Of a stretch of 64,000 bases of DNA, positions 1 to 64,000 are shown piece after piece. The stretch is from Clostridia bacterium (GTDB lineage Bacteria > Bacillota > Clostridia > Oscillospirales > Acutalibacteraceae): the NCBI GenBank assembly GCA_017409265.1, contig JAFQSY010000002.1, positions 1 to 64,000 of the forward strand, given 5' to 3'. The notes under the pieces are model-generated. The model ran no database searches. It was not told the DNA's origin and worked only from the letters and a program-made list of their open reading frames with translations. The translations under genes and the position numbers were made by a program. The stretch's first letter is position 1. The number at the start of each line of letters is the position of its first letter.

Positions 1-58
1 TTTCTGACCGATGGTGTCACAGACACCGCAGCAGTTTCCAAAATTTAAAACCGAGTAT

Positions 59-134
59 GCCTTAATAGCTCAGTCGGTAGAGCACGCGGCTGTTAACCGC
101 GGTGTCACAGGTTCGAGTCCTGTTTGAGGCGCCA
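59..134 (+). tRNA. tRNA-Asn (anticodon GTT)
   Basis: A complete cloverleaf is seen: acceptor GCCTTAA pairs with TTGAGGC, the D arm has GCTC/GAGC, the anticodon loop CTGTTAA gives anticodon GTT, and the T arm has the TTCGAGT loop. The 3' CCA is encoded. The promoter lies outside the window or in the first 58 bases, where I see no clear one. Confidence 0.97.
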
Positions 135-138
135 GTTA

Positions 139-173
139 AAAAGCAGTTCATGCAGAGCATGGACTGCTTTTTA
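139..173 (+). terminator. Rho-independent terminator of tRNA-Asn
   Basis: AAGCAGTTCATGC and GCATGGACTGCTT form a 13-bp stem with one G-T pair and loop AGA, followed by a T-rich tract. It starts only a few bases after the tRNA CCA. Confidence 0.85.
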
Positions 174-190
174 ATTTAATTTTCGCAGAA

Positions 191-217
191 AAACGGGGCT
201 GTATTACAGCCCCGTTT
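191..217 (-). terminator. Terminator of the PdaA-like gene
   Basis: A 12-bp stem AAACGGGGCTGT/ACAGCCCCGTTT is followed on the minus strand by a run of T. It lies 4 bases past the stop codon of the minus-strand deacetylase gene. Confidence 0.85.
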
Positions 218-220
218 GCT

Positions 221-1159
221 TTACATATTATATTCCGTCAAAGATTTAAATTCATAGCCGCTTTGACGGGCGAAATCAATGATTTCGGCGAGAGCTTCGG
301 CGTTATCGGGAGAAACTGAATGAAGAAGAATTATTGCTCCCGGGTGGAGGCGTGAGGTTACTGTTTTGAGTGCGTAACCGCCACCTTTTGCCGCATTGAC
401 ATCCCAGTCGGCGTAAGCGCAGGACCAGAAAACGCTAGTATAGCCCATTGAACCGACAAGCTCGAGTGCATTTTCGGTGTAGCACCCTTCGGGAAAACGG
501 AAAAAGTTTGAAGTATAACCGTAATTGCTGCGCAGATAATTGTCGCATTCAAGAATTTCATCAGCCATGTGTTGTCGGTCAATTTCGGCAAAATTCGGAT
601 GGTTTGCTGAATGGTTGCCGACAATGTGACCCTCGTTAATCATTCTTGCAATCAAATCGGGTGAGGATTTGATGTGTTCAAGAGTGCAGAAAAACGCGGC
701 AGGCACTTGCTTTTCTTTAAGCACATCGAGGACTTTGCCGGTATAGCCGTTTTCCCAGCCACAGTCAAAAGTTAGATAAAGTACTTTTTTAGTTGATTTT
801 GTGTCATAACAGACTGCCTTATAACCCTTTGATTCAAAAAAATTCTGCGCTCCGACAGAGTTTTGATGAGGAGTTCCGTTTTTAGCAACTCCAAAGCTGT
901 GTTCGATTCTTTCTGTAGGAATGCCACGCGAATTATTGGGGTCATTAACAGTAAAAACAGATGGTGCAAGGATTTTTCTTTTTGTAAGAGGAGAAGTTTT
1001 GTCGGGCTGTGTTTCAGTCATGGATAAAATTGATGTCGTGCGCTCATCGACAACGCTGACGGGCGCATTTGCATTGTTGTTTTCAAGAGTCATTCTGCCT
1101 GTGCATGAGGTGAGGAATAAAACGGCAAAAACAACAAAAAATGCTGTTATTTTGTTCAT
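221..1159 (-). CDS. pdaA: PdaA-like polysaccharide deacetylase, lipoprotein
   Basis: A 312-residue NodB-fold deacetylase. The first 20 residues form a lipoprotein signal peptide with lipobox LTSC. The rest aligns by memory with Bacillus PdaA, which removes acetyl groups from N-acetylmuramic acid so that muramic delta-lactam can form in spore cortex: motif LYLTFDCGWENGYT, metal-binding HxxxH region in GNHSANHP, FRFPEG, the FWSxAYxDWDVN block and the C-terminal LLHSVSPDNAEAL block. The usual second Asp of TFDDG is Cys here; PdaA itself has Asn. The ATG at 1159 has AAGG eight bases upstream, whereas an in-frame GTG at 1168 overlaps that site. Monocistronic, with its own terminator. Role in cortex is inferred from the family. 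Confidence 0.88.
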   Translation of the reverse strand: MNKITAFFVVFAVLFLTSCTGRMTLENNNANAPVSVVDERTTSILSMTETQPDKTSPLTKRKILAPSVFTVNDPNNSRGIPTERIEHSFGVAKNGTPHQNSVGAQNFFESKGYKAVCYDTKSTKKVLYLTFDCGWENGYTGKVLDVLKEKQVPAAFFCTLEHIKSSPDLIARMINEGHIVGNHSANHPNFAEIDRQHMADEILECDNYLRSNYGYTSNFFRFPEGCYTENALELVGSMGYTSVFWSCAYADWDVNAAKGGGYALKTVTSRLHPGAIILLHSVSPDNAEALAEIIDFARQSGYEFKSLTEYNM

Positions 1160-1314
1160 ATTTAACACCTTGCTTTATTATTTTTTTTCATGTATAGTAT
1201 AGGCAGAACGGGCATTGAAAATCCGAAAAATATTTTTAATTTTTTTTGAAAATGATGCAACAAAAATGATGTTTAATGACACTTATTAATTGAGAGTGGT
1301 GAGGAGGGTAGATT

Positions 1315-1848
1315 TTGAGCGCTCAAATTAACGAACTCGTTACTCAGGCAAAAGCAGGCAGCGCCGAAGCATTCGGCGAACTGTATGAGCTTTATTATAA
1401 AGAAATGTATTGCTACGCGTGCTGTGTCACGGGGAGCGAAATTCTTGCACAGGATGCGGTTTCTGATGCGGTCTTATCTGCTTTCCGACAGATAAAATCG
1501 CTTAAAAATGAAAAAGCGTTCAAGGGATGGCTCTTTAAAATTCTTTGCGCCGCTTGCAAAAGATATTACACAGATGACCAAAAAAAGAAAGCTATGATTT
1601 ATCTCGATGACGAAAGCGGGGGAAACACCGAGCCTGCCGGCTTTGAAAGCATGGAGCTTTCGGTGGAGCTGAAGAGAGCGCTTGATGAAATTTCTGCAGA
1701 AGAAAGAGCGGTTGTTCTTTTAAGCGTACTCGGTAATTACAAAAGTCACGAGATAGCAGATATGCTTGATCTTACACCGTCAACGGTGCGTTCAAAGCTG
1801 AAGAGAAGCCTCAAAAAGCTGAAGAATGTGCTTGGCGGAGAATATTAA
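1315..1848 (+). CDS. ECF-type RNA polymerase sigma factor
   Basis: A 177-residue sigma-70 family protein of ECF layout: region 2 at about residues 19-65 (AFGELYELYYKEMYCYA, DAVLSAFRQI) and a region 4 helix-turn-helix at about 120-170 (SHEIADMLDLTPSTVRSKLKR). The start is TTG with GGAGGG seven bases upstream. It is followed after 22 bases by a membrane protein with the layout of its regulator, so the pair is probably a signalling module. The acidic linker DDESGGNTEPAG separates the two regions. Confidence 0.92.
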   Translation: MSAQINELVTQAKAGSAEAFGELYELYYKEMYCYACCVTGSEILAQDAVSDAVLSAFRQIKSLKNEKAFKGWLFKILCAACKRYYTDDQKKKAMIYLDDESGGNTEPAGFESMELSVELKRALDEISAEERAVVLLSVLGNYKSHEIADMLDLTPSTVRSKLKRSLKKLKNVLGGEY

Positions 1849-1870
1849 ATAGCAGAAAGGAGGGTGACTG

Positions 1871-3970
1871 ATGAAAAAAAGCGACAGACAGCTTTATGAA
1901 ATGCTCGGAAAAGAAATGAAAAGCAGCGCGGAATCAGCAAAAATACCGCTTAAGCTTCAAAAAGAGAGCATGGTTGAGATGCTCAAAAATGACGAAAGAA
2001 AAGAAACGGATTTTCCCGTTGAAACGAGAAACAAATCAAGAAACAATGTTGTCATGCTTCGCAGGCTGACTGCAGCGGCCGCAATGCTCGCGATTGTTGT
2101 TGCGGGAACGCTTGTTATGAGAACAGGCGGAGGAGTTAAGGTTATAAAATCGGACTCGTTCTATGAGGGATATAAAAGCTCTGCTCCTGTGAAGAGTGCA
2201 AGCAGCTATGAGGATGTTGAAAAAGCGGTTGAAGAGATACTTGGTATCAACGCTGAAGAAAAATCTACTCAAAAATCAACACAGTCTATTTCTGCAGGAG
2301 ATAAAGAAGGTACGCCTGATGTTCAGACAACTGCTAAATCAGGCGAGAGTCTTCTCAAGGGTTACGGCGAATATGTTGCGAGTGCAAAGCAGAGCATAGA
2401 GGGGTTTGTGCAGTCGGATATCATTGACAAGGTTTTATCCAATGAGCCTGACGGTATCACAACCTATGGCGATTTTAAGGCAGATATCGTTAAGAATGAC
2501 GGCAAATATCTTTACATTGCGGCAACCGCGCCGAATGCTGAAACGGGTGATACCGAAGAGCAGATAAAGATAGTCAAGGTTTCTTCGGGCGGAAAGATGG
2601 AGAATGTTTCAACAATCATTCTTTCAGACAGCAAGAGTAAAAAGAACTTTGACGAATGTATTGAGATATATCTCAAAAACGACTGTCTGACTGCTATAAT
2701 GCGCAGACATGCATACAGCTTTACGGACAAGGCGGTCAGCGACGATGTTTCAACAGTTGCCGTCTGTTATGATATAACAGACCCTTATGCTCCCGTTAAA
2801 ACGAGAGAGCATATTCAGGACGGCGAATATATTTCGTCAAATCTCTACGGGAACAGGCTTTGCCTTGTTACCGAAAAATCAATTTCGGATAAGAGTGAAA
2901 AAAACGCGGAGGAACTCATTCCTTCGTTCTGCATTGACGGAAAAGAAACAAAACTCAAAGCAGAGAAAATCTTTATTGCGGTCAACGACCCCGAGGCATC
3001 TTATCTTTTCGTTACGGTTACTGATATCACTGATTTTTCAAAGGATGCAGGGTATCTTGCAGTTCTGGGCTGCGGAAATGAGGTTTTCTGTTCGCCGTCA
3101 GCTATGGCTGTTGCGAGAGAATTTGTTTCTGTTGAAGCCGATGAAAACGGAGAATATAACAGCCTTACGGAAATTTACCGTTTCGATATCAAGGATTCGG
3201 CAATTGCTTTTTCTGGTTCATATATAGTTAAAGGCTCTTTGATTGGCGGTGTTTCGTTCGATGAGAATAACGGCTGTATAAGAGTTTTAACTTCAGACAG
3301 CAAAGCGAGCAATATATATGTTCTTGATAAAAACATGGATTTTGTCAGCGGAATCAGAGATATTTTCCCGGATGAGAAGGTTTCAGATATAAAGTTTATC
3401 GGAAATAGCGGATATGTTGTTGTTGACGGCGACGATAAGAAAATGATGATAGTTGATTTCTCGAATCCGTCATCGCCGAAGGTTGCAGGTACCGTTTCAG
3501 CAAAGGCTTTTTCGGACGATCTCTATGCAGTTTCGGAAACGGAGCTTCTTGGAATAAGCGAATCGGATAACGGAATAATCACACTCACTCTTGTTGATGT
3601 GAGCGACCCGAGCAATCCCGTAGCAGCGTCGGAATATTCGTTGGGAATTGATTTTCGTTCTGTTTCGTGGGCGGATAGCAGAAGCGTGATGCTTGTTGCG
3701 GATAAAAACATTTTCGGTATTCCCGTTCTTAAAAAGGATTCGAATAATGGTACGGAAATCACGGCATACGCACTTTTTGATATGTCAGGCGGAAAAATTG
3801 TTTCGCTTGGAGTTTATAACCATGATATTTCCTATATCGGCGATGCGGCAGTCAGAGGAACATGCATCGAAGATATTCTTTATACTGTTTCGGGCGAAAA
3901 AATTGTTGCCTTCAGCATTGACGGCGGCAAGTCCAAGGACAACAAACAGACAGAACTTCCGCTGAATTAA
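1871..3970 (+). CDS. Membrane-anchored beta-propeller protein, probable anti-sigma partner
   Basis: A 699-residue protein: about 60 charged cytoplasmic residues, one membrane helix at about 66-84 (LTAAAAMLAIVVAGTLVM), a low-complexity linker, then a long extracellular part made of repeated propeller-like strands (VDVSDPSNP, VDFSNPSSPK, YDITDPYAP) typical of the secreted beta-propeller domain family (PF09826). ATG is preceded by AAAGGAGGG. Position directly behind an ECF sigma gene and the short cytoplasmic head fit an anti-sigma or sensor role, but that role is inference; no canonical anti-sigma zinc motif is present. Confidence 0.82.
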   Translation: MKKSDRQLYEMLGKEMKSSAESAKIPLKLQKESMVEMLKNDERKETDFPVETRNKSRNNVVMLRRLTAAAAMLAIVVAGTLVMRTGGGVKVIKSDSFYEGYKSSAPVKSASSYEDVEKAVEEILGINAEEKSTQKSTQSISAGDKEGTPDVQTTAKSGESLLKGYGEYVASAKQSIEGFVQSDIIDKVLSNEPDGITTYGDFKADIVKNDGKYLYIAATAPNAETGDTEEQIKIVKVSSGGKMENVSTIILSDSKSKKNFDECIEIYLKNDCLTAIMRRHAYSFTDKAVSDDVSTVAVCYDITDPYAPVKTREHIQDGEYISSNLYGNRLCLVTEKSISDKSEKNAEELIPSFCIDGKETKLKAEKIFIAVNDPEASYLFVTVTDITDFSKDAGYLAVLGCGNEVFCSPSAMAVAREFVSVEADENGEYNSLTEIYRFDIKDSAIAFSGSYIVKGSLIGGVSFDENNGCIRVLTSDSKASNIYVLDKNMDFVSGIRDIFPDEKVSDIKFIGNSGYVVVDGDDKKMMIVDFSNPSSPKVAGTVSAKAFSDDLYAVSETELLGISESDNGIITLTLVDVSDPSNPVAASEYSLGIDFRSVSWADSRSVMLVADKNIFGIPVLKKDSNNGTEITAYALFDMSGGKIVSLGVYNHDISYIGDAAVRGTCIEDILYTVSGEKIVAFSIDGGKSKDNKQTELPLN

Positions 3971-4022
3971 TTTTGGATGGATAGGAACAGGGGAGCAATC
4001 CCCACGAAGCGGAATTCTATAT

Positions 4023-4103
4023 TTTCTGCATCCTTTGGGGAAAGGATACAGAAAAGGGGACAGGATGGCAGTGAGGGGAGCGTATCGGCACAATGCGCTC
4101 CCC
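4023..4103. other. Two strong stem-loops between convergent genes
   Basis: The 148-base gap holds a near-perfect hairpin at 4023-4054 (TTTCTG.ATCCTTT with AAAGGAT.CAGAAA) and a second one at 4075-4103 (GGGGAGCG/CGCTCCCC). Neither is followed by a proper T tract in either direction, so they may end transcription poorly or act in RNA stability. Confidence 0.5.
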
Positions 4104-4118
4104 GAAGCCACTCAAAAA

Positions 4119-4295
4119 TTAAAGGTCATCGGCATCCTGAACGGGATACAAGTCGTCAAAGGCTGTTCCCGTGTAGCTGCCGAGCACGTCGGATGCAATT
4201 TCATCATCAGGCAGGTCATAATCTCTGCTGTTTTTGCCGCCGAAGTGCCACTGTGCCTTGTTTTCTTTGTTTTTATCAGAAAAAATAAAGGGCAT
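4119..4295 (-). CDS. Small acidic protein, 58 residues, unknown function
   Basis: An open frame of 59 codons begins at ATG with AAAGGAG seven bases upstream and ends with TAA. The product starts MPFIFSDKNKENKAQWHFGG and ends in PVQDADDL, with a central GSYTGTAFDD stretch. It is hydrophilic, has no signal peptide, and is rich in Asp. It is just below common length cut-offs so is easily missed. Codon use (GAT, GAC, GGC, AAA) is like that of its neighbours. The alternative reading on the plus strand over the same bases has no good ribosome site. Function unknown. Confidence 0.72.
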   Translation of the reverse strand: MPFIFSDKNKENKAQWHFGGKNSRDYDLPDDEIASDVLGSYTGTAFDDLYPVQDADDL

Positions 4296-4410
4296 CGCAA
4301 AGCTCCTTTCATATAGATTGCAATTTTAGTCTTTGCCTTTTTTAACCTTAAATTCATATTATCAACAATAATTGCCGGTAATGATTGCCCATTTTGGTAA
4401 ATATAATGGC

Positions 4411-4439
4411 TTGACAAAATATTGCGTAATGTGTAAAAT
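4411..4439 (+). promoter_or_regulatory. Sigma-A promoter for the Thr/Ala-rich surface protein
   Basis: TTGACA, 17-base spacer, TAAAAT. It lies about 60 bases before the ATG of the secreted protein gene. Confidence 0.75.
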
Positions 4440-4501
4440 TATAATGCACTCAATCGGTCGTATGACCAAAAATTAAATTTTAAAAAGGATGGTATTCAGA
4501 A

Positions 4502-5020
4502 ATGAAAAAGACAGTTTCCATGCTCCTTGCTGTTATCATTGCAGCACTTGCAGTGTGCACTTTCGCTGTTTCAGCTTTTGCAACAGGCGAATCAACAACA
4601 ACAAACGATGACCCCGAGTCATTCAACACAACAGTTGCAACAACAGCAGCAACAACCGCTGCAACAACAGCAGCCACAACTGCTGCAACAACAGTAGCTA
4701 CAACAGTTGCAACAACAGCAGGTGAAACAACCACAGCTGTTTCAGGCACAACCGAAACAACCAAGAATCCTCTTGAAGGCATCATCGGTGCGCTTACAAC
4801 TCTCACTCTTCCTCTTCCCGACATCACAGCAACACGTGCTCCCGGTGAAACAGTTATCGACGAAGGCGACACAAAGGCTCCCACCACAACAAAGAAGGCT
4901 CCCGCAAAGGTTGAATCAGCTATTCCCTCAACAGGCAGCGGCATCGTTGTTCCCGCAATCGCTCTTCTCGCTCTTGCAGCAGGCACAGTTGCAGTTGTAA
5001 AGACAAAGAAGGAAGACTAA
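4502..5020 (+). CDS. Thr/Ala-rich surface protein with sortase-like tail
   Basis: A 172-residue secreted protein: Sec signal peptide (residues 1-26), then a tract of TTAATTA-type repeats at about 42-80, a proline-containing middle, and a C-terminal sorting-type signal made of IPSTGSG, a 17-residue hydrophobic helix and the charged tail KTKKED. IPSTG resembles LPXTG, so sortase anchoring to the wall is likely but inferred. The repeat tract is also repetitive in DNA (gcaacaaca units), which can change length by slippage. AAGGATGG acts as ribosome site. Own promoter and terminator, so monocistronic. Confidence 0.8.
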   Translation: MKKTVSMLLAVIIAALAVCTFAVSAFATGESTTTNDDPESFNTTVATTAATTAATTAATTAATTVATTVATTAGETTTAVSGTTETTKNPLEGIIGALTTLTLPLPDITATRAPGETVIDEGDTKAPTTTKKAPAKVESAIPSTGSGIVVPAIALLALAAGTVAVVKTKKED

Positions 5021-5042
5021 TTTAAATTCATAATGAATTTTA

Positions 5043-5072
5043 CCCGCCGAGGTTTTGCTTCGGCGGGATTTC
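5043..5072 (+). terminator. Terminator of the surface protein gene
   Basis: Stem CCCGCCGA/TCGGCGGG with a 9-base loop, followed by ATTTCTTAT. Confidence 0.75.
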
Positions 5073-5082
5073 TTATATGTTA

Positions 5083-5120
5083 CCCTTGATTTTCGCTTTA
5101 CGATATGTTAAAATCAAGGG
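5083..5120 (+). promoter_or_regulatory. Promoter within an 11-bp inverted repeat
   Basis: TTGATT (5086-5091), 17-base spacer, TAAAAT (5109-5114). The perfect inverted repeat CCCTTGATTTT / AAAATCAAGGG, with arms 16 bases apart, covers both promoter boxes, so it could be a repressor operator. It drives the leucine-rich-repeat lipoprotein gene. Confidence 0.65.
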
Positions 5121-5180
5121 CATGAAAAGTTTTGACTTAAAAAACTGTGATATTGCCGTAATAAAGAAAGGAAATTTGAT

Positions 5181-5792
5181 ATGAAAAAGATTTTATCGGT
5201 CATTCTTATTATCGCAGCGGTTATGACCCTTTTCTGCTCCTGCAATGCAAACAAAGACAGGGTTATCGTTTCGGGTGACTATACCTATGTTCTTCTTGAG
5301 GATAACACCGCAAAGATAACCAAATACAGCGGCGCAGAGGAGCTTCTTGAACTTGAAATTCCCTCGTCAATCGACGATATGACCGTAACCGTTATCGGTG
5401 CGGATGCATTCAGCGGCGTTCAGACCATCGGCGCTGTTACTTTCCCCAACACCATTACTCTGATTGAGGAAAATGCTTTTAAGGGCAGTTCAATAACAAG
5501 AGCCTATCTTCAGAGATGCTCTGTTCTTACTGAAATTCAGGCATTTGCCTTTTCCGAATGCTCCAATCTTGTTCAGGTTGACCTTTCAATGGGTCTCGAA
5601 ACAATCGGAGAAAGAGCTTTTTCTTTCTGTCAGAAGCTTAAGGTTGTTAATTTCAGAAACGATACTGCTGATATTGATATCTTTGCATTCGATGCTTGCC
5701 CCAAAGTAAAGATTTACACAAAATCAAGCTTTAAGAATGTTATTTCGTTTGCTGAAACATATCACTATGAGCTTTCAGTTTCGGAAGGATAA
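5181..5792 (+). CDS. Leucine-rich-repeat (BspA-type) lipoprotein
   Basis: A 203-residue protein with a lipoprotein signal peptide (lipobox FCSC at about 18-21) and LRR_5 repeats from about residue 70 to 185: IGADAFSGVQTIGAVTFP, IEENAFKGS, IQAFAFSECSNL, IGERAFSFCQKL, IFAFDACPKV. Such proteins act in surface contacts or binding; the ligand is unknown. AAAGGAAATTTGAT precedes the ATG. The last 18 bases overlap the convergent symporter gene. Short for the family, with only about five repeats. Confidence 0.85.
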   Translation: MKKILSVILIIAAVMTLFCSCNANKDRVIVSGDYTYVLLEDNTAKITKYSGAEELLELEIPSSIDDMTVTVIGADAFSGVQTIGAVTFPNTITLIEENAFKGSSITRAYLQRCSVLTEIQAFAFSECSNLVQVDLSMGLETIGERAFSFCQKLKVVNFRNDTADIDIFAFDACPKVKIYTKSSFKNVISFAETYHYELSVSEG

Positions 5793-7145
5793 GTATGAAT
5801 CTCGGATGCACTTCGGTGCATCCGTTCTTTTTATTTCTGCAACCGCCTCTTTCCCTAAAAGAAGAAGCGCAAAGATGTTGGGAATTGCCATGAGTCCGTT
5901 CAGAGTATCTGAAAGGCTCCACACGCTTTCAAGGCGGATAAGGCTGCCTGCAAAAGCAGATAAAATATATATTACATTATATATTTTGCCGCTTTTTTGA
6001 CCGAAAAGATATTCTGCGCCGCATTTGCCGTAATATGACCAGGCAACAAGTGTTGCGAAAGCAAAAAGGCAGACACATGCGTTAAGAAAATATCCGCCCG
6101 CTTTTCCGAAAACGCTTTCAAAAACCGCGGAGCAAAGCTGTGCTCCGTTGAGATGTGTTTTGCTTTGGTAAACTCCGCTTGTGAGAACAGCTGCAGCCGT
6201 TACGCTGCACATAAACACCGTGTCGATAAACACTTCAAGAATGCCCCACATTCCCTGCTCACCTGCGTTTTTGCAATCTGCGGCGGCGTGGATAATTGCG
6301 CTGCTTCCAAGACCTGCTTCATTGGAAAAAACGCCTCTTGAAATGCCGTATCTTGCCGCCTTTGCAAGTCCGAAGCCTGATACAGCCTTAACGGTAAAGG
6401 CTTCTTTAATAATTGTTTTTATGCACGGAATAAGATTTTCAAAGTTTCTGCCGATTATTATAAAGCAGGCAAGAACGAATGCTGCAGATAGAACGGGAAT
6501 AAGTTTTTCCGAAATAGTGGAAATTCTTTTCAGTCCGCCCGATATTGCGATTGTGACAAGCACGCAGAGAATAACCGCGGTTATAACAGGTGGTATGCCG
6601 AAGCCGCTCATACCCTGCGCAACGGAGTTTGCCTGTGTCATGTTGCCCATTCCGAGGGATGCTCCTGTGAGAAAGACGGCATATGTACCTGCAAGCCCTT
6701 TCATGCCAAGCCCTCGTTCGATATACTGCATGGGCCCCCCCTTGAAATTGCCTGAAGAATCGCGTGTTCTGTACTTGATTCCGAGAACATTTTCACAGCA
6801 GCAGGTCATCATTCCGATAATTGCCGATATGCACATCCAGAAAACAGCTCCGGGTCCGCCCGAGCAAATCGCTGTTGCAACTCCGATGATGTTACCTGTG
6901 CCGAGGCAGGCAGCGAGCGCAGAGGTCAGCGCTGAAAGCTGCGGAATAGAGCCGTCATTACTTTTCTTAATATTTTTTCTGTTTCTGAAAGCTGAAACAA
7001 CCGTTTCGCCGACCCATTGTTTTACTCCGAAAACCTGAAAGAAACCCGATTTTACAGAAAGATAAAGCCCTGTTCCGAGAAAGATTGCAAGCATCGGCGG
7101 ACCCCATATAAATGAGCTTATGGCAGAATTTATTTTTGAAAGCAT
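5775..7145 (-). CDS. Alanine/glycine:sodium symporter (AGCS family)
   Basis: A 456-residue membrane protein with about 11 membrane helices. Family signatures are visible: GTGLYLSVKSGFFQ near the N terminus, LAACLGTGNIIGVATAI, GGPGAVFWM, KYRTRDSSGNFKGGPMQYIERGLG split over a loop, GVFSNEAGLGSSAIIHA and the late WSYYGKCGAEYLF. The members import alanine or glycine with sodium. ATG at 7145 has GAGGTG seven bases upstream; the in-frame GTG at 7154 lacks one. The last codons (DAPKCIRD) are formed by the terminator hairpin of the convergent gene, an unusual overlap. Confidence 0.93.
   Translation of the reverse strand: MLSKINSAISSFIWGPPMLAIFLGTGLYLSVKSGFFQVFGVKQWVGETVVSAFRNRKNIKKSNDGSIPQLSALTSALAACLGTGNIIGVATAICSGGPGAVFWMCISAIIGMMTCCCENVLGIKYRTRDSSGNFKGGPMQYIERGLGMKGLAGTYAVFLTGASLGMGNMTQANSVAQGMSGFGIPPVITAVILCVLVTIAISGGLKRISTISEKLIPVLSAAFVLACFIIIGRNFENLIPCIKTIIKEAFTVKAVSGFGLAKAARYGISRGVFSNEAGLGSSAIIHAAADCKNAGEQGMWGILEVFIDTVFMCSVTAAAVLTSGVYQSKTHLNGAQLCSAVFESVFGKAGGYFLNACVCLFAFATLVAWSYYGKCGAEYLFGQKSGKIYNVIYILSAFAGSLIRLESVWSLSDTLNGLMAIPNIFALLLLGKEAVAEIKRTDAPKCIRDSYLSFRN
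5803..5832 (+). terminator. Terminator of the LRR gene inside the convergent coding region
   Basis: CGGATGCAC TTCG GTGCATCCG followed by TTCTTTTTATT. A 9-bp stem with a stable UUCG loop. It lies wholly inside the 3' coding end of the minus-strand symporter. Confidence 0.88.
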
Positions 7146-7204
7146 TTGTGTCACCTCAATAAAAAGATTATGACAGAGAAAGGAAAAAAAGTATAATTTA
7201 CATC

Positions 7205-7233
7205 TTTATATTCGGCGGAAACAATGTTATAAT
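7205..7233 (+). promoter_or_regulatory. Promoter of fprA
   Basis: TTTATA, 17-base spacer, TATAAT with the extended TGT motif just before it. It lies 30 bases ahead of the fprA ATG. Confidence 0.75.
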
Positions 7234-7263
7234 GTATCAGATAATAAAAAAGGAGAAATCAAA

Positions 7264-8418
7264 ATGCAGATAACAAACGATATTAAATATATAGGTGTTA
7301 ACGACAGAGAGATTGACCTTTTTGAGGGTCAGTATGTTGTTGAAAACGGAATGGCATATAATTCATATGTTATCACCGATGAAAAGATTGCGGTTTTTGA
7401 TACTGTTGATGCACGCTTCGGAGAAGAATGGCTCGCAAACTTAAAGGCGGTTATCGGATATGAAGCACCTGATTATCTTATCATTCAGCATATGGAGCCT
7501 GACCATTCGGCAAACATAAATCTCTTTATGCAGACTTATCCCGAAGCAAAAATTGTTGCATCAAAGAAGGCATTTGTTATGATGCTTCAGTTTTATGGCA
7601 GCGATTATGCTGACAGACAGATTGTGGTCGGCGACGGTGATACTCTTTCACTCGGCAGCCATGAGCTTACTTTTGTAACTGCTCCCATGGTGCATTGGCC
7701 CGAGGTTATTGTTACTTATGACAGCAAGGATAAGGTTCTTTTCTCCGCAGACGGCTTCGGTAAATTCGGTGCGCTTGATGCCGATGAGGATTGGGCATGC
7801 GAGGCAAGACGTTATTATTTCGGGATTGTCGGCAAATACGGTGTTCAGGTTCAGGCGCTTCTTAAGAAGGCGGCTGCTCTTGACATTGAGATTATCTGCC
7901 CTCTTCACGGACCGATTCTTACAGAAAATCTCGGATATTATCTTGACCTCTATAACACATGGTCATCATACGGCGTTGAAAGCGACGGCATTATGATTGC
8001 TTATACATCCGTTTACGGCAACACAAAAAAAGCGGTTGAGTTGCTTGCAAAGAAGCTTGAAGAGAAGGGCTGTTCCAAGGTTGTTGTTAATGACCTTGCG
8101 CGCTGCGATATGGCAGAGGCTGTTGAGGATGCGTTCCGCTACGGTAAAATTGTTCTTGCAACAACAACCTATAACGGCGAAATGTTCCCGTTCATGAGAG
8201 AATTTATCAACCATCTTACAGAGAGAAACTTCCAGAACAAAACGATTGGTTTTGTTGAAAACGGAACATGGGCACTCATGGCAGAAAAGTTTATGAGAAG
8301 AATGCTTGAAAACTGCAAAAATATAAATTACACAGAAGCAGGCGTTCACATCAAATCGGCTGTAAATGCCGAAAATCTTGCACAGATTGATGCGCTTGCA
8401 GAAGAACTTTGCAAATAA
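7264..8418 (+). CDS. fprA: A-type flavoprotein / flavodiiron protein
   Basis: A 384-residue cytoplasmic protein. Residues 1-250 are a metallo-beta-lactamase-like domain with the diiron ligands HMEPDH, the His of APMVHWPE, Asp of SADGFG and His of PLHGP. Residues 250-384 are a flavodoxin domain with the FMN phosphate loop AYTSVYGNTKK. Flavodiiron proteins reduce O2 to water or NO to N2O, using electrons from rubredoxin or F420/NADH systems, and protect anaerobes. Length and domain order are standard. Monocistronic between its own promoter and a shared terminator. A rubrerythrin at 51.6 kb is a functional companion. Confidence 0.96.
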   Translation: MQITNDIKYIGVNDREIDLFEGQYVVENGMAYNSYVITDEKIAVFDTVDARFGEEWLANLKAVIGYEAPDYLIIQHMEPDHSANINLFMQTYPEAKIVASKKAFVMMLQFYGSDYADRQIVVGDGDTLSLGSHELTFVTAPMVHWPEVIVTYDSKDKVLFSADGFGKFGALDADEDWACEARRYYFGIVGKYGVQVQALLKKAAALDIEIICPLHGPILTENLGYYLDLYNTWSSYGVESDGIMIAYTSVYGNTKKAVELLAKKLEEKGCSKVVVNDLARCDMAEAVEDAFRYGKIVLATTTYNGEMFPFMREFINHLTERNFQNKTIGFVENGTWALMAEKFMRRMLENCKNINYTEAGVHIKSAVNAENLAQIDALAEELCK

Positions 8419-8420
8419 CA

Positions 8421-8456
8421 AAAAATCTCTCATTCTATTGAGTGAGAGATTTTTTT
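8421..8456. terminator. Bidirectional terminator
   Basis: AAAAATCTCTCA and TGAGAGATTTTTT pair over 12 bases around a 10-base loop. A-run and T-run flank both sides, so it can end fprA and also the convergent gene, whose stop codon lies in the loop. Confidence 0.85.
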
Positions 8457-8974
8457 ATCGCCTTCATGGCTGCGGAATATGCTTCTTCGGGCGGATTGTC
8501 GGAGATGCTCATAAAATCAGGATAGTATAAAGCGATGTATTTACCCAGAGTTTGGGAATTTTCAGTCTGATTGATAATTTCTGTTCCCTTTTCAAGCATT
8601 TCGGGGTAAGTTCTGCATCCGCTCTGATAAATGCATCTTGCAAGAAGCTCCGAACGGGCAGAAAAAAGCTCGTCGCATTCTGTGCAAAGACCAAGTGCGG
8701 ATATGGTTTCAAAATCAGCTTCTCCGCTGTTCTCAATGCCGTTTTGCAACTGAAATTCGGATATTGCCCTGCGGGTTGCAAAGTCATAAGTACCGTTTAT
8801 ATTACCGCCGAAAAGTTTTTTCTTTTTGAGTTCACTCTGAATCTGCGCAACTCTTTCTCCGTTGCCGCCAAGCCTGACTGCGCCTGCATTTGCCGAAGAA
8901 ACAATAATCAGCAAAGCAAGATTCACCGCAATCAGAGCAGTAATTTGCCACAGTTTTTTTGTTTTTTTGTCCAT
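8435..8974 (-). CDS. Peptidoglycan-binding protein with degenerate SleB-like domain
   Basis: A 179-residue protein with a membrane anchor or signal at residues 9-29, a PG_binding_1 domain at about 32-95 (LGGNGERVAQIQSELKK, GTYDFATRRAISEFQ), and a C-terminal region (105-178) that follows the layout of the SleB/CwlJ Hydrolase_2 domain: LLARCIY for LARAIY, TEIINQ, and SISDNPPEEAYSAAMKAI for the final helix. The active-site segment expected as GEARGE reads QSGCRT, so the catalytic Glu is missing. It may bind cortex without cutting it. SleB partner YpeB-like protein is encoded at 34.7 kb. GGGAG precedes the ATG. Confidence 0.65.
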   Translation of the reverse strand: MDKKTKKLWQITALIAVNLALLIIVSSANAGAVRLGGNGERVAQIQSELKKKKLFGGNINGTYDFATRRAISEFQLQNGIENSGEADFETISALGLCTECDELFSARSELLARCIYQSGCRTYPEMLEKGTEIINQTENSQTLGKYIALYYPDFMSISDNPPEEAYSAAMKAIKKSLTQ

Positions 8975-9055
8975 TTTTATCAGCTCCCGACTCTTATTTT
9001 TTTAACGTGATTTTGATTTATGACTGATAAAATATTGTGATTTTTTGAAAAGTAT

Positions 9056-9099
9056 GCAAATTTATCTCATTTTTTTCTTTGAGAAAAATCGAAATTTGC
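9056..9099. repeat. AT-rich inverted repeat in the divergent gap
   Basis: GCAAATTT (9056-9063) and AAATTTGC (9092-9099) with inner CTCA/TGAG. It lies in the 259-base gap between divergent genes and could be an operator for either. Apart from this and the promoter at 9172, the gap is plain AT-rich DNA. Confidence 0.4.
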
Positions 9100-9171
9100 A
9101 CTATATGTTGTAATTTTGTAAAAATTAGTGACTATTCAACAATAAAAACTCACCATTAAAGAAAAAAGTTG

Positions 9172-9200
9172 TTGACAAATTTCAAAAATTAGCTTATTAT
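9172..9200 (+). promoter_or_regulatory. Promoter of the SigH-like sigma gene
   Basis: TTGACA, 17-base spacer, TATTAT, ending 34 bases before the GTG start. Confidence 0.78.
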
Positions 9201-9233
9201 TATTGTTAATAGGAATTTGCGAGGTATCTTGAT

Positions 9234-9809
9234 GTGCTGAATCAGCAAAAAAATTTGTCTGATGAAAAATTGGCGGTGCTTGCCGCCTCGGGCGATGATG
9301 AAGCAATGGCTCATCTTATTTCAGCTGTCACCCCGATTGCCAGAGCAAAAGCTTCGGGCTTCGCAAATGCAAGAATTTCAAACGAGGATCTGATGCAGGA
9401 GGGAATGCTTGGATTTCTTGATGCGGTCAAGAGTTTTGACCCGTCAAAGGGTGTTCCGTTCAGGGCTTTTGCCGAAACCTGCATTAATAACAGAATCATT
9501 TCTGCTGTCAGAAAGAATTTCAACAGCAAAAATGCCGCGCTTTCAAATGCGGTTTCTTTTGAAGCAGAAACGGCAGATATTGCGGCGGATTCCGACCCTG
9601 CCGATATTGTTTCGGATAAGTTTGAAACGGAGTATCTTTCAGAGCTTCTGAGCAGCGGACTTTCGGATTTTGAAAAGAAGGTCATCGGCTTAAGACTGCA
9701 AAGCAAAAGCTATGCAGAGATTGCCGAAAAGCTTGGTACCACCGAGAAATCGGTTGATAACGCTTTGCAGAGAATCAAAAGCAAGATGCGCCGGAAACTT
9801 AATAAATAA
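9234..9809 (+). CDS. Sigma-70 family factor, SigH/Spo0H-like
   Basis: A 191-residue sigma factor. Region 2 is at about 25-95 (ISNEDLMQEGMLGFLDAVKSFDP, VPFRAFAETCINNRIISAVRK) and region 4 at about 140-191 (LSDFEKKVIGLRLQSKSYAEIAEKL, KSVDNALQRIKSKMRRKL). The region 2 wording DLMQEG..GF..AV..F is that of SigH/sporulation-type sigma factors rather than ECF. SigH directs early sporulation transcription in related bacteria; this role is inferred. GTG start with GAGGT eight bases upstream. A tRNA-like element and a zinc-ribbon gene follow. Confidence 0.85.
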   Translation: MLNQQKNLSDEKLAVLAASGDDEAMAHLISAVTPIARAKASGFANARISNEDLMQEGMLGFLDAVKSFDPSKGVPFRAFAETCINNRIISAVRKNFNSKNAALSNAVSFEAETADIAADSDPADIVSDKFETEYLSELLSSGLSDFEKKVIGLRLQSKSYAEIAEKLGTTEKSVDNALQRIKSKMRRKLNK

Positions 9810-9826
9810 TACTCCTCAAGGAGTAT
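9809..9826 (+). other. Hairpin directly after the sigma gene
   Basis: ATACTCC TCAA GGAGTAT, a perfect 7-bp stem that starts at the last base of the stop codon. No T tract follows, so it is not a standard terminator. Confidence 0.55.
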
Positions 9827-9832
9827 GTATAT

Positions 9833-9896
9833 GCCCACGTAGCTTAAAGCAGAGCGTTGTTAATCAAAGGTGGCGGTGCGATTCCGCCCACGGGCG
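9833..9896 (+). ncRNA. tRNA-like element with shortened anticodon arm
   Basis: A 64-base tRNA-shaped stretch: acceptor GCCCACG/CACGGGC pairs at 5 of 7 positions, TA, a D arm GCTT/GAGC with a 6-base loop lacking GG, a short arm TTG-TTAAT-CAA in place of the anticodon arm, AGGT, and a perfect T arm GGCGG/CCGCC with loop TGCGATT. No CCA is encoded. A normal anticodon stem of 5 bp and 7-base loop cannot be made. It could be a decayed tRNA-Asn-like gene or a maintained tRNA mimic in the leader of the zinc-ribbon gene. Confidence 0.42.
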
Positions 9897-9929
9897 TAAA
9901 AAATATTTTTTCAAGCGAGGTTAAAAACA

Positions 9930-10208
9930 ATGTACGAAGACAAGACTCTCATCTGTAAGGAATGCGGCGAAGAATTCATCTTCACAGCAGGTGAACAGGA
10001 ATTCTATGCTGAGAAAGGCTTTGTAAATGAGCCCCAGCGCTGCAAGACATGCCGTGACGCACGCAAGAATGCTGCCCGTGGCGAGCGTGAATGGTTTGAG
10101 GCAACATGTGATTCCTGCGGTGGAGTTGCAAAGGTTCCCTTTAAGCCCCGTGAGGACAGACCCGTTTACTGCAGCGAGTGCTTCGCAAAGAAGCAGGAGC
10201 AGGCATAA
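9930..10208 (+). CDS. Double zinc-ribbon protein
   Basis: A 92-residue soluble protein with two Cys4 ribbons: CKECG...CKTCRDARK in the first half (zf_Tbcl type, with the family phrase FTAGEQEFYAEKGFVNEPQRC in part) and CDSCG...CSECF in the second half with FKPREDRPVYC between them. Such proteins are common in Clostridia; function is unknown, nucleic-acid binding is possible. GAGGTT lies nine bases before the ATG. It follows the SigH-like gene and the tRNA-like element and ends at a terminator. Confidence 0.9.
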   Translation: MYEDKTLICKECGEEFIFTAGEQEFYAEKGFVNEPQRCKTCRDARKNAARGEREWFEATCDSCGGVAKVPFKPREDRPVYCSECFAKKQEQA

Positions 10209-10234
10209 GCTCTGACTTTATAACATGCTTAAAG

Positions 10235-10264
10235 AACCCCCTTGGAGTTTTCCAAGGGGGTTTA
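10235..10264. terminator. Terminator of the zinc-ribbon gene
   Basis: AACCCCCTTGG and CCAAGGGGGTT form an 11-bp stem with a 6-base loop. The T tail is short on both sides (TTTAAAC on plus, TTCTTTA on minus), so it may serve both convergent genes. Confidence 0.8.
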
Positions 10265-10281
10265 AACATTTTTCATAGCTT

Positions 10282-11580
10282 TTACGTCTTGCCGACAATC
10301 ATCTTCGAGCCGATTCTGACCTTGATTTGAGGTCTGTTCTTTTTTTGATTTTCTGCGGTTTCAACAAAGCCTGCGCCGTATTTGAAGGCATTCTTGAGGA
10401 CAGTCGTCATTTCTTTGTTTTCGGTAAAATTCTTTGTCGCGAGGGGCTTTGACCATTTTTCGCCGATTATATCGTAGCTGTCAAATGCGAGGTCTGCTTC
10501 GGGAACGCTGCCGCCGAAAATATAAGAGGATTTGAGCCCCGAGCCTTTGTAATCTCCGATAAGCCATGAAATTCCGCAGTCGTTGAGTGCGATAAGTGAA
10601 GAATCAAGATTCTCTTCTGCCCTGATTTTGCAGACGATACAGGGAATGCCGTTGCCTTTGTAAATGTGTACCTGATTGAGAAGAGCATCTGTTTCAAACG
10701 TTGTTCTGAAATGTGAGTAAAAACCGTAAGCAATGTTTGGAAGCTCGTTTTCGTTGGGAAGGGAATCGGGAGTGCCTGCCGCTTCTATAATGATGATGTG
10801 ACGCTCATCAACTGTTCTGATTGCCTTGTAAAGTCTTTTGTAGAACTTGTTTAAGGTGTCGAGCATGCTTTCCCAATCGGCGATTCGGCAAAGGGGTCTG
10901 TTAAGCAGGTCGTATGCAGCGACGGTCGGCTCATCTTTATAGTGGGCGGCAACCTGTGTCCAGAATCTTATGGCTGCATTGCGCGCCTCAAAGCCTTCCT
11001 TACCCGAATCGAAAAGAATGCTTTTATCGTTGCTGCCGCATGCGGAATCCGTATTCTGAAAGCCCGGTGCAGAGAGGAGCTCAAAGATAACGTAAAGCCC
11101 TGCTTTCCTGCATTTTTCAACAAGAACATCAAGTGCGCCAAAATCAATATCGTCTCTGCAGCTTTCTTTTTTGCAAAGATAGCGATAGCGCAGAGGGATT
11201 CTCACGCAGTTTGCGCCGAGCTTTTTGATAAATTTAATGTCAGACGGAGAAATGAAGTTTTCGTAATATTTTTTTACAAGCTGTCTTGCACCGTAGCTGC
11301 CGAAACGGCTTTCGAGCGCATAAAAAACATCATATCCTTTCGGAGAGTTGATATCCGCCTTTGTGAAATAGAATATATCGTCATTGAGGTTTATTCCGCG
11401 CAGCAAAGTTCTTACTCCGTTTTCGGTTATGAAGCCTGCGTTTTCAGTTCGTAGAAAATCCTCGTCGGCAATCGGTTTTGCAGCTGCCGTCGCTTTGATA
11501 AAACCGTAAACCGTCGGGATAGCCGCTGCCGTTGCGCCTGCGGCACAGCCTGCAATCATAATCTTTTCACTGTCTGTCAA
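10282..11580 (-). CDS. GH5-like protein lacking both catalytic Glu residues
   Basis: A 432-residue protein with a short N-terminal hydrophobic segment (8-28) and a TIM-barrel of glycoside hydrolase family 5 kind: LLRGINL, IKFIKKLGANCVRIPLRY, LVEKCRKAGLYVIFELLSAPG, TVAAYDLLNRP. In active enzymes the last motif is NEP with the acid/base Glu; here it is N-R-P (Arg at about 228). The usual nucleophile segment GEFG reads VCKI (Lys at about 318). It is therefore probably a carbohydrate-binding pseudoenzyme or has another activity. The start is TTG, with GGGGGAG eight bases upstream, and overlaps the stop of the vanZ-like gene by 3 bases. Last gene of the topB operon. Confidence 0.75.
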   Translation of the reverse strand: MTDSEKIMIAGCAAGATAAAIPTVYGFIKATAAAKPIADEDFLRTENAGFITENGVRTLLRGINLNDDIFYFTKADINSPKGYDVFYALESRFGSYGARQLVKKYYENFISPSDIKFIKKLGANCVRIPLRYRYLCKKESCRDDIDFGALDVLVEKCRKAGLYVIFELLSAPGFQNTDSACGSNDKSILFDSGKEGFEARNAAIRFWTQVAAHYKDEPTVAAYDLLNRPLCRIADWESMLDTLNKFYKRLYKAIRTVDERHIIIIEAAGTPDSLPNENELPNIAYGFYSHFRTTFETDALLNQVHIYKGNGIPCIVCKIRAEENLDSSLIALNDCGISWLIGDYKGSGLKSSYIFGGSVPEADLAFDSYDIIGEKWSKPLATKNFTENKEMTTVLKNAFKYGAGFVETAENQKKNRPQIKVRIGSKMIVGKT

Positions 11581-11999
11581 CGAAATCTCCCCCTTTTAAT
11601 AAAAATCAAAATGCAAATAACTGCAATTCCGCATGCCGCTCCGAGAGAATCGACAAGCCAATCGGAGAATGTGCATGCACGTCCTTCAACAAAAAGCTGA
11701 TGAATTTCGTCCGTTGCGGCGTATGCAGATGTAACGGCAAAGGAAACATACGGTTTTATACAGCCGAAAGTCTGATAAAGAGCATTGAAAACCAGAACGG
11801 AAAGCCCCGTAAATTCAAGGAAATGGGCTGCCGTGCGAAGAAACGCTTCGCTGACGGGAAGCTTAAGAAGCTGCCACAGCCAACCGCTGGTGTCGCTCGA
11901 TTCATTGCCGTTTTGCGCTGAAAGGAAAAAGATAGCTCCCATACAAGCAAGTACGGCTGCCCATGAAATTATTATAAAAAAATATTTCTTCTTCATCAT
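11577..11999 (-). CDS. VanZ-like membrane protein
   Basis: A 140-residue protein with four membrane helices and the VanZ motifs FFLSAQNG.ES, RTAAHFLEFTGLSVL, and YAATDEIHQLFVEGR.CTFSDWLVDSLGA. The family is linked to teicoplanin resistance in one case, but most members are of unknown role. The start overlaps the stop of the peptide-binding lipoprotein by one base (TGATG), so translation is probably coupled. Confidence 0.9.
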   Translation of the reverse strand: MMKKKYFFIIISWAAVLACMGAIFFLSAQNGNESSDTSGWLWQLLKLPVSEAFLRTAAHFLEFTGLSVLVFNALYQTFGCIKPYVSFAVTSAYAATDEIHQLFVEGRACTFSDWLVDSLGAACGIAVICILIFIKRGRFR

Positions 12000-13621
12000 C
12001 AGTCAAACCTCTTTGTGCCGATGAAGCTTATGCTGCTTTCAGAATCGAAAACCGCAATTCCTTCGATATCCTCTGCTGTAACAAAGCTGCTTGAGCGTGA
12101 GTAGAGGGGATAACATATGCCCTGCTGAAGAATATAGTTTTCCGCTGTGTAGCATCCGCCGAGAAGTTCGTTGTCGCTTTCAACGGACATAAGACGGTCA
12201 ATAATCGTTCCGTAATCAGCGCCTGCGAAGCGGAAGATTCCGCCGCTCTTGAATGATGCGAGAAAGTCAACAGCGCTGCTGTAAGGCGATTCGGTGCCTG
12301 TGAGAGCAATCTGATAATTGCCGCTGCCGACGGCGGCGCGAATTTCGGAAGGAGTTTTATTTTCTATTGTTATGCCGAGATTAACACCCATTGTTTTCTG
12401 CCATATCTGGAGCTGGTTACGTACGGCAGAGTCAAGCCACTCGGGGCAGAGAACGGTAAGCTGAACCTTATCTTTCCCAAGCTCGGAAACAGCTTTTTTC
12501 CAATTAATTAAAGCTATTGACGTATCAAAGCCGATTTTTGGAGTCTGACCCGTGACAGCCTCGCGGTAGTTAAGGCTGCCTGCCGAACAGTTCTTCGGAA
12601 CAAATCCGTCCGTAAGCTCTGCGTTTTCGGGTGCCGATGCAAAAAGACTGCGGTCAATCGAGCTGCAAAGAGCAATACGCAGATTTGCATTCTGAAGATA
12701 TTCGTCGGAGCAATTAAAGAAAAATCCGAAAACAGAGTTGGGATTGCTTTTTGCAATTATTGAGTTTTGCGGAATCGGCGAATCGGGGTGCATGAACGCC
12801 GCGCTGATATTTCCCGCTGATATTTCATCGCCTATGGTTTCGGCATTGAAGTCAAAACCGAAGTTGATGAGAGAAGGGATAACCTCCTGCTCACCTGCAT
12901 AATAATTGTTTCTTCTGATGGTGAGGGTTGTTTCGGAATCCCACGAGCTGATATAAAACGGGCCGTTACAAAGTATGTGTTTATGGCTCAAGCCGTAACG
13001 TCCGCCCGTTGCGTTGAAAAATTCTTCATTGCAGGGCATGAAAACGCTTTCGGTGAGTCTTTCAAGAAAATCGGGGCAAGCCTCGGTGAGTTTTATAACC
13101 AAAGTGTTATTGTCGGCTGCAGTCACTCCGAGAGTTGAAATGTCCGCATTTCCTGCGTGGATTTCTGCTGCATTCTTTATGATGAAAAGGCGGTGAGCGC
13201 TCGGTGATTTTGTTTCGGGAGAAACAGCACGCTTAATTGCAAAAACAAAATCGTTTGCAGTTACTTTTTCGCTTGAGAATTTGTTATAAAAATCTTCACC
13301 GAACTCACTTTTTACCGCAGTCGGACAATACCATTCCGTGTCGGGCTTAAGATTGAAGGTGTAAGTGAGATTATCTGGAGAAATGCTCCAGGATTCGGCA
13401 ATTCCCGAGATTATCTCACCCTCTGCCGAGCGGCGGACAAGTCCCTCAAACGCGTTGCCGATTATAACGTGCGCCTCGGTTTCGCCTGCATACTGCGGGT
13501 CAAGGGTTGAGGGGGATTTTGAGAGGGAATAATAGATTGCTCCGTTATCACCTCTGCCCGAGCATGAAGCAAGGGACAGAAGCATAATAAGAGCAAGAGC
13601 TAAAGAAAGAAAACGTCTCAT
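11999..13621 (-). CDS. Peptide ABC transporter substrate-binding lipoprotein (SBP_bac_5)
   Basis: A 540-residue lipoprotein with lipobox LASC at about residues 19-22, then a family 5 solute-binding domain: LDPQYAGETEAHVIIGNAFEGL, IAESWSISPDNLTYTFNLK, VTANDFVFAIKRAVSP, GPFYISSWDSE. Family members bind oligopeptides for uptake or signalling. ATG at 13621 has GGAGG seven bases upstream; its ATGA overlaps the topB stop by 4 bases. No permease or ATPase genes are adjacent, so it is an orphan binding protein that would need a remote transporter. Confidence 0.9.
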   Translation of the reverse strand: MRRFLSLALALIMLLSLASCSGRGDNGAIYYSLSKSPSTLDPQYAGETEAHVIIGNAFEGLVRRSAEGEIISGIAESWSISPDNLTYTFNLKPDTEWYCPTAVKSEFGEDFYNKFSSEKVTANDFVFAIKRAVSPETKSPSAHRLFIIKNAAEIHAGNADISTLGVTAADNNTLVIKLTEACPDFLERLTESVFMPCNEEFFNATGGRYGLSHKHILCNGPFYISSWDSETTLTIRRNNYYAGEQEVIPSLINFGFDFNAETIGDEISAGNISAAFMHPDSPIPQNSIIAKSNPNSVFGFFFNCSDEYLQNANLRIALCSSIDRSLFASAPENAELTDGFVPKNCSAGSLNYREAVTGQTPKIGFDTSIALINWKKAVSELGKDKVQLTVLCPEWLDSAVRNQLQIWQKTMGVNLGITIENKTPSEIRAAVGSGNYQIALTGTESPYSSAVDFLASFKSGGIFRFAGADYGTIIDRLMSVESDNELLGGCYTAENYILQQGICYPLYSRSSSFVTAEDIEGIAVFDSESSISFIGTKRFD

Positions 13622-15795
13622 TTGTTTTCCTCCATCCATTTTGCAAGCTGGTCAGCAAGCGGATTGCTGGCTGTTTTTTGCTTTGCCTGCTGCTGCATAT
13701 AGTGAGCAACGTCGCGTTTGCCTGCGCCCGAGCTTTCTTTCCTTTTTTCAAAGTCGGAGAGTTTCTCTCTGTATCCGCAGACACAGAAGAATGTTTTTTT
13801 GTCGCCTTCGCCCCTCATTTCAAGCTTTTTATGGCATTCGGGGCATCGTGCGTTTGTGATAACGGTTATGCTCTTGCGGTAGCCGCATTCTCTGTCCTGA
13901 CAGACAAGCATTTTACCCTTTTTGCCGTTGACCTCGAGCAGATATTTCCCGCATTCGGGGCAGGGCTCTCGGGTCATGTTATCATGCTTATATTTTGAAT
14001 CGCTTGATTTTACGGAGCTTACAAGCGAACGGGTATAGTCGCGCATTTCGGAGATGAATTTTTTGCTGTCTGCGCTGCCTTTTGCAATCATTGAAAGACG
14101 CTGTTCCCATCTTGCGGTCAGTTCAGCCGACTTAAGGTCGGACGGAACGATATCAATGAGCTGCTTACCTTTTGATGTGGGGAAGATTTCTTTTCCTCTG
14201 CGTTCAACACAGAACGAATCAAAGAGTTTTTCAATTATATCCGCTCTTGTTGCGGGAGTGCCGAGTCCGCCTGATGTTTTGAGAGCATCCTTAAGAGAAC
14301 CATCATCAACCTGACCCGTCGGATTTTCCATTGCGGAAAGAAGGGTTGCTTCGGTATATCTTGACGGTGGTGAGGTCTTGCCTGCACAAAGACGAACGCC
14401 TCTCGGGAATACGGGAGCACCCTGTGAAAGCGCGGGAAGCTGTTGGGATGCAATATCGTCATCGCCGTCATCCTCATCTGAAAGCGAAGAATCATAAAGA
14501 GCCTTCCAGCCTGCGGATTTGATTGCCTGACCTTTAGTGTAGAATTTATGGTTGCCGATAGTTATTGTGACCTGCATTTCGTCATATTCAAACGGTGCGC
14601 TCAAAACTGCTATAAAGCGGCGCACAACAAGGTCATAGATATGGCGCTCTTCCCTTGTGAGCTTGTTGAGGTCAACATACTGCTCGGTGGGAATTATTGC
14701 GTGATGGTCGGTAACCTTTGAGTCGTTGACAATGTATTTTGTCTGGATAGGCTTTGCACGGAGAACTGTGTTTGCAAAATCTTTGTAAGGTCCGACGGCA
14801 ATTGCACGCAGACGTTCGGGGAGAGTTGCAGCAACATCTTTGGTAATATATCTTGAATCCGTTCTCGGGTAGGTGAGAAGCTTGTGGTTTTCATAAAGGC
14901 TCTGCATGAGCGAGAGAGTCTGTTTTGCGGAATAACCGTATTTTTTGTTGGCATCTCTCTGGAGCTCCGTTAAATCATAGGCTGCGGGAGGAGCTTTGAA
15001 TTTATAGACCTTTTTAACCTCGGAGAGAGTTCCTCTTTTGCCCTTGACGTCGTCTGCAACTGCCTGCGCTGCTGCGGCATCAAAAAATCTTGCCTGATTG
15101 CGCTTGTCTTTATATATAGCCGAAAATCCGTCAAAATCAGCCTTGACGGTAAAATAATCCTTGGGTCTGAATTTGAGAATTTCTTCTTCGCGTTTAACAA
15201 TCATTGCCAGGGTGGGTGTCTGGACTCTGCCTGCCGAAAGCTGTGCATTGTGTTTGCAGGTAAGCGCACGGCTGACGTTAAGACCGATGAGCCAGTCTGC
15301 CTCTGCTCTGCACTGCGCGCTGCGGTAGAGATTATCATACTGTGAGGCAGGTTTGAGTGAAGCAAATCCCTCACGGATTGCCTTATCTGTCTGCGAGGAA
15401 ATCCAAAGGCGGAGCATGGGTTTTCTGCAGTTTGCTTTCTGAATAATCCATCGTGCAACAAGCTCACCCTCACGGCCTGCGTCGGTTGCGATAACAACCT
15501 TATCAACCTCGGATGAGCCAAGAAGCGAGCTGACGGCCTTGAATTGTTTAGAGGTCTGACCGATAACAACAAGCTTCATTCTTTCGGGCAGCATGGGCAA
15601 ATCCTCCATGCACCAGGTTTTGTATTTATTGTCATAGGCTTCGGGGTCTGCGAGAGTGACAAGATGTCCCAAAGCCCAGGTAATGATATATTTATCGCCG
15701 ATAATGCAGCCGTTACCGTTCTTTTTGCAGCCGAGGACACGGGCAATGTCTCTTGCAACGGAAGGCTTCTCGGTTAAAACGAGAGTTTTTGCCAA
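13618..15795 (-). CDS. topB: DNA topoisomerase III
   Basis: A 725-residue type IA topoisomerase. The Toprim domain is at the N terminus (LVLTEKPSVARDIA, VIATDAGREGELVARWI), the catalytic Tyr is in TYPRTDSRY at about residue 316, and the region GGLGTPATRADIIEKL is present. Two C-terminal Cys4 zinc ribbons follow (CPECGKY...CQDRECGY and CPECHKK...CVCGY). It relaxes and decatenates DNA. The TTG at 15795 is chosen because AGGAG lies seven bases upstream; the longer ATG frame would contain that site. First gene of a four-gene overlapping operon. This form is often linked with mobile elements, but nothing here shows that. Confidence 0.94.
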   Translation of the reverse strand: MAKTLVLTEKPSVARDIARVLGCKKNGNGCIIGDKYIITWALGHLVTLADPEAYDNKYKTWCMEDLPMLPERMKLVVIGQTSKQFKAVSSLLGSSEVDKVVIATDAGREGELVARWIIQKANCRKPMLRLWISSQTDKAIREGFASLKPASQYDNLYRSAQCRAEADWLIGLNVSRALTCKHNAQLSAGRVQTPTLAMIVKREEEILKFRPKDYFTVKADFDGFSAIYKDKRNQARFFDAAAAQAVADDVKGKRGTLSEVKKVYKFKAPPAAYDLTELQRDANKKYGYSAKQTLSLMQSLYENHKLLTYPRTDSRYITKDVAATLPERLRAIAVGPYKDFANTVLRAKPIQTKYIVNDSKVTDHHAIIPTEQYVDLNKLTREERHIYDLVVRRFIAVLSAPFEYDEMQVTITIGNHKFYTKGQAIKSAGWKALYDSSLSDEDDGDDDIASQQLPALSQGAPVFPRGVRLCAGKTSPPSRYTEATLLSAMENPTGQVDDGSLKDALKTSGGLGTPATRADIIEKLFDSFCVERRGKEIFPTSKGKQLIDIVPSDLKSAELTARWEQRLSMIAKGSADSKKFISEMRDYTRSLVSSVKSSDSKYKHDNMTREPCPECGKYLLEVNGKKGKMLVCQDRECGYRKSITVITNARCPECHKKLEMRGEGDKKTFFCVCGYREKLSDFEKRKESSGAGKRDVAHYMQQQAKQKTASNPLADQLAKWMEENK

Positions 15796-15902
15796 AAAAC
15801 TCACTCCTATCATTTCTATAATATTCCAATATATATGATATCAAAAACAATATAATTATATTTTCCGATTTAGAAATATAAATAATTTTAATAAATAAAA
15901 TA

Positions 15903-15925
15903 AGGAGCACCCAAAGGATGCTCCT
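15903..15925 (-). terminator. Terminator of the DUF4349 gene
   Basis: AGGAGCA/TGCTCCT stem with a 9-base loop, followed on the minus strand by TTATTTTATTT. The AT-rich bases 15815-15900 must hold the topB promoter, but I cannot choose one with confidence. Confidence 0.7.
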
Positions 15926-15939
15926 GCACGATTCAAGGA

Positions 15940-16848
15940 TTATTTGCTCCTGCGCTTTTTGATGAGTTTTCTGACAACAAGAATTGCAACAACGATAACA
16001 GCAACAACGGGAAGGATAATCGGAAGTCCGCCAACGAAGTTAACAACAAAATCGCTTATCCATTCGCCTAAATCCTCAAGGTTGTCAAGGAAGGTGTTTT
16101 TGATTCTTGTACCGATTGTCGGCTTTTCCTCGGTAACACGTTCAACCTCGTTGATATCAAGAGTAACCGTGCTGTAACCGATTCTGTTTTCAAGCACTCT
16201 CATCTGTGCCGTATAGGTTTCTATCTGATAATTGACCTCCGAAAGCCTTTCCTGAATTGAAAGCACATCTTCAAGAGATTCTGCTTTTTCAAGAAGCCCC
16301 GAAAGAGTTGTTCTTTCTGTTTTATAAGCATTTATGCGGCTTTCAAGGTCAACGTAATCGAGTGTTACGTTCTTCTGATTTTCGGTTTTACGGACTATCT
16401 TTCCCTTTTCTTCTGCGCCTGCAAGGAAAGCATCAAGCTTATCGGCAGGAATACGCACGGTATATGTTGAACTTCTGTTGGAGTTTGAGGAATAATAGCT
16501 GCCCATATGATTGGTTGAATTTTCAATATAGCCACCAAGTGAGGTAACGTTTGAGGTAAGAGCAGCGATATATGCCTCGTATTCCTTCGTCTGGATTGAC
16601 AAATCAACGGTTTTGATTATTTTTTCTTCTGTTGTTTCCTGCGATTGAGGTGCTTCTCCGGATTCAGACTGGTCAGCGGTATATTTGAAGTCACCGCCGA
16701 TATCGGTATCTGCGGAATAGAGTTCAATGCTGTCCTCAACAGCAGCAAAATCCGATTCATTTGCCGCAAGGTCTGATTTCGATGCACCGCAGGCAGCAAA
16801 TGAGAGGACAAAGAGCAGGCAGAGAATAATTGCAAACAGTTTTTTCAT
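15940..16848 (-). CDS. DUF4349 lipoprotein
   Basis: A 302-residue lipoprotein (lipobox FAAC at about 18-21) with the DUF4349 layout: an N-terminal beta part (IIKTVDLSIQTKEYEAYIAAL), a long coiled-coil centre (VDLESRINAYKTERTTLSGLL, SIQERLSEVNYQIETY), then IGYSTVTLDI, and a C-terminal membrane helix at about 275-293 followed by KKRRSK. It is anchored at both ends. Function unknown. ATG at 16848 is chosen over the in-frame GTG at 16857 because AAGG is eight bases before it. Confidence 0.85.
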   Translation of the reverse strand: MKKLFAIILCLLFVLSFAACGASKSDLAANESDFAAVEDSIELYSADTDIGGDFKYTADQSESGEAPQSQETTEEKIIKTVDLSIQTKEYEAYIAALTSNVTSLGGYIENSTNHMGSYYSSNSNRSSTYTVRIPADKLDAFLAGAEEKGKIVRKTENQKNVTLDYVDLESRINAYKTERTTLSGLLEKAESLEDVLSIQERLSEVNYQIETYTAQMRVLENRIGYSTVTLDINEVERVTEEKPTIGTRIKNTFLDNLEDLGEWISDFVVNFVGGLPIILPVVAVIVVAILVVRKLIKKRRSK

Positions 16849-16987
16849 TTTAATCACCTTTCTTTTTGACTGTTTTTAAAAATGTTGTATACTTTTTGAA
16901 TAAATGTTAATTTTCTTCAAAGTCATTGACATTTATCCGATTTTGTGGCACTAATATATATAGAAAAGAAATTTGGAGGTGTCCTCT

Positions 16988-17491
16988 ATGAAGAAGATAA
17001 TATCAATTTTAGTTGCTCTTTCAGCTGTTCTTTCTCTTGTTTCATGCTCTGTTGACAGCGGAAAAACAACCGCAGAAAAGCTTTCGGAGGCAGAGGTAGA
17101 AAGATCCCGACTTGTCGAGGAATCAATCCAGGCAGAGGTTGAGCGCTCGGAAAAAATCAACGAAAAGGTTGATAAGTTAGGCAAAACTGAAAAAGGCAAA
17201 AGACTGGTTATTGAGATCCCGTATGCTCATGGAGAAGAGTACCGTGTGTTTGAGATGGACAGAAATGAAGAATGTAAACAGGTTATAACATATTTCTTTT
17301 ATAGTGACATGGAAACATTTGAAGTCAACAGGGAAAAAGACGACGACGATAGATTTGATGTTGATAAAAAATTAAAAATGGTTGCTTTTAAGAGAGATTA
17401 TGAATCCGAATATAACAGAACTTTTGATGAACTGTATGAAGTATACACTTCAGATTATGCAAAAGAGCAGAAATATGTTGTAATAGAGTGA
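16988..17491 (+). CDS. Lipoprotein of unknown function
   Basis: A 167-residue protein with a lipoprotein signal (lipobox LVSC), a highly charged helix (EKLSEAEVERSRLVEES, EVERSEKINEKVDKLG) and a C-terminal domain without recognised family. GGAGG lies eight bases before the ATG. A TTGACA at 16926 has no well-spaced -10, so the promoter is uncertain. Single gene ended by a terminator. Confidence 0.75.
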   Translation: MKKIISILVALSAVLSLVSCSVDSGKTTAEKLSEAEVERSRLVEESIQAEVERSEKINEKVDKLGKTEKGKRLVIEIPYAHGEEYRVFEMDRNEECKQVITYFFYSDMETFEVNREKDDDDRFDVDKKLKMVAFKRDYESEYNRTFDELYEVYTSDYAKEQKYVVIE

Positions 17492-17497
17492 TTTTTG

Positions 17498-17522
17498 AAG
17501 CGGACATTATGTCCGCTTTTTT
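17498..17522. terminator. Terminator between convergent genes
   Basis: AAGCGGACA TTA TGTCCGCTT with a run of T after it on the plus strand and a shorter one on the minus strand. Confidence 0.85.
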
Positions 17523-18288
17523 ATTTGTAATAATCTTCGGGAACGATGATTTCTGCAGGGGATGAGCCACTGATGATATTTCCGGATTCGTTCTTGTCGA
17601 GTCGGACAAACACTTTATAATATTCATCAATCGCCTCACGGTCAAAGGAATAGATTAATTCGGTATTATAAATTTCATATAATTCGTTCGTTTTTTCAAC
17701 CGCTCTGTAAAGGGGAAGCTCGCCGTAATGACTGTAAATAATTCTTGCATAGCTGCGGTTTGCATTATCAAAATCCTCTTTGGAAATTCCGAAATGCTCA
17801 ACGAACTGAACAATCGCCATTCCGTTTCCGCTTTCGACAGATGCGGACCATGCGACGAAGTCCTCATAATTGACGAGGTTTATGAAAGACTGCGGTATTG
17901 CCGAATAAATGCTTCTGAAATCATTTGCCGAAAAAATACATTGTGTATATTCATCTGCGGTATAAACAAATCCAGAACTGTCCGAAACACAGCTGTCAGA
18001 GTTTTGAGACCAGATGCTGTTGGAATAATATTTGACATCTTCATCTGCCAAATAGTCTTCAACCGCCATTTCATTCTCTGCTCTGTCAGCAGGCGCACCT
18101 GCTTTAAGAAGAAATCCCGGAGAAAAAACAGCAACTGTTATCACCAGCACGGCTGCGGCTGCCGCAATTGCGGTGTAATTTATTTTTCTTCTTTTTTTGC
18201 CCTTGCAGGCTTCAAGTATTTTTTGCTTTTGCAAATCATCAAGCTTTATTTCCTCTGCCGCTTCTTTGAGCTTATCAAAATCAGTCAT
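17521..18288 (-). CDS. Probable anti-sigma membrane protein
   Basis: A 255-residue protein: about 38 cytoplasmic residues with a charged patch KGKKRRKINY, one membrane helix (39-61), then an extracellular domain of unknown fold. It overlaps the upstream ECF sigma gene by 4 bases (ATGA), the standard layout of a sigma/anti-sigma pair. It has no zinc anti-sigma HxxxCxxC motif, so the role rests on position and topology. Confidence 0.7.
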   Translation of the reverse strand: MTDFDKLKEAAEEIKLDDLQKQKILEACKGKKRRKINYTAIAAAAAVLVITVAVFSPGFLLKAGAPADRAENEMAVEDYLADEDVKYYSNSIWSQNSDSCVSDSSGFVYTADEYTQCIFSANDFRSIYSAIPQSFINLVNYEDFVAWSASVESGNGMAIVQFVEHFGISKEDFDNANRSYARIIYSHYGELPLYRAVEKTNELYEIYNTELIYSFDREAIDEYYKVFVRLDKNESGNIISGSSPAEIIVPEDYYK

Positions 18289-18776
18289 TGTTTCGCCTCC
18301 TTTTCATAGATTTCACGCAGAGCTTCACGTCCTCTTTGCAGACGTTTTTTGACAGCCGAAGAGGATATGCCGAGCAGAGCCGAGAGCTCGTCCGTTTTAT
18401 AGCCCTCAACATAGTGAAGATGCATGATAATTCTGTATTTTTCATCAAGCGCTATCAGCAGACCGAGGATTTGCGCATTATCCTCGCTCGTGCCGAGATT
18501 GCGGATTTCATCAAGACTGACAAAGCTTGAGTGCTTTCTGATTCGGAGAATATCATGGCATATGTTTGATGCAACTCTTATGAGCCAGGCCTTTTCATGC
18601 TCGGAATCGTTGAAATCGGGTGCCTTTGTTATGTAACGCAAAAAGCAATCCTGAACGGCATCCTGAGCATCCTCTCTGTTGCCAGTCATGACGGAGCAGA
18701 GCCGATAAAGGCTGTTGCCGTATTCCTCCATTGCCCTTTCGGCATCGGGAGGAAATTTTTTCTTTTTTTCGGGCAC
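18285..18776 (-). CDS. ECF sigma factor
   Basis: A 163-residue ECF sigma factor: region 2 at about 20-75 (LYRLCSVMTGNREDAQDAVQDCFLRYI, KAWLIRVASNICHDILR) and region 4 at about 105-160 (MHLHYVEGYKTDELSALLGISSSAVKKRLQRGREAL). The start is uncertain: GTG at 18776 has GGGGG nine bases upstream and is preferred; the frame stays open upstream to 18863. Its stop overlaps the anti-sigma start by 4 bases. Confidence 0.88.
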   Translation of the reverse strand: MPEKKKKFPPDAERAMEEYGNSLYRLCSVMTGNREDAQDAVQDCFLRYITKAPDFNDSEHEKAWLIRVASNICHDILRIRKHSSFVSLDEIRNLGTSEDNAQILGLLIALDEKYRIIMHLHYVEGYKTDELSALLGISSSAVKKRLQRGREALREIYEKEAKQ

Positions 18777-18811
18777 GCATCCGCCCCCTCTCTCTTTTTT
18801 AATAAATAAAC

Positions 18812-18859
18812 CACCTTTTGTCCTCTCATAAGATAAACGTAACAAAAGGGCAAAAGGTG
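18812..18859. repeat. Inverted repeat CACCTTTTG ahead of the sigma operon
   Basis: CACCTTTTG (18812-18820) and CAAAAGGTG (18851-18859) are perfect inverted copies 30 bases apart, with a third related copy ACAAAAGG at 18842-18849. It lies in the promoter region of the sigma/anti-sigma operon and is a candidate operator. Confidence 0.4.
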
Positions 18860-18869
18860 ACATGAAATT

Positions 18870-19364
18870 TTATTTTTTATAAACTTTTATTATTTCGCCG
18901 ATATAAACCTTGTGATAATCCTTGTTGGCATAGTTGTTTTCGATTGAATTATCCTCAAAGCCTGCAGGGTCGATGAACTGGGATGCCATTTTGCGACAGA
19001 CGACTGTATATTCCGCCTGCTCAAAGGTCACTCCGCCGTCGGTGAATACGGGCGTAAGACCGCATACCTCGGCTTTGTTGATATCTCTGCCGCTTTTTGA
19101 GCCGCAGATGCGCAGAGCATCCCTGCATTCTTCACCGTAAAACGTGAGGGTGAAAATATCGTTTTTTTCAAGAAATTCATAGGTATATCTTTGAGGACGG
19201 ATGAATATAAACGCAGCATCCTTGCCCCATATTTCGCCGATTGCGCCCCAGCTGACGGTCATTGTGTTGAAGCCTTCTTTGTTTCCTGCTGTCACAAGAC
19301 CCCAACCGTCGGAGATAAGCTCAACGGCGCTTTTCTTTATTTCTCTGATGTTGATTTCTTTCAT
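18870..19364 (-). CDS. Flavin reductase-like protein (FMN split barrel)
   Basis: A 164-residue protein of the flavin-reductase-like split-barrel family: GLVTAGNKEGFNTMTVSWG at about 21-40 is the FMN-binding start, followed by FIRPQRYTYEFLEKNDIFTLTF and the late SQFIDP and HKVYIGEI. Members bind FMN and reduce flavins or act as unknown redox proteins. ATG at 19364 has GGGAGG seven bases upstream. Monocistronic. Confidence 0.88.
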   Translation of the reverse strand: MKEINIREIKKSAVELISDGWGLVTAGNKEGFNTMTVSWGAIGEIWGKDAAFIFIRPQRYTYEFLEKNDIFTLTFYGEECRDALRICGSKSGRDINKAEVCGLTPVFTDGGVTFEQAEYTVVCRKMASQFIDPAGFEDNSIENNYANKDYHKVYIGEIIKVYKK

Positions 19365-19397
19365 GGTAATCCTCCCTTGCAATTGGTGCTTTAAAAT

Positions 19398-19426
19398 ATT
19401 ATAGCATATTATCTGCAATTTGTATA
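19398..19426 (-). promoter_or_regulatory. Promoter of the flavin reductase-like gene
   Basis: On the minus strand TATACA, 17-base spacer, TATAAT with an extended TGC motif. Confidence 0.65.
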
Positions 19427-19468
19427 GTAAGATAAAATATGAACAAAGTGGAAATATTTTATTTTTTA

Positions 19469-19497
19469 TTGAAAAAGAAATGATTTAATGATAAAAT
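19469..19497 (+). promoter_or_regulatory. Promoter of the TPR-like membrane protein operon
   Basis: TTGAAA, 17-base spacer, TAAAAT, 33 bases before the TTG start. Confidence 0.7.
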
Positions 19498-19530
19498 AAA
19501 CAAGTTATTAAAAATAAGGAGGAGTGCTTC

Positions 19531-21075
19531 TTGGATAACGAAATTAATAAGAACGGTATTAATGAAGAAGAGGAAATAACCGAAGAACTTGCAGAAGTGG
19601 CAGAAGCTGAAACCGAATCCGAAGAAGAAGCTGCCGAAACACAAGCCGTTGAAGAAGAAGAACCCGATACCGATGAATCGGAAGAAACCGCAGAAAACGA
19701 AGAAATCGCAGAGGAAGCTGCCGAAGAAGATGAAGATTCTCTCTGTATCCTATGCGGCGAAAGGATAAAAAATGAAGAAAGCGACTATTGCTCTGAATGC
19801 GAAGCCGCGATGTATAAAAGAAAAATACCGTTTCTTGCGTGGATTTCGGGAATTGCCGTGATATGCGTGAGCATTTTTGCATTGGTTGTTTCAATGCTTG
19901 TCAGTGCTCCCGTGCTTCAGGCTGCAAGAGGAGATACTTATGCTGCAAAAAACCGCTGGTATGCGGCGTATCTTGAATATTCCGAGGTTTCGTCTGTTGT
20001 TGACGAAATAAGCGGCATTCTCGGCGCTGAAAGTCCGTTTGTGAAGGCGGGCAGAGCGATTGACGAAAAAATCGTTATCAGCTATGCAAAAAGCAGGTCG
20101 CCGCTTGATGCCGTTTATATGGCAACAATGCTTTACGGCGAAACAGCGGTTAAAGAAATGAGCGGAATCAGCGAGTATGTTGAGCTTTACGATGAGTTTT
20201 CAAATAACTATGCGCTGTTAGCGGAGCCGATTGATGCAATGCTTGCAGGCGCGGAATTGAATGAAACCTTTGCCGCTCTCGAAGCTCTTGAGGGTGCAGA
20301 CGGTGTCAACGAGGTTTACCGCAACTATTTCCTTTTCAGCGCAGCCGATTTTTACAAGCTCGGATATCAAGAGCAGCTGAAATATATCGAGGCTGCGGAT
20401 GCCGCCGCAGAGCAGCAGAGCAAGGATTTTTCATGGCTTTATTACCTTGAAATTGCTGATATCCTTTGCCAGGAGGGCGAATATGACAAGGCTCTCAAAT
20501 ATGCCGATGTTCTTGCGGAGAACGACAAAAACAATTACAGAGCCCACGACCTTAAAATGCGAATTGCGCTTGCAAAGGGCGATGCCGATACCGCGAGCAA
20601 AATTCTTGCCGATTTCAAAACAAACAATGAAGGCTTTGATACCGCACAATCGCTTGAAGCAGGTTATCTCCGTGCCACGGGTAATCTTGAAAACAGCAGG
20701 CTGATTATCAAAGAGGGCATTGAGATGCAGGATTCCTCACCCGAGCTTCACCGCCAGCTGGCTCTGCTTTATCTTCTTGAAGAGAACTGGTCTGCGGCAT
20801 TTGAAGAAGCTTTTCTTGCTGACAGCAACGCATCATATCTCGCAAATTACTATATGGACAGCAGCGGATTTACTCCTCAGCTCGACAATACCCTCTATCT
20901 CTGCGCAAAGCTTTGCAAGGAAAAGAATCTGACCGTAAGCGAAAATGCAGCATATATTGACACGATTCTTGATTATTACGCTGAATTTGAGCCCTCAAAG
21001 CAGGTTGCTTCAATTCTGAACGGCGAAAAAACAGTTAATGAAGTTCTGACGGAAGGAGTGTGTGATCTCGCATGA
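19531..21075 (+). CDS. Acidic membrane protein with zinc ribbon and TPR-like repeats
   Basis: A 514-residue protein. Residues 1-70 are almost only Glu, Ala and Thr; a Cys4 ribbon follows (CILCGERIKNEESDYCSEC, 73-91), then one membrane helix (about 102-124), then a helical outer part with TPR-like units (EYDKALKYADVLAENDKNNYRA, GDADTASKILADFKT, ENWSAAFEEAFLAD). The acidic head would be cytoplasmic. TTG start with GGAGGAG eight bases upstream. The next gene overlaps by 4 bases. Function unknown. Confidence 0.78.
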   Translation: MDNEINKNGINEEEEITEELAEVAEAETESEEEAAETQAVEEEEPDTDESEETAENEEIAEEAAEEDEDSLCILCGERIKNEESDYCSECEAAMYKRKIPFLAWISGIAVICVSIFALVVSMLVSAPVLQAARGDTYAAKNRWYAAYLEYSEVSSVVDEISGILGAESPFVKAGRAIDEKIVISYAKSRSPLDAVYMATMLYGETAVKEMSGISEYVELYDEFSNNYALLAEPIDAMLAGAELNETFAALEALEGADGVNEVYRNYFLFSAADFYKLGYQEQLKYIEAADAAAEQQSKDFSWLYYLEIADILCQEGEYDKALKYADVLAENDKNNYRAHDLKMRIALAKGDADTASKILADFKTNNEGFDTAQSLEAGYLRATGNLENSRLIIKEGIEMQDSSPELHRQLALLYLLEENWSAAFEEAFLADSNASYLANYYMDSSGFTPQLDNTLYLCAKLCKEKNLTVSENAAYIDTILDYYAEFEPSKQVASILNGEKTVNEVLTEGVCDLA

Positions 21076-21605
21076 CAGCTCTTTATATTGCATCAAAAAT
21101 TCTCACATTCCCCGGTGCATATCTCCGAGGCTTCTGGGAGCAGCTGACCTGCAAAATTCTCGGTCTGCCTGTTGAAACTCCGGGCTATCTCCGCATTGAC
21201 GAAGCATGCGGACATGTTGAGCACGGACTTGCGCAGAAGGGCTTTTCCGCTTATCTCATGGCAACGGGACCGGGCTTCATGAATCTTATGACGGGATTCC
21301 CGATGTTCCTTGCAGGCTTTATCAATCTTAAATATATGGGCATCAGACCGTCGGATTCAATCGGTCTTTTTGTCCTCTATGTTCTGCTGACCTATGTCGG
21401 AGTTTCGCTCCTGTGTAACGTTTTTCCTCTTGTTGAGGATGCAATGAATCTCCATGACGTAGCTTTTTCACAGAAAAAGATGAATTTCATCGGCAGATTC
21501 CTCGCATTCATTCCGACCATGATAACCTATGCAGGCGCGTATCTCGAAAAGTACGCAGTAACGGTTATTTTATGGATTGTGTTTATTGTTTTGTCATTTG
21601 TATAA
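21072..21605 (+). CDS. Integral membrane protein, unknown function
   Basis: A 177-residue protein with about four membrane helices (around 65-85, 95-120, 138-155, 160-177) and an N-terminal amphipathic part rich in aromatic residues (YLRGFWEQLTCKILGL). ATGA overlap with the upstream TPR-like gene implies coupled translation and joint function. No family recognised. Confidence 0.78.
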   Translation: MTALYIASKILTFPGAYLRGFWEQLTCKILGLPVETPGYLRIDEACGHVEHGLAQKGFSAYLMATGPGFMNLMTGFPMFLAGFINLKYMGIRPSDSIGLFVLYVLLTYVGVSLLCNVFPLVEDAMNLHDVAFSQKKMNFIGRFLAFIPTMITYAGAYLEKYAVTVILWIVFIVLSFV

Positions 21606-21620
21606 CCGTTAACCAATATC

Positions 21621-21653
21621 AAAAGAGCCCATCTTACGATGAGCTCTTTTTTT
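21621..21653 (+). terminator. Terminator of the two-gene membrane operon
   Basis: AAAAGAGC/GCTCTTTT outer stem and CATC/GATG inner stem with one mismatch, loop TTAC, then TTTTTTT. Confidence 0.88.
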
Positions 21654-21717
21654 GCATATTCAATTAAAAAGCACCGTCAAAAAGGGGGAGTTATGCGAAA
21701 ACTAAACAGTAAACGAA

Positions 21718-22113
21718 TTAGCTGCAACAAACGATGTATGATGAACTTATGAGAGCATAGCTTTCATAATCGCAGCGGCTGCAGATTTCATATGTATATG
21801 TTTCTTGGAGACAACGGGGAGATGTTGTTCTAACTTTATGAGTAATAGTTTTTGATGAACCAGATTCAATATCATGACCAAAAAGGGTACATGTAAGTCC
21901 TCTTGCGTCCGCGGCAGCCTCGTTGCATTCTCCGCAGAAATGAGCATGGATTTTTGCTTCTGCTTCTTCGGAAGCCGAATCGGGAACAATAACGGTTATT
22001 TCACCGCCATTGTGTGTGCATGCTTCAGATTCTTCAGCGAATGAAAAAATCTGTAATGCCGAAAACATGAAAACAAGAGCGAGAATAAAGCTCATAGCTT
22101 TTTTTAATCTCAT
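21718..22113 (-). CDS. Small secreted Cys-rich protein
   Basis: A 131-residue protein with a Sec signal peptide (1-26, ending SFAEES), then Cys pairs in CTHNGG, CGEC, CTLFGH, CLQE and CSRCDYES that suggest a zinc- or disulfide-stabilised exported domain. It overlaps the upstream DUF4367-like gene by 4 bases, so it belongs to that sigma-linked operon. Function unknown. Confidence 0.72.
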   Translation of the reverse strand: MRLKKAMSFILALVFMFSALQIFSFAEESEACTHNGGEITVIVPDSASEEAEAKIHAHFCGECNEAAADARGLTCTLFGHDIESGSSKTITHKVRTTSPRCLQETYTYEICSRCDYESYALISSSYIVCCS

Positions 22114-22913
22114 GGTTGATACTCCTTTAAATTGTTAATTATAAATACCATTTCTTCATATGTGAATGCTCCAAATCGGTAAGTGAAACCGTTGTGCTCA
22201 AAAGCACAATAGAAGTAGTTATCAACATCTGAAATTTGAATGTAATGGCAGTTAATGTTATTAATTGTTTCAGTTGATGATGTTTCAATATCAATATACA
22301 TACTTACTGTACTGAAGTTTTCAACGACAATGGAATATAAAGGATTGTTTCTTGAGTAAGTAACGGATTTTCCGTTAGTTTCGATTAAGTATGAAATGCA
22401 CATGAACTCTTCACCATTTGGTAAAGCAGCGGGATAAAGAATATCCAAATCTTCATTTTCGAACAATTCATCAACGGTATCGTATCTGACAGAGTAGTTA
22501 CCGTTTTTTATGATTGTCTTGTTTCCGGACTCAATCCTTTCGCCTGAAAACATGCTGAAAACGGTTTTACCCCATTGCTTGAAATGTTCAAGCGCATCAT
22601 CCTGTCCGTGTGTTGCGCTGATTGCCATAACAAAAATTAAAACAGATATTATTGCTGCCCAAAGAAGCTTTTTAAGGATTCGCTTTCTTCGGAATGACGG
22701 TTTGCCTTTTTCAAAAATATGCTTAATTGCCTTGTCGATTTCTTCATTTGTCAGAGGCTTCCGGTTTTCAAGCTCCATAAGGTAATCGGCGCATTCTGCA
22801 ATAAGGTCATCGTCCATTTTTTTATAGTCTTTACTTGCTTCGCAGTAAAGAATCGCTCTGATTTTGTCAATCAGATGCTCTTGGTCTGTGTTTTTTGAAT
22901 GCTCGTTATCCAT
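22110..22913 (-). CDS. Membrane protein, probable sigma regulator (DUF4367-like)
   Basis: A 267-residue protein: about 85 cytoplasmic residues, with HIFEKGKPSFRRKRILKK before one membrane helix (90-108), then an extracellular domain with the feel of DUF4367 (ILYPAALPNGEEFMCISYLI, YTYEEMVFIINNL). ATG at 22913 has AAAGGAG upstream. It lies downstream of an ECF sigma gene but a terminator hairpin stands between them, so expression of the two need not be equal. Confidence 0.68.
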   Translation of the reverse strand: MDNEHSKNTDQEHLIDKIRAILYCEASKDYKKMDDDLIAECADYLMELENRKPLTNEEIDKAIKHIFEKGKPSFRRKRILKKLLWAAIISVLIFVMAISATHGQDDALEHFKQWGKTVFSMFSGERIESGNKTIIKNGNYSVRYDTVDELFENEDLDILYPAALPNGEEFMCISYLIETNGKSVTYSRNNPLYSIVVENFSTVSMYIDIETSSTETINNINCHYIQISDVDNYFYCAFEHNGFTYRFGAFTYEEMVFIINNLKEYQP

Positions 22914-22999
22914 GAAACTTTCTTCTCCTTTCACCGACAAATTCTTTTTTTATAGCTCCTCCTTTGTCTACATATGACAGAAAAAGCAAAATGTTACAG

Positions 23000-23042
23000 A
23001 AAAAGCCGAAATGTTAACAAAAAGTTCACAATTCGGCTTTTT
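23000..23042 (-). terminator. Terminator or attenuator between sigma and regulator genes
   Basis: AAAAAGCCGAA and TTCGGCTTTTT pair over 11 bases with a 21-base loop; on the minus strand T residues follow. It is placed right after the ECF sigma stop. Confidence 0.7.
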
Positions 23043-23043
23043 T

Positions 23044-23598
23044 TCAGAGCAATTTCAGCTTTATAAGTACAAAAAGTGCAACAACAAATGCGGTCTTTGA
23101 AAGCTCGATAATCTTGTTTTTCAATCTGTAATGCCGGGTTGAAACGGCATTCTGGCTGATATTGAGCTTTTCTCCGACCTGCGAGAGCTTCATGTGTTTA
23201 TCGTAAATGCATTCAAGAAGCTCTCTTTCTTCGGGAGTCAGCTTTGCGAGCAGCTTGCTTTTGGCGTAATCAACAAGGTCCGGATTAATGGGCTTCTCAA
23301 GGTCGAGAATGATATCGGGAATTTCTTCTGTGGGTTCCAGGTTTTCGTCAAGCGGGCAGAGCTTTGACTGCTTCACATTGCGACGGTGTTTTTCTTTGAT
23401 TTTGTGAGCAGCTGTGCTGAAAAGCCATGAACGGATATTGGTTTCTTCAAGAATGGCGGATTTCTGAATGAAGGTCAGAAAAACGTCCTGCGTTATGTCC
23501 TCTGCGTCGCTGTCGTCATTAAGATAACTGCAGCAGAATTTATAGACATCGTAATAGTAATTGCGGCTCAAAGCTTCAACACGGGCTTGGGCTATCAA
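23044..23598 (-). CDS. ECF sigma factor with hydrophobic C-terminal tail
   Basis: A 184-residue ECF sigma factor: region 2 (YDVYKFCCSYLNDDSDAEDITQDVFLTF, IRSWLFSTAAHKIKEKHRR), region 4 (LTPEERELLECIYDKHMKLSQVGEKLNISQNAV). The last 17 residues (AFVVALFVLIKLKLL) are strongly hydrophobic, unusual for a sigma factor and able to attach it to the membrane. TTG at 23598 is preferred since AGGTGA lies five bases upstream; GTG at 23607 lies too close to any ribosome site. Confidence 0.85.
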   Translation of the reverse strand: MIAQARVEALSRNYYYDVYKFCCSYLNDDSDAEDITQDVFLTFIQKSAILEETNIRSWLFSTAAHKIKEKHRRNVKQSKLCPLDENLEPTEEIPDIILDLEKPINPDLVDYAKSKLLAKLTPEERELLECIYDKHMKLSQVGEKLNISQNAVSTRHYRLKNKIIELSKTAFVVALFVLIKLKLL

Positions 23599-23732
23599 AA
23601 TCTTCACCTGCCTTTCCGAAAATGTGTATACAACATTTTATAACATAATTTTCCAAGTTTTTCAACACTTTTCCGGTTTTATGTATAAAAGTATTTGAGA
23701 ATGATTTTTTGATGACAGCAAAACAAAAAATG

Positions 23733-23761
23733 TTGCAAAAAGGGCAAAAATATGGTATCTT
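23733..23761 (+). promoter_or_regulatory. Promoter of the GPH transporter gene
   Basis: TTGCAA, 17-base spacer, TATCTT, 33 bases before the proposed start. Confidence 0.55.
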
Positions 23762-23794
23762 ATAAATGTATCAATCAAAGGCAGGTGAGGTAAT

Positions 23795-25303
23795 ATCAAT
23801 ACAGAGAGAAATCTTGAAGCTGCCGATAATTCCGTTCTGCTGAAAAACAGACGGTTTGTCGGAACAAAAGAAACCGTTGCATATGTTCTTGAAGATACTG
23901 CCGCAAGCCTCAATATCAACGATTTTAAAGACAGATATATTTATGATGTTGTAAAAATCGACTTCAGCTATCTTGCAATTCAGAATATTGTTGCAACAGT
24001 ATGGGATACCTTCAACGATACTTTTATCGGTGTTATCGTTGAAAAAACAAGAACACGTTGGGGAAAGTTCAGACCGTATCTCCTTCTGGGTCAGCTGCCG
24101 CTCACGCTTCTGGGCTTATGGTATTGGCTGATTCCGTTTATGTTTCCCGATACCCCCGGTGACTATCTTCCGAAATGGATATTCTATTTCGCAATGTCGA
24201 TTATCACCGAAACCGCCAACACCTTCACATCAATTGCACGTGCGGGCTACGGCTCAACGCTGACGCCCGAGCCATTGGACCGTTCAAGGCTTATTGCGAC
24301 AGCAAACCTGATGTCGCATTTTGTTGAAGATGTGCCGAAACAGATTTTCGGTATTATCTATGACCTTGTAATCAACGATAAGGTCAAAATCAAATTGCCC
24401 AAGCTTTTCGCAAGCTTCGGTGTTTCGTTTGCAGTTCTCGGTGCATGCTTCTGCCTTTATTTCTTCTTTGTTTCAAGAGAAAGAGTTGCGCAGACGATTA
24501 AAAAGCCGAGCGTAATTCAGGGGTTAAAGGCTATCGTTACGAACAAGCCCATGTTTATTCAGGTGTTGTCATCATTCCTGAGCGGTTTCAGTATCGGCAC
24601 GAGCAGAACGAACTTCTATATTGATGTTATCGGCTCTATTACCTGGAAAACAATCGTCGGCATTCCGGCATTCCCGATTAAATTTATCAGCTACGGTTTT
24701 GTTGAGCCTCTGCGAAAGCGTTTCTCAACAAAGGCTCTCTGGATTATGGAGGACGCATGGACGGATATGTTGTGGCTGACTGTTTTCGGCATAGGCTCGA
24801 TAAACAAAAATTTCATGAAAAAAGCAATCATTCTGCCGATGATGGGCATCGAAGAAATCTTCGAGATGTGTGTTTACGGATTGAGGCGAGTTATTCCTGC
24901 TGAAATCAGCAACGAGTCCATGGACTATTGTGAGTGGAAAAACGGCTACCGCGCAGAGGCTATGATAGGTGTTGCACAGTCAACAATTTCAAAGCTTCAG
25001 CAGGCTGTTATGGGAAGCCTCAACAGTATTGTTCTTAAGAAAATCGGCTATGTTCAGGGCCTTAAGGTCGGAACACAGACCGATAAAACAAAGTGGTGGA
25101 TTTTTGCTCTCGGCACAGGTGTTCCCATCATTACAAGTGCACTGGGTATAGTTCCTAAACTTTTCTATCCTATTTCGGCTGAAAAGCGTGACCTTATGTA
25201 TAGCGAGCTTCGCGAAAGAAGAAGCAAGGTTGCGAATATGATGAATGTTGCAACCGCAGAAGAAGTTGAAGCAATCGCCGAAGCACAGTTCATCAACAAG
25301 TAA
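23795..25303 (+). CDS. GPH/MFS-type sugar:cation symporter, ATC start codon
   Basis: A 502-residue transporter. The coding frame runs from a TGA at 23786 with no ATG, GTG or TTG before 24140, yet residues before 24140 are clearly part of the protein: RNLEAADN, RRFVGTKETVAYVL, and the family signature WDTFNDTFIGVIVEKTRTRWGKFRPYLLLGQ split across a loop. The only well-placed start is ATC at 23795, six bases after AGGTGA. Translation from ATC, or a strain-specific change or base error of ATG, are both possible. Family members move sugars or glucuronides with protons or sodium. About 11-12 membrane helices. Monocistronic. Confidence 0.8.
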   Translation: MNTERNLEAADNSVLLKNRRFVGTKETVAYVLEDTAASLNINDFKDRYIYDVVKIDFSYLAIQNIVATVWDTFNDTFIGVIVEKTRTRWGKFRPYLLLGQLPLTLLGLWYWLIPFMFPDTPGDYLPKWIFYFAMSIITETANTFTSIARAGYGSTLTPEPLDRSRLIATANLMSHFVEDVPKQIFGIIYDLVINDKVKIKLPKLFASFGVSFAVLGACFCLYFFFVSRERVAQTIKKPSVIQGLKAIVTNKPMFIQVLSSFLSGFSIGTSRTNFYIDVIGSITWKTIVGIPAFPIKFISYGFVEPLRKRFSTKALWIMEDAWTDMLWLTVFGIGSINKNFMKKAIILPMMGIEEIFEMCVYGLRRVIPAEISNESMDYCEWKNGYRAEAMIGVAQSTISKLQQAVMGSLNSIVLKKIGYVQGLKVGTQTDKTKWWIFALGTGVPIITSALGIVPKLFYPISAEKRDLMYSELRERRSKVANMMNVATAEEVEAIAEAQFINK

Positions 25304-25314
25304 AACATAAAATT

Positions 25315-25352
25315 AAACTGCAGGCTTGTCAAATAATAAGCCTGCAGTTTTT
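25315..25352 (+). terminator. Terminator of the transporter gene
   Basis: AAACTGCAGGCTT and AAGCCTGCAGTTT form a 13-bp stem around a 10-base loop, followed by TTG TTATAAT. Confidence 0.9.
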
Positions 25353-25360
25353 GTTATAAT

Positions 25361-25416
25361 AAAACAGCTCTATCTTAACAGATAAAGCTGTTTTTGGCGT
25401 CCTCGGCGGGATTCGA
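25361..25416 (-). repeat. Second copy of tRNA-Arg 3' end plus terminator
   Basis: These 56 bases are identical to 25509-25564. On the minus strand each copy holds the T loop end TCGAATCCC, acceptor, CCA and a terminator hairpin (AAAACAGCT/AGCTGTTTT with inner TATCT/AGATA, loop TAAC). The copy is 148 bases from the first and has no tRNA upstream of the T loop. Confidence 0.9.
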
Positions 25417-25498
25417 CTCGCGGCCTGCGGGCCTTGGTCGCTCGCGGTCGCAACAGTCCACCGGACTGTTGCTCTGTGCCGCTCGTCCTTCGAATCCC
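25408..25498. repeat. Palindromic element with tRNA T-loop ends
   Basis: GGGATTCGA (25408-25416) and TCGAATCCC (25490-25498) are perfect inverted ends that both copy a tRNA T-loop. The centre holds the perfect hairpin CAACAGTCC ACC GGACTGTTG (25451-25471). The flanks GGTCGCTCGCGGTCG are GC-rich, unlike the surroundings. It looks like a small non-coding palindromic insertion that targets tRNA T arms. Confidence 0.65.
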
Positions 25499-25508
25499 AT
25501 CTAAAAAC

Positions 25509-25542
25509 AAAACAGCTCTATCTTAACAGATAAAGCTGTTTT
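25509..25542 (-). terminator. Terminator of the interrupted host tRNA-Arg
   Basis: On the minus strand AAAACAGCT-TATCT-loop-AGATA-AGCTGTTTT follows directly after the tRNA CCA and is followed by GTTTTTAG. Confidence 0.8.
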
Positions 25543-25587
25543 TGGCGTCCTCGGCGGGATTCGAACCCACGGCCTTTCGCTTAGGAG
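25543..25587 (-). pseudogene. 3' half of the disrupted host tRNA-Arg(CCU)
   Basis: On the minus strand: anticodon loop CTCCTAA, anticodon-stem strand GCGAA, AGGCC, T arm GTGGG/CCCGC with TTCGAAT, acceptor strand CGAGGAC, G, CCA. Its missing 5' half is at 30710-30748: TTCGC pairs with GCGAA and GTCTTCG with CGAGGAC at all seven positions (one G-T). The two halves were one gene before insertion of the 5.1-kb element. Confidence 0.93.
25581..25587. repeat. attL core TTAGGAG
   Basis: Seven bases equal to the anticodon loop of tRNA-Arg(CCU), repeated at 30710-30716. Identity stops on both sides, so these 7 bases define the crossover region. Confidence 0.85.
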
Positions 25588-25660
25588 ATCCTCCAGAAGC
25601 AGTTTTTGGGTTCCCTTCCAAGGTGCCCTAATCCCTTATATATCAACGATTTCACGCATT

Positions 25661-25780
25661 ATCGAGTTAATCTGTTCCCTTAAAATATCGGCTGATTTTT
25701 GCTGTTTTTTCACGTTCCTGTTAGCAGGCTGTTAGCAAAAAGGCTGTTTTTGGGGTAATGACATCGAGTTAATCTGTTCC
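25661..25780. repeat. Left-end integrase/excisionase binding repeats
   Basis: An 18-base direct repeat beginning ATCGAGTTAATCTG lies at 25661-25678 and 25763-25780. Between them are two copies of GTTAGCA (25720-25726 and 25731-25737). The same motifs recur at the right end. No gene lies in 25588-25993. Confidence 0.7.
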
Positions 25781-25925
25781 TATCGCTTCCAAAAAGAGAT
25801 TTTTTTAAGTTTTATACAGCAATCTAATTGTAAACATATTTTAATTCAAAAGTCAATCGATAACAAAAAACGTACCAATTTACTTTTGGACTGACGGGTT
25901 ACATCTTTGGCAGTTTCACTAAGTA

Positions 25926-25954
25926 TTGATTCAGGCCGAAAAATATGATAAAGT
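25926..25954 (+). promoter_or_regulatory. Promoter of the cargo genes
   Basis: TTGATT, 17-base spacer, TAAAGT, 39 bases before the DUF5131 ATG. Confidence 0.55.
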
Positions 25955-25993
25955 AAACTGAACGATAAATAAGAATTTGGAGAAGTATTTATT

Positions 25994-26710
25994 ATGGCTA
26001 TGTGGAACCCATGGCGTGGTTGTAAAAAATGCAGTGACGGATGTTTGCATTGCTATATTCATAAAGGCGATGCCAAACGCGGTGTTAATACAAACGCCAT
26101 TGTCAAAACAAAAGATTTTTACAAACCCATCGAGAAATTGAAAAACGGAAATTACAAAATGAAAGCAGGGATGGTTTATCTTTGTTTTTCAACGGATTTT
26201 CTAATAGAAGAAGCAGATGAATGGCGTAAAGAATGTTGGTCTATGATTAAGGAGCGACAGGACTGCACATTTTTATTTCTCACCAAGCGAATAGAGCGCT
26301 TCACAAAATGCATTCCGGATGATTGGGGCGAAGGATACGACAATGTCGTTGTATGTTGCACTGTTGAGAATCAAAAGAATGCGGATAAAAAATTGTCGGT
26401 ATTTGCGTCACTTCCAATAAAACATAAATGTATTACCGCACAACCTCTACTTGAAAAAATATATATCGAACCATATTTTGATGATATTGAACTTGTAGTA
26501 GTTGGCGGAGAATCGGATTATCACGCAAGACCGTTTGATTATTCTTGGGCACTTGATATTAGAGAGCAATGTGTTCGCAAAAATGTATCTTTTGAATTTA
26601 GGCAATGCGGAACTCATTTCATAAAAGACGGCAAGGAATACAAATTGCAGACAAAGGATTTGTGCAGTCAAGCAAGAAAAGCAGGAATAGATTTTAAGGC
26701 AAATAATTAA
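25994..26710 (+). CDS. DUF5131 / phage Gp37-Gp68 family protein
   Basis: A 238-residue protein of the DUF5131 family (PF07505), known from phages and mobile elements. It starts with WNPWRGCKKCSDGCLHCY, the family's Cys cluster of radical-SAM-like appearance, then VYLCFSTDFLIEEADEWR, FLFLTKRIERF, VVCCTVENQKNADKKLS, VVGGESDYHARPFDYSW and FEFRQCG. The cluster probably binds Fe-S; the reaction is unknown. Start at 25994 has GGAGAAG upstream; a second ATG at 26000 would give the family-typical MWNPW start. Confidence 0.9.
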   Translation: MAMWNPWRGCKKCSDGCLHCYIHKGDAKRGVNTNAIVKTKDFYKPIEKLKNGNYKMKAGMVYLCFSTDFLIEEADEWRKECWSMIKERQDCTFLFLTKRIERFTKCIPDDWGEGYDNVVVCCTVENQKNADKKLSVFASLPIKHKCITAQPLLEKIYIEPYFDDIELVVVGGESDYHARPFDYSWALDIREQCVRKNVSFEFRQCGTHFIKDGKEYKLQTKDLCSQARKAGIDFKANN

Positions 26711-26739
26711 ACAAATAAGAATTTGACGGAGGTTTATAT

Positions 26740-26907
26740 ATGAAAAACTATGAGGGAATGGGCTTTTTGATTGGGGCAGTAGTCGGTGCCATTCTTACAG
26801 GAATTTGCATCTATTTTACAAGCAGTGTTGCTTCAGCGATAATCTCGTTGGTATGTGCATTGTTAGGTGGCTGGATAGGAAAATCCATACCGAAAACAGA
26901 TAAATAA
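26740..26907 (+). CDS. Small two-helix membrane protein, 55 residues
   Basis: ATG with GGAGG eight bases upstream; 55 codons to TAA. The product MKNYEGMGFLIGAVVGAIL... has two membrane helices (about 7-26 and 30-49) rich in Gly and Ala and ends KSIPKTDK. It is the second cargo gene and carries the same upstream ATAAGAATTTG sequence as its neighbours. No family recognised. Confidence 0.72.
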   Translation: MKNYEGMGFLIGAVVGAILTGICIYFTSSVASAIISLVCALLGGWIGKSIPKTDK

Positions 26908-26956
26908 ATTCCAATAGGTCGAACAGTTAGGAAAATAAGAATTTGGAGGAATTGAA

Positions 26957-27142
26957 ATGAAGCAGTATAAAGTTGTCAGAGTTAAAATGACTTTTGAGGA
27001 ATTAGGAACTGTAAATTTTACAAGACTTGAAACTATAATGAACGATATGGCAAAAGAGGGGTGGGATGTTGTATGCCTATCTCCTCAACCGGGAATATCT
27101 ACGAATTTCCTGCTTGTAACTTTTTGCAAGGATGATGAATAA
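26957..27142 (+). CDS. DUF4177-like small protein
   Basis: A 61-residue protein with the DUF4177 pattern: MKQYKVVRVKMTFEE, LETIMNDMAKEGWDVVCLSP and a closing strand NFLLVTFCK. Family function unknown. GGAGG lies before the ATG. Third cargo gene, ended by a terminator. Confidence 0.75.
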   Translation: MKQYKVVRVKMTFEELGTVNFTRLETIMNDMAKEGWDVVCLSPQPGISTNFLLVTFCKDDE

Positions 27143-27203
27143 CTAATTCCGGTTTGCCAGAGTGATAAATTCCAATTTATCGAACGGTTATGTTCTGTTA
27201 ATA

Positions 27204-27240
27204 TACTTCCCTCTGTTATTTTGACGGAGGGAAGTTCTTT
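27204..27240 (+). terminator. Terminator of the cargo genes
   Basis: ACTTCCCTC/GAGGGAAGT stem with a 13-base loop and TCTTTAT tail. Confidence 0.8.
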
Positions 27241-27350
27241 ATATCCCAAATCAGTCCAAAAGGTAAAAGGGAGCAAAAAACTTCTCGTCATAATAGCATG
27301 ACTTTATGGTATGAAAATATAGTATTTAATACATTATTACTACGCTAATT

Positions 27351-27390
27351 AGCTGTCCGTTTCTAACTGATAGAACGGGCAGCTTTTTTT
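27351..27390 (+). terminator. Second strong terminator
   Basis: A 12-bp stem (AGCTGTCCGTTT with GAACGGGCAGCT) followed by TTTTTTTG. It isolates the cargo genes from the leader region that follows. Confidence 0.85.
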
Positions 27391-27417
27391 GTTTTTCAAA
27401 AAATTTTTTTGAAAACT

Positions 27418-27860
27418 ACCCCCCCAAATGGCACTTCCCAGTGCATATATAGTGAAGGGTATTTTTCCCAAAGCCTTTCACGAACATTGAAAAGTGAATA
27501 AGTCACTCACATAGGACTTTATTTCTGATGAGTAGCTACAGTAGCAGGTACGCCTTGATTTCCGAAAGTGGAAAGAGCGATAACCCCTGCACGATTATCG
27601 GATTGCAACCGATATGGCGATGACAGTCAGAATGATAATGATACTTCTCTACGGAGCTGGCGGAGTACCCGGCAGAGGTGAGATTCCTATGATACGGTTT
27701 AGCAAACTGTAACCTATGTGTTTCCCATAAAGCAAATGCTATGCAGGGGTGTCGAGGACAAATACTGCATTTTAACATAAGACCGATTCGCCAAGAACGG
27801 GTTTCGGTCTATTACATAGCCGTTCAATAACATTGTCGGCTATCTTTAAAATGAAAGGAG
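27418..27860 (+). ncRNA. Candidate structured leader RNA
   Basis: 440 bases without a gene but with many paired segments: GCACT/AGTGC (about 27434), ATCGG/CCGAT (27607-27623), AGGT...ACCT enclosing CGGTTT/AAACTG, a long-range pair CCCCTGCA (27594-27601) with TGCAGGGG (27742-27749), AGACCGA/TCGGTCT, and ATAGCCG/CGGCTAT. It precedes the mini-peptide and ParB genes and is not followed by a terminator. From memory, similar leaders precede ParB-like genes in Tn1549-type elements. Exact ends are unknown. Confidence 0.4.
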
Positions 27861-27868
27861 AGATAAGA

Positions 27869-27892
27869 ATGTATATTCTCGATGGACTTTAG
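27869..27892 (+). CDS. Putative 7-residue leader peptide MYILDGL
   Basis: ATG with AAAGGAG eight bases upstream, seven codons, then TAG. A hairpin GACTTTA/TAAAGTC (27885-27906) covers the last codons and stop, the usual layout of translation-sensing attenuators. Too short to judge by coding statistics. Confidence 0.35.
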   Translation: MYILDGL

Positions 27893-27942
27893 TAAAGAAT
27901 AAAGTCACCCAAAACAAAGTTTTGTAAGAAGGAGGAAAAGTA

Positions 27943-28032
27943 ATGATTCACGCTTTGCTTGTACTGCCCGGTCTTTACGGTGCAGTAATTCTTCAGACAA
28001 TCAGCGAAATCGTTTCTCGCTTTGGCTTCTAA
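27943..28032 (+). CDS. Small hydrophobic peptide, 29 residues
   Basis: AAGGAGG, six bases, ATG, then 29 codons to TAA. The product MIHALLVLPGLYGAVILQT... is a single hydrophobic helix with a short end containing SEIVSRFGF. It ends 6 bases before the ParB start, so the two are probably translated from one transcript. Function unknown. Confidence 0.5.
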   Translation: MIHALLVLPGLYGAVILQTISEIVSRFGF

Positions 28033-28038
28033 TTTAAG

Positions 28039-28434
28039 ATGAACATACAGAGCGAGGAAAAAGTAGTCCAAATCCCAATCAGCCAAATCCGAGATTTCCC
28101 CGAACATCCGTACAAGGTCAAAGACGATGAGAGCATGAGTGAGCTTGTTGACAGCATTATGCAGAGAGGCCTAATACAGCCGGTCATCATAAGACCAACG
28201 GAGGACGGAAACTACGAAATGGTATCGGGACACAGACGAAAACGAGCCTTTGAAATTGCAGGGATGAAAAACATCCCTGCAAGAGTAAAAGAAATGACGA
28301 AGGACGAAGCAATATTAGCAATGGTTGATTCAAACCTTCAAAGAGAGGTTATCCTACCCAGCGAAAAGGCATTCGCATACAAGATGAGGTTGGAGGCTAT
28401 GAACAGACAAGGTCAAAGAACTGATATGGGTTGA
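28039..28434 (+). pseudogene. ParB N-terminal domain, truncated
   Basis: 131 residues with the ParB/Srx nuclease-like domain: VVQIPISQIRDFPEHPYKV, IMQRGLIQPVIIRP, YEMVSGHRRKRAFEIAGM, VDSNLQRE. The HTH and C-terminal parts of ParB are missing; the frame stops 12 codons after SEKAFAYKMRLEAMNRQGQRTD. Sequence from a different gene follows at once in another frame, so a deletion joined the two. It may still make a short ParB fragment. Ribosome site is weak. Confidence 0.85.
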
Positions 28435-28540
28435 TGGGACAAGACGAGTTTTAGAGGACAGCTTTGAAAAGTGGTACGCATCTCAGAGCCATTATAAAAA
28501 AGTAATGGAGATAAAGGAGGTAGAGAGATTTGTCGATTAA
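28409..28540 (+). pseudogene. C-terminal remnant of an HTH-type accessory protein
   Basis: In the frame beside ParB, the codons read VKELIWVDGTRRVLEDSF, EKWYASQSHYKKV and then EVERFVD before TAA at 28538. SFEKWYA.Q..Y.KV is the tail of repeated helix-turn-helix units of Tn1549-like elements, from memory. It has no start of its own; it is the downstream side of the deletion. Confidence 0.55.
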
Positions 28541-28748
28541 AGAAAGAGTAAAAAAAATAAACGGAAATCCTTTTGTTAAGAAAAGCTACACAGTTGAAGA
28601 AATAGTATCCTTGCTCGGAATAACAAGACAGTCGGTTTATAAACTCATAGATAAAGGGTGTTTTTCTGCCGTGAAGGTTGAGAAAGGATACCGCATTAGG
28701 AAAGATAGTTTTGACAGATGGTTAGACGAAAAAGAAAGTGAGGAATAA
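28530..28748 (+). CDS. Excisionase-type HTH protein
   Basis: A 72-residue DNA-binding protein of the MerR-like/HTH_17 excisionase family: YTVEEIVSLLGITRQSVYKLIDKG, then VEKGYRIRKDSFDRWLDE. Such proteins bend att DNA and favour excision. TTG start with AAGGAGG nine bases upstream, overlapping the end of the remnant reading frame. The integrase starts 3 bases after its stop. Confidence 0.88.
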   Translation: MSIKERVKKINGNPFVKKSYTVEEIVSLLGITRQSVYKLIDKGCFSAVKVEKGYRIRKDSFDRWLDEKESEE

Positions 28749-28751
28749 ACA

Positions 28752-30206
28752 ATGGCAACAATATTAAAAAGAAAGAACAGATATTCGGTAGTATATCGCT
28801 ATACCGATGAAGAAGGCAAAAGTAAACAGAAATGGGAAACCTTTGACACTAACGCAGAAGCAAAGAAAAGAAAAGCAGAGATTGAGTATCAGCAGGATAA
28901 CGGAAGTTTTGTTGTTCCTACAGCAGTAACGGTTGCTGAATTGCTGGAAGAGTATTGTGCAATATACGGAGTTAATAATTGGGCAATGAGCACTTATGAG
29001 ACCCGTAAAGGTCTTATATACAATTATATCAATCCTATAATCGGTGATTATAAGTTGACAGATATAACACCGTTAATGATGGATACCTATTACAAAAGTT
29101 TGCAAAAGGTTAAAGCCAAATCGTCAAAAAACCGCAAAGCTCAAACAACTTATATAACTGCACATACCGTAAATGAAATACACAAGTTACTTCGTAGTGC
29201 TTTTGGTCAGGCGGTCAAATGGGAACTTATGCAAAGAAATCCTGTGCTTAACGCCACAGTTCCGAAACACGAATATCAGAAAAGGGATATATGGACAGCG
29301 GAAACATTGCTTCACGCACTTGAAGTTTGTGACGATGATATTCTCGCTTTGGCAATCAACTTGGCTTTTTCCTGCTCATTGCGTATGGGTGAAGTGCTTG
29401 GATTAACTTGGGACTGCATTGAAATATCCAAAGAAAAGATAGAAGATAACGATGCCTTTATCTTCGTGAATAAGGAACTCCAGAGGGTAAACAAGGAGAC
29501 AATGGAAAAGCTCGACAAAAAAGATGTAATACTTGTGTTTCCGCACATTCTATCGGGAAACAATACATCATTAGTTCTTAAAAGTCCGAAAACAAAAACG
29601 AGTGTCAGAAAAATCTTTTTACCAAAAACGGTTGCTTCAATGCTTACTGAACGTAAAAAGCAAATTGAGGAAATGAAAGAGTTATACGGAGATGAATACA
29701 CCGATTACGATTTAGTTTTTTGTCATTCATCCGGCAGACCAATGGAGTCGCAAGTAATCAGCAGAGCGTTAAAAAAGCTCATTACGGACAATGATTTACC
29801 GCCCATAGTATTTCACTCTTTCCGTCATGCGAGTATTACATACAAGCTAAAATGGAACGGGGGAGATATGAAATCCGTACAAGGCGATTCAGGTCACGCA
29901 CGAATGGATATGGTTGCAGATGTATATAGCCATATAATTGATGAAGATAGGCGTTTTAATGCACAGAAATTTGAGGAACAGTTTTATAATACAAAAGGAT
30001 TACGAAATACTGAAGAAGGTAAGACGGCACCAATGCCAAGATTTTCAAATAATATTGAATTACTTGATACAATGGCAGTAGTTGAAGATGAGGAAACTGA
30101 AATCACAGAAGAACCAAAAGAAGATGACAATGTGGCTTTGCTCACAAAGATATTAGCCAACCCTGATGCAGCAGCACTCCTAAAAGCATTAGCCAAATCT
30201 TTATAA
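28752..30206 (+). CDS. int: Tyrosine recombinase / integrase
   Basis: A 484-residue phage-type integrase. An N-terminal AP2-like arm-binding domain (ILKRKNRYSVVYRYTDEEGK), a core-binding SAM-like domain (about 60-160), and a catalytic domain with Arg in CSLRMGEVLGL, HSFRHASIT, GDSGHARMD and the nucleophile Tyr in VYSHII. An acidic tail EDEETEITEEPKEDD follows. It would recombine the 7-bp TTAGGAG core. Arm-type repeats at 25.7 and 30.3-30.5 kb fit its N-terminal domain. Cotranscribed with the excisionase. Confidence 0.96.
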   Translation: MATILKRKNRYSVVYRYTDEEGKSKQKWETFDTNAEAKKRKAEIEYQQDNGSFVVPTAVTVAELLEEYCAIYGVNNWAMSTYETRKGLIYNYINPIIGDYKLTDITPLMMDTYYKSLQKVKAKSSKNRKAQTTYITAHTVNEIHKLLRSAFGQAVKWELMQRNPVLNATVPKHEYQKRDIWTAETLLHALEVCDDDILALAINLAFSCSLRMGEVLGLTWDCIEISKEKIEDNDAFIFVNKELQRVNKETMEKLDKKDVILVFPHILSGNNTSLVLKSPKTKTSVRKIFLPKTVASMLTERKKQIEEMKELYGDEYTDYDLVFCHSSGRPMESQVISRALKKLITDNDLPPIVFHSFRHASITYKLKWNGGDMKSVQGDSGHARMDMVADVYSHIIDEDRRFNAQKFEEQFYNTKGLRNTEEGKTAPMPRFSNNIELLDTMAVVEDEETEITEEPKEDDNVALLTKILANPDAAALLKALAKSL

Positions 30207-30212
30207 AAATGG

Positions 30213-30243
30213 AAAAGGCAGTCCGAGAGGATTGCCTTTTTAC
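30213..30243 (+). terminator. Terminator of the integrase gene
   Basis: AAAAGGCAGTCC GAGA GGATTGCCTTTT, 12-bp stem with one G-T, T tail. Confidence 0.88.
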
Positions 30244-30264
30244 TATTATATATCCTTATTAAAT

Positions 30265-30456
30265 ATCGAGTTAACTGAATAACAATCACTTTTTTGTTAG
30301 CAAAAAAGCTTCGGGATTTTTTCTCGTGTTAGCAAAATGCAGATTTTGTTAGCAAAATTTCAAAATTTCTGCTAACAAATGTTAGCAGTGACATTCACCT
30401 TGAAATTGAAAGGACAATTCAAGTAATTCCGCCTTGGGGAGGCGATTTCTGCTAAC
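30265..30456. repeat. Right-end arm-type integrase sites
   Basis: ATCGAGTTAA at 30265 and six copies of GTTAGCA: direct at 30296, 30328, 30348 and 30381, inverted (TGCTAAC) at 30370 and 30450. Most are followed by AAAA. Two more copies lie at the left end. The layout is that of arm-type sites bound by the integrase N-terminal domain. Confidence 0.72.
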
Positions 30457-30503
30457 AAAAATATGCGATTTTGGTGGATGTCAATGAGTTAATAAAAAAC
30501 AAA

Positions 30504-30543
30504 GAAGCCGAAAACCCTTGATATATCAAGGGTTTTCGACTTC
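30504..30543 (-). terminator. Terminator of the element-borne tRNA-Arg
   Basis: A 40-base near-perfect palindrome (GAAG.CGAAAACCCTTGATA and its complement, one mismatch) followed on the minus strand by TTTGTTTTTTATT, five bases after the tRNA end. Confidence 0.85.
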
Positions 30544-30548
30544 AAAAA

Positions 30549-30623
30549 TGGCACCCCCTACCGGGATCGAACCGATATCTAGCCCTTAGGAGGGGCTTAT
30601 TCTATCCATTGAACTAAGGAGGC
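30549..30623 (-). tRNA. tRNA-Arg (anticodon CCT), carried by the element
   Basis: A complete 75-base tRNA: acceptor GCCTCCT/AGGGGGT with two wobble pairs, D arm GTTC/GAAT with GG in the loop, anticodon arm AGCCC-CTCCTAA-GGGCT, T arm ATCGG/CCGGT with TTCGATC, G, CCA. It has the same anticodon as the host tRNA that the element splits but differs in nearly every stem, so it is not a duplicate of the host gene. It lies 87 bases inside the right junction, in the orientation of the host tRNA. Confidence 0.94.
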
Positions 30624-30667
30624 ATATGTGGAATTTATGGAATTGTATGATACTGTATTAACTTGTT

Positions 30668-30698
30668 GTCAATCACTTTTCATCAAAAAGTGATTGAC
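30668..30698. other. 13-bp hairpin between orphan tRNA half and replacement tRNA
   Basis: GTCAATCACTTTT and AAAAGTGATTGAC form a perfect stem with loop CATCA. No T tract follows on the minus strand. Its minus-strand 3' arm contains TTGACA, which could be the -35 of a private promoter for the replacement tRNA (best -10 TACAAT at a 19-base spacing). It could also be a binding or processing site. Confidence 0.5.
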
Positions 30699-30709
30699 AT
30701 AACAAACAA

Positions 30710-30716
30710 TTAGGAG
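30710..30716. repeat. attR core TTAGGAG
   Basis: Right copy of the 7-bp anticodon-loop sequence that bounds the element; pairs with 25581-25587. Confidence 0.85.
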
Positions 30717-30748
30717 GCGAACGCTCTATCCTGCTGAGCTACGAAGAC
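30710..30748 (-). pseudogene. 5' half of the disrupted host tRNA-Arg(CCU)
   Basis: On the minus strand GTCTTCG, TA, D arm GCTC/GAGC with loop AGCAGGATA, G, anticodon-stem strand TTCGC and the loop CTCCTAA. The 3' half is 5.1 kb away at 25543-25587. The host promoter is intact at 30766-30794. Confidence 0.93.
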
Positions 30749-30765
30749 ATATATCGGACTCACAC

Positions 30766-30794
30766 ATTCTATCAAAAACCCATTGTAAAGTCAA
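30766..30794 (-). promoter_or_regulatory. Host tRNA-Arg promoter
   Basis: On the minus strand TTGACT, 17-base spacer, TAGAAT, ending 18 bases before the 5' end of the tRNA half. It now reads into the element towards the replacement tRNA. Confidence 0.82.
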
Positions 30795-30850
30795 GATATA
30801 AATTCTCAATAAAATCGGCATATATTCGGCGTTTTGCCGATAAATAATGC

Positions 30851-30879
30851 TTGAAAAATTTGACATAATAAGATAAAAT
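30851..30879 (+). promoter_or_regulatory. Promoter of pgk
   Basis: TTGAAA, 17-base spacer, TAAAAT, about 58 bases before the pgk ATG. Confidence 0.7.
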
Positions 30880-30937
30880 AAATAATTGGTAAAGTATGCG
30901 ACTACTCAACAATAAAATCTTGAAAGGATTGACAAAA

Positions 30938-32149
30938 ATGAGCTTACTTAACAAGAAAACAGTTGACGACATTAATGCAAAGGGCAAGAAGGTGCTTGTT
31001 CGCTGCGACTTTAACGTTCCTCTCAAGGAAGGCGTTATCACAGACGAAAACAGAATCAATGCTGCTCTTCCCACAATTCAGAAGCTTATAAATGACGGCG
31101 CAAAGGTTATCCTTTGCTCACATCTCGGCAAGCCCAAGAACGGCCCCGAAGCAAAGTTCTCACTCGCTCCCGTTGCAAAAAGACTCTCCGAGAAGCTCGG
31201 CAAGGAAGTTGTTTTTGCTGCTGACGATACAGTTGTCGGCGAAAATGCAAAGGCTGCTGTTGCCGCTATGAACGACGGCGATGTTGTTCTTCTTGAAAAC
31301 ACACGTTTCCGTGCAGAAGAAACAAAGAACGGCGAAGCTTTCTCAAAGGACCTTGCAAGCATCTGCGAAATGTATGTTAACGATGCTTTCGGTGCAGCTC
31401 ACAGAGCTCACTGCTCAACAGTAGGCGTTACAGCTTATGTTGAAGAAGCTGCTGTCGGTTACCTCATGGGCAAAGAGCTCAAGTATCTCGGCAACGCTGT
31501 TGAAGATCCCGAAAGACCCTTCGTTACAATTCTCGGCGGTGCAAAGGTTGCTGACAAGCTCAACGTTATCGAAAACCTTCTCAATAAGGCTGATACACTC
31601 ATTATCGGCGGCGGTATGGCTTACACATTCCTTGCCGCACAGGGCTATGGCGTAGGCAACTCACTCCTTGACGAAAGCAAGATTGACTACTGCAAGGACA
31701 TGCTTGCAAAGGCTGAAGCAAAGGGCGTTAAGATTCTTCTTCCCATCGATGTTGTTGCAGCTGCAGGCTTCCCCAATCCCATTGATGCTCCCATTGATAC
31801 AGTAGTTTACGATGCAGACAAGATTCCCGCAGATATGGAAGGTCTTGACATCGGTCCCAAGACAGCAGAGCTTTATGCAGCAGCAGTAAAGAGCGCAAAG
31901 ACAGTTGTATGGAATGGCCCCATGGGCGTTTTCGAGAACCCCACTCTTGCAGCAGGCACAATCGCAGTTGCAAAGGCACTTGCTGAAACAGACGCAGTTA
32001 CAATCATCGGTGGCGGCGATTCCGCAGCAGCAGTCAACACTCTCGGCTTCGGAGACAAGATGACTCACATCTCAACAGGCGGCGGCGCATCACTTGAATT
32101 TCTTGAGGGTAAGGCTCTTCCCGGTATCGAAGCAGTAAATGATAAGTAA
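30938..32149 (+). CDS. pgk: Phosphoglycerate kinase
   Basis: A 403-residue glycolytic enzyme that makes ATP from 1,3-bisphosphoglycerate. Signature [11 protein letters not shown] at about 20-30, [22 protein letters not shown], the hinge and nucleotide site [19 protein letters not shown], and the C-terminal GGGDSAAAV and [16 protein letters not shown] at 30938 has GAAAGGA about ten bases upstream; an upstream in-frame ATG at 30896 has none. Codon use is biased as in highly expressed genes. Followed by tpiA and gpmI. Confidence 0.98.
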
Positions 32150-32179
32150 TTTTGGCGAAATTTACTTTTCTCCTTCAGT

Positions 32180-32197
32180 CGCGTATAGAAATACGCG
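32180..32197. other. Short hairpin between pgk and tpiA
   Basis: CGCGTA TAGAAA TACGCG in the 137-base pgk-tpiA gap. No T tract, so processing or stability is more likely than termination. Confidence 0.45.
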
Positions 32198-32286
32198 TCC
32201 TTTGGTGCGAAAATCAAACTTCATCCAAAAATCCGTTATCATTCGATAAATAACAACAATTGACAATCGGAAGGAATTGAAATAAA

Positions 32287-33054
32287 ATGGATAAATCACT
32301 TCGCAGACCTGTTATCGCAGGCAACTGGAAAATGAATAACACTCCCGAGCAGACAAAGGCTCTCATCGAAGCTATGAAGCCCCTTGTTGCAGGCGCTGAC
32401 TGTGACGTTGTTATCTGCGCTCCCTATATCGACCTTTATGCAGCAATGGAAGCTGCAGCAGGCTCAAACATCATGATCGGTGCTGAAAACTGCCATTGGG
32501 CAGAAAAAGGCGCTTTCACAGGTGAAGTTTCAGCTGAAATGCTCAAGGCTGCAGGTGTTCCCTATGTTATCATCGGCCACTCCGAAAGAAGACAGTATTT
32601 CGGCGAAACAGACGAAACAGTCCGTGACCGTGTAAGAGCTGCTCTCAACGCAGGTCTTAAGGTTATCCTTTGCGTAGGCGAAGTTCTTAAGGAAAGAGAA
32701 CTTGGCATCACAGCAGAGGTTGTAAGAATGCAGACAAAGGTTGCTCTTTCAGGCGTTTCAGAGGCTGAACTTGCAAATATCATCATTGCTTATGAACCCG
32801 TTTGGGCTATCGGAACAGGTCTTACAGCTACTCCCGAGCAGGCAAACGAAGTTTGCGCTGTTATCCGCGCTCTTATCGCAGAGCTTTACACAAAGGATGC
32901 AGCTGACAAGTTCGTTATCCAGTATGGCGGTTCAATGAACGATGCAAACGCAGCGGAGCTTCTTGCACAGTATGATGTTGACGGCGGTCTTATCGGCGGT
33001 GCATCACTCGTTGCAGAGAAGTTCGCAGCTATTGTTGAAGCAGCTTCGAAATAA
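32287..33054 (+). CDS. tpiA: Triosephosphate isomerase
   Basis: A 255-residue TIM barrel. Active-site Lys in AGNWKMN, electrophilic His in IGHSERR, catalytic Glu in AYEPVWAIGTG, phosphate loop YGGSMN and GGASL. Length is standard. It interconverts dihydroxyacetone phosphate and glyceraldehyde 3-phosphate. AAGGA lies 11 bases before the ATG. Between pgk and gpmI on one strand; hairpins in both gaps may balance expression. Confidence 0.98.
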   Translation: MDKSLRRPVIAGNWKMNNTPEQTKALIEAMKPLVAGADCDVVICAPYIDLYAAMEAAAGSNIMIGAENCHWAEKGAFTGEVSAEMLKAAGVPYVIIGHSERRQYFGETDETVRDRVRAALNAGLKVILCVGEVLKERELGITAEVVRMQTKVALSGVSEAELANIIIAYEPVWAIGTGLTATPEQANEVCAVIRALIAELYTKDAADKFVIQYGGSMNDANAAELLAQYDVDGGLIGGASLVAEKFAAIVEAASK

Positions 33055-33063
33055 AAATATTTG

Positions 33064-33090
33064 ACAGGGGTCGTTTTCGACGACCCCTGT
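33064..33090 (+). terminator. Hairpin between tpiA and gpmI, possible attenuator
   Basis: ACAGGGGTCG/CGACCCCTGT, a perfect 10-bp stem with a 7-base loop, followed only by ATTTATG. The weak T tail suggests partial read-through into gpmI. Confidence 0.6.
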
Positions 33091-33112
33091 ATTTATGAAA
33101 GGATTGTCTACT

Positions 33113-34633
33113 ATGAGCAAAAAACCTGTTCTTCTTTGCATTATGGACGGTTTCGGCAGAAATGACAGCGATTACGGAAATGCAATTGCAGCTGCAAAAA
33201 CCCCTAATCTCGATAAAATTATGGCAGAAAACCCCATGACATATATCGGCGCATCGGGTATGGATGTAGGTCTGCCTGACGGTCAGATGGGTAACAGCGA
33301 GGTTGGACACACCAATATTGGCGCAGGACGTGTTGTTTATCAGGAGCTTACAAGAATAACAAAGTCAATCAACGACGGCGATTTCTTTGAAAACGAAGCT
33401 CTTGTCGGCGCGATGGAAAACTGCAAAAAGAATAATTCGGCTCTTCATCTCATGGGTCTGCTTTCAGACGGCGGCGTTCACAGCCACAACACCCATCTTT
33501 ACGGACTTCTTGAGCTTGCAAAGCGCAGCGGAGTTGAAAAGGTGTTCATTCATTGTCTTATGGACGGCAGAGATGTTTCTCCCACATCGGGAAAGGATTT
33601 TCTTGCAGAGCTTTATAAGAAGTGTGCTGAAATCGGTGTCGGCGAAATTGCAACAGTCGAAGGCAGATACTATGCAATGGACAGAGAAAGAAAATTCGAC
33701 AGAGTTGAAAAGACTTATGTTGCAATGACAAAGCTTGAAGGTCCCAAGTTTACTTGCGCATGCGAAATGATTGAAGAATCATACAAAAACGATGTTACGG
33801 ACGAATTTATTGTTCCCTGCGTAAGCGAAAAGGCTGAAGCTGTAAAAGACGGCGACAGCGTAATTTTCTTCAATTTCCGCCCCGACAGAGCAAGAGAAAT
33901 CACAAGAGCCTTTGTTGACCCTGAGTTTGACGGATTTGCAAGAGAGAAGAAGCTTGACCTCTATTATGTATGCATGACCCAGTATGAAGCTGAAATGCCC
34001 AATGTTGAGGTCGCTTATAAGCCCCAGAGAATTGATATGCCTATCGGCGAAGTGTTCAGCAAGCAGGGCATGAAGCAGCTCCGAATTGCAGAATATACAA
34101 AATATGCACACGTTACCTTCTTCCTCAACGGCGGAGAAGAAACTGTTTATGAGGGTGAAGACAGAATCCTTATTGATTCACCCAACGTTGCAACCTATGA
34201 CATGCAGCCCGAAATGAGCGCATACGTTGTAACTGATACTCTTCTTGAAAAGATAGAGTCCGATATGTATGACGCAATCGTTCTCAACTACGCTAACTGC
34301 GACATGGTTGGTCACACAGGTGTTTTTGATGCAGCTGTTGCAGCTGTTGAGGCTGTTGACACATGCGTGGGCAAGATTTGCGATGCTGTTTCGGCAAAGG
34401 GCGGAGTTATGCTTATCACAGCTGACCACGGCAACGCAGATAAGATGTATGAGCCCGATGGCTCACCCTTCACCGCTCACACAACAAATCCCGTTCCCTT
34501 TGTTGTTGTCGGCCATGACTGCAAGCTTAAGGCTGAAGGCGGAAAGCTCTGTGATATCGCTCCCACAATGCTTGACATTATGGGAATCGCGCAGCCTGTA
34601 CAGATGACAGGTGAATCTTTGCTTGTTAAATAA
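33113..34633 (+). CDS. gpmI: 2,3-bisphosphoglycerate-independent phosphoglycerate mutase
   Basis: A 506-residue two-domain alkaline-phosphatase-fold enzyme. N-terminal metal site CIMDGFGRN, the nucleophile Ser in GQMGNSEVGHTNIGAGR, LLSDGGVHSH, HCLMDGRDVSP, NFRPDRARE, the second metal cluster NYANCDMVGHTG and TADHGNAD. It interconverts 3- and 2-phosphoglycerate with manganese. ATG at 33113 is nine bases after AAAGGA; the in-frame ATG at 33095 precedes that site and is not used. Confidence 0.97.
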   Translation: MSKKPVLLCIMDGFGRNDSDYGNAIAAAKTPNLDKIMAENPMTYIGASGMDVGLPDGQMGNSEVGHTNIGAGRVVYQELTRITKSINDGDFFENEALVGAMENCKKNNSALHLMGLLSDGGVHSHNTHLYGLLELAKRSGVEKVFIHCLMDGRDVSPTSGKDFLAELYKKCAEIGVGEIATVEGRYYAMDRERKFDRVEKTYVAMTKLEGPKFTCACEMIEESYKNDVTDEFIVPCVSEKAEAVKDGDSVIFFNFRPDRAREITRAFVDPEFDGFAREKKLDLYYVCMTQYEAEMPNVEVAYKPQRIDMPIGEVFSKQGMKQLRIAEYTKYAHVTFFLNGGEETVYEGEDRILIDSPNVATYDMQPEMSAYVVTDTLLEKIESDMYDAIVLNYANCDMVGHTGVFDAAVAAVEAVDTCVGKICDAVSAKGGVMLITADHGNADKMYEPDGSPFTAHTTNPVPFVVVGHDCKLKAEGGKLCDIAPTMLDIMGIAQPVQMTGESLLVK

Positions 34634-34653
34634 ATTTTACCTTGCATAAAATC

Positions 34654-34697
34654 AATCACCCTGCACACTTTTATAGTGAAGGCAGGGTGATTTTTTT
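34654..34697 (+). terminator. Terminator of the glycolytic cluster
   Basis: AATCACCCTGC/GCAGGGTGATT stem with inner CAC/GTG, followed by TTTTTTT. The 3' arm and T tract also contain the ribosome site and TTG start of the next gene. Confidence 0.85.
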
Positions 34698-35943
34698 GAC
34701 GGTCAGACGCAGAAAATTTATAAGAATAATATCATATCTCGTTGCGCTTTGCATTGTGTTTGCCGTTTCGGGAGTTTTCTCGCAGAAGGCAAAGGCAGAT
34801 TATGAAAGCGCCTTGGAACGAGTACGCCTTGAAGGGCTTGCATCGCTGACGGAATATTCAAGAGAAATCAGCAGCGGATTGCGTTTGCTTGCCGTTTCGG
34901 CGGGAGATTCGCTTGTTGACAGCTCGTCATATGTCAATGCACGTGCGGTTGGCGCATTGGGCAGCCTCGGCTGTTTTTACAGCGAAAAGGTTGATAACCT
35001 TAACCGCTTTTTCAGCGGCGTTTATGATTTTTCAGAGAGCTTTTCGGGCAGCGAAGAGAGCAGAAGGTCGGCAGTAAAGCTCTCTGACTATGCACAGGAG
35101 ATTTATTATCACTTGAGTGATTTGACTAACGCGGTTGTAAACGGCAAATACACTCTGACGGAATATGACAGCGTTTACAGCAAAGACGATGTGCCGTATT
35201 TCGAGGACGAGCTGGATTTTTATAACGGCAAAGAGGATGAAATTTTCAGCATTATAACGCCTGCTGCTGCTGAAAACAGGTCGTTTGTGCTTCTTGCCGG
35301 TAAGAAAACCATATCTGCGGATGAAGCGAAAAATACGGCAAGCGCGGTTACGGGTATATCGCCTGCATTATGGAGAGGCGGAGAAACAGCAGACGATTAC
35401 GGCATTGAGATATATTCATATACCTGCGGAGATACGCGGGTTGATGTCTGCAAGGCAGGCGGAGCGGTAAAAAAAATAATAAACCCTCTGCCATGCAAAG
35501 AAAGTGTTTATACAGTCATAGATGCAAGAGAAAAAGCGGCGCATTTTTTAGCGAAAAACGGCTTTGAAAGTATGGCTGAAATCAGCTGTGAAAAAGGAGA
35601 GTTTACGGCGGATTTTGTTTTTGTCCCACAAATCAACGACGTTTTGCTGTTTACGGCAAAAACGCAGGTTGATATCTGCCTTGCAAGCGGAAGGGTAACA
35701 TATTTTGATGCATCGGATTATATCATGCATTATCGCAGCGATGTTGCCGCAGTTAACGGCATACCCGAAGTCAAAAATCTGATTCCGCAGATGCTGACAC
35801 TTGAAAAGGTATTTCTTTGTGTTGATGATATCAACGGCACAGAAAGGCTCTGCTGTCTTGCCGTATGCTCGTTTGATAACGATATGTTTTATGTTTATAT
35901 TGACTATTACAGCTTGAAAATAATAAAAACCCTGATGGTTTGA
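34696..35943 (+). CDS. ypeB: YpeB-like germination protein
   Basis: A 415-residue protein with an N-terminal membrane helix (about 9-27) and the YpeB layout: a helical N-terminal part (YESALERVRLEGLASLTEYSREISSGL) and PepSY-type beta domains in the C-terminal half (ISADEAKNTASAVTGI; YTVIDAREKAAHFLAKNGFESM; PQMLTLEKVFLCVDDING). YpeB stabilises the lytic transglycosylase SleB in spores. Here a SleB-like protein without catalytic Glu is encoded at 8.4 kb. TTG start at 34696, five bases after AGGGTGA, lies inside the terminator of gpmI, so expression may depend on read-through. Confidence 0.72.
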   Translation: MTVRRRKFIRIISYLVALCIVFAVSGVFSQKAKADYESALERVRLEGLASLTEYSREISSGLRLLAVSAGDSLVDSSSYVNARAVGALGSLGCFYSEKVDNLNRFFSGVYDFSESFSGSEESRRSAVKLSDYAQEIYYHLSDLTNAVVNGKYTLTEYDSVYSKDDVPYFEDELDFYNGKEDEIFSIITPAAAENRSFVLLAGKKTISADEAKNTASAVTGISPALWRGGETADDYGIEIYSYTCGDTRVDVCKAGGAVKKIINPLPCKESVYTVIDAREKAAHFLAKNGFESMAEISCEKGEFTADFVFVPQINDVLLFTAKTQVDICLASGRVTYFDASDYIMHYRSDVAAVNGIPEVKNLIPQMLTLEKVFLCVDDINGTERLCCLAVCSFDNDMFYVYIDYYSLKIIKTLMV

Positions 35944-35956
35944 ATCATCAGGGTTT
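35927..35956 (-). terminator. Terminator of glyA
   Basis: AAACCCTGATG/CATCAGGGTTT, perfect 11-bp stem; on the minus strand TTTATTATTTT follows. It covers the ypeB stop codon. Confidence 0.85.
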
Positions 35957-35961
35957 CATCA

Positions 35962-37212
35962 TTATTCATATATAGGATAGCGTTCGCAGATTTCGCTGAC
36001 GCCAGCTTTGATTTTTTCCGCGCTGTTTTCAAAGTCTGTCGCACAAAGATAAATAAATTCTGCAATTTTATCCATATCCTCTTCGTTAAGACCTCTTGAG
36101 GTGACTGCAGCTGTGCCGAGTCTTATGCCGCTTGTAACAAAGGGCTTTTCGGGGTCGTTGGGAATGGCGTTTTTGTTTGCGGTGATATAAACTTCATCAA
36201 GTCTGTGCTCAAGCTCCTTGCCCGTGATGCCGATTGAGCGAAGGTCAACAAGCATGAGGTGATTGTCTGTTCCGCCTGAAACAAGGTTGATGCCTCTTGA
36301 CATGAGTCCCTTTGCAAGAGCAGCAGCATTCTTAACGATGTTTTCCTGATAAGCTTTGAATGAGGGGTCGAGAGCTTCGCCGAAGCAGACAGCCTTTGCT
36401 GCAATAACATGCATAAGAGGTCCGCCCTGATTGCCGGGGAAGATTGCTTTGTTGATTGCGGGTGCAAGCTCTGCGGTTGAGAGAATAAGGCCGCCTCTGG
36501 GACCGCGGAGAGTTTTATGAGTTGTGGTGGTTACGATGTCTGCATGAGGCACGGGTGATGGATGAAGCCCTGCGGCAACAAGACCTGCGATGTGTGCCAT
36601 GTCAACCATAAAATATGCGCCGACAGACTTTGCGATTTTGCCGATACGCTCAAAGTCGATGATTCTGGGGTATGCCGATGCGCCTGCAACGATAAGCTTG
36701 GGTTTTATTTCTTTAGCGGTTTTTTCAAATTCGTCATAATCAATAAAGCCATCATCGTTTACGCCGTAGGGAATGAATTTATAGAGCTTTCCGCTTGCAT
36801 TTACGGGTGAACCGTGGGTAAGATGTCCGCCGTGAGCAAGATTCATGCCCATAACGACATCGCCGGGTTCAAGAATTGCAGCATAGGCAGCCATGTTTGC
36901 CTGTGCGCCCGAGTGGGGCTGAACATTTGCAGCTTCTGCGCCGAAAAGCTTCTTTGCACGCTCGATGGCAATGTTTTCAACAACGTCAACACATTCGCAG
37001 CCGCCGTAATATCTCTTTCCGGGATATCCCTCTGCATATTTGTTGGTCAGAACGCTGCCCATAGCTGCCATAACAGCGGGGGAAACGATGTTTTCGGAAG
37101 CAATGAGCTCGAGATTTCTTCTCTGTCTTTTAAGTTCGGACTGCATTGCAAGGCCGACCTCTTCGTCGCATTTTGTTATGAGTGAAATTGTGTCGATGTA
37201 ATCTGAAAACAT
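35962..37212 (-). CDS. glyA: Serine hydroxymethyltransferase
   Basis: A 416-residue PLP enzyme that converts serine and tetrahydrofolate to glycine and methylene-THF. Motifs: [48 protein letters not shown], and the PLP Lys in [23 protein letters not shown] precedes the ATG. Monocistronic with own promoter and terminator. Confidence 0.98.
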
Positions 37213-37255
37213 ATGAAATCCACCTCTTTAAATCTAATAAAAAAACTATACTGTC

Positions 37256-37285
37256 ATAATACCACAAAAATTAAACAGGTGTCAA
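37256..37285 (-). promoter_or_regulatory. Promoter of glyA
   Basis: On the minus strand TTGACA, 18-base spacer, TATTAT. Confidence 0.75.
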
Positions 37286-37308
37286 ACCGCATTGTTAACA
37301 AAAAATAC

Positions 37309-37337
37309 TTGTATTATTTTAATAAATAGGTTATACT
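37309..37337 (+). promoter_or_regulatory. Promoter of the large membrane protein gene
   Basis: TTGTAT, 17-base spacer, TATACT, about 42 bases before the ATG. The glyA promoter lies back to back with it. Confidence 0.65.
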
Positions 37338-37378
37338 GTATGATAATATGTCCATTAAAAGAACAAGGAGATGAACAA

Positions 37379-39154
37379 ATGGATCCCATCAAGGTAGATT
37401 TTTCCAAGAAAGACGGCGGCAGAAAAAAGGAAATAGTTATTCCTCCCGAAAAGTCCGCGCTTAAAATAGTGTTCAGCATTATTTGCACACTTGTTTTTGC
37501 GGTTGTTGCATTTTATGTTATGCTTCCCGCAATTAACCTCAAGGCATATGATTTTTACATTTACGTCGGCATGATTGCTGCATCATATGTCGTGTTCAAC
37601 GGACTTTTTGCAAATGTTCTTGCGAAGCCCGAATATGTTCCATATGTCAAGAAGAGAGCGATTGTTCCCGGAATCATCATCGGTATTCTTATCGTTACTG
37701 TCGGCATCGGCTATCTTGTTTCAAGCGAGTTCTTCAGAGCTGAGAGTTACAGCAACATCATTGATGTAAGAACAGATTCTGATTTCTCAAAAGAGATTCC
37801 CGAAGAGGATGCCGAAAGCTTCAGCGCAATTCCCAAGCTTGACGAGGATGCAGCTGCACAGCTTGCAACAAGAGCGCTCGGCGTTCTTGAAGAAAAGGGA
37901 TATGTTTCACAGTTCACCGTTTATCCCCAGTATACCCAGATTAACTATAAGGATACACCTGTAAGAGTTGCACCGCTTCAGTATGCAAGCATAATCAAGT
38001 GGTTCACCAACACAAAGAACGGTTTCCCCGGATATGTTATTATCGACATGGCTAACGAATCAACAGAATTTGTTGAGCTTGAAAACAGCATCAAGATTTC
38101 GCCTGCGGAGCATTTCAACAAGCTTCTCAAGCGCCATCTCCGCTTCGAATATCCCACATATATGTTCGCAGAGGCAACCTTTGAAATTGATGACGAGGGT
38201 AATCCTTATTGGATTTGCGCACGCCTTGATAAGACCATCGGTCTTTTCGGCGGTACCGATGTTATCGGTGCGGTTGTTGTTAAGGCAGACAGCGATGAAG
38301 GCGAGAGCGCATATTATACAATCGACGAAATCAAAAACGACGAAAATCTTCAGTGGCTTGACAGAATCTATGATTCAGACCTTATCGTTCAGCAGTATAA
38401 CTACTATGGTAAATATCAGAACGGTTTCTGGAACTCAATTCTCGGTCAGAAGGGCGTTATAACAACGACTGCCAACTATAACTACCTTGCAAAAGACGAC
38501 GACGTTTGGATGTATACAGGCGTTACTTCCGTTACCTCCGACCAGTCAATCACAGGCTTTGTTCTTGTTAATCAGAGAACAAAAGAGGCTGTTTATTACA
38601 GAGTTACGGGCGGTACCGAATATTCGGCGCAGCAGGCTGCCGAAGGCCGAGTAAAAGACCTTGGTTACAGCGCAACCTTCCCGCTGCTTCTTAACATCGG
38701 CGGCGAGCCTACCTATTTCATGTCGCTAAAAGACCCCACCAACAATATCGTTCAGCAGTATGCCCTTATCAACGTTGCACAGTATAATAACAACAAGATG
38801 GGTGCAACGGGCACAGATTTGAGCAAGTGCCTTGCAAGCTATATCTCGGCTCTTGAGGATAGCGGTATCAAAGTTGACATCAACCCCGATGACGTTATTG
38901 TTGAGCCTGTGAAGCCCACCCGTCCCGAAGAAACAGGTCTTGTTGCAAAGGGCGGAATTGCAGATATCAGAACTGCTGTTATGGGAGGAGAAAGCTATTA
39001 CTATATCAAGCTTGATACACAGGATGCATATTTTTCAATTGCAGCATCGAATGAAGAATCCGTTGTTATCCTCAATGTCGGCGATGCAGTAACAGTTACC
39101 TATACCGCAAGCGGCACAGATATTATAGAAGCAGATTCAATCGTTAAAAACTGA
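37379..39154 (+). CDS. Large membrane protein, unknown function
   Basis: A 591-residue protein. After about 25 charged residues come three membrane helices (about 29-50, 57-77 and 98-118), then a long exported domain with repeated beta-rich blocks (YICARLDKTIGLFG-like, YNYLAKDDDVWMYTGVTSVTSDQSITGFVLVNQRT in pieces) and a C-terminal small beta-barrel-like domain (GGIADIRTAVMGGESYYYIKL...GDAVTVTY) that recalls OB folds. AAGGAG precedes the ATG. Conserved-looking but no family recognised. Confidence 0.8.
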   Translation: MDPIKVDFSKKDGGRKKEIVIPPEKSALKIVFSIICTLVFAVVAFYVMLPAINLKAYDFYIYVGMIAASYVVFNGLFANVLAKPEYVPYVKKRAIVPGIIIGILIVTVGIGYLVSSEFFRAESYSNIIDVRTDSDFSKEIPEEDAESFSAIPKLDEDAAAQLATRALGVLEEKGYVSQFTVYPQYTQINYKDTPVRVAPLQYASIIKWFTNTKNGFPGYVIIDMANESTEFVELENSIKISPAEHFNKLLKRHLRFEYPTYMFAEATFEIDDEGNPYWICARLDKTIGLFGGTDVIGAVVVKADSDEGESAYYTIDEIKNDENLQWLDRIYDSDLIVQQYNYYGKYQNGFWNSILGQKGVITTTANYNYLAKDDDVWMYTGVTSVTSDQSITGFVLVNQRTKEAVYYRVTGGTEYSAQQAAEGRVKDLGYSATFPLLLNIGGEPTYFMSLKDPTNNIVQQYALINVAQYNNNKMGATGTDLSKCLASYISALEDSGIKVDINPDDVIVEPVKPTRPEETGLVAKGGIADIRTAVMGGESYYYIKLDTQDAYFSIAASNEESVVILNVGDAVTVTYTASGTDIIEADSIVKN

Positions 39155-39160
39155 TATTTA

Positions 39161-39192
39161 AAAAGTCAGCCGTTTAATTGCGGCTGACTTTT
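39161..39192 (+). terminator. Terminator before hflX
   Basis: AAAAGTCAGCCG/CGGCTGACTTTT, perfect 12-bp stem with an 8-base loop. Confidence 0.85.
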
Positions 39193-39214
39193 GCATAATA
39201 TTAAAGGTGAATTT

Positions 39215-40465
39215 ATGGAGTTTTACGAAAACAAACAGGAGCCCGAAAAAGCGGTGCTTATCGCAATAGATACGGGCGATTATGACTGCGAATCCTCACT
39301 TGATGAGCTTGAGGAGCTTGCGAAAACCGCAGGCGCAGAGGTTGTCAGCAGACTGTGGCAGAAAAGGGATAAGCCCGATTCTGCAACGTTTCTCGGCAGT
39401 GGAAGACTTGAAGAGCTTGCGGAGTTTTGCGAAAACAATGAGCTTGACCTTGTTATTGCCGACAGCGAGCTTTCCCCCGCACAACTTCGCAATATTGAAA
39501 AGGCAACAAAAATCAGAGTTATTGACAGAACTACGCTGATTCTTGATATTTTTGCGGAAAGAGCAAGGAGCAACGAAGGTAAGCTTCAGGTTGAGCTTGC
39601 ACAGCTTCGTTATTCTTTGCCGAGGCTTGCGGGTCAGGGTACGAGTCTTTCAAGACTCGGCGGCGGTATCGGCACAAGGGGTCCGGGCGAAACAAAGCTT
39701 GAATCGGATAAGCGTCATATAAGACGCAGAATAAAATCGCTCGAGGAAGAGTTTGATGCACTCGAAAAAAGAAGAGGTCTTGCAAGGGCAAGGCGAGAGA
39801 AAGACGGTGTTGAAACCGTTGTTATCGTCGGATATACAAATGCAGGCAAATCAACTCTTATGAATGCGCTCACACAGGCGGGTGTGCTTGCCCAGGACAA
39901 GCTTTTTGCAACCCTTGACCCTACCTCAAGAGCGCTGACCCTGCCTGACGGCAGAAAGGTTATGCTTATTGATACGGTCGGATTTATCCGCAGACTTCCT
40001 CATCATCTTGTTGAAGCGTTCAAGTCAACTCTTGAGGAGGCAGCATGTGCAAAGGTTATTCTCAATGTCTGCGATGCATCCGACCCCGAATGCTCGGAGC
40101 ATATCAAGGTCACAAATGAGCTGCTTGAAGAGCTTGGCTGTTCGGGGAAGCCTGTTATTACTGTTTTCAATAAGTGCGATTTGCCCGAGGCAAGGGATAA
40201 TATTCTTTTTGAGCCCAATTCGGTTATGATTTCCGCCCTTGAGGAAAAGGGCTTTGATAAGCTGCTTGATGCAGTTGCAAAGGCGCTTCCGCCGACAAGA
40301 GCAAGGGCGAAGATGCTCATTCCATATTCCGACGGCGGCGCGGCGGCGATTTTACGCAAGGACAGCATTATAAACGTTGAAGAATACAGAGCAGACGGAC
40401 TCTATTTTGAGCTTGTTGCCGATGTTGCAATGATTGACAGGTATCAGGATTACTGCGTGTCATAA
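39215..40465 (+). CDS. hflX: GTPase HflX
   Basis: A 416-residue ribosome-associated GTPase that splits stalled ribosomes. N-terminal HflX domain with SATFLGSGRLEELAEF and the glycine-rich turn RLGGGIGTRGPGETKLE, a coiled coil (RRRIKSLEEEFDALEKRR), then the G domain: G1 GYTNAGKST, G3 DTVGFIRRLPH, G4 NKCDL. AAAGGTGA lies before the ATG at 39215; the TTG at 39191 in frame has no ribosome site. It follows closely behind a terminator, so read-through or an unseen promoter drives it. Confidence 0.96.
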   Translation: MEFYENKQEPEKAVLIAIDTGDYDCESSLDELEELAKTAGAEVVSRLWQKRDKPDSATFLGSGRLEELAEFCENNELDLVIADSELSPAQLRNIEKATKIRVIDRTTLILDIFAERARSNEGKLQVELAQLRYSLPRLAGQGTSLSRLGGGIGTRGPGETKLESDKRHIRRRIKSLEEEFDALEKRRGLARARREKDGVETVVIVGYTNAGKSTLMNALTQAGVLAQDKLFATLDPTSRALTLPDGRKVMLIDTVGFIRRLPHHLVEAFKSTLEEAACAKVILNVCDASDPECSEHIKVTNELLEELGCSGKPVITVFNKCDLPEARDNILFEPNSVMISALEEKGFDKLLDAVAKALPPTRARAKMLIPYSDGGAAAILRKDSIINVEEYRADGLYFELVADVAMIDRYQDYCVS

Positions 40466-40485
40466 TTTGTTAAAAGTTTGGGGTA

Positions 40486-40538
40486 TTGACAATGTATTTA
40501 TCTTCGACTATAATATTTATGCGGCTGATTTCAGCCGC
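40486..40538 (+). promoter_or_regulatory. Near-consensus promoter plus 5' hairpin
   Basis: TTGACA, 17-base spacer, TATAAT (perfect boxes), then the perfect hairpin GCGGCTG ATTT CAGCCGC at 40521-40538, which would form at the 5' end of the transcript and may protect it. Confidence 0.85.
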
Positions 40539-40585
40539 GGCAATCCTTGTTACATACAAAGGAAATATTTTAAGGGGGATAAAAA

Positions 40586-40780
40586 ATGGATTTTTTAGCT
40601 AACATCGACACAACCGGTATTCAGAATCTTATTCTTGCATTCTTCAAGTTTCTTTCGGAGTTTGATATCAAGAGCCTTGATTTTGATTTCCTCGGCACAG
40701 TTCTCACTTACATCGCTCCCATCTGGAATCCCATCTGGGCAGCAGTTAATGAGTGGCTTCATGCAAACTTCGGTTTCTAA
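40586..40780 (+). CDS. Small hydrophobic protein, 64 residues
   Basis: ATG nine bases after AAGGGGG. The product MDFLANIDTTGIQNLILAFF... is rich in Phe, Leu, Ile and Trp with few charges (two helices around 12-28 and 38-60), ending NEWLHANFGF. It may be a membrane-active or membrane-associated microprotein. It has a perfect promoter, a 5' hairpin and a strong terminator of its own, so it is a discrete, probably highly expressed unit. No family recognised. Confidence 0.8.
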   Translation: MDFLANIDTTGIQNLILAFFKFLSEFDIKSLDFDFLGTVLTYIAPIWNPIWAAVNEWLHANFGF

Positions 40781-40792
40781 AAAACATTTTTT

Positions 40793-40821
40793 GAGCCTGC
40801 GGAAACGCAGGCTCATTTTTT
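40793..40821 (+). terminator. Terminator of the small protein gene
   Basis: GAGCCTGCG GAAA CGCAGGCTC then ATTTTTTT. Nine-bp stem with a GNRA loop. Confidence 0.92.
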
Positions 40822-40847
40822 TGAACAATTTACATGTGCTTATGTAC

Positions 40848-40876
40848 TTGAATAATTATATATTTTATGTTATATT
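40848..40876 (+). promoter_or_regulatory. Promoter of the NuoE/NuoF/GltD-like operon
   Basis: TTGAAT, 17-base spacer, TATATT, 40 bases before the first ATG. Confidence 0.6.
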
Positions 40877-40915
40877 TTAAATATTATGTTCGAATAAAAA
40901 TCAGGAGGGAATATT

Positions 40916-41413
40916 ATGTGCGATTGCAATTGCAACGGTCCGAAAAGCGACCTTTCGCTTCTTGAGGATGTTCTTAAGGAATACGGCGGTTCATCGGGCA
41001 ACCTTATCACAATTCTTCAGAAGGCGCAGAATATCTACGGATATCTGCCGAAGGATGTTATGTATTGCATTGCCGACAGAGTCGGCATAACACCTGCGGA
41101 TGTTATGGGTGTTGCAACCTTCTATTCACAGTTCAGACTTACTCCTATAGGTAAATATCTTATCATGGCTTGTCAGGGCACAGCCTGCCACGTTAACGGC
41201 AGCGAGCGTGTAACTGCGGCAATTTCGGAATATCTCGGCATCGGCAACGGTGAAACAACCGCCGACGGACTTTTCACTCTTGAAAATGTTGCATGTCTCG
41301 GATGCTGCTCTCTTGCCCCTGTTATTATGATAAACGGAGAGGCTTACGGCAATCTTACCCCCGATTCTGCGGTTGCCGTTCTCAAAGGCATTCAGGAAAA
41401 GGAGGGTAAATAA
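40916..41413 (+). CDS. NuoE/HydC-like [2Fe-2S] subunit
   Basis: A 165-residue thioredoxin-like ferredoxin of the 24-kDa NADH dehydrogenase family: LITILQKAQNIYGYLP, GVATFYSQF, cluster ligands CQGTACH and CLGCC. An extra Cys-rich N terminus (MCDCNCNG) is present. It passes electrons within an NADH-linked flavoprotein complex. GGAGGG precedes the ATG. It overlaps the next gene by one base (TAATG), so subunits are translationally coupled. Confidence 0.93.
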   Translation: MCDCNCNGPKSDLSLLEDVLKEYGGSSGNLITILQKAQNIYGYLPKDVMYCIADRVGITPADVMGVATFYSQFRLTPIGKYLIMACQGTACHVNGSERVTAAISEYLGIGNGETTADGLFTLENVACLGCCSLAPVIMINGEAYGNLTPDSAVAVLKGIQEKEGK

Positions 41414-43164
41414 TGCGTATAGTTATCGGTGAAGGCTCCTGCGGAATTGCCGCTGGTGCGGCAAAGGTGCATAAGGCGATTGAAGCTCTTATGACCGGAA
41501 ACGAAAATTTTTCTCTTGGCAGTACGGGCTGTATCGGTATGTGCTTCCTTGAACCAATTGTTGACCTCTATGACGGAAAAACTCTTATAAAGCGTCTTGT
41601 CAAGGTGACGGCAGATGATGCGGCGGTAATTGTTGATGCGGCAAGAAGCGGTGACCTTTCGGGCGTTGAAAAGCTTGCAATTTCGGCTGAAGATGAAGAG
41701 TTTCTTAACAGACAGACAAGAATCGCTCTTCGCCATTGCGGCCTTATTGACCCTGTTTCTCTTGATGATTACAGAGAAAACGACGGTTACCAGGCTCTTG
41801 AAAAGGCGCTTAAAACAATGACTCCCGAGCAGGTTATTGAAGAAATAAAGATTTCGGGTCTTGCAGGAAGAGGCGGCGCAGGCTTCCCCACATGGTTCAA
41901 GTGGAATGCAGCACGTCAGAGTGTCGGAGAAAAGAAATATCTTATCTGCAATGCTGACGAGGGTGACCCCGGTGCATTCATGGACAGAGCCGTTATCGAA
42001 TCCGATCCTCACAGCCTTATTGAAGGTATGCTTATCGGTGCGTATGCAATCGGTGCTTGTGAAATGATTGTTTATGTGCGTGCGGAATATCCGCTTGCAA
42101 TCACAAATCTTGAAATCGCTATTGAAGCCGCAAAGAAGGCAAATCTTCTCGGTGAAAATATTCTCGGAACAGGATTCTCATGTGATATGAGAATCAAGGC
42201 GGGTGCAGGCGCATTTGTCTGTGGTGAAGAAACCGCACTTATCGAATCGCTTGAAGGTAAACGAGGTATGCCAAGGCTTAAGCCCCCGTTTCCTGCACAG
42301 AAGGGATATATGGATGAGCCTTCAAATATAAATAATGTTGAAACTTTTGCAAATGTTTCATGGATTATCAGCAACGGCGGAGAGGCTTTTGCTGCCATGG
42401 GTACGGAAAACAGCAAGGGCACAAAGGTTTTTGCTCTCACGGGTAAAATCCGCAAGGGCGGTCTTGTTGAAATTCCCATGGGTAAAACCCTGCGTGATGT
42501 TATTTACGGTATCGGCGGAGGAATCCGTGACAATAAAGAATTTAAGGCTGTTCAGATGGGTGGACCTTCGGGCGGCTGTATTCCTGCCGATTTGCTTGAT
42601 ACCGTTATCGACTACAAGGCGCTTGCCGCAACGGGTGCAATTATGGGCTCGGGCGGTATGGTTGTTATGGATGAAAGTACCTGCATGGTCGGAATGGCGA
42701 AATTCTTCCTTGATTTTACAGCTCTCGAGTCCTGCGGAAAATGCGTTCACTGCCGCATAGGTACTGCAAGAATGCAGGAAATCCTCACCCGTATCGTTAA
42801 GGGTGAAGGCAAAGAGGGCGATATTGAGCTTCTTGAAGAACTTTGCGACGCAGTTAAGGACGGCGCTCTTTGCGGTCTCGGACAGACTGCTCCCAACCCT
42901 GTTTTGACAACCATCAGATATTTCCGCAACGAATATGAGGCTCATATCAAAGAGAAGAAGTGTCCTGCCAAGGAGTGCGTTGACCTTCTCACATATTCGA
43001 TTGATGCCGACAAGTGCAAGGGCTGTACTCTTTGTGCAAAGAAATGCCCTGCAAAGGCAATCAGCGGTGAAGTTAAAAAGGCGCATATCATTGATGAAAA
43101 TGTTTGTATTCGCTGCGGTCAGTGCGTAAGCTCCTGCCGCTTCGGTGCAATAATTGTAGAATAA
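41413..43164 (+). CDS. NuoF/HydB-like NADH- and FMN-binding subunit
   Basis: A 583-residue protein. Residues 1-100 are a thioredoxin-like [2Fe-2S] domain (GSTGCIGMCFLEP); then the FMN/NADH core with GLAGRGGAGFPTWFKW, YLICNADEGDPGAFMDR and GAGAYVCGEE-like AGAFVCGEETALIESLEGKRG in pieces; a 4Fe-4S site ESCGKCVHCRIGT; and a C-terminal two-cluster ferredoxin (CKGCTLCAKKCPA, CIRCGQCVSSCRFGA). It is the layout of HydB and of bifurcating transhydrogenase NuoF-like subunits. Confidence 0.93.
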   Translation: MRIVIGEGSCGIAAGAAKVHKAIEALMTGNENFSLGSTGCIGMCFLEPIVDLYDGKTLIKRLVKVTADDAAVIVDAARSGDLSGVEKLAISAEDEEFLNRQTRIALRHCGLIDPVSLDDYRENDGYQALEKALKTMTPEQVIEEIKISGLAGRGGAGFPTWFKWNAARQSVGEKKYLICNADEGDPGAFMDRAVIESDPHSLIEGMLIGAYAIGACEMIVYVRAEYPLAITNLEIAIEAAKKANLLGENILGTGFSCDMRIKAGAGAFVCGEETALIESLEGKRGMPRLKPPFPAQKGYMDEPSNINNVETFANVSWIISNGGEAFAAMGTENSKGTKVFALTGKIRKGGLVEIPMGKTLRDVIYGIGGGIRDNKEFKAVQMGGPSGGCIPADLLDTVIDYKALAATGAIMGSGGMVVMDESTCMVGMAKFFLDFTALESCGKCVHCRIGTARMQEILTRIVKGEGKEGDIELLEELCDAVKDGALCGLGQTAPNPVLTTIRYFRNEYEAHIKEKKCPAKECVDLLTYSIDADKCKGCTLCAKKCPAKAISGEVKKAHIIDENVCIRCGQCVSSCRFGAIIVE

Positions 43165-43177
43165 AGGAGGCGGCAAA

Positions 43178-45208
43178 ATGGAACAAATTAAAATTATAAT
43201 CAACGGCAAAGAATGCGTTGGGAATAAAGGCGAAACAGTTCTCAATATCGCCGCCAAAAACGGCATCGAGATTCCGAATCTTTGCTATAACGGTCAGCTT
43301 AAAATTTACGGTGCCTGCGGTCTTTGCCTTGTTGAGGCAGAGGGTATGCCAAAACTCATGCGTGCGTGTGCAACGCTTGCGCAGGACGGAATGGTTTTGA
43401 GCACACAAACAGAAAGAGTTAAAAAGGCAAGAAAAATTGCCCTTGAGCTTATCATGAGTGACCATGAGGGCGACTGCGTTGCGCCCTGCTCGCTCAATTG
43501 CCCTGCACATACCGATATTCAGGGCTATCTTAAAGCAATTGCAAACGGCGATGACAGAGAAGCTGTCAGAATAATAAAAGAAAAAATTCCCATCCCTGCA
43601 TCAATCGGCAGAGTTTGTCCGCACCCCTGTGAGTCACACTGTCGCCGCAGACTTGTTGAAGAGCCTCTTTCGGTTGCTTATCTCAAGGCTTTTGCGGCTG
43701 ATAATGACCTCGCATCGGATAATCCTTATACCGCAGTCTGTGAAGAATCAAGCGGCAAAAGGGTTGCTGTTATCGGTGGCGGTCCTGCAGGTCTTACTGC
43801 TGCATATTATCTCCGTCTTTCTGGTCACGATGTCACAATTTATGAAGCAATGCCCGAAATGGGCGGTATGCTCCGCTACGGTATTCCCGAATACAGGCTT
43901 CCCAAGGCTGTTCTTGCAAAGGAAGTTGAAGCAATTGCAAAGCTCGGCGTTGAGATGATGAATAATATCAAGGTCGGTAAGGATATTTCTTTTGATGAAA
44001 TCAAAAACGGTGCAGATGCCGTGCTTGTTACCGTCGGCGCATGGAAGGGCAGCAGCATGAGATGCAAGGGTGAAGAGCTTGAAGGCGTTATCAGCGGCAT
44101 TGATTTCCTGCGCGAGGTAAACATGGGCAATATTCCCGAAATCGGTAAAAATGTTGCCGTTGTCGGCGGCGGAAATACCGCAATGGACGCTTGCCGTACA
44201 GCTGTCAGATGCGGCGCTGAAAATGTTTATGTTATCTACCGCAGAACAAGAGCAGAAGCTCCTGCTGAAGATATAGAAATCGAAGAGGCAATAGAAGAGG
44301 GAGTTGAGTTTCTCTTCCTTACGAATCCCGATGAGATTATCGGCGAAAACGGAAATGTTAAGGCAGTTAAGCTTCAGATTATGGAGTTGGGCGAGCCCGA
44401 TGCATCGGGAAGAAGAAAGCCCGTTCCCGTTGAGGGAGCATTCAAAACCCTTGAAGTTGACACCGTTATTTCCGCAATCGGTCAGAAGTATGCATCCTCG
44501 GGTCTTGAAGAAATCGGTGTAACAGGTTGGGGAACAATTCAGGCTGATGAAACAACGTGCCTTACAAATCTTGAAGGTGTTTTTGCAGCAGGCGATGCAA
44601 CCAACAACGGCGCATCAATTGCAATTGATGCGATTGCAGAGGCAAATATTGCCGCAAGAGCAATCAATGCGTATCTTCTCGGAATGCCCATGGATTTCCC
44701 GAAACCCTATTATTCCGAAAGAAACGTTACCGCAGAAATGCTTGCAGACAGAGAAAAGAAGCCCAGAGCGATTATGTCGGTCAAGGCTCCCGAATACAGA
44801 AAGGGTAATTTTGAAGCGATTCTCAATGGCTTTACCGAAGAGCAGGCGAGGGAAGAGGCAAAGCGTTGCCTTGAATGCGGCTGCCACGATTTCAAGGAAT
44901 GCAGGCTTATCCGTTATGCAAACTTTGACCCCATCGAGCCTTCAAGGCTTGCAGGTTCAAAGCATGAATGCTTTAAAGAAACACGTCTTGTTACAATCGA
45001 AAGAGATCAGGGCAAGTGCATTCTCTGTAACCTTTGCGTACGCACATGTAAAGAGGTTGCGAAAGAAGGCATTCTCGGCCTTGTCGGAAGGGGCTTCAAG
45101 ACTGTTATCAAGCCCGAATTTGAGGGCAGCGACAGAATTGCGGCCTGCAGGGATTGCCGCAAGTGCGCCGAGGTCTGCCCCACAGGCGCATTGAAGATTA
45201 TAGGATAA
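43178..45208 (+). CDS. GltD-like FAD oxidoreductase with N- and C-terminal Fe-S domains
   Basis: A 676-residue fusion. An N-terminal [2Fe-2S] ferredoxin domain (about 1-75, NLCYNG, ACGLCLVEAEG), a Cys cluster and GltD/NfnB-type NAD(P)H:FAD core (about 95-540: CSLNCPAHTDIQGYL, VAVIGGGPAGLTAAYYL, VAVVGGGNTAMDACRTA, GVFAAGDAT), and two C-terminal clusters (CILCNLCVRTCKE, CRDCRKCAEVCPT). No H-cluster domain is present, so this is not a hydrogenase. With the NuoE- and NuoF-like subunits it matches three-subunit bifurcating NADH/NADPH/ferredoxin transhydrogenases (NfnABC/Stn type); that assignment is inferred. Confidence 0.85.
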   Translation: MEQIKIIINGKECVGNKGETVLNIAAKNGIEIPNLCYNGQLKIYGACGLCLVEAEGMPKLMRACATLAQDGMVLSTQTERVKKARKIALELIMSDHEGDCVAPCSLNCPAHTDIQGYLKAIANGDDREAVRIIKEKIPIPASIGRVCPHPCESHCRRRLVEEPLSVAYLKAFAADNDLASDNPYTAVCEESSGKRVAVIGGGPAGLTAAYYLRLSGHDVTIYEAMPEMGGMLRYGIPEYRLPKAVLAKEVEAIAKLGVEMMNNIKVGKDISFDEIKNGADAVLVTVGAWKGSSMRCKGEELEGVISGIDFLREVNMGNIPEIGKNVAVVGGGNTAMDACRTAVRCGAENVYVIYRRTRAEAPAEDIEIEEAIEEGVEFLFLTNPDEIIGENGNVKAVKLQIMELGEPDASGRRKPVPVEGAFKTLEVDTVISAIGQKYASSGLEEIGVTGWGTIQADETTCLTNLEGVFAAGDATNNGASIAIDAIAEANIAARAINAYLLGMPMDFPKPYYSERNVTAEMLADREKKPRAIMSVKAPEYRKGNFEAILNGFTEEQAREEAKRCLECGCHDFKECRLIRYANFDPIEPSRLAGSKHECFKETRLVTIERDQGKCILCNLCVRTCKEVAKEGILGLVGRGFKTVIKPEFEGSDRIAACRDCRKCAEVCPTGALKIIG

Positions 45209-45213
45209 AAATT

Positions 45214-45242
45214 AAGGGACTGTCAGCTGACAGTCCCTTTTC
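45214..45242. terminator. Terminator after the redox operon
   Basis: AAGGGACTGTCAGCTGACAG...: a perfect 26-base palindrome with TTTT after it on the plus strand. It also lies 10 bases past the stop of the convergent aquaporin gene. Confidence 0.85.
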
Positions 45243-45252
45243 AATATAAACT

Positions 45253-45921
45253 TTATTTTGCTTTGTCAGATGCAAGGAATTTATAAACAAGAGCTGCAAG
45301 AACGCCGCCAATGAGGGGTGCAACGATGAATACCCAGACATCTGCGAACGCATCGCCGCCGACGAGAAGTGCAGGTCCGAAGCTTCTTGCGGGGTTGACC
45401 GATGTTCCCGTGAAGCTGATGCCGAGAATGTGCACAAGTGTGAGCGAAAGACCGATAACGATGCCTGCAACGGCGCTGTTTTCAATCTTTGAGGTTACGC
45501 CGAGAATTGCGATAACAAAAACAAAGGTGAGAATGATTTCAACAAGAATCGAAAGACCGATGCTGTCGTTATAGAGTGCGTTTGCGCCGAGCCCGCTTTC
45601 CTTGCCTACAAGTGCCATGAGAACTGCTGCGCCTGCGGTTGCGCCGAGAAACTGCGCGATGATATAGCCGATGAAATCCTTAATGCTCATTTTTTTGCTG
45701 ACAAGCATTGCGATTGAAACTGCGGGGTTAATGTGGCAGCCCGAAATGTTGCCGATTGAATAAGCCATTGCAACGATAACGAGACCGAAGGCAAGGGCTG
45801 TGAGAAGATAGCCTGTTCCGTTTTCAGCTGAACAGCCGACAACAGCGGCAGTTCCGCAGGCGAAAAGAACGAGGACAAAGGTACCGATAAATTCTGCGAT
45901 GTACTTTTTGATTGACTGCAT
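45253..45921 (-). CDS. Aquaporin (MIP family)
   Basis: A 222-residue channel with six membrane helices and the two half-helix motifs GCHINPAVS and GTSVNPARS. The Arg after the second NPA and the residues around it (TSVNPARSFGPAL) are of the water-channel AqpZ kind rather than a glycerol facilitator, which would have Asp after NPAR. AAGGAGG lies before the ATG at 45921. Monocistronic. Confidence 0.95.
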   Translation of the reverse strand: MQSIKKYIAEFIGTFVLVLFACGTAAVVGCSAENGTGYLLTALAFGLVIVAMAYSIGNISGCHINPAVSIAMLVSKKMSIKDFIGYIIAQFLGATAGAAVLMALVGKESGLGANALYNDSIGLSILVEIILTFVFVIAILGVTSKIENSAVAGIVIGLSLTLVHILGISFTGTSVNPARSFGPALLVGGDAFADVWVFIVAPLIGGVLAALVYKFLASDKAK

Positions 45922-45951
45922 TATTATTTCCTCCTTGAAAATATTAATTAT

Positions 45952-45980
45952 ATTGTAGCAAACAAATTTACAAAACGCAA
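45952..45980 (-). promoter_or_regulatory. Promoter of the aquaporin gene
   Basis: On the minus strand TTGCGT, 17-base spacer, TACAAT. Confidence 0.6.
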
Positions 45981-46082
45981 CAATCAAATGGTAATTTTTT
46001 ATATATCAAAACCTTAATTTTTCTACATTTTTGTAACATATAAAAAAGTTTGATTTGTGATGAAAAAAATCGCAAAAAAATC

Positions 46083-46111
46083 TATACAAATCAATAAATT
46101 TGTGATAAAGT
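46083..46111 (+). promoter_or_regulatory. Possible promoter of purC
   Basis: TATACA, 17-base spacer, TAAAGT, 36 bases before the ATG. The -35 box is weak. I see no purine riboswitch in the 160-base leader region. Confidence 0.4.
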
Positions 46112-46147
46112 AATAGTGTTTTAAATGCCAAAAAGGAGTGTTGCATC

Positions 46148-46831
46148 ATGACAAAGATTTATGAAGGAAAAACAAAAGACGTTTATTCACTTGAAAACGG
46201 CAACGTAATGCTTAAGTTCAAGGACGACTGCACAGGCAAAGACGGTGTTTTTGATCCCGGTGAAAACAGCGTTGGTCTTACCATCGAAGGCATCGGCAAG
46301 GCAAACCTTGAAACATCAATTCACTACTTTGAGCTTCTCAAAGCAGCAGGCATCAAAACTCATTATGTAAGCGCTAACCTTGACGACGCAACAATGGAAG
46401 TTCTTCCCGGCAAGGTTTTCGGCCACGGTCTTGAAGTTATCTGCCGCCTTGTTGCAACAGGCAGCTTCATCCGCAGATACGGCGAATATATCGCAGACGG
46501 CACAGTCCTTGAAGGCGGATATGTTGAATGCACATTTAAAAACGATGCTCTCGGCGATCCCCTCGTAACAGGTGAAGGTCTTGCTGCTCTCGGCATTATG
46601 AGCCCCGAAATGTTTGAAAGCATGAAAGCACAGACTCTTGCAATCACAAAGATTGTTGCTGATGATCTCAAGTCAATCGGTCTTGACCTTTGGGATATCA
46701 AGTTTGAGTTCGGCTACAACAACGACGAAGTTATTCTTATCGACGAAATTGCTTCGGGCAATATGCGTGTTTATAAGGACGGCAAGATTGTTGATCCCGT
46801 TGAGCTCACAAAGCTTATCAACAACAGATAA
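46148..46831 (+). CDS. purC: SAICAR synthetase
   Basis: A 227-residue enzyme of purine synthesis joining aspartate to CAIR with ATP. Motifs: [10 protein letters not shown] at the N terminus, [30 protein letters not shown], and the C-terminal [21 protein letters not shown]. Length is slightly short of the usual 235. AAGGAG precedes the ATG. It stands alone, away from other pur genes. Confidence 0.96.
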
Positions 46832-46844
46832 TCAGACAAAAATC

Positions 46845-46874
46845 AAGACGCAGACTTTTTTGTCTGCGTCTTTT
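46845..46874. terminator. Terminator of purC and the convergent gene
   Basis: AAGACGCAGAC TTTTTT GTCTGCGTCTT, perfect 11-bp stem, TTG TTAT tail. Confidence 0.88.
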
Positions 46875-46875
46875 G

Positions 46876-47835
46876 TTATATCTTTGCTTCTGCAAAGCCA
46901 ATGCACTCTCTGCCTTTAATCATATTCGAGGTGTCTCTCGCATTGAAATAAAGGCGCAGAGTGTTTTTATATTTTACAAGATGGCTTGCGTAGACAAACT
47001 GCTTCATCCAATCCTTTTCGCCGTCCATGGCAGGCTCGACAAGAATTTTGCGAAATTCAAATTCAAGTCCGTCGGGCGAAGTGAGCAGTATTATTGCAGA
47101 GTGGCTTTTGCCGCATTTTTCATACAATCCGTTCTGGATTCCTATATATCCGTCGCAGAGCTTATAAACCTTAAGGCAACCGCTGCAAAGGTTGAGATAC
47201 GGATTATTCTTATCGGGTGAAATCAGCGGCTTTTCTGCTGAAACATAGCCGCTGTTGATGCTTTTGCTTTCCGCATAGCTGATATAAGTCGGCTCACAGA
47301 AGCCGCAGTCCTTGATAAAGGTCAGACCGCAGGAATAGTAAAGGCGGCTTATGCCGTTTTCGCGCAGAAGAAACGGATTTGAAATCGACATTCCTCTTTC
47401 ACTTTTCTCGAACAGCCGAGTGTTGGTGATGACGGGCTTCGGCTCTGACCAATGAAGAAGGTCTGTGCTTTCAACAACGTAAATCTCCGATTTCCATTTG
47501 ACCGCATTAACAACGTTCAATGCGTTAAAAAACAGAGGACGTGTTCTCTCAAAGAAAAGATAATATCTGCCGTCGATTCTGTTGATATTCGGGCGCATTG
47601 CCCTGTCGGTTATCTTTTGCACCTTTTTGAAATCAATGCCGTCATTACTTACAAAATGAAAAATACCGAATGTAGTGTGAAAAAACATATGCCATTTTTC
47701 GTCGTGGCTGTTATCGGGTGTGAGAAGCGACGGGTCGGCAACGACAAATGAGCCGTGAAACGGCTTTAAAATGGGACTGCTTTGATGGATTTTAAAATTG
47801 GCGTTGATGATTTGGCTGACGGATAAATTGTTCAT
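46876..47835 (-). CDS. Five-bladed beta-propeller glycosidase-like protein
   Basis: A 319-residue cytoplasmic protein of the GH43/GH32/GH130-like propeller group: VVADPSLLTPDNSHDEKWHMFF near the N terminus with the first-blade Asp, MRPNINRIDGRYYLFFE, VVESTDLLHWSEPKPV, MSISNPFLLRENG, and a late LRLYFNARD. No signal peptide is seen. Substrate unknown; a phosphorylase, hydrolase or transferase acting on a sugar chain are all possible. Last gene of an operon with DUF4358 and SGNH genes. Confidence 0.7.
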   Translation of the reverse strand: MNNLSVSQIINANFKIHQSSPILKPFHGSFVVADPSLLTPDNSHDEKWHMFFHTTFGIFHFVSNDGIDFKKVQKITDRAMRPNINRIDGRYYLFFERTRPLFFNALNVVNAVKWKSEIYVVESTDLLHWSEPKPVITNTRLFEKSERGMSISNPFLLRENGISRLYYSCGLTFIKDCGFCEPTYISYAESKSINSGYVSAEKPLISPDKNNPYLNLCSGCLKVYKLCDGYIGIQNGLYEKCGKSHSAIILLTSPDGLEFEFRKILVEPAMDGEKDWMKQFVYASHLVKYKNTLRLYFNARDTSNMIKGRECIGFAEAKI

Positions 47836-47849
47836 TGGAAGACCTCAGT

Positions 47850-48356
47850 TTATTTATTGACAAGGGTTTGAACTGCCGATTTGGTGTTTCCGCCGTAGAG
47901 CGCATTCTGAATTATCTGTTGAGCCTCAAAATATTCGCTTGTAATAACAAGATAAATATAGTTATCAATGATTGTTACGGCGCTTGACTGCGTTTTTGCA
48001 TAGTTGACGGGTGAATAGGATTTTGTGTTTTCCTTAACACCTGCAAGGTAGATGTCAAGAGTGTCGCAGACGGGAGTCAAATCCGCATTGTCGTTAAGCT
48101 TAATGAGAATAATTGTGTCTGCATTTACCGAGGGGTCTGCCGCTTCGGCAAAAACATATTCTCCGAATTTGGAAAGATCAAAGCCGAAAAGAGTTTCGAT
48201 AAGGGAATCAGGCATGACTGTCATTTCGGGCATGTTGGTTACGTTTTTCAGAGAATCGTAAACCTCTGTCAGCGGTGGTGCTTGTGTGTTTGAGCATGAT
48301 GCAAAACAGCAAAGACAGATTGCGGCGCAAACAATTAATGAGATAAGCTTTTTCAT
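47850..48356 (-). CDS. DUF4358-like lipoprotein
   Basis: A 168-residue lipoprotein (lipobox FASC at about 18-21). The body follows DUF4358: a helix with Met (EVYDSLKNVTNMPEMTVMP), FGFDLSKFGEYVFAEAADPSVNADTIILIK in pieces, and a final helix with VNK. Function unknown. One base separates it from the upstream SGNH gene. Confidence 0.75.
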   Translation of the reverse strand: MKKLISLIVCAAICLCCFASCSNTQAPPLTEVYDSLKNVTNMPEMTVMPDSLIETLFGFDLSKFGEYVFAEAADPSVNADTIILIKLNDNADLTPVCDTLDIYLAGVKENTKSYSPVNYAKTQSSAVTIIDNYIYLVITSEYFEAQQIIQNALYGGNTKSAVQTLVNK

Positions 48357-48357
48357 G

Positions 48358-49242
48358 TTAAGACTCCTTTACTCCGAGTTTCTGTGCCCAGACGGCATAT
48401 GATTCGTCGCTCTGATGAATATATTCATCGCTGCAGAATTCAGCCTTGAGAGCGAATTTTTCATCCTGAAGAGATGACATGATGTCAATATATTCAAGAT
48501 TATCGTGCTTAAGGCAGAGCAGCTTCATGTTATGGTTGAGATTTGCGAGGTTAAGGTTGTTGAGATTCTTTTTCTGCGCGGAATCAACCATGAAGGTTGT
48601 GCTGACAATATAAATTTTTGCGTCGGGAACAATCTCCCATACGGAGTTTATCAGTCTGCAATAGTTTTTGACTGTACCCTCAACACCGGAATCGGCGATG
48701 TCATTGATACCAAGGCAGAAATAAACATTTTTCGGCTTGATTTGGGCAAGTGTATCCTTAAGCGGAGCTTCTTTGCCTTTGTAAAGAGGGTGTTTATAGC
48801 CTTTATTCTCCGAAATATCGGAGCTTAACGCATGACTGACCGAATATGAGCCTGCTGTCAGAAAGATTGTGTCTTTGAGAATGCCTTTGCGTGCACAGTA
48901 TCTGGAAAATCCGAGAGACACCGAATCACCGATGAAAACAGAATCCGAAAGGTCGGGATTTTCCGTTGTTGAGCCCTCGGGAGAGCCCTTTGAATCCTCG
49001 GCAGAATAGAGAACAAACCTTTCGGGAGATTCAACCGATAAAGATTTCTGCGCATCGGTTTCGGTTGCAGCGGGCGGTTTGGTCTGATGTTCTGTTGAGT
49101 GAACGGCAGTAACATTGTCTGATGAAACACCGACGGATGCATAACCGCTTCTGTGGGTATATTCGTAATGACCGATTTTTATGCCGACCGTCAGAAGAAT
49201 GACAGCCGCAGCAACAAGGGTTATCCTAAACAAAACTTTCAT
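48358..49242 (-). CDS. SGNH/GDSL-family hydrolase, membrane-anchored
   Basis: A 294-residue protein with an N-terminal membrane helix (about 5-22), a Ser/Thr-rich linker, and an SGNH hydrolase domain from about 95: block I FIGDSVSLGFS with the nucleophile Ser, GIND of block III, and the C-terminal SDEYIHQSD region holding Asp and His. Such enzymes often remove O-acetyl groups from cell-wall sugars. ATG at 49242 follows GGGGTG. First gene of a three-gene operon; the following genes suggest work on a surface polysaccharide. Confidence 0.83.
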   Translation of the reverse strand: MKVLFRITLVAAAVILLTVGIKIGHYEYTHRSGYASVGVSSDNVTAVHSTEHQTKPPAATETDAQKSLSVESPERFVLYSAEDSKGSPEGSTTENPDLSDSVFIGDSVSLGFSRYCARKGILKDTIFLTAGSYSVSHALSSDISENKGYKHPLYKGKEAPLKDTLAQIKPKNVYFCLGINDIADSGVEGTVKNYCRLINSVWEIVPDAKIYIVSTTFMVDSAQKKNLNNLNLANLNHNMKLLCLKHDNLEYIDIMSSLQDEKFALKAEFCSDEYIHQSDESYAVWAQKLGVKES

Positions 49243-49276
49243 AGAAGCACCCCGGAATAATGTAGAATTTTTTAGA

Positions 49277-49305
49277 ATTATATCATAAAAGAACGGATTT
49301 GTCCA
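49277..49305 (-). promoter_or_regulatory. Promoter of the SGNH operon
   Basis: On the minus strand TGGACA, 17-base spacer, TATAAT. Confidence 0.75.
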
Positions 49306-49326
49306 TAGCACGGATTTTGCCGCTCT

Positions 49327-49354
49327 TTACAATTTTATGATGAAATGCTATAAT
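49327..49354 (+). promoter_or_regulatory. Promoter of the methyltransferase operon
   Basis: TTACAA, 16-base spacer, TATAAT with extended TGC motif, 29 bases before the ATG. Confidence 0.65.
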
Positions 49355-49383
49355 ATATTAACTTTGTTATTTGGAGTTACGGA

Positions 49384-50127
49384 ATGGAAAAATTCAGAAA
49401 GGAATACCTTGGCAGCGGAGTAACTGCTTTTGTTTCAGAGGCGCATACCTTCGGAACGGATGCGGTTTTACTTGCTGATTTTGCTTCTCCTTCAAAAAGA
49501 GCGGTCTGTTGCGACCTCGGCTCGGGCTGCGGAATTATTCCTCTTCTTTGGTGCAAAAAAGAAACGGGTAAAATTACCGCCGTTGAAATTCAGCCCCTCG
49601 GTGCAGAGCAGATTAATGCCGCGATAGAATATAATTCCCTTTCGGAAAGACTGACTGCCGTTAATGCCGATTTGAAAGAGCTTAAGGGTGTTGTTCCTTT
49701 CGGATGCTTTGATGTTGTAACAATGAATCCGCCATATAAAGCGAGCGGAGCGGGAATTGAAAGCAGAAGTAGTGCCGATAAAATCGCAAGGCATGAAACA
49801 ATGTGTTCCTTTACGGATATCTGCGAAACGGCAAAAAAACTTCTCAATTTCGGCGGAAAGCTCTGTATGTGTATCAGACCTGAAAGGCTATGCGAGCTGT
49901 TTCTCGAAATGCGCTCGGCGGGGATTGAACCGAAAAGGCTGAAGCTTGTTTCAAAGTGCCCGGGCAAAGCACCGTGGCTTGCACTTGTTGAAGGCAGAAG
50001 AGGCGGCAAGAGCGGAATGACCGTTGAACCCGAGCTTTTTGTTCACGGAAGTGATGGCGGATATTCCGATGAAATGAAAAAAATCTACGGTGATTATCTT
50101 TTGGAAAACAGAGGTGAAAATTCTTGA
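49384..50127 (+). CDS. TrmN6-like tRNA1(Val) adenine-N6 methyltransferase
   Basis: A 247-residue SAM-dependent methyltransferase: FGTDAVLLADFA, CDLGSGCGIIPLLW (SAM site), and the N6-adenine motif MNPPYKASG at about 118-126. It resembles the YabB/YfiC group that methylates A37 of tRNA-Val. It overlaps rsmI by 4 bases, the order seen in many Firmicutes. Confidence 0.88.
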   Translation: MEKFRKEYLGSGVTAFVSEAHTFGTDAVLLADFASPSKRAVCCDLGSGCGIIPLLWCKKETGKITAVEIQPLGAEQINAAIEYNSLSERLTAVNADLKELKGVVPFGCFDVVTMNPPYKASGAGIESRSSADKIARHETMCSFTDICETAKKLLNFGGKLCMCIRPERLCELFLEMRSAGIEPKRLKLVSKCPGKAPWLALVEGRRGGKSGMTVEPELFVHGSDGGYSDEMKKIYGDYLLENRGENS

Positions 50128-50945
50128 GCGGAACGCTTTATGTTGTCGGCACACCGATAGGCAATCTTGGCGACATCTCACCAAGAGCGCTTGAAACACT
50201 TGAAAACTGCGATTTTATTGCGGCGGAGGATACAAGAGTTACGCTCAAGCTCCTCAACCGATTTGAAATAAAGAAGCCGATGGTAAGTTATTTTGAACAT
50301 AACCGTTTTGAAAGAGGTCCGATTATCGTGCAGAGGCTTCTTTCGGGTGAAAACTGTGCGTTGGTCACAGATGCGGGTATGCCTGCAATCTCCGACCCCG
50401 GCGAGGATTTGGTAAAGCTCTGTATAGAGAGCGGAGTAAAGGTTGAGTCTGTTCCCGGTCCGTGCGCATTTGCAACGGCGCTTGCAGTTTCCGGTATGCC
50501 GTCGAAGCGCTTTACCTTTGAGGGTTTCCTTCCGATGGAAAAATCCGAGAGAAGAGAGCTTATTGAATCGCTTACCGTCGAAAGACGTACAATGATTTTT
50601 TATGAAGCACCCCATAAGCTCTCGCAGACGCTTAAAGACCTCGCAAATGCTTTGGGCAACAGAGAAATTGCAATAGTCCGAGAACTCACCAAAATCCATG
50701 AACAGGTTATCAAAACAACTCTTTACGAGGCGGCAGATAAATACTTGCAGGAGCAGATAAAAGGTGAAATTGTTCTTATTGTCAAGGGTGCTGATGCTCC
50801 CGAAAAGGTGCATATGACTCTTGAACAGGCCGCTGAATATGCAAGGGAGCTTATCGCAAAGGGCGAAGGAAAATCCGATGCGGCAAAGCTTGCAGCAAAG
50901 GAAAGCGGACTTAAAAAGGGCGACATCTACAAATTACTTGTTTAG
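50124..50945 (+). CDS. rsmI: 16S rRNA (cytidine(1402)-2'-O)-methyltransferase
   Basis: A 273-residue tetrapyrrole-methylase-fold protein: LYVVGTPIGNLGDISPRAL at the N terminus, AAEDTR, ALVTDAGMPAISDPGEDLV, VPGPCAFATALAVSG, FEGFLP and the late GEIVLIVKG. TTG start overlaps the upstream stop. It methylates C1402 of 16S rRNA. Confidence 0.97.
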   Translation: MSGTLYVVGTPIGNLGDISPRALETLENCDFIAAEDTRVTLKLLNRFEIKKPMVSYFEHNRFERGPIIVQRLLSGENCALVTDAGMPAISDPGEDLVKLCIESGVKVESVPGPCAFATALAVSGMPSKRFTFEGFLPMEKSERRELIESLTVERRTMIFYEAPHKLSQTLKDLANALGNREIAIVRELTKIHEQVIKTTLYEAADKYLQEQIKGEIVLIVKGADAPEKVHMTLEQAAEYARELIAKGEGKSDAAKLAAKESGLKKGDIYKLLV

Positions 50946-50955
50946 GAGATAAATT

Positions 50956-51567
50956 ATGATTGCATATTTTCTTGAAAGACCTTATCTTATAGCAATTCTT
51001 GCGGCACTTGTTGTGCTGACTCTTTTTGTTTGCGTAAAAGCAGGTCAGGCGAGTGCAAGAAGAGGAAAAATCAATGAAGCACTCATAAAAAAGCTTAAGG
51101 AAGAAAACGCGCTTCGCAATGAGTTTGCTGTTCTGACAGAATCCCTTGTAAAAAAATCTGATTCAGCCCGTCTTTTCAGGGGTGTTGCTCTTAATCTTCA
51201 GAAGAAAATTTCCGATGCAAAGGATATGGATTCGGAATTTGAAAAGCTGACCGATGCTCAAAAGCAGGTTTATGCCCTTTCGTTTGTTGTTGAGGACGGC
51301 GGAAATAAATTGAGTGAATTTTTTAGAATCAACGGCAAGCCCGTCACAAACATTGCGCTTGATGCCGTAAAAAAACTTTTTAACGGAAGAACATGTGAAA
51401 TCTTTGAGAGTGAATATAACTCATTTGACCCCGACAATGAAGAAGCTTCCGTTATCCCTGCGGAAATTGAAAAGCTTGATGCTGAGTTTGCAGATCTTGC
51501 CGATGAAAATACCGTCTGTGCCGCAGGCGGCAGATTCATTGCGGAAAATATTGAAAAGTTCATATGA
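50956..51567 (+). CDS. Membrane-anchored protein of unknown function
   Basis: A 203-residue protein with one N-terminal helix (about 9-27), a charged coiled region (KINEALIKKLKEENALRNEFAVL) and an acidic C-terminal half. AGGAG precedes the ATG, 10 bases after rsmI. No family recognised. Confidence 0.75.
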   Translation: MIAYFLERPYLIAILAALVVLTLFVCVKAGQASARRGKINEALIKKLKEENALRNEFAVLTESLVKKSDSARLFRGVALNLQKKISDAKDMDSEFEKLTDAQKQVYALSFVVEDGGNKLSEFFRINGKPVTNIALDAVKKLFNGRTCEIFESEYNSFDPDNEEASVIPAEIEKLDAEFADLADENTVCAAGGRFIAENIEKFI

Positions 51568-51573
51568 ATATTT

Positions 51574-51606
51574 TACCTTCCGCCATACAAAATATGACGG
51601 GAGGTA
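51574..51606 (+). promoter_or_regulatory. Hairpin that covers the rubrerythrin ribosome site
   Basis: TACCTTCCG.CATA and TATG.CGGGAGGTA form a 13-bp stem with one mismatch. The 3' arm contains the GGGAGG ribosome site, and ATTTTT follows, so it may be both a terminator of the upstream gene and a translational lock for rubrerythrin. Confidence 0.65.
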
Positions 51607-51612
51607 ATTTTT

Positions 51613-52152
51613 ATGGAATTTAAAGGAAGCAGAACAGAAGCCAATCTTATGGCGGCATTTGCAGGTGAATCGCAGGCAAGAAACAAATACACCTTTTATG
51701 CAGATAAGGCAAAAAAGGACGGTTACGAACAGATTGCGGATATCTTTATGAAAACCGCGGATAACGAAAAAGAACATGCAGAAATCTGGTTCAAAAAACT
51801 GCATGAAGGTGCGATACCCGAAACTGCGGCAAATCTTCTTGATGCCGCTGCAGGCGAAAATTTTGAATGGACCGAAATGTATAAGGAATTTGAAAAGACG
51901 GCATCGGAAGAGGGCTTTACCGAAATTGCGGCACTTTTCAAAATGGTTGGTTCGATTGAAAAAGAGCACGAGGAAAGATTCAGAACTTTGAGCAGAAATC
52001 TTGAAAGAGGCATCGTCTTTGCAAGAAGCGGAGAAACGGTATGGCTCTGCCGAAACTGCGGTCATATACATGTCGGACCCGAAGCACCTGCCGTCTGCCC
52101 TGTGTGCACACATCCAAGAGCTTATTTTGAAATCAGAGAGAAAAACTATTGA
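51613..52152 (+). CDS. rbr: Rubrerythrin
   Basis: A 179-residue peroxide-scavenging diiron protein. Four-helix bundle with ligand motifs [27 protein letters not shown] and [11 protein letters not shown], then a C-terminal rubredoxin-like Cys4 iron site ([10 protein letters not shown] ... CPVCTHP). It reduces hydrogen peroxide with electrons from rubredoxin or NADH systems. Translation may be controlled by the hairpin upstream. Confidence 0.97.
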
Positions 52153-52263
52153 TTTCTTTCCCCATACGGGGATACATAGTATTGTTAAATTGAACAAAAA
52201 AGGGTCTCAAAATCCGTCAAAAAAACAAAAATCTAAATTTGCAAAAAATTGTCTGAATTTGTG

Positions 52264-52292
52264 TTGACTTATTGAAAAAATCGCCATATAAT
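52264..52292 (+). promoter_or_regulatory. Promoter of the ABC exporter operon
   Basis: TTGACT, 17-base spacer, TATAAT, 37 bases before the ATG. Confidence 0.8.
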
Positions 52293-52328
52293 GCAGACAA
52301 AATCACCTTTAAAAGGGGAGGGAAAATA

Positions 52329-54590
52329 ATGATTCCCAAGGATTTACTCATCAACAAGCCTGCAAGTCAAGAAATCAGAAAAATTGCCGAAAAACAGTTC
52401 AAAAAAGACGATGCTCCGCTTTTTGCAGTTATCGGCGACCTTGATATTGACAGCAATTACGGCGAGGGCGGAATCTACGTTGCAAAGGACAGAATCGTTG
52501 CAATCGGCGAAAGCTTTGACGGCGGATTTTTAAGTCTTGATTTTGCAAACATATCCGAAATTGCGGTCAAAAGAATGTACGGTAATGCGGTGCTTAAGGC
52601 AAAAACAACAGGCGGCTCTTCAATCGACCTGATGCGTTTCACCTTTGCAATGGCAGATGTCTGCGATGCGGCGGCTGATTTTGTGACAAAGGTCAATGAG
52701 GGCGAAAGCGTTGAAAGCAGATTTGCTGCGGTTGAGGTCACATTCAGGAATCTCCGATCTTTCTGCCCGAAATGCGGACGAAAGCTGCCGTCACCCAATG
52801 CAGACTGCCTTAACTGTCAGGGTAAAGGTAAAATGGCTGCAACAATGTTCCGTTACATAAAGCCTTACACAGGAAAGCTCCTTTTCTGCATTCTTCTTTC
52901 GGTTATAACAACCGTTGCGGCGCTTGTTCCGCCTTATATAACAAGCCTTATGGTTGACTCGGTTATTCCCGGCGGAGATAAAAGGATGCTGATTGCGGTT
53001 ATTGCTTTCCTTCTTCTTATTTATATGATGCAATACGGTATCGGAGCTCTTCGTTCTTATCATTTAAGAATGGCGGGTGACGGAATAATTGCCGACTTGA
53101 AGAAGGAGATATATGCAAAAGCGCAGTATCTGCCCATGAAGTTTTACGATAAAACTTCGACAGGTTCTGTTATCAACCGTGTAAATTCAGACACAACTGT
53201 TTTACAGCAGTTTATGCTCCGTATAACGCAGGAAGCGGTAGTTCAGCTTTTCACCATGATAGGCATTATCGTTATCATGATGTGCATGAACTGGAGGTTA
53301 ACCCTGCTTTCACTCACTCCCGTTCCGATAGTTGTTCTTTGCAGCAGATATTTCGGCAAAAAAATCGGTCCTCTTTACCGCAGAATATGGCGCAGAGGTG
53401 TTTCAATTTCAAGCATTCTTTCGGACACCATTCCGGCAGTCAGAATTGTCAAGTCTTTCTCAAGCGAAGAAAAGGCTGTAAAAAGATTTTCAAGGCATGT
53501 TGATGACTGGCTTTATGAGGATAAAAAAGCGGGTAAGGTTGCTGCAATCTTCCCGAATGTCATAACTTTCCTCATCACCTGCGGCTCGGTTATCATATGG
53601 TTTGTCGGCGGAAATATGGTTATTGACACCCCCGAAAGGCTTTCTCTCGGTGTTCTTGTATCATTTATTTCTTACACAAGCATGTTCTATAACCCCGTAA
53701 GCTTCTTTGCAAATTTAAGTGATTCATATCAAAATGCGCTCGCTTCGACAGAGAAGATTATGGATATCATAAATGCCGAACCCGAGCATGATTTCGGAAA
53801 AGATAATGTTCTTGATAACATCAAGGGCAAGATAGAGTTCAGAAACGTTAATTTCTCCTTTGACCGTTCAAAAAAGGTACTCAATGATATTAACTTTGTT
53901 ATTGAACCCGGCGATGTTGTCGGTATTGTCGGCACAACGGGCTCGGGCAAATCGACGCTCATAAATCTGCTCATGCGTTTTTATGACGATTATGAGGGCG
54001 AGATTTTCATTGATGATGTTAATATAAGAGATATCGATATGGCATATTATCGCTCGCAGATAGGCTATGTTCAGCAGGAGCCGATGATGTTTCGCGATAC
54101 CATTTTCAACAATATCGCTTATTCATTGCCCGGCGCGCATCCCGAGCAGGTTCTCAATGCTGCGGATGTCGCAAATGCCCATGGCTTTATTTCAAGGCTT
54201 CCCGATGCTTATGATACGATGCTCGGCGAAAGAGGTGTCGGTCTTTCGGGCGGTGAAAAGCAGAGGCTTTCAATTGCAAGAGCAGTGCTTAAAAATCCCG
54301 GTATTCTTATTTTTGACGAGGCAACATCGGCTGTTGACTCCGAAACCGAAAAGCTTATTCAGGATGCAATCAACAATCTGATAAGAGGCAGAACAACGCT
54401 TATGATTGCCCACCGTCTTTCAACTTTGCGCAAGGCAAACAAAATCATTGTTGTCGATAAGGGCAACATTATTGAATTTGGTTCTCCAGAAGAACTCATG
54501 GCGATGCAGGGTAAATATTATAAGCTTATCAAAATTCAGTCTATGAGCGAACAGGTCGCAGCAGAAAAGGCTGCCGAAAATTTTGAATAA
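52329..54590 (+). CDS. ABC exporter (fused membrane and ATPase domains) with extra N-terminal domain
   Basis: A 753-residue half-transporter. Residues 1-150 form an unusual cytoplasmic domain (FAVIGDLDIDSNYGEGGIYV) ending in a Cys4 ribbon (CPKCGRK...CLNCQGKG), followed by six membrane helices (about 170-440) and the ATPase: Walker A GTTGSGKST, Q loop QQEP, signature LSGGEKQR, Walker B ILIFDEATS, H loop IAHRLST. ATG at 52329 follows GGGGAGGG. The next gene is DUF1854; this gene pair is known elsewhere, including near cyanophycin genes. Substrate unknown. Confidence 0.92.
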   Translation: MIPKDLLINKPASQEIRKIAEKQFKKDDAPLFAVIGDLDIDSNYGEGGIYVAKDRIVAIGESFDGGFLSLDFANISEIAVKRMYGNAVLKAKTTGGSSIDLMRFTFAMADVCDAAADFVTKVNEGESVESRFAAVEVTFRNLRSFCPKCGRKLPSPNADCLNCQGKGKMAATMFRYIKPYTGKLLFCILLSVITTVAALVPPYITSLMVDSVIPGGDKRMLIAVIAFLLLIYMMQYGIGALRSYHLRMAGDGIIADLKKEIYAKAQYLPMKFYDKTSTGSVINRVNSDTTVLQQFMLRITQEAVVQLFTMIGIIVIMMCMNWRLTLLSLTPVPIVVLCSRYFGKKIGPLYRRIWRRGVSISSILSDTIPAVRIVKSFSSEEKAVKRFSRHVDDWLYEDKKAGKVAAIFPNVITFLITCGSVIIWFVGGNMVIDTPERLSLGVLVSFISYTSMFYNPVSFFANLSDSYQNALASTEKIMDIINAEPEHDFGKDNVLDNIKGKIEFRNVNFSFDRSKKVLNDINFVIEPGDVVGIVGTTGSGKSTLINLLMRFYDDYEGEIFIDDVNIRDIDMAYYRSQIGYVQQEPMMFRDTIFNNIAYSLPGAHPEQVLNAADVANAHGFISRLPDAYDTMLGERGVGLSGGEKQRLSIARAVLKNPGILIFDEATSAVDSETEKLIQDAINNLIRGRTTLMIAHRLSTLRKANKIIVVDKGNIIEFGSPEELMAMQGKYYKLIKIQSMSEQVAAEKAAENFE

Positions 54591-54602
54591 GGAGGGGCTC
54601 TT

Positions 54603-55091
54603 ATGTCAAGACATTTTATAGACGGCGGAGAAATCCGCATAACCGTCAAGGATAAAATCTTTTGCGATGTGGAGTTCTTCACGGGCGAAAAGTTCACCGA
54701 CCTTGAGCCGCGAAGGCTGTTTCCTGTAAGCGGTCTTTCGGAATACATAACCTTCCTTGACAGCGAGGGAGAAGAAAAATTCATTCTCCGAAAGCTCGAT
54801 AACATGGAAACCTCGCAAAGAGAGCTTCTGCTCGGCTGTCTTGAAGAATATTACAGAATACCAAAAATAACAAGGCTTGTCAGCCGCAGCGAAAAGCACC
54901 GAATTTGGCTCTGGAATGTTGAAACCGACAGAGGTCCCTATACCTTTGAGATTATCAACCATATCCAATCCATGAAGATGTTTTACGATAAGCGCATTCT
55001 CATAAAAGACGGTAACGATAACCGTTATGAAATACCGAATATTTATGAGCTTGATAAGCGCAGCCAGAAGCTTATTCTTCCCGATATGTAA
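54603..55091 (+). CDS. DUF1854 protein
   Basis: A 162-residue soluble protein of the DUF1854 family: DVEFFTGEKFTDLEPRRLFPVSG, YITFLDSEGEE, LGCLEEYYRIPKIT, HIQSMKMFYDKRILIKDGN, YEIPNIYELD. Family members are found beside ABC exporters of the kind encoded just upstream (12-base gap) and are thought to serve them. Function unknown. Confidence 0.88.
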   Translation: MSRHFIDGGEIRITVKDKIFCDVEFFTGEKFTDLEPRRLFPVSGLSEYITFLDSEGEEKFILRKLDNMETSQRELLLGCLEEYYRIPKITRLVSRSEKHRIWLWNVETDRGPYTFEIINHIQSMKMFYDKRILIKDGNDNRYEIPNIYELDKRSQKLILPDM

Positions 55092-55109
55092 TGAAAGGAA
55101 ATTAATGAT

Positions 55110-55436
55110 ATGAAACTTATTCTTGCAATAGTAAATAATGACGACAGCGCTGTTGTTTCCGCAACACTCACAAGAGAAAATTACAGTGTAACAAAGCTTT
55201 CAACCACAGGCGGATTCCTTATGATAGGCAACACTACCCTGCTCATCGGTGCAGAGGATGACCGTGTTGCAAGGGCAAAGGAAATCATCAACGAGTATTC
55301 GAGAACAAGAAGCAAGGTTGCAATGACCACCGATTCTCTCGGCAGAGGACTTCAGAAGGACAGTCTTGAAGAAGAAATAACAGTCGGCGGTGCAACTGTA
55401 TTTGTGCTTGATGTTGAGAGTATGGATAAATATTAA
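55110..55436 (+). CDS. darA: Cyclic-di-AMP receptor, PII-like (DarA/PstA)
   Basis: A 108-residue PII-like trimeric signal protein: MKLILAIVNNDDS, LSTTGGFLMIGNTTLLIG with the TGGFL.GN.T nucleotide-binding segment, and the C-terminal GATVFVLDVE. The family binds cyclic-di-AMP. Located in an operon with an ABC exporter and DUF1854, so it may link export to osmotic or cell-wall signalling; that link is inferred. AAAGG precedes the ATG. Confidence 0.92.
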   Translation: MKLILAIVNNDDSAVVSATLTRENYSVTKLSTTGGFLMIGNTTLLIGAEDDRVARAKEIINEYSRTRSKVAMTTDSLGRGLQKDSLEEEITVGGATVFVLDVESMDKY

Positions 55437-55447
55437 GGAGAATCAGA

Positions 55448-56635
55448 ATGAAAAGAATAATCAGTATTTTACTTGCCGTTTCGTTTGTGTTTTCATTTTG
55501 TGTAATTGGAAATGCGGAGGAAAATGGACTGAATTTCGGTGCAGACGGCAAGTTTACCGTTCTTCAGATAAGCGACCCGCAGGATGACCATTATCCTGCA
55601 TACGATTTGGTAAATTTTATTAAGCTTGCAATTGAGCAGACCGACCCCGACCTCATCGTTTTCACGGGCGATATTGTTGAGGACAGCCGTGCAGGCGATA
55701 TCGGAATTGACGGTGAAAGCTTCAGAGAGGGCGTTGAAATCGACGGCGATTATGAACAGACTCTCAAAAATGTTACCGCGGCATGTGCTGCAGTTTTTGC
55801 CGAAGCTGAAAGCAGGGATATTCCTTTTGCGGTCAGCCAAGGTAACAACGACCATAACAGCGGAGTTACAAACGAAGATTGGCTGAAAATTTATAACAGC
55901 TATGAAAACAGTCTGACAGTTGATGAAAGCGACGATTCCGAGGGAAGAATTGATTTTAACCTTGAAATCAAGGGCAGCGACGGAAAAACTGCCTTCAACA
56001 TCTGGATGATGGATACAAAATCAAGCTCCGTTACCAATGAACAGCTTGAATGGTATAAATCCGAGAGTGCAAAGCTTAAGGCAGAAAACGGAGGAAAGCC
56101 TGTTCCCTCAATTCTTTTCCAGCATATTCCCACAAGTGACCCCGGATTCTTTTTTGAAGAGTGCAATATGTGGGATGAAGGTGCAAGGCTTGTTGACGGA
56201 AAGTATCTCCGCCTTAACAAAGATGTTGCAAACGGATATAATGCAAGCGCATTCACAATCCCCGAGGACACAAGTGCGCAGTTTAAGGCATGGAAAGAAT
56301 GCGGAGATGTTCTCGGTGCATATTTCGGCCATTGGCATACCGAAGGCTTTACAGGCACATATGACGGAATAGAACTCGGAATGACCTACGGCTGCGAATT
56401 TGCAAAAACAGGTCCTTACGGCATAAGAGTTTTCACTATTTATGAAAACGATATTGAAAATTACGATAACGTACTCTATATATATGAAGGCAGCGTAAAA
56501 AGAGGAAATGCGGAATTTGTGCTTCAGACGGATGAACCCTATGTTGTCTATGATAATCCGATTGAAGAATTTTTTGCAGGCATCAGAAATGTCCTTATCC
56601 TTTTTGGTATGCAGATTAAAAGTATGTTTGCATAA
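55448..56635 (+). CDS. Secreted calcineurin-like metallophosphoesterase
   Basis: A 395-residue protein with a Sec signal peptide (1-23) and metallophosphoesterase motifs: QISDPQDD, FTGDIVED, QGNNDHN (GNHD type with Asn), FQHIP, and GHWHTEGF. Resembles extracytoplasmic DNA-repair/phosphodiesterase-like family members of Clostridia. Substrate unknown. AAGGAG lies before the ATG; 11-base gap from darA. Confidence 0.85.
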   Translation: MKRIISILLAVSFVFSFCVIGNAEENGLNFGADGKFTVLQISDPQDDHYPAYDLVNFIKLAIEQTDPDLIVFTGDIVEDSRAGDIGIDGESFREGVEIDGDYEQTLKNVTAACAAVFAEAESRDIPFAVSQGNNDHNSGVTNEDWLKIYNSYENSLTVDESDDSEGRIDFNLEIKGSDGKTAFNIWMMDTKSSSVTNEQLEWYKSESAKLKAENGGKPVPSILFQHIPTSDPGFFFEECNMWDEGARLVDGKYLRLNKDVANGYNASAFTIPEDTSAQFKAWKECGDVLGAYFGHWHTEGFTGTYDGIELGMTYGCEFAKTGPYGIRVFTIYENDIENYDNVLYIYEGSVKRGNAEFVLQTDEPYVVYDNPIEEFFAGIRNVLILFGMQIKSMFA

Positions 56636-56638
56636 ATA

Positions 56639-56666
56639 TTGACATTCATCAAATTTTTGGTATAAT
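56639..56666 (+). promoter_or_regulatory. Promoter of fba
   Basis: TTGACA, 16-base spacer, TATAAT. Confidence 0.78.
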
Positions 56667-56705
56667 ATATAAGGTTAGTTTAAATTATTTTCAGGAGTGA
56701 TAAAA

Positions 56706-57641
56706 ATGGCATTAGTAACAACCAAAAAAATGTTTGAAGATGCTTACAAGGGCGGTTACGCAGTAGGCGCATTCAATGTTAACAACATGGAAATCATTCA
56801 GGGTATCGTTGAAGCAGGTAAGGCTCTCAATGCTCCTCTTATTCTTCAGGTTTCCAAGGGCGCAAGAGCTTATGCAAACCACACTTATCTTGTAAAGCTC
56901 GTTGAGGCAGCTGTTGAAACAACAGGTCTTCCCATTGCTCTTCACCTTGACCACGGTCCCGATTTTGAAACATGTAAGGCTTGCATCGACGGCGGCTTCA
57001 CATCAGTTATGATTGACGGTTCACACCTTCCCTATGAAGAGAATGTTGCTCTCACAAAGAAGGTTGTTGATTACGCACACGCTCACGGCGTTGTTGTTGA
57101 AGGCGAACTCGGTCAGCTTGCAGGTATCGAAGACGATGTTAACGTTTCTGCTGAAGATGCATCATACACAAACCCCGCAGAGGTTATTGATTTCGTAACA
57201 AGAACAGGCGTTGACTCACTTGCAATCGCTATCGGCACAAGCCACGGCGCATTCAAGTTCAAGCCCGGTCAGGATCCCAAAATCCGTATAGATATTCTCG
57301 AAGAAATCGAGAAAAAGCTCCCCGGATTCCCCATCGTTCTTCACGGAGCATCATCAGTTATCCCCGAGTTTGTTGACCAGATTAACGAGTTCGGCGGCAA
57401 GATGGAAAATGCTATCGGTATTCCCGAGAGCGAGCTTCGCAAGGCTGCAGAGCATGCTGTTTGTAAGATCAACATCGACTCCGACCTTCGTCTTGCAATG
57501 ACAGCTGCTATCAGAAAGTATATGGCAGAGAATCCCGGTCACTTCGACCCCAGACAGTATCTTGCTCCCGCTCGTACCGCTATTCAGGGCATGGTTGAGC
57601 ACAAGATCAAGAACGTTCTCGGCTGCGACAACAAGGCATAA
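56706..57641 (+). CDS. fba: Fructose-bisphosphate aldolase, class II
   Basis: A 311-residue zinc-dependent TIM barrel: GAFNVNNMEIIQ, zinc His in LHLDHGPDFE, VMIDGSHLPYEEN, EGELGQLAGIEDDV, AIGTSHGAFKF, LHGASS and KINIDSDLR. It splits fructose 1,6-bisphosphate. ATG at 56706 has CAGGAG upstream; an in-frame GTG at 56697 does not. Codon use is strongly biased as in other glycolytic genes of the window. Confidence 0.97.
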   Translation: MALVTTKKMFEDAYKGGYAVGAFNVNNMEIIQGIVEAGKALNAPLILQVSKGARAYANHTYLVKLVEAAVETTGLPIALHLDHGPDFETCKACIDGGFTSVMIDGSHLPYEENVALTKKVVDYAHAHGVVVEGELGQLAGIEDDVNVSAEDASYTNPAEVIDFVTRTGVDSLAIAIGTSHGAFKFKPGQDPKIRIDILEEIEKKLPGFPIVLHGASSVIPEFVDQINEFGGKMENAIGIPESELRKAAEHAVCKINIDSDLRLAMTAAIRKYMAENPGHFDPRQYLAPARTAIQGMVEHKIKNVLGCDNKA

Positions 57642-57655
57642 GTAAATAAAAAATT

Positions 57656-57684
57656 ACGCTTCGAAGTTTTTCGGAGCGTTTTTT
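57656..57684 (+). terminator. Terminator of fba
   Basis: ACGCTTCGA/TCGGAGCGT stem with one G-T pair and TTTTTT tail. Confidence 0.85.
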
Positions 57685-57685
57685 A

Positions 57686-57714
57686 TTGCTAAAACACGTT
57701 TTGTTTGATATAAT
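57686..57714 (+). promoter_or_regulatory. Promoter of rarA
   Basis: TTGCTA, 17-base spacer, TATAAT, 34 bases before the ATG. Confidence 0.7.
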
Positions 57715-57748
57715 GTCAATATTATTATCGTTATAAAAGGTGATTTTT

Positions 57749-59014
57749 ATGTCGGCACCGCTTGCGGACAGACTCCGCCCAAAGAAAATTGAAGATATTA
57801 TTGGTCAGCCCCATCTGCTCGGCGAGGGTAAGCCACTGCGCAATATAATTGAATCGGGTGAACTGCCCAACATGGTGTTTTACGGTCCTCCAGGAGTCGG
57901 TAAAACGACCCTTGCGAGCATCATTGCAAAAACAACCGACAGGCATCTCGTAAAGCTCAACGGTACAACCGCAGGCACTTCCGATATCAAGGAGGTTGTT
58001 GCAAAGCTTGATACCTTCCTTGCTCCAAACGGAATTTTGCTTTATCTCGATGAGATTCAGTATTTCAACAAAAAGCAGCAACAGACTCTGCTTGAATATA
58101 TTGAAAACGGAGCGATAACTCTTATTGCGTCAACAACCGAAAACCCCTATTTCTATGTTTACAGCGCAATTTTAAGCCGCTCAACCGTGTTTGAGTTCAA
58201 GAGTGTCACCCCCTCCGAAGCCGAAAAGGCAGTAAGGCGAGCCTTTGATTTTATGTCGGACGACAGAAATGAAGAATACAGTATTGATGACGGCGTTTAT
58301 TCCCACATTGCAACTGCAAGTGCAGGCGATGTAAGAAAAGCAATAAACAGCGTTGAGCTCTGCGTGCTTTCCGCAAATTCAGCTGACGGTAAAAAGCTCA
58401 TAACGCTTGAAAATGCAAGGTCACTTACGCAGAAAAGCGCTATGAGATATGACAAAGACGGTGACGAGCATTATGATATTATCTCCGCATTCCAGAAATC
58501 AATGCGAGGCTCTGATCCCGATGCGGCGGTACATTATCTTGCAAGGTTGCTTGAGGCGGGAGATTTGCCCTCGGCTTGCAGACGGCTCATGGTTTGCGCC
58601 TGCGAGGATGTCGGTCTTGCCTATCCGCAGATAATTCCTATTGTTAAATCTGCAATTGATGCGGCGCAGATGCTCGGTTTGCCCGAAGCAAGAATCCCCC
58701 TTGCGGATGCCGTTATTCTTGTTGCAACAAGCCCGAAATCAAACACAGCCTACGGTGCTATTAACTCTGCAATGGCGGATGTTGCCGCAGGAAGGACGGG
58801 TCCTGTGCCCCGTCAGCTTCAGAATATGCACTATGATGGTGAGGATAATCCTAATAAGGGTCAGTTTTATAAATATGCTCACGATTATCCGGGCCATTGG
58901 ATTGACCAGCAATATCTGCCCGACGCGCTGAAAAATAAGAAATATTATGATTTCGGCGATAATAAAAACGAGCAGGCAGCAAGAGAATATTGGTTAAGAA
59001 TAAAAAAGAAATGA
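57749..59014 (+). CDS. rarA: Replication-associated recombination protein A
   Basis: A 421-residue AAA+ ATPase (RarA/MgsA, clamp-loader related): PLADRLRPKKIEDIIGQ, Walker A GPPGVGKTT, Walker B LLYLDEIQYF, sensor 1 ASTTENP, and the C-terminal MgsA domain (FQKSMRGSDPDAAVHYLARLLE, YPQIIPI, NSAMADVAAGR). It acts at stalled forks. AAAGGTGA lies before the ATG at 57749; the GTG at 57740 overlaps that site. Confidence 0.96.
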   Translation: MSAPLADRLRPKKIEDIIGQPHLLGEGKPLRNIIESGELPNMVFYGPPGVGKTTLASIIAKTTDRHLVKLNGTTAGTSDIKEVVAKLDTFLAPNGILLYLDEIQYFNKKQQQTLLEYIENGAITLIASTTENPYFYVYSAILSRSTVFEFKSVTPSEAEKAVRRAFDFMSDDRNEEYSIDDGVYSHIATASAGDVRKAINSVELCVLSANSADGKKLITLENARSLTQKSAMRYDKDGDEHYDIISAFQKSMRGSDPDAAVHYLARLLEAGDLPSACRRLMVCACEDVGLAYPQIIPIVKSAIDAAQMLGLPEARIPLADAVILVATSPKSNTAYGAINSAMADVAAGRTGPVPRQLQNMHYDGEDNPNKGQFYKYAHDYPGHWIDQQYLPDALKNKKYYDFGDNKNEQAAREYWLRIKKK

Positions 59015-59024
59015 AGTAATATCA

Positions 59025-59048
59025 CCCCGAAACATTATGGTTTCGGGG
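59025..59048. terminator. Terminator between rarA and the convergent glycosidase
   Basis: CCCCGAAAC ATTATG GTTTCGGGG, followed by CGATATTTTGCTTTTA. Confidence 0.82.
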
Positions 59049-59061
59049 CGATATTTTGCTT

Positions 59062-62000
59062 TTATTTAGTTTTAATTACGGGGCGTTTGAGTATTCCGAG
59101 GTCGCGCAGGCAGTATTCATAGCTCCAGCGTTCTTCGTCGCTGCGCCATGCATCGGGTCCGTGCCATGAATGTCTGACATCTGTCAGATGGACTGCTCCG
59201 AATGCATTGAAGCGGTGACCGAAGAGGGTGATATCAACCTTGTGATTGCCGTTGCCGAGACCGCCGATTTCAAGAATATAGGGAGGATAAACAATCTTGC
59301 CCTTTTCTTCGCCGTCAACCTTGACACCGATAAGGGCGCCTCTGTAACGGGTTGCTTCAACCTTAAGGTTTTCGCCTTCGGCTTCAAGATGATAGGTGAC
59401 GTTTCCGCCGTAGAATGGGAAGCCCTGATTTGTTACTGAACCGAATCCGAGTTTTTCGGGAAGAGCAGTGATAACCTTTTTCGTGCCTGCAAGATTTACG
59501 CCGAAATCGCCGAGAAGATAGCACCATTCTGTGTTTGTGCGTGTACCGAAGGGGAGAGTAACTTCAAGAATGTTTTCGCCCTTTTTGATTTCGGGAATGG
59601 GAACGGTTTTGATATCCTTATCCGTATACCAACCTGTTATATTTACTGCAACATCAGAGCCGTTGAACTTGATTTCTGCGTTTTCGGCATCTTCAAGAGC
59701 AAGCTCTGCACCGACGTAATCAATCTCACTCTTTATTGTGAATTTGAGAGTAACATGGTGTTTGATTATTTCGGGTTCGATTACCCACGGCTGCGCAACG
59801 CTTCCACCTCTTTCAACATAGCCGAGCATTCTTCTGCAAACATTGTCAAGGCGGAGTATTTCCTCTTCTGCCATAAACTCTCCGCCGTCAAGGGCAAATT
59901 CAGCCATATCGAGGAGAAGAACATTGCGCTCTGAAAGCGAATAGGGAACGAGTACGGTTATTGCCGCGGAATCCGAAAGAATAATATCTTCTTCTGCAGG
60001 GATATCGGCATCACATCTGCCTTCGTCAAGTTTGAGAAGAAGGCTGTCATAGTCGAACATGGTTTTTTCAATAACGGTATTTCCGTTTATGTATTTACAT
60101 GCGATGGGAGAAATATCTCCGCTGATTGTGTCATAAACATAGGGTGTAAATTCACCTTTGATGTTTATGCGCAGGTCTGATTCGCGGACGCAGTCCTTGT
60201 TATAAGGCTCGCAGCAGCGGCTGATGAAGAGCCAGCGGCTGTTTCCGTCCTGACGGAGCTGATAGATGAAGCCGTCTGAAAGTCTGCCGTTTGCAAGGCG
60301 GAGAGTTACAGTTCTGTTTTCGTCAAGAGCGGTGAGAAGCTTTTCTCTGTCATAAGGAATTGCAATTGAGTTGTCATAAAGCTCTTTGCCGAGTTTGCTC
60401 GGAACACAGTCGATATATTCGGGTGCATTGCCGAGGAAGATGAGCTTTCCGCCTGCTTTGCGGAAGTCTGCAAGACGTTCAAGAGTTGTTGAACGAAGAG
60501 TTTCGCAGTCGGGAACGATGATTGCATCGTATTCCATTTCACCGACTTTGAGAGGGGCTGACGCCTTTTCGCAGAGAGTCGGGAAAAGAGATTCGCTGAT
60601 ATAGTTGAAATCTATGCTGCCCTTGAGAAGCCAATCTGCAAGATTCTCAAATTTTTCATCCATGTTTTCGCGGATGAGAGCAGTTTTATCTCTGGGACCC
60701 CAATGAAGCCAATAGCTTTCAACAGGATGAATAACGCCGACCTTGACAACGGGCTTGCCTCTTGTCATAGCGGTGTTAACTCTTGCAAAGTGGTCCTCAA
60801 GATATGAAAATTCTTTCCACCAGGGTGATTGATAGTGGATTGATGCGGGGTAGTCGCGCTTTGCTTCGCCGCCCATGGCATACCATGAAAGGTGAGGAAC
60901 TCTTATTGTAACGCCGAGGCATGCCTGCCAGTCGCCGTGAAGCTTATAGCCTCTGAAATCGTAGTCCCAGCCCGTAACGCCATAAAGCTCTGAAAGCATG
61001 CCTTCTCTGCCGAACTGATGAACGGCGGACTGTGCCTGCTTTGCGGTTGTGAACTCAAAACTTGCGCAGAGCATGTCGATGCCGGGAAGGTCAAAGCCTC
61101 TGTATGAACGCATTGCCTCGCCCAGAGCAGCTGTCTGGCTATGGAGAGTGGGCTCTTCCATCATATGACCCGTGAGAGCGATTCCGTTTTCGCGGCACCA
61201 CGCACCGCATACGTCAGCAAAGGCTTCGCTGAATCGCTCCGAAACATGGTCGTGGTAGCGGTATCTTGTGAGAGAAACCTTATTATCGGGAAGCTCCCAG
61301 AAAATTTCGGGGATTGATTCAAGAATATCATCGCCGTACTGCGCTTTGTAGGTGTCTGCAAAATCGTCTGTCCACGGCATGAGAATATCGTCTTTGTCGG
61401 TTGAGTTATCAAGCACTTTTTTGCGTGTGAACTGCGGCTCGTCGGTGAAGATTGCGGGAACAACTCCGCCGAAGTGTTCTCCTATTACCTTTTTGTATCT
61501 TTCGTGTGTCACCTCAACAAAACGTTTGACAGCCTTGGGGTTGAGAGTGTCAAGGTATGTCTGATTGTTATACCAGGGTGAGGGTGCATGAATTTTGAGA
61601 TATGCATACCATTTTGTGCCTTCCGCCTCATCGTTTTCGCCGATGAGCTTATAGTTTTTAAGATATCCATTTTCGTCAAGAATAACGTCATAGCATGCAA
61701 TAAGCCAGCCTTTGCCATCTCTGCTGCCTTCCGCTCTGGAGTCAACATATTTCGATTCGGTTTCTGTTTCATTGCACGGAATGGTTGTCATGAGCAGGCA
61801 ACGTGCTCTGTATTCTTCATCTTTTGTGACAAGTCCGCCTGCTGCGCCCGAGGGCCATCTGTCCTCATCATAAAGCCATGCAAGCATATGCTCTTTATCT
61901 GCCTTTTCGCAGCAGCTTTTGATGAGTGACATAAACTCGTCTGAAAGATAGTGAGTTGACATACCCGTACGTACGTGCATATGGAAGCCGCCGAGACCCA

Positions 62001-62148
62001 TTTCCTTGAAAACATCAATCTGACGGCAAAGCTCTTCTGCTTTAAGGTCACTGTTCCATGCCCAGAAGGGGGTACCTCTGTATTCGCTTGTCGGATTTCT
62101 GAAAAGTTCTTCCGAAAGAGAGGGGGCTGTGTTTTTTTTGTAAAGCAT
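59062..62148 (-). CDS. GH106-like glycoside hydrolase (alpha-L-rhamnosidase type)
   Basis: A 1028-residue protein without signal peptide. The N-terminal half is a TIM-barrel of the GH106-like type: GTPFWAWNSDLKAEELCRQI, MGLGGFHMHVRTGM, WLYDEDRWPSGAAGG, IFTDEPQF, LTGHMMEEP, then a middle region with a GATase-like fold and C-terminal jelly-roll domains. GH106 enzymes remove L-rhamnose; absence of export suggests it works on imported oligosaccharides. GGAGGAAC precedes the ATG at 62148. Second gene of an operon with a phosphoesterase. Confidence 0.82.
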   Translation of the reverse strand: MLYKKNTAPSLSEELFRNPTSEYRGTPFWAWNSDLKAEELCRQIDVFKEMGLGGFHMHVRTGMSTHYLSDEFMSLIKSCCEKADKEHMLAWLYDEDRWPSGAAGGLVTKDEEYRARCLLMTTIPCNETETESKYVDSRAEGSRDGKGWLIACYDVILDENGYLKNYKLIGENDEAEGTKWYAYLKIHAPSPWYNNQTYLDTLNPKAVKRFVEVTHERYKKVIGEHFGGVVPAIFTDEPQFTRKKVLDNSTDKDDILMPWTDDFADTYKAQYGDDILESIPEIFWELPDNKVSLTRYRYHDHVSERFSEAFADVCGAWCRENGIALTGHMMEEPTLHSQTAALGEAMRSYRGFDLPGIDMLCASFEFTTAKQAQSAVHQFGREGMLSELYGVTGWDYDFRGYKLHGDWQACLGVTIRVPHLSWYAMGGEAKRDYPASIHYQSPWWKEFSYLEDHFARVNTAMTRGKPVVKVGVIHPVESYWLHWGPRDKTALIRENMDEKFENLADWLLKGSIDFNYISESLFPTLCEKASAPLKVGEMEYDAIIVPDCETLRSTTLERLADFRKAGGKLIFLGNAPEYIDCVPSKLGKELYDNSIAIPYDREKLLTALDENRTVTLRLANGRLSDGFIYQLRQDGNSRWLFISRCCEPYNKDCVRESDLRINIKGEFTPYVYDTISGDISPIACKYINGNTVIEKTMFDYDSLLLKLDEGRCDADIPAEEDIILSDSAAITVLVPYSLSERNVLLLDMAEFALDGGEFMAEEEILRLDNVCRRMLGYVERGGSVAQPWVIEPEIIKHHVTLKFTIKSEIDYVGAELALEDAENAEIKFNGSDVAVNITGWYTDKDIKTVPIPEIKKGENILEVTLPFGTRTNTEWCYLLGDFGVNLAGTKKVITALPEKLGFGSVTNQGFPFYGGNVTYHLEAEGENLKVEATRYRGALIGVKVDGEEKGKIVYPPYILEIGGLGNGNHKVDITLFGHRFNAFGAVHLTDVRHSWHGPDAWRSDEERWSYEYCLRDLGILKRPVIKTK

Positions 62149-62168
62149 TCTTGTTCCTCCATTCACCT

Positions 62169-63809
62169 TTATTCGGGATGTTTGCATAGCGGTTTATCCT
62201 CGCTCGGCGTGTTCCAGTTTATATAATTGTTGCGTTCTGCATAATACCATTCAAGCTCAAACATCTTTGCGCTGTCATCAACGGGAATATAAAGCTGATT
62301 TTTGTTATAATACGGTTCGCCCTGCATTTCAACCGTTCCGAGGTCTGTTTTTGCAAGCTTGCTGCCGAGAGAGAATGTTGCTCTGTGGTCATATGCTTCG
62401 ACATAGAGAGTTTCTTTTTCCTTGACAACCTTTCCGCCGACGAACTGCATAACAACACCGAAGGGGGCATACCATATGCCATCTTTAAGCTCTGCGTAAA
62501 GCTCTCTTGAAATCAGCTCAAGCATCTGACCCTTGAATGCCATTTTTGTCCAGTCATATGTCGGTGCAAGCGCATGAGGTGTTATCAAATTCTTGGTTTT
62601 GTCAATTGTGAAAACATCAATTATTCTGCCGTCGGCAAGATAAGCAGTTGCGGTTAAAATTTCGCCGTCAATTTCAACAAGTGTATATGAGCCCACGCGA
62701 ATTTCCTGCGGATAAAATGCGGAATGCCAGATTTTTCTTGCATTTGAATGATAAATGTTGCCGCCACCGTTGCCGACTATATAGTGAACCGTGCCTTCTG
62801 ACGGACTGTCAAACATTTCATCATTCTTTATAGGAAATGTTCTTGCAAACGAATGCTCGTGGCCCTCAAAAAGAATGTCAAGCCTGCCGTCCTCAATCGG
62901 CTTTCTGAGCCACGGATAGCCGTCGTTGTTCTGACCCTCGGGCATAACGGGGTAAATCGGAAAATGGTATGCACCGAGCTTCCATGTTTTATTGCTGCTT
63001 TGAAGGTCATTATATGCCCAATTTTCAACAACATCCGGTGCATTGATGCCGAGAACAAGAAAATGAGCACTGCCGTAATCGAAGGAATAATTTTCTGTTT
63101 CGTAACCTTTCGGACCGTTCTGCGGATATGCGTTCTCAAACTGAAAATCAAAGAAATCGGCATGCTCGAGATAGAATTTGCCTGTCGGTTCGGGGAAGTA
63201 AGTGATAAACCCACGGTTATCGTGATTGCCCGTTGTCATCATATAAGGCATGCTTTCGATAATTCCCTTAAGACCATCAAACATACCGTTCCATTGCAGG
63301 TCATTCTGACCGTTATCGCAGTTATCGCCTGCGGTGAAAATGAATTTGCATTCGGGATGCCTTTTCAAAGCGTCTTTGAGCATATCGCCGACCATACTGT
63401 AATCGGGAAGATGGCAGGGAGTTCCTTTCTGGTGGTCGGTAATAACGATAAAGCTGAATTTATCGGTGTTTTCAGCTTCAGTTTCAAAGCTGAACTCTTT
63501 ACTTCTGTATTTATCGCAGCCAACGGTATAAAAATATTTCGTTCCGGGGGTAAGACCGCGGAGCTTTACGGAATGATAGTTGCTGATGTCAATATCCGTT
63601 TCTTTGTATCTTACCGTACTTTCGGCTTTTATCCATTCGGAGCTGTTTTCGCTGCGTAAGAGGATATAGCCATTTTCGGTTTCTGTGCTTGTGCGCCAGT
63701 TAACAGCCATTTGTGTTTTTGCATCGCCGCAAAAAGATAACATAATGTGGTCGGGAGCAGGGGCTGAGCCTCTTTCGGGCTTATAGAACTTGCCGTTTTC
63801 GTCAATCAT
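62169..63809 (-). CDS. Purple acid phosphatase-like metallophosphoesterase
   Basis: A 546-residue protein without signal peptide. An N-terminal fibronectin III-like domain (MAVNWRTSTETENGYILLR, LRGLTPGTKYFYTVG), a metallophosphoesterase core (ITDHQKGT, AGDNCDNGQ, GNHDNRGF, GHEHSFAR), and a C-terminal domain with copper-amine-oxidase-N-like repeats (GVVMQFVGGKVV, GEPYYNKNQLYIPVDD). ATG at 63809 is chosen; GGAG lies ten bases upstream. It precedes the GH106-like gene by 20 bases, which suggests joint work on a phosphorylated or rhamnose-containing glycan (inferred). Confidence 0.83.
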   Translation of the reverse strand: MIDENGKFYKPERGSAPAPDHIMLSFCGDAKTQMAVNWRTSTETENGYILLRSENSSEWIKAESTVRYKETDIDISNYHSVKLRGLTPGTKYFYTVGCDKYRSKEFSFETEAENTDKFSFIVITDHQKGTPCHLPDYSMVGDMLKDALKRHPECKFIFTAGDNCDNGQNDLQWNGMFDGLKGIIESMPYMMTTGNHDNRGFITYFPEPTGKFYLEHADFFDFQFENAYPQNGPKGYETENYSFDYGSAHFLVLGINAPDVVENWAYNDLQSSNKTWKLGAYHFPIYPVMPEGQNNDGYPWLRKPIEDGRLDILFEGHEHSFARTFPIKNDEMFDSPSEGTVHYIVGNGGGNIYHSNARKIWHSAFYPQEIRVGSYTLVEIDGEILTATAYLADGRIIDVFTIDKTKNLITPHALAPTYDWTKMAFKGQMLELISRELYAELKDGIWYAPFGVVMQFVGGKVVKEKETLYVEAYDHRATFSLGSKLAKTDLGTVEMQGEPYYNKNQLYIPVDDSAKMFELEWYYAERNNYINWNTPSEDKPLCKHPE

Positions 63810-63841
63810 AGAATGTATCTCCAATATAATTAGTCAAGTCA

Positions 63842-63870
63842 ATTTTAGTTATTTCACACAGTTTTGTCAA
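63842..63870 (-). promoter_or_regulatory. Promoter of the phosphoesterase-glycosidase operon
   Basis: On the minus strand TTGACA, 17-base spacer, TAAAAT, 32 bases before the ATG. Confidence 0.8.
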
Positions 63871-63909
63871 TAAAAAACCAACCTTTTTTAACCAAATTCC
63901 AATATATTC

Positions 63910-63938
63910 TTGATTTTTGCTTTAATATGTTATATAAT
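63910..63938 (+). promoter_or_regulatory. Promoter of the gene at the right edge
   Basis: TTGATT, 17-base spacer, TATAAT. Divergent from the operon promoter 40 bases to the left. Confidence 0.75.
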
Positions 63939-63974
63939 CTAAAATGCGATATTACTTATCAGGGGGACATTCAT

Positions 63975-64000
63975 ATGAAAAAAATCGCAAAAATAATAAG
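63975..64000 (+). CDS. Start of a gene cut by the window edge
   Basis: ATG eight bases after AGGGGGA and a good promoter. Only MKKIAKII is visible, which looks like the charged start of a signal peptide. Given the divergent glycan operon it may be a sugar-binding lipoprotein or a regulator target, but this cannot be known from eight residues. Confidence 0.6.

Follow-up and report, generated by a model that had tools for sequence, protein, structure and literature searches.

The interrupted tRNA-Arg(CCU) gene and its replacement

The DNA analyzed here, referred to as the window, is the first 64,000 nucleotides of contig JAFQSY010000002.1 (GCA_017409265.1), from a clostridial bacterium of the Acutalibacteraceae. 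An integrase element of 5.13 kb (25588-30716) interrupts a host tRNA-Arg(CCU) gene, the two halves of which both lie on the minus strand: (i) a dead 5' half, running from 30748 to 30710 and ending with a 7-base core (30710-30716); and (ii) its orphan 3' half, running from 25587 to 25543 and starting with the core (25581-25587). The exact overlap, CTCCTAA on the minus strand, is the anticodon loop, and the halves share nothing else. When joined, they form a 77-nt tRNA that has a full cloverleaf as its minimum-energy fold, with 5/5 pairs in the anticodon stem and 7/7 in the acceptor stem. A host promoter-like site (TTGACT-17-TAGAAT; 30766..30794, minus strand) was found upstream of the broken tRNA by a consensus scan. 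Folding of the junction demonstrated that the sequence 3' of the dead 5' half fails to rebuild a tRNA; the host gene is therefore really broken. Both points had been made in a first-pass annotation of this DNA, which described a 7-base loop common to two halves 5.1 kb apart, a rebuilt cloverleaf and a truly broken host gene; positions, folds and the pairing test described below agree with it. Genome G021 has the same halves (39/39 identical for the 5' half, 45/45 for the 3' half) and the same element ends as the window.

A complete, element-borne tRNA-Arg(CCU), detected by ARAGORN and Rfam, is located at 30549..30623 on the minus strand. It is separated from the dead 5' half by the 86-bp left end of the element (30624..30709, minus strand), which contains a perfect 14-bp hairpin (30667-30699), and is followed by a terminator-like hairpin (30504..30543, minus strand). 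The tRNA is 75/75 identical in G022 and G149, and it is probably under selection, because leader and tail in these genomes are only about 70-74% identical to those of the window. A promoter of its own is only weakly suggested for this tRNA: TTGACA-19-TACAAT was seen by eye in the left end, but the consensus scan lists no site in the leader and promoter-like sites elsewhere only; in the leader of some relatives, TTGACA-17-TAAAAT was likewise seen by eye.

No intact CCU tRNA other than the replacement was found in the window's genome, which is about 80% complete; this is the outcome of the count of other CCU tRNA genes proposed in the first-pass annotation. The accompanying claim, that AGG decoding comes to depend on the element, is weak. 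A tRNA-Arg(UCU) is present in the genome and could read AGG by wobble, AGG is rare (3 AGG vs. 39 AGA codons in six host genes), and clean excision would restore the host gene.

Genes of the element and its larger relatives

The element encodes, on the plus strand, a tyrosine integrase of 484 aa (28752..30206; Pfam PF00589, PF14659, PF14657), preceded by an excisionase-type helix-turn-helix protein (28530..28748; PF12728, TIGR01764) and by a truncated ParB with the N-terminal domain only (28039..28434; PF02195). The ParB stretch is 96% identical in G149 and is probably the remnant of a larger element; the element of Suipraeoptans carries a ParB of 311 aa. Further along lie a pemK RNA motif (RF02913; 27635..27692, plus strand), in a stretch common to G149 and G021, and two plus-strand cargo genes, encoding a DUF4177 protein (26957..27142; Pfam) and a DUF5131 protein (25994..26710), the latter missing at this place in G021. 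The right end (25588..25871, minus strand) is 99% identical in G021 and homologous to the arm downstream of int in the relatives L057 and L058, which indicates that the inner core is inverted relative to the ends. Of 13 TTAGCA/TGCTAA repeats in the 64 kb, a cluster (30290..30470) and the copies at 25721 and 25732 make up 8; these are probably integrase arm sites. Judged by its sequence, the window element is a small derivative of larger elements, which has undergone deletion and inversion of its inner core and has retained the integrase and the replacement tRNA.

Neither VirB4, VirD4 nor relaxase genes were found in the window element, either in the list of ORFs or when six of its proteins were scanned against Pfam, and the same scan found no phage structural gene. 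In this the window copy differs from the CD1110/CD1115-type conjugative elements of Clostridia, which its full-size relatives resemble in carrying VirB4 (CD1110 family) and a relaxase. Two such relatives of about 50 kb have the same tRNA-swapping ends and carry conjugation genes: the VirB4 of Suipraeoptans scores 1051 bits to NF045971 (cut-off 325), and the record of the element in Monoglobus, a gut bacterium, annotates VirB4, relaxase, VirD4 (CD1115 family) and MobC. The Monoglobus element also bears two predicted tetracycline-resistance genes. Related integrases (51-69% identity) occur in four unannotated, unverified fecal scaffolds recorded as 'Bacteriophage sp.'; no intact tRNA was found in these four records, and two of them have a bare 3' half. 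One scan of viral contigs gave no confirmed relative.

Uninterrupted homologues and pairing of the halves

When the uninterrupted 77-nt tRNA was sought in related genomes, as the first-pass annotation had suggested, 11 of 36 other genomes of the genus proved to have it with an identity of at least 90%. At six of these 11 loci, the tRNA is directly beside pgk, as in the window, at a distance below 300 bp and in the same orientation; at a seventh (G014), it lies 1.5 kb from pgk in the opposite orientation. In G010, one unbroken tRNA of the window's host type stands between homologues of orf177 and pgk, but behind the dead 5' half of another type, and hence the locus is not a pristine empty site. 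Another genome of the genus, G015, has a full tRNA and an identical 45-base 3' half 3.4 kb apart, resembling classic rebuilding.

Pairing was examined in 24 genomes chosen by integrase or halves, namely 21 of 25 integrase-locus genomes plus G000, G022, and G024; 25 of 32 integrase loci had entered the pattern search. Left out were G151 (two tandem matches), G155 (a single intact match), and G160 and G168 (no match); G158, which was kept, also has one match. The contigs of G158 and G163 end before the replacement tRNA is complete, so that 22 of the 24 have a complete CCU tRNA. In 23 of 24 genomes, 12/12 pairs are formed between the orphan 3' half in the integrase locus and the outermost dead 5' half; in the other one, 11/12 are formed. 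In contrast, 12/12 pairing across genomes was reached in 36 of 552 combinations, and in 1 of 428 when the 5' halves differed at more than 4 of 39 positions. The pairing of the halves is thus not due to chance.

Rows of dead halves

Dead 5' halves stand in rows of up to four. Fourteen stacks, each with two or more unlike dead halves, were examined; G169, with three identical dead halves, was excluded as uninformative, and G385 (three matches) is also outside this set. Only the outermost, oldest partner 3' half was found in 8 of the 14 stacks (in G044 by 12 vs. 11 pairs), and inner 3' halves and bodies are accordingly often lost. A strict rule, under which no 3' half but the oldest would ever survive, was rejected, as it is true of just these eight on whole genomes. 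G478 has the inner partner only, the 3' half of G123 pairs with none of its dead halves, and none was found in G075, G141, and G491, where absence is weak evidence, since the search depends on TTCRANYC and not all genomes are complete (G022, 63%). In G157, a single dead 5' half is accompanied by three orphan 3' halves, all of one type and each located behind an integrase of its own.

Inner pieces may be displaced by recombination between the right ends of a newer and an older element, or the elements may simply nest and then lose inner pieces independently. The second account, to which we give somewhat less than an even chance, fits the nested bodies of G502, in which 12/12 pairs join the inner dead half to the nearer 3' half, and likewise the outer dead half to the farthest one (one additional 3' half is unpaired). 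It also fits the inner 3' half of G478, the stacks with none, and the remnants lacking an integrase in G022 and G024. On the other hand, it leaves the oldest 3' half as the sole one in eight stacks unaccounted for, and in G156, G161, G163, and G167 this half lies 0.3-0.4 kb behind the integrase, as displacement predicts.

Travelling replacement tRNAs

An identical replacement tRNA occurs in seven genomes, each time behind a different broken tRNA; six of the broken tRNAs are clearly unlike the replacement, while that of G153 differs from it at 2 of 39 positions. In Monoglobus, an identical replacement again follows different dead halves. Because an identical replacement follows unlike broken tRNAs, the complete tRNA-Arg(CCU) is part of the mobile DNA, which bears out the first-pass claim that a non-identical complete tRNA replaces the host gene. 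The idea that the replacement differs in order to avoid self-attack found no support, given the near-identity in G153 and the same anticodon-stem bases in G159.

The tandem signature occurs in 20 of 197 genomes and 16 of 111 genera of the order. Three of these 20 tandems (L204, L205, L214) reach the end of the sequence before the second tRNA is complete, and in the remaining 17 the last tRNA is intact. A class-wide search found tandems in 6 of 291 genomes; the single pattern matched in 184 of 291, many of them by chance outside tRNAs, and was not used for a rate. A 22-base stretch of tRNA-Arg(UCU) is identical in 43 of the 50 matches listed, whereas the CCU stretches differ widely. The anticodon loop is identical in all 45 distinct CCU tRNAs called, part of the sequence set having been retrieved by this very motif. 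A UCU-type 3' half follows the integrase relative L078; another relative, L096, has an ACG tRNA nearby, and no dead half was found beside it in the stretch examined.

Tandems of tRNA genes are common, and the locus could have begun as a plain host tandem of tRNA-Arg(CCU) genes, of which the element later split one. In line with this, the replacement of G022 persists where no integrase match was found, and one left end consists of a complete tRNA followed by another. However, the complete CCU tRNA stands behind at least one dead half in all 22 pairing-test genomes that have it; the same leader and tRNA recur after unlike broken tRNAs, at a spacing from the dead half of mostly 92-125 bp; and the same tandem test with UCU gave 0 of 197 genomes, even though the pattern was matched by single UCU genes in 48 of 59. 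A host tandem is therefore very unlikely. Still more improbable is an ordinary anticodon-loop island, in which the gene is restored by a 3' half from the element and an unrelated second tRNA merely lies next to it. This is the usual published pattern (Islander, PMC4383910), and G015 looks like a case of it. At the window locus, the folds and the pairing test refute this reading: no tRNA is rebuilt after the dead 5' half, the matching 3' half is 5.1 kb away, and replacement tRNAs move between hosts with the element end. Finally, the halves could form a working split tRNA whose parts are joined at the RNA level, as happens in some archaea. This would suit the perfect pairing and the remaining host promoter, but its probability is negligible, as a complete tRNA with the same anticodon adjoins the halves, older 5' halves are truncated or garbled (G022, G123), more than one 5' half is often found with just a single 3' half or without any, and trans-splicing of split tRNA halves is, to our knowledge, not known in bacteria.

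Proposed mechanism

The reading preferred here, with a probability of about 0.9, is that an integrative element breaks tRNA-Arg(CCU) at the anticodon loop, brings a replacement and is serially overwritten, the window copy being a small derivative. Integration at the loop is shown by the shared core, the pairing of the halves and the existence of uninterrupted homologues. The tyrosine integrase would recombine a 7-bp attP core with the loop of the host tRNA, and since attP would lack a matching 3' half, the gene would not be rebuilt. The complete tRNA-Arg(CCU) with its terminator, 86 bp inside the left end, would then become the resident gene and present the same loop, such that the next element could break it; loss of inner 3' halves and bodies would leave rows of scars of about 100 bp. 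As the loop is identical in all the CCU tRNAs called, the element could enter hosts with an otherwise different tRNA. Of the first-pass interpretation, the breakage and the mobile replacement tRNA stand, the need for AGG decoding is doubtful, and both the family with its serial overwriting and the earlier description of whole-tRNA replacement in phages (PMC10865867) had been missed.

Among the left ends of relatives, TTCRANYC occurs within 45 nt of the core in 5 of 36 groups, vs. 1.1% in shuffles; one of the five is the complete tRNA followed by another, and four groups are thus counted as keeping a shrunken stretch resembling a tRNA 3' half. Within one genus, the same tRNA seems to be the target of either mode, rebuilding in G015 and replacement in G000, and together with these four groups this makes a link between rebuilding and replacement testable.

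Relation to known systems and significance

The principle of whole-tRNA replacement is already known from phages, as tRNA-dependent lysogeny of actinobacteriophages (Guerrero-Bustamante and Hatfull, 2024; PMC10865867). The systems share a tyrosine integrase adjoining the attachment site, an attB within a host tRNA gene, a core too short to rebuild the tRNA (8-17 bp there, 7 bp here) and an element-borne tRNA of the same isotype. They differ in that the carriers there are temperate phages of Actinobacteria, using Lys, Ile2, or Leu tRNAs tested with mutants, whereas here they are non-phage elements of Clostridia, two of them conjugative by gene content, at tRNA-Arg(CCU) and with stacked scars of several rounds. 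The paper leaves the prevalence beyond actinobacteriophages open, naming Lj965 of Lactobacillus johnsonii, and the evolutionary link between tRNA rebuilding and replacement is called unclear in the mBio paper of 2024. Prophages of Sinorhizobium meliloti (Alphaproteobacteria) also substitute a host tRNA with an unlike one of their own, and the available passages describe no serial stack (PMC11476347, PMC12429752). Islander islands share the tyrosine integrase, the anticodon-loop crossover, a displaced fragment and tandem arrays, but are detected by a target rebuilt from an identical fragment, whereas here the gene is replaced whole (PMC4383910); tools of this kind are expected to miss tRNA-swapping islands. 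A literature search, with subscription journals mostly outside its coverage, found neither clostridial or conjugative whole-tRNA replacement nor serial stacks; conjugative carriers and serial overwriting look new.

Few parts of a genome are taken to be as stable as its tRNA genes. We lean, by a modest degree, toward a wider view, in which tRNA-Arg(CCU), across a considerable share of one clostridial order, belongs to mobile elements rather than simply being inherited and is repeatedly overwritten, the use of the loop as core widens the host range, and newcomers tend to erase their predecessors, competing via a translation gene and leaving scars ordered by age. This is held less firmly because the loss of predecessors follows no single rule. 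The sister tRNAs contrast sharply, the UCU stretch being the same in most of the matches listed and the CCU stretches varying widely, and up to four earlier rounds are recorded at one place. Replacement of the gene as a whole would account for one and the same element settling in very different hosts, with tRNA-Arg(CCU) serving as a turnstile for mobile DNA.

The Broken tRNA and Its Uninterrupted Homologues

The first-pass annotation described a tRNA-Arg(CCU) broken in two, together with a complete tRNA of the same anticodon, and all of these are present exactly as claimed. The dead 5' half (30748 to 30710, minus strand) and the orphan 3' half (25587 to 25543, minus strand) have only CTCCTAA, the entire anticodon loop, in common, and a computed fold of the joined halves gives a cloverleaf. 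The uninterrupted 77-nt tRNA, which the annotation had proposed seeking in relatives, was found at ≥90% identity in 11 of 36 other genomes of the genus. At 6 of these 11 loci the host gene pgk lies within 300 bp in the same orientation as in the window; in G014 it is 1.5 kb away and in the opposite orientation. Another congeneric genome, G021, holds both halves (39/39 and 45/45 identical) on separate contigs, with pgk flanking one half and a homologue of orf177 (window gene 21072-21605) flanking the other. In G010, an unbroken tRNA of the window's host type lies between homologues of orf177 and pgk. Since a dead 5' half of a different type precedes it, G010 represents an earlier round and not a virgin site. 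One G021 contig (C18; L042, 8371) stops precisely at the replacement tRNA's anticodon loop, which could reflect entry of a further element or a fork in the assembly.

Several other features of the window were recorded. Beside the orphan 3' half, 25358-25542 contains a 148-bp duplication with a hairpin and a truncated tRNA 3' end, with a GC-rich palindromic repeat (gcaacagtccaccggactgttgc) next after it. Relative to G010 and G021, 21606-25542 is extra DNA between the orf177 homologue and the orphan 3' half, and carries ORFs for a sigma-factor-like and a membrane protein as well as an MFS_2 transporter. A weak tRNA-like match at 9833-9896 (RF00005, 37.7 bits; no ARAGORN call) is possibly a tRNA remnant.

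The Element and Its Full-Size Relatives

The DNA that separates the halves holds a tyrosine integrase gene (int) and genes for an excisionase-type protein, a fragment of ParB, and small cargo proteins, along with a pemK RNA motif. One cargo product, a DUF5131 protein (25994-26710), matches "radical SAM mobile pair protein A" weakly, at a score below the cut-off. The segment 27399-28411 is 97% identical in G149. Compared with G149, G148, G021, and loci L057 and L058, the integrase core is inverted relative to the element ends, and the arm that is 3' of int in L057 and L058 sits at the far end in the window; this comparison shows the window element to be a reduced copy. Both element ends have clusters of TTAGCA/TGCTAA repeats, which are probably integrase arm sites; these clusters account for 8 of the window's 13 copies.

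Two larger carriers are predicted from gene content to be conjugative. The Suipraeoptans intestinalis element (~50 kb, between 1226305 and 1175777) encodes a VirB4-type ATPase that scores 1051 bits against the CD1110 family (cut-off 325). With it come a relaxase, a CHAP hydrolase, ParB, and a large SNF2/methylase protein. The Monoglobus element, also ~50 kb, is annotated in its record with VirD4 (CD1115 family), VirB4 (CD1110 family), MobC, and a relaxase, and has the predicted resistance genes tet(O/32/O) and tet(40); a dead 5' half stands at one end and the matching 3' half after int. A Monoglobus record labelled as a plasmid (NZ_OY725736.1, 517,814 bp; L193/L196) contains an aminoacyl-tRNA synthetase along with further housekeeping genes, and seems to be chromosomal despite its label; its tRNA-swapping element has predicted tet(O/32/O) and tet(40) genes. 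In a Subdoligranulum record (OY725843.1), an integrase relative adjoins a dead 5' half and an intact CCU tRNA.

The Replacement tRNA Travels with the Element

When species genomes were scanned, 32 loci with integrase relatives were found, and 28 of these were read beyond int. By strict pattern, 22 of the 28 have a bare CCU-type 3' half within 2.5 kb after int, and two more (L067, L075) show one by eye. As for the remainder, L077 has just 66 bases beyond int, and no bare 3' half was found within 2.5 kb after int at L080 or L084. At L078 (1453; G168), what follows the integrase relative is instead a bare 3' half whose loop, CTTCTAA, is of the UCU type; some members of the integrase family may therefore use tRNA-Arg(UCU).

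For 25 of the 32 loci, the genome was searched for the pattern GGATAN10CTCCTAA; 23 contain it, and 21 have at least two close matches (spacing mostly 104-125 bp), in the order dead 5' half, then next tRNA. In seven genomes (G150, G152, G153, G154, G156, G159, and G161) an identical 77-nt replacement tRNA follows a dead half that is different in each of the seven, although in G153 the broken tRNA differs from the replacement at just 2 of 39 positions; the identical tRNA is also present in Monoglobus pectinilyticus. The window's replacement tRNA (30549-30623, minus strand) matches those of G022 and G149 at 75/75 positions, against leader identities of 60/86 and 64/87 and tail identities of 88/123 and 90/123. 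In G148 the tRNA has diverged (68/75), with its anticodon stem paired at 5/5 positions, as would be expected of a working tRNA. The complete tRNA belongs to the element.

In an even draw across the order (197 genomes, 111 genera), this tandem signature occurs in 20 genomes and 16 genera; 17 of the 20 tandems terminate in an intact tRNA and three reach the end of the sequence. Neither the UCU-anticodon version of the pattern (0/197) nor the reversed pattern gave a tandem, and the UCU control is fair: of 59 genomes from the order, 48 have single UCU genes that match. Class-wide, the signature was found in 6 of 291 genomes.

Serial Overwriting

Several genomes have at least two dead 5' halves in a row, with a maximum of four (G530). 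The orphan 3' half at the integrase locus was paired with the outermost, oldest dead 5' half in 24 genomes (21 of the 25 pattern-searched, plus the window's own, G022, and G024), and 12/12 stem pairs form in 23 of them, with 11/12 in G156. As a control, halves were combined across genomes: 12/12 pairs formed in 36 of the 552 combinations overall and in 1 of the 428 with unlike 5' halves.

The test is most informative in stacks with at least two unlike dead halves, of which 14 were surveyed, partly by whole-genome 3'-half search. The outermost partner alone was found in eight (G022, G053, G156, G161, G163, G167, G530, and G044, the last resting on 12 versus 11 pairs). G502 retains nested bodies on one contig: of its 3' halves, the closer one forms 12/12 pairs with the inner dead half and the most distant one forms 12/12 with the outer, integrase matches lie near both, and a third, unpaired 3' half lies between. 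In G478 the inner partner alone was found, on a separate contig; in G123 the 3' half matches none of three dead halves, and there is an older, garbled scar upstream. The 3'-half search found no orphan in G075, G141, or G491. G157 combines a single dead half with three orphan 3' halves, all of one type and each preceded by a separate integrase. Thus, elements are seen to insert in nested fashion into the resident tRNA, and inner parts are commonly lost; displacement through recombination between right ends would be one candidate route for this loss.

The three integrases of the G157 array (C68; L268, L269, L271) differ, at 52-73% identity to the window's, and the dead 5' half is elsewhere; the array falls outside the stack model. 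In G169 (C107; L104/L181), three identical dead 5' halves spaced 256-258 bp apart precede an intact, near-identical tRNA, reflecting either repeated rounds by one element or duplication.

Host Dependence

The count of CCU tRNAs called for by the first-pass annotation returned one intact gene, the replacement, in the window's genome (~80% complete). A tRNA-Arg(UCU) is also present and AGG is rare (3 versus 39 AGA codons across six of the window's host genes), so dependence of the host on the replacement is no more than a possibility. G022 and G024 keep the replacement tRNA where no integrase relative was detected, which points to its use by the host.

Relation to Known Systems and Origin

In actinobacteriophages, substitution of an element tRNA for a broken host tRNA is termed tRNA-dependent lysogeny (PMC10865867), and similar replacement is noted for Sinorhizobium prophages (PMC11476347, PMC12429752). 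The sequence features tested are shared by the window's system except for carrier type, which is phage in the actinobacterial case and not phage here. Judged from sequence, the window's system would act like tRNA-dependent lysogeny, yet is not lysogeny.

Four left-end groups carry a shrunken 3'-half-like stretch, with TTCRANYC 11 nt after the core (versus ~1% of shuffles), a hint that whole replacement arose from classic rebuilding. Within the genus, G015 seems still to show such rebuilding: 3.4 kb separate a full tRNA from a 45-base 3' half identical to its own (C20; L040, 2974-6464); no relative of the window's integrase was found on that contig. Within the literature searched, the Clostridia carriers with conjugation genes, the 7-bp core equal to the anticodon loop, the single replacement tRNA common to unlike hosts, and the stacked scars from repeated overwriting are new.
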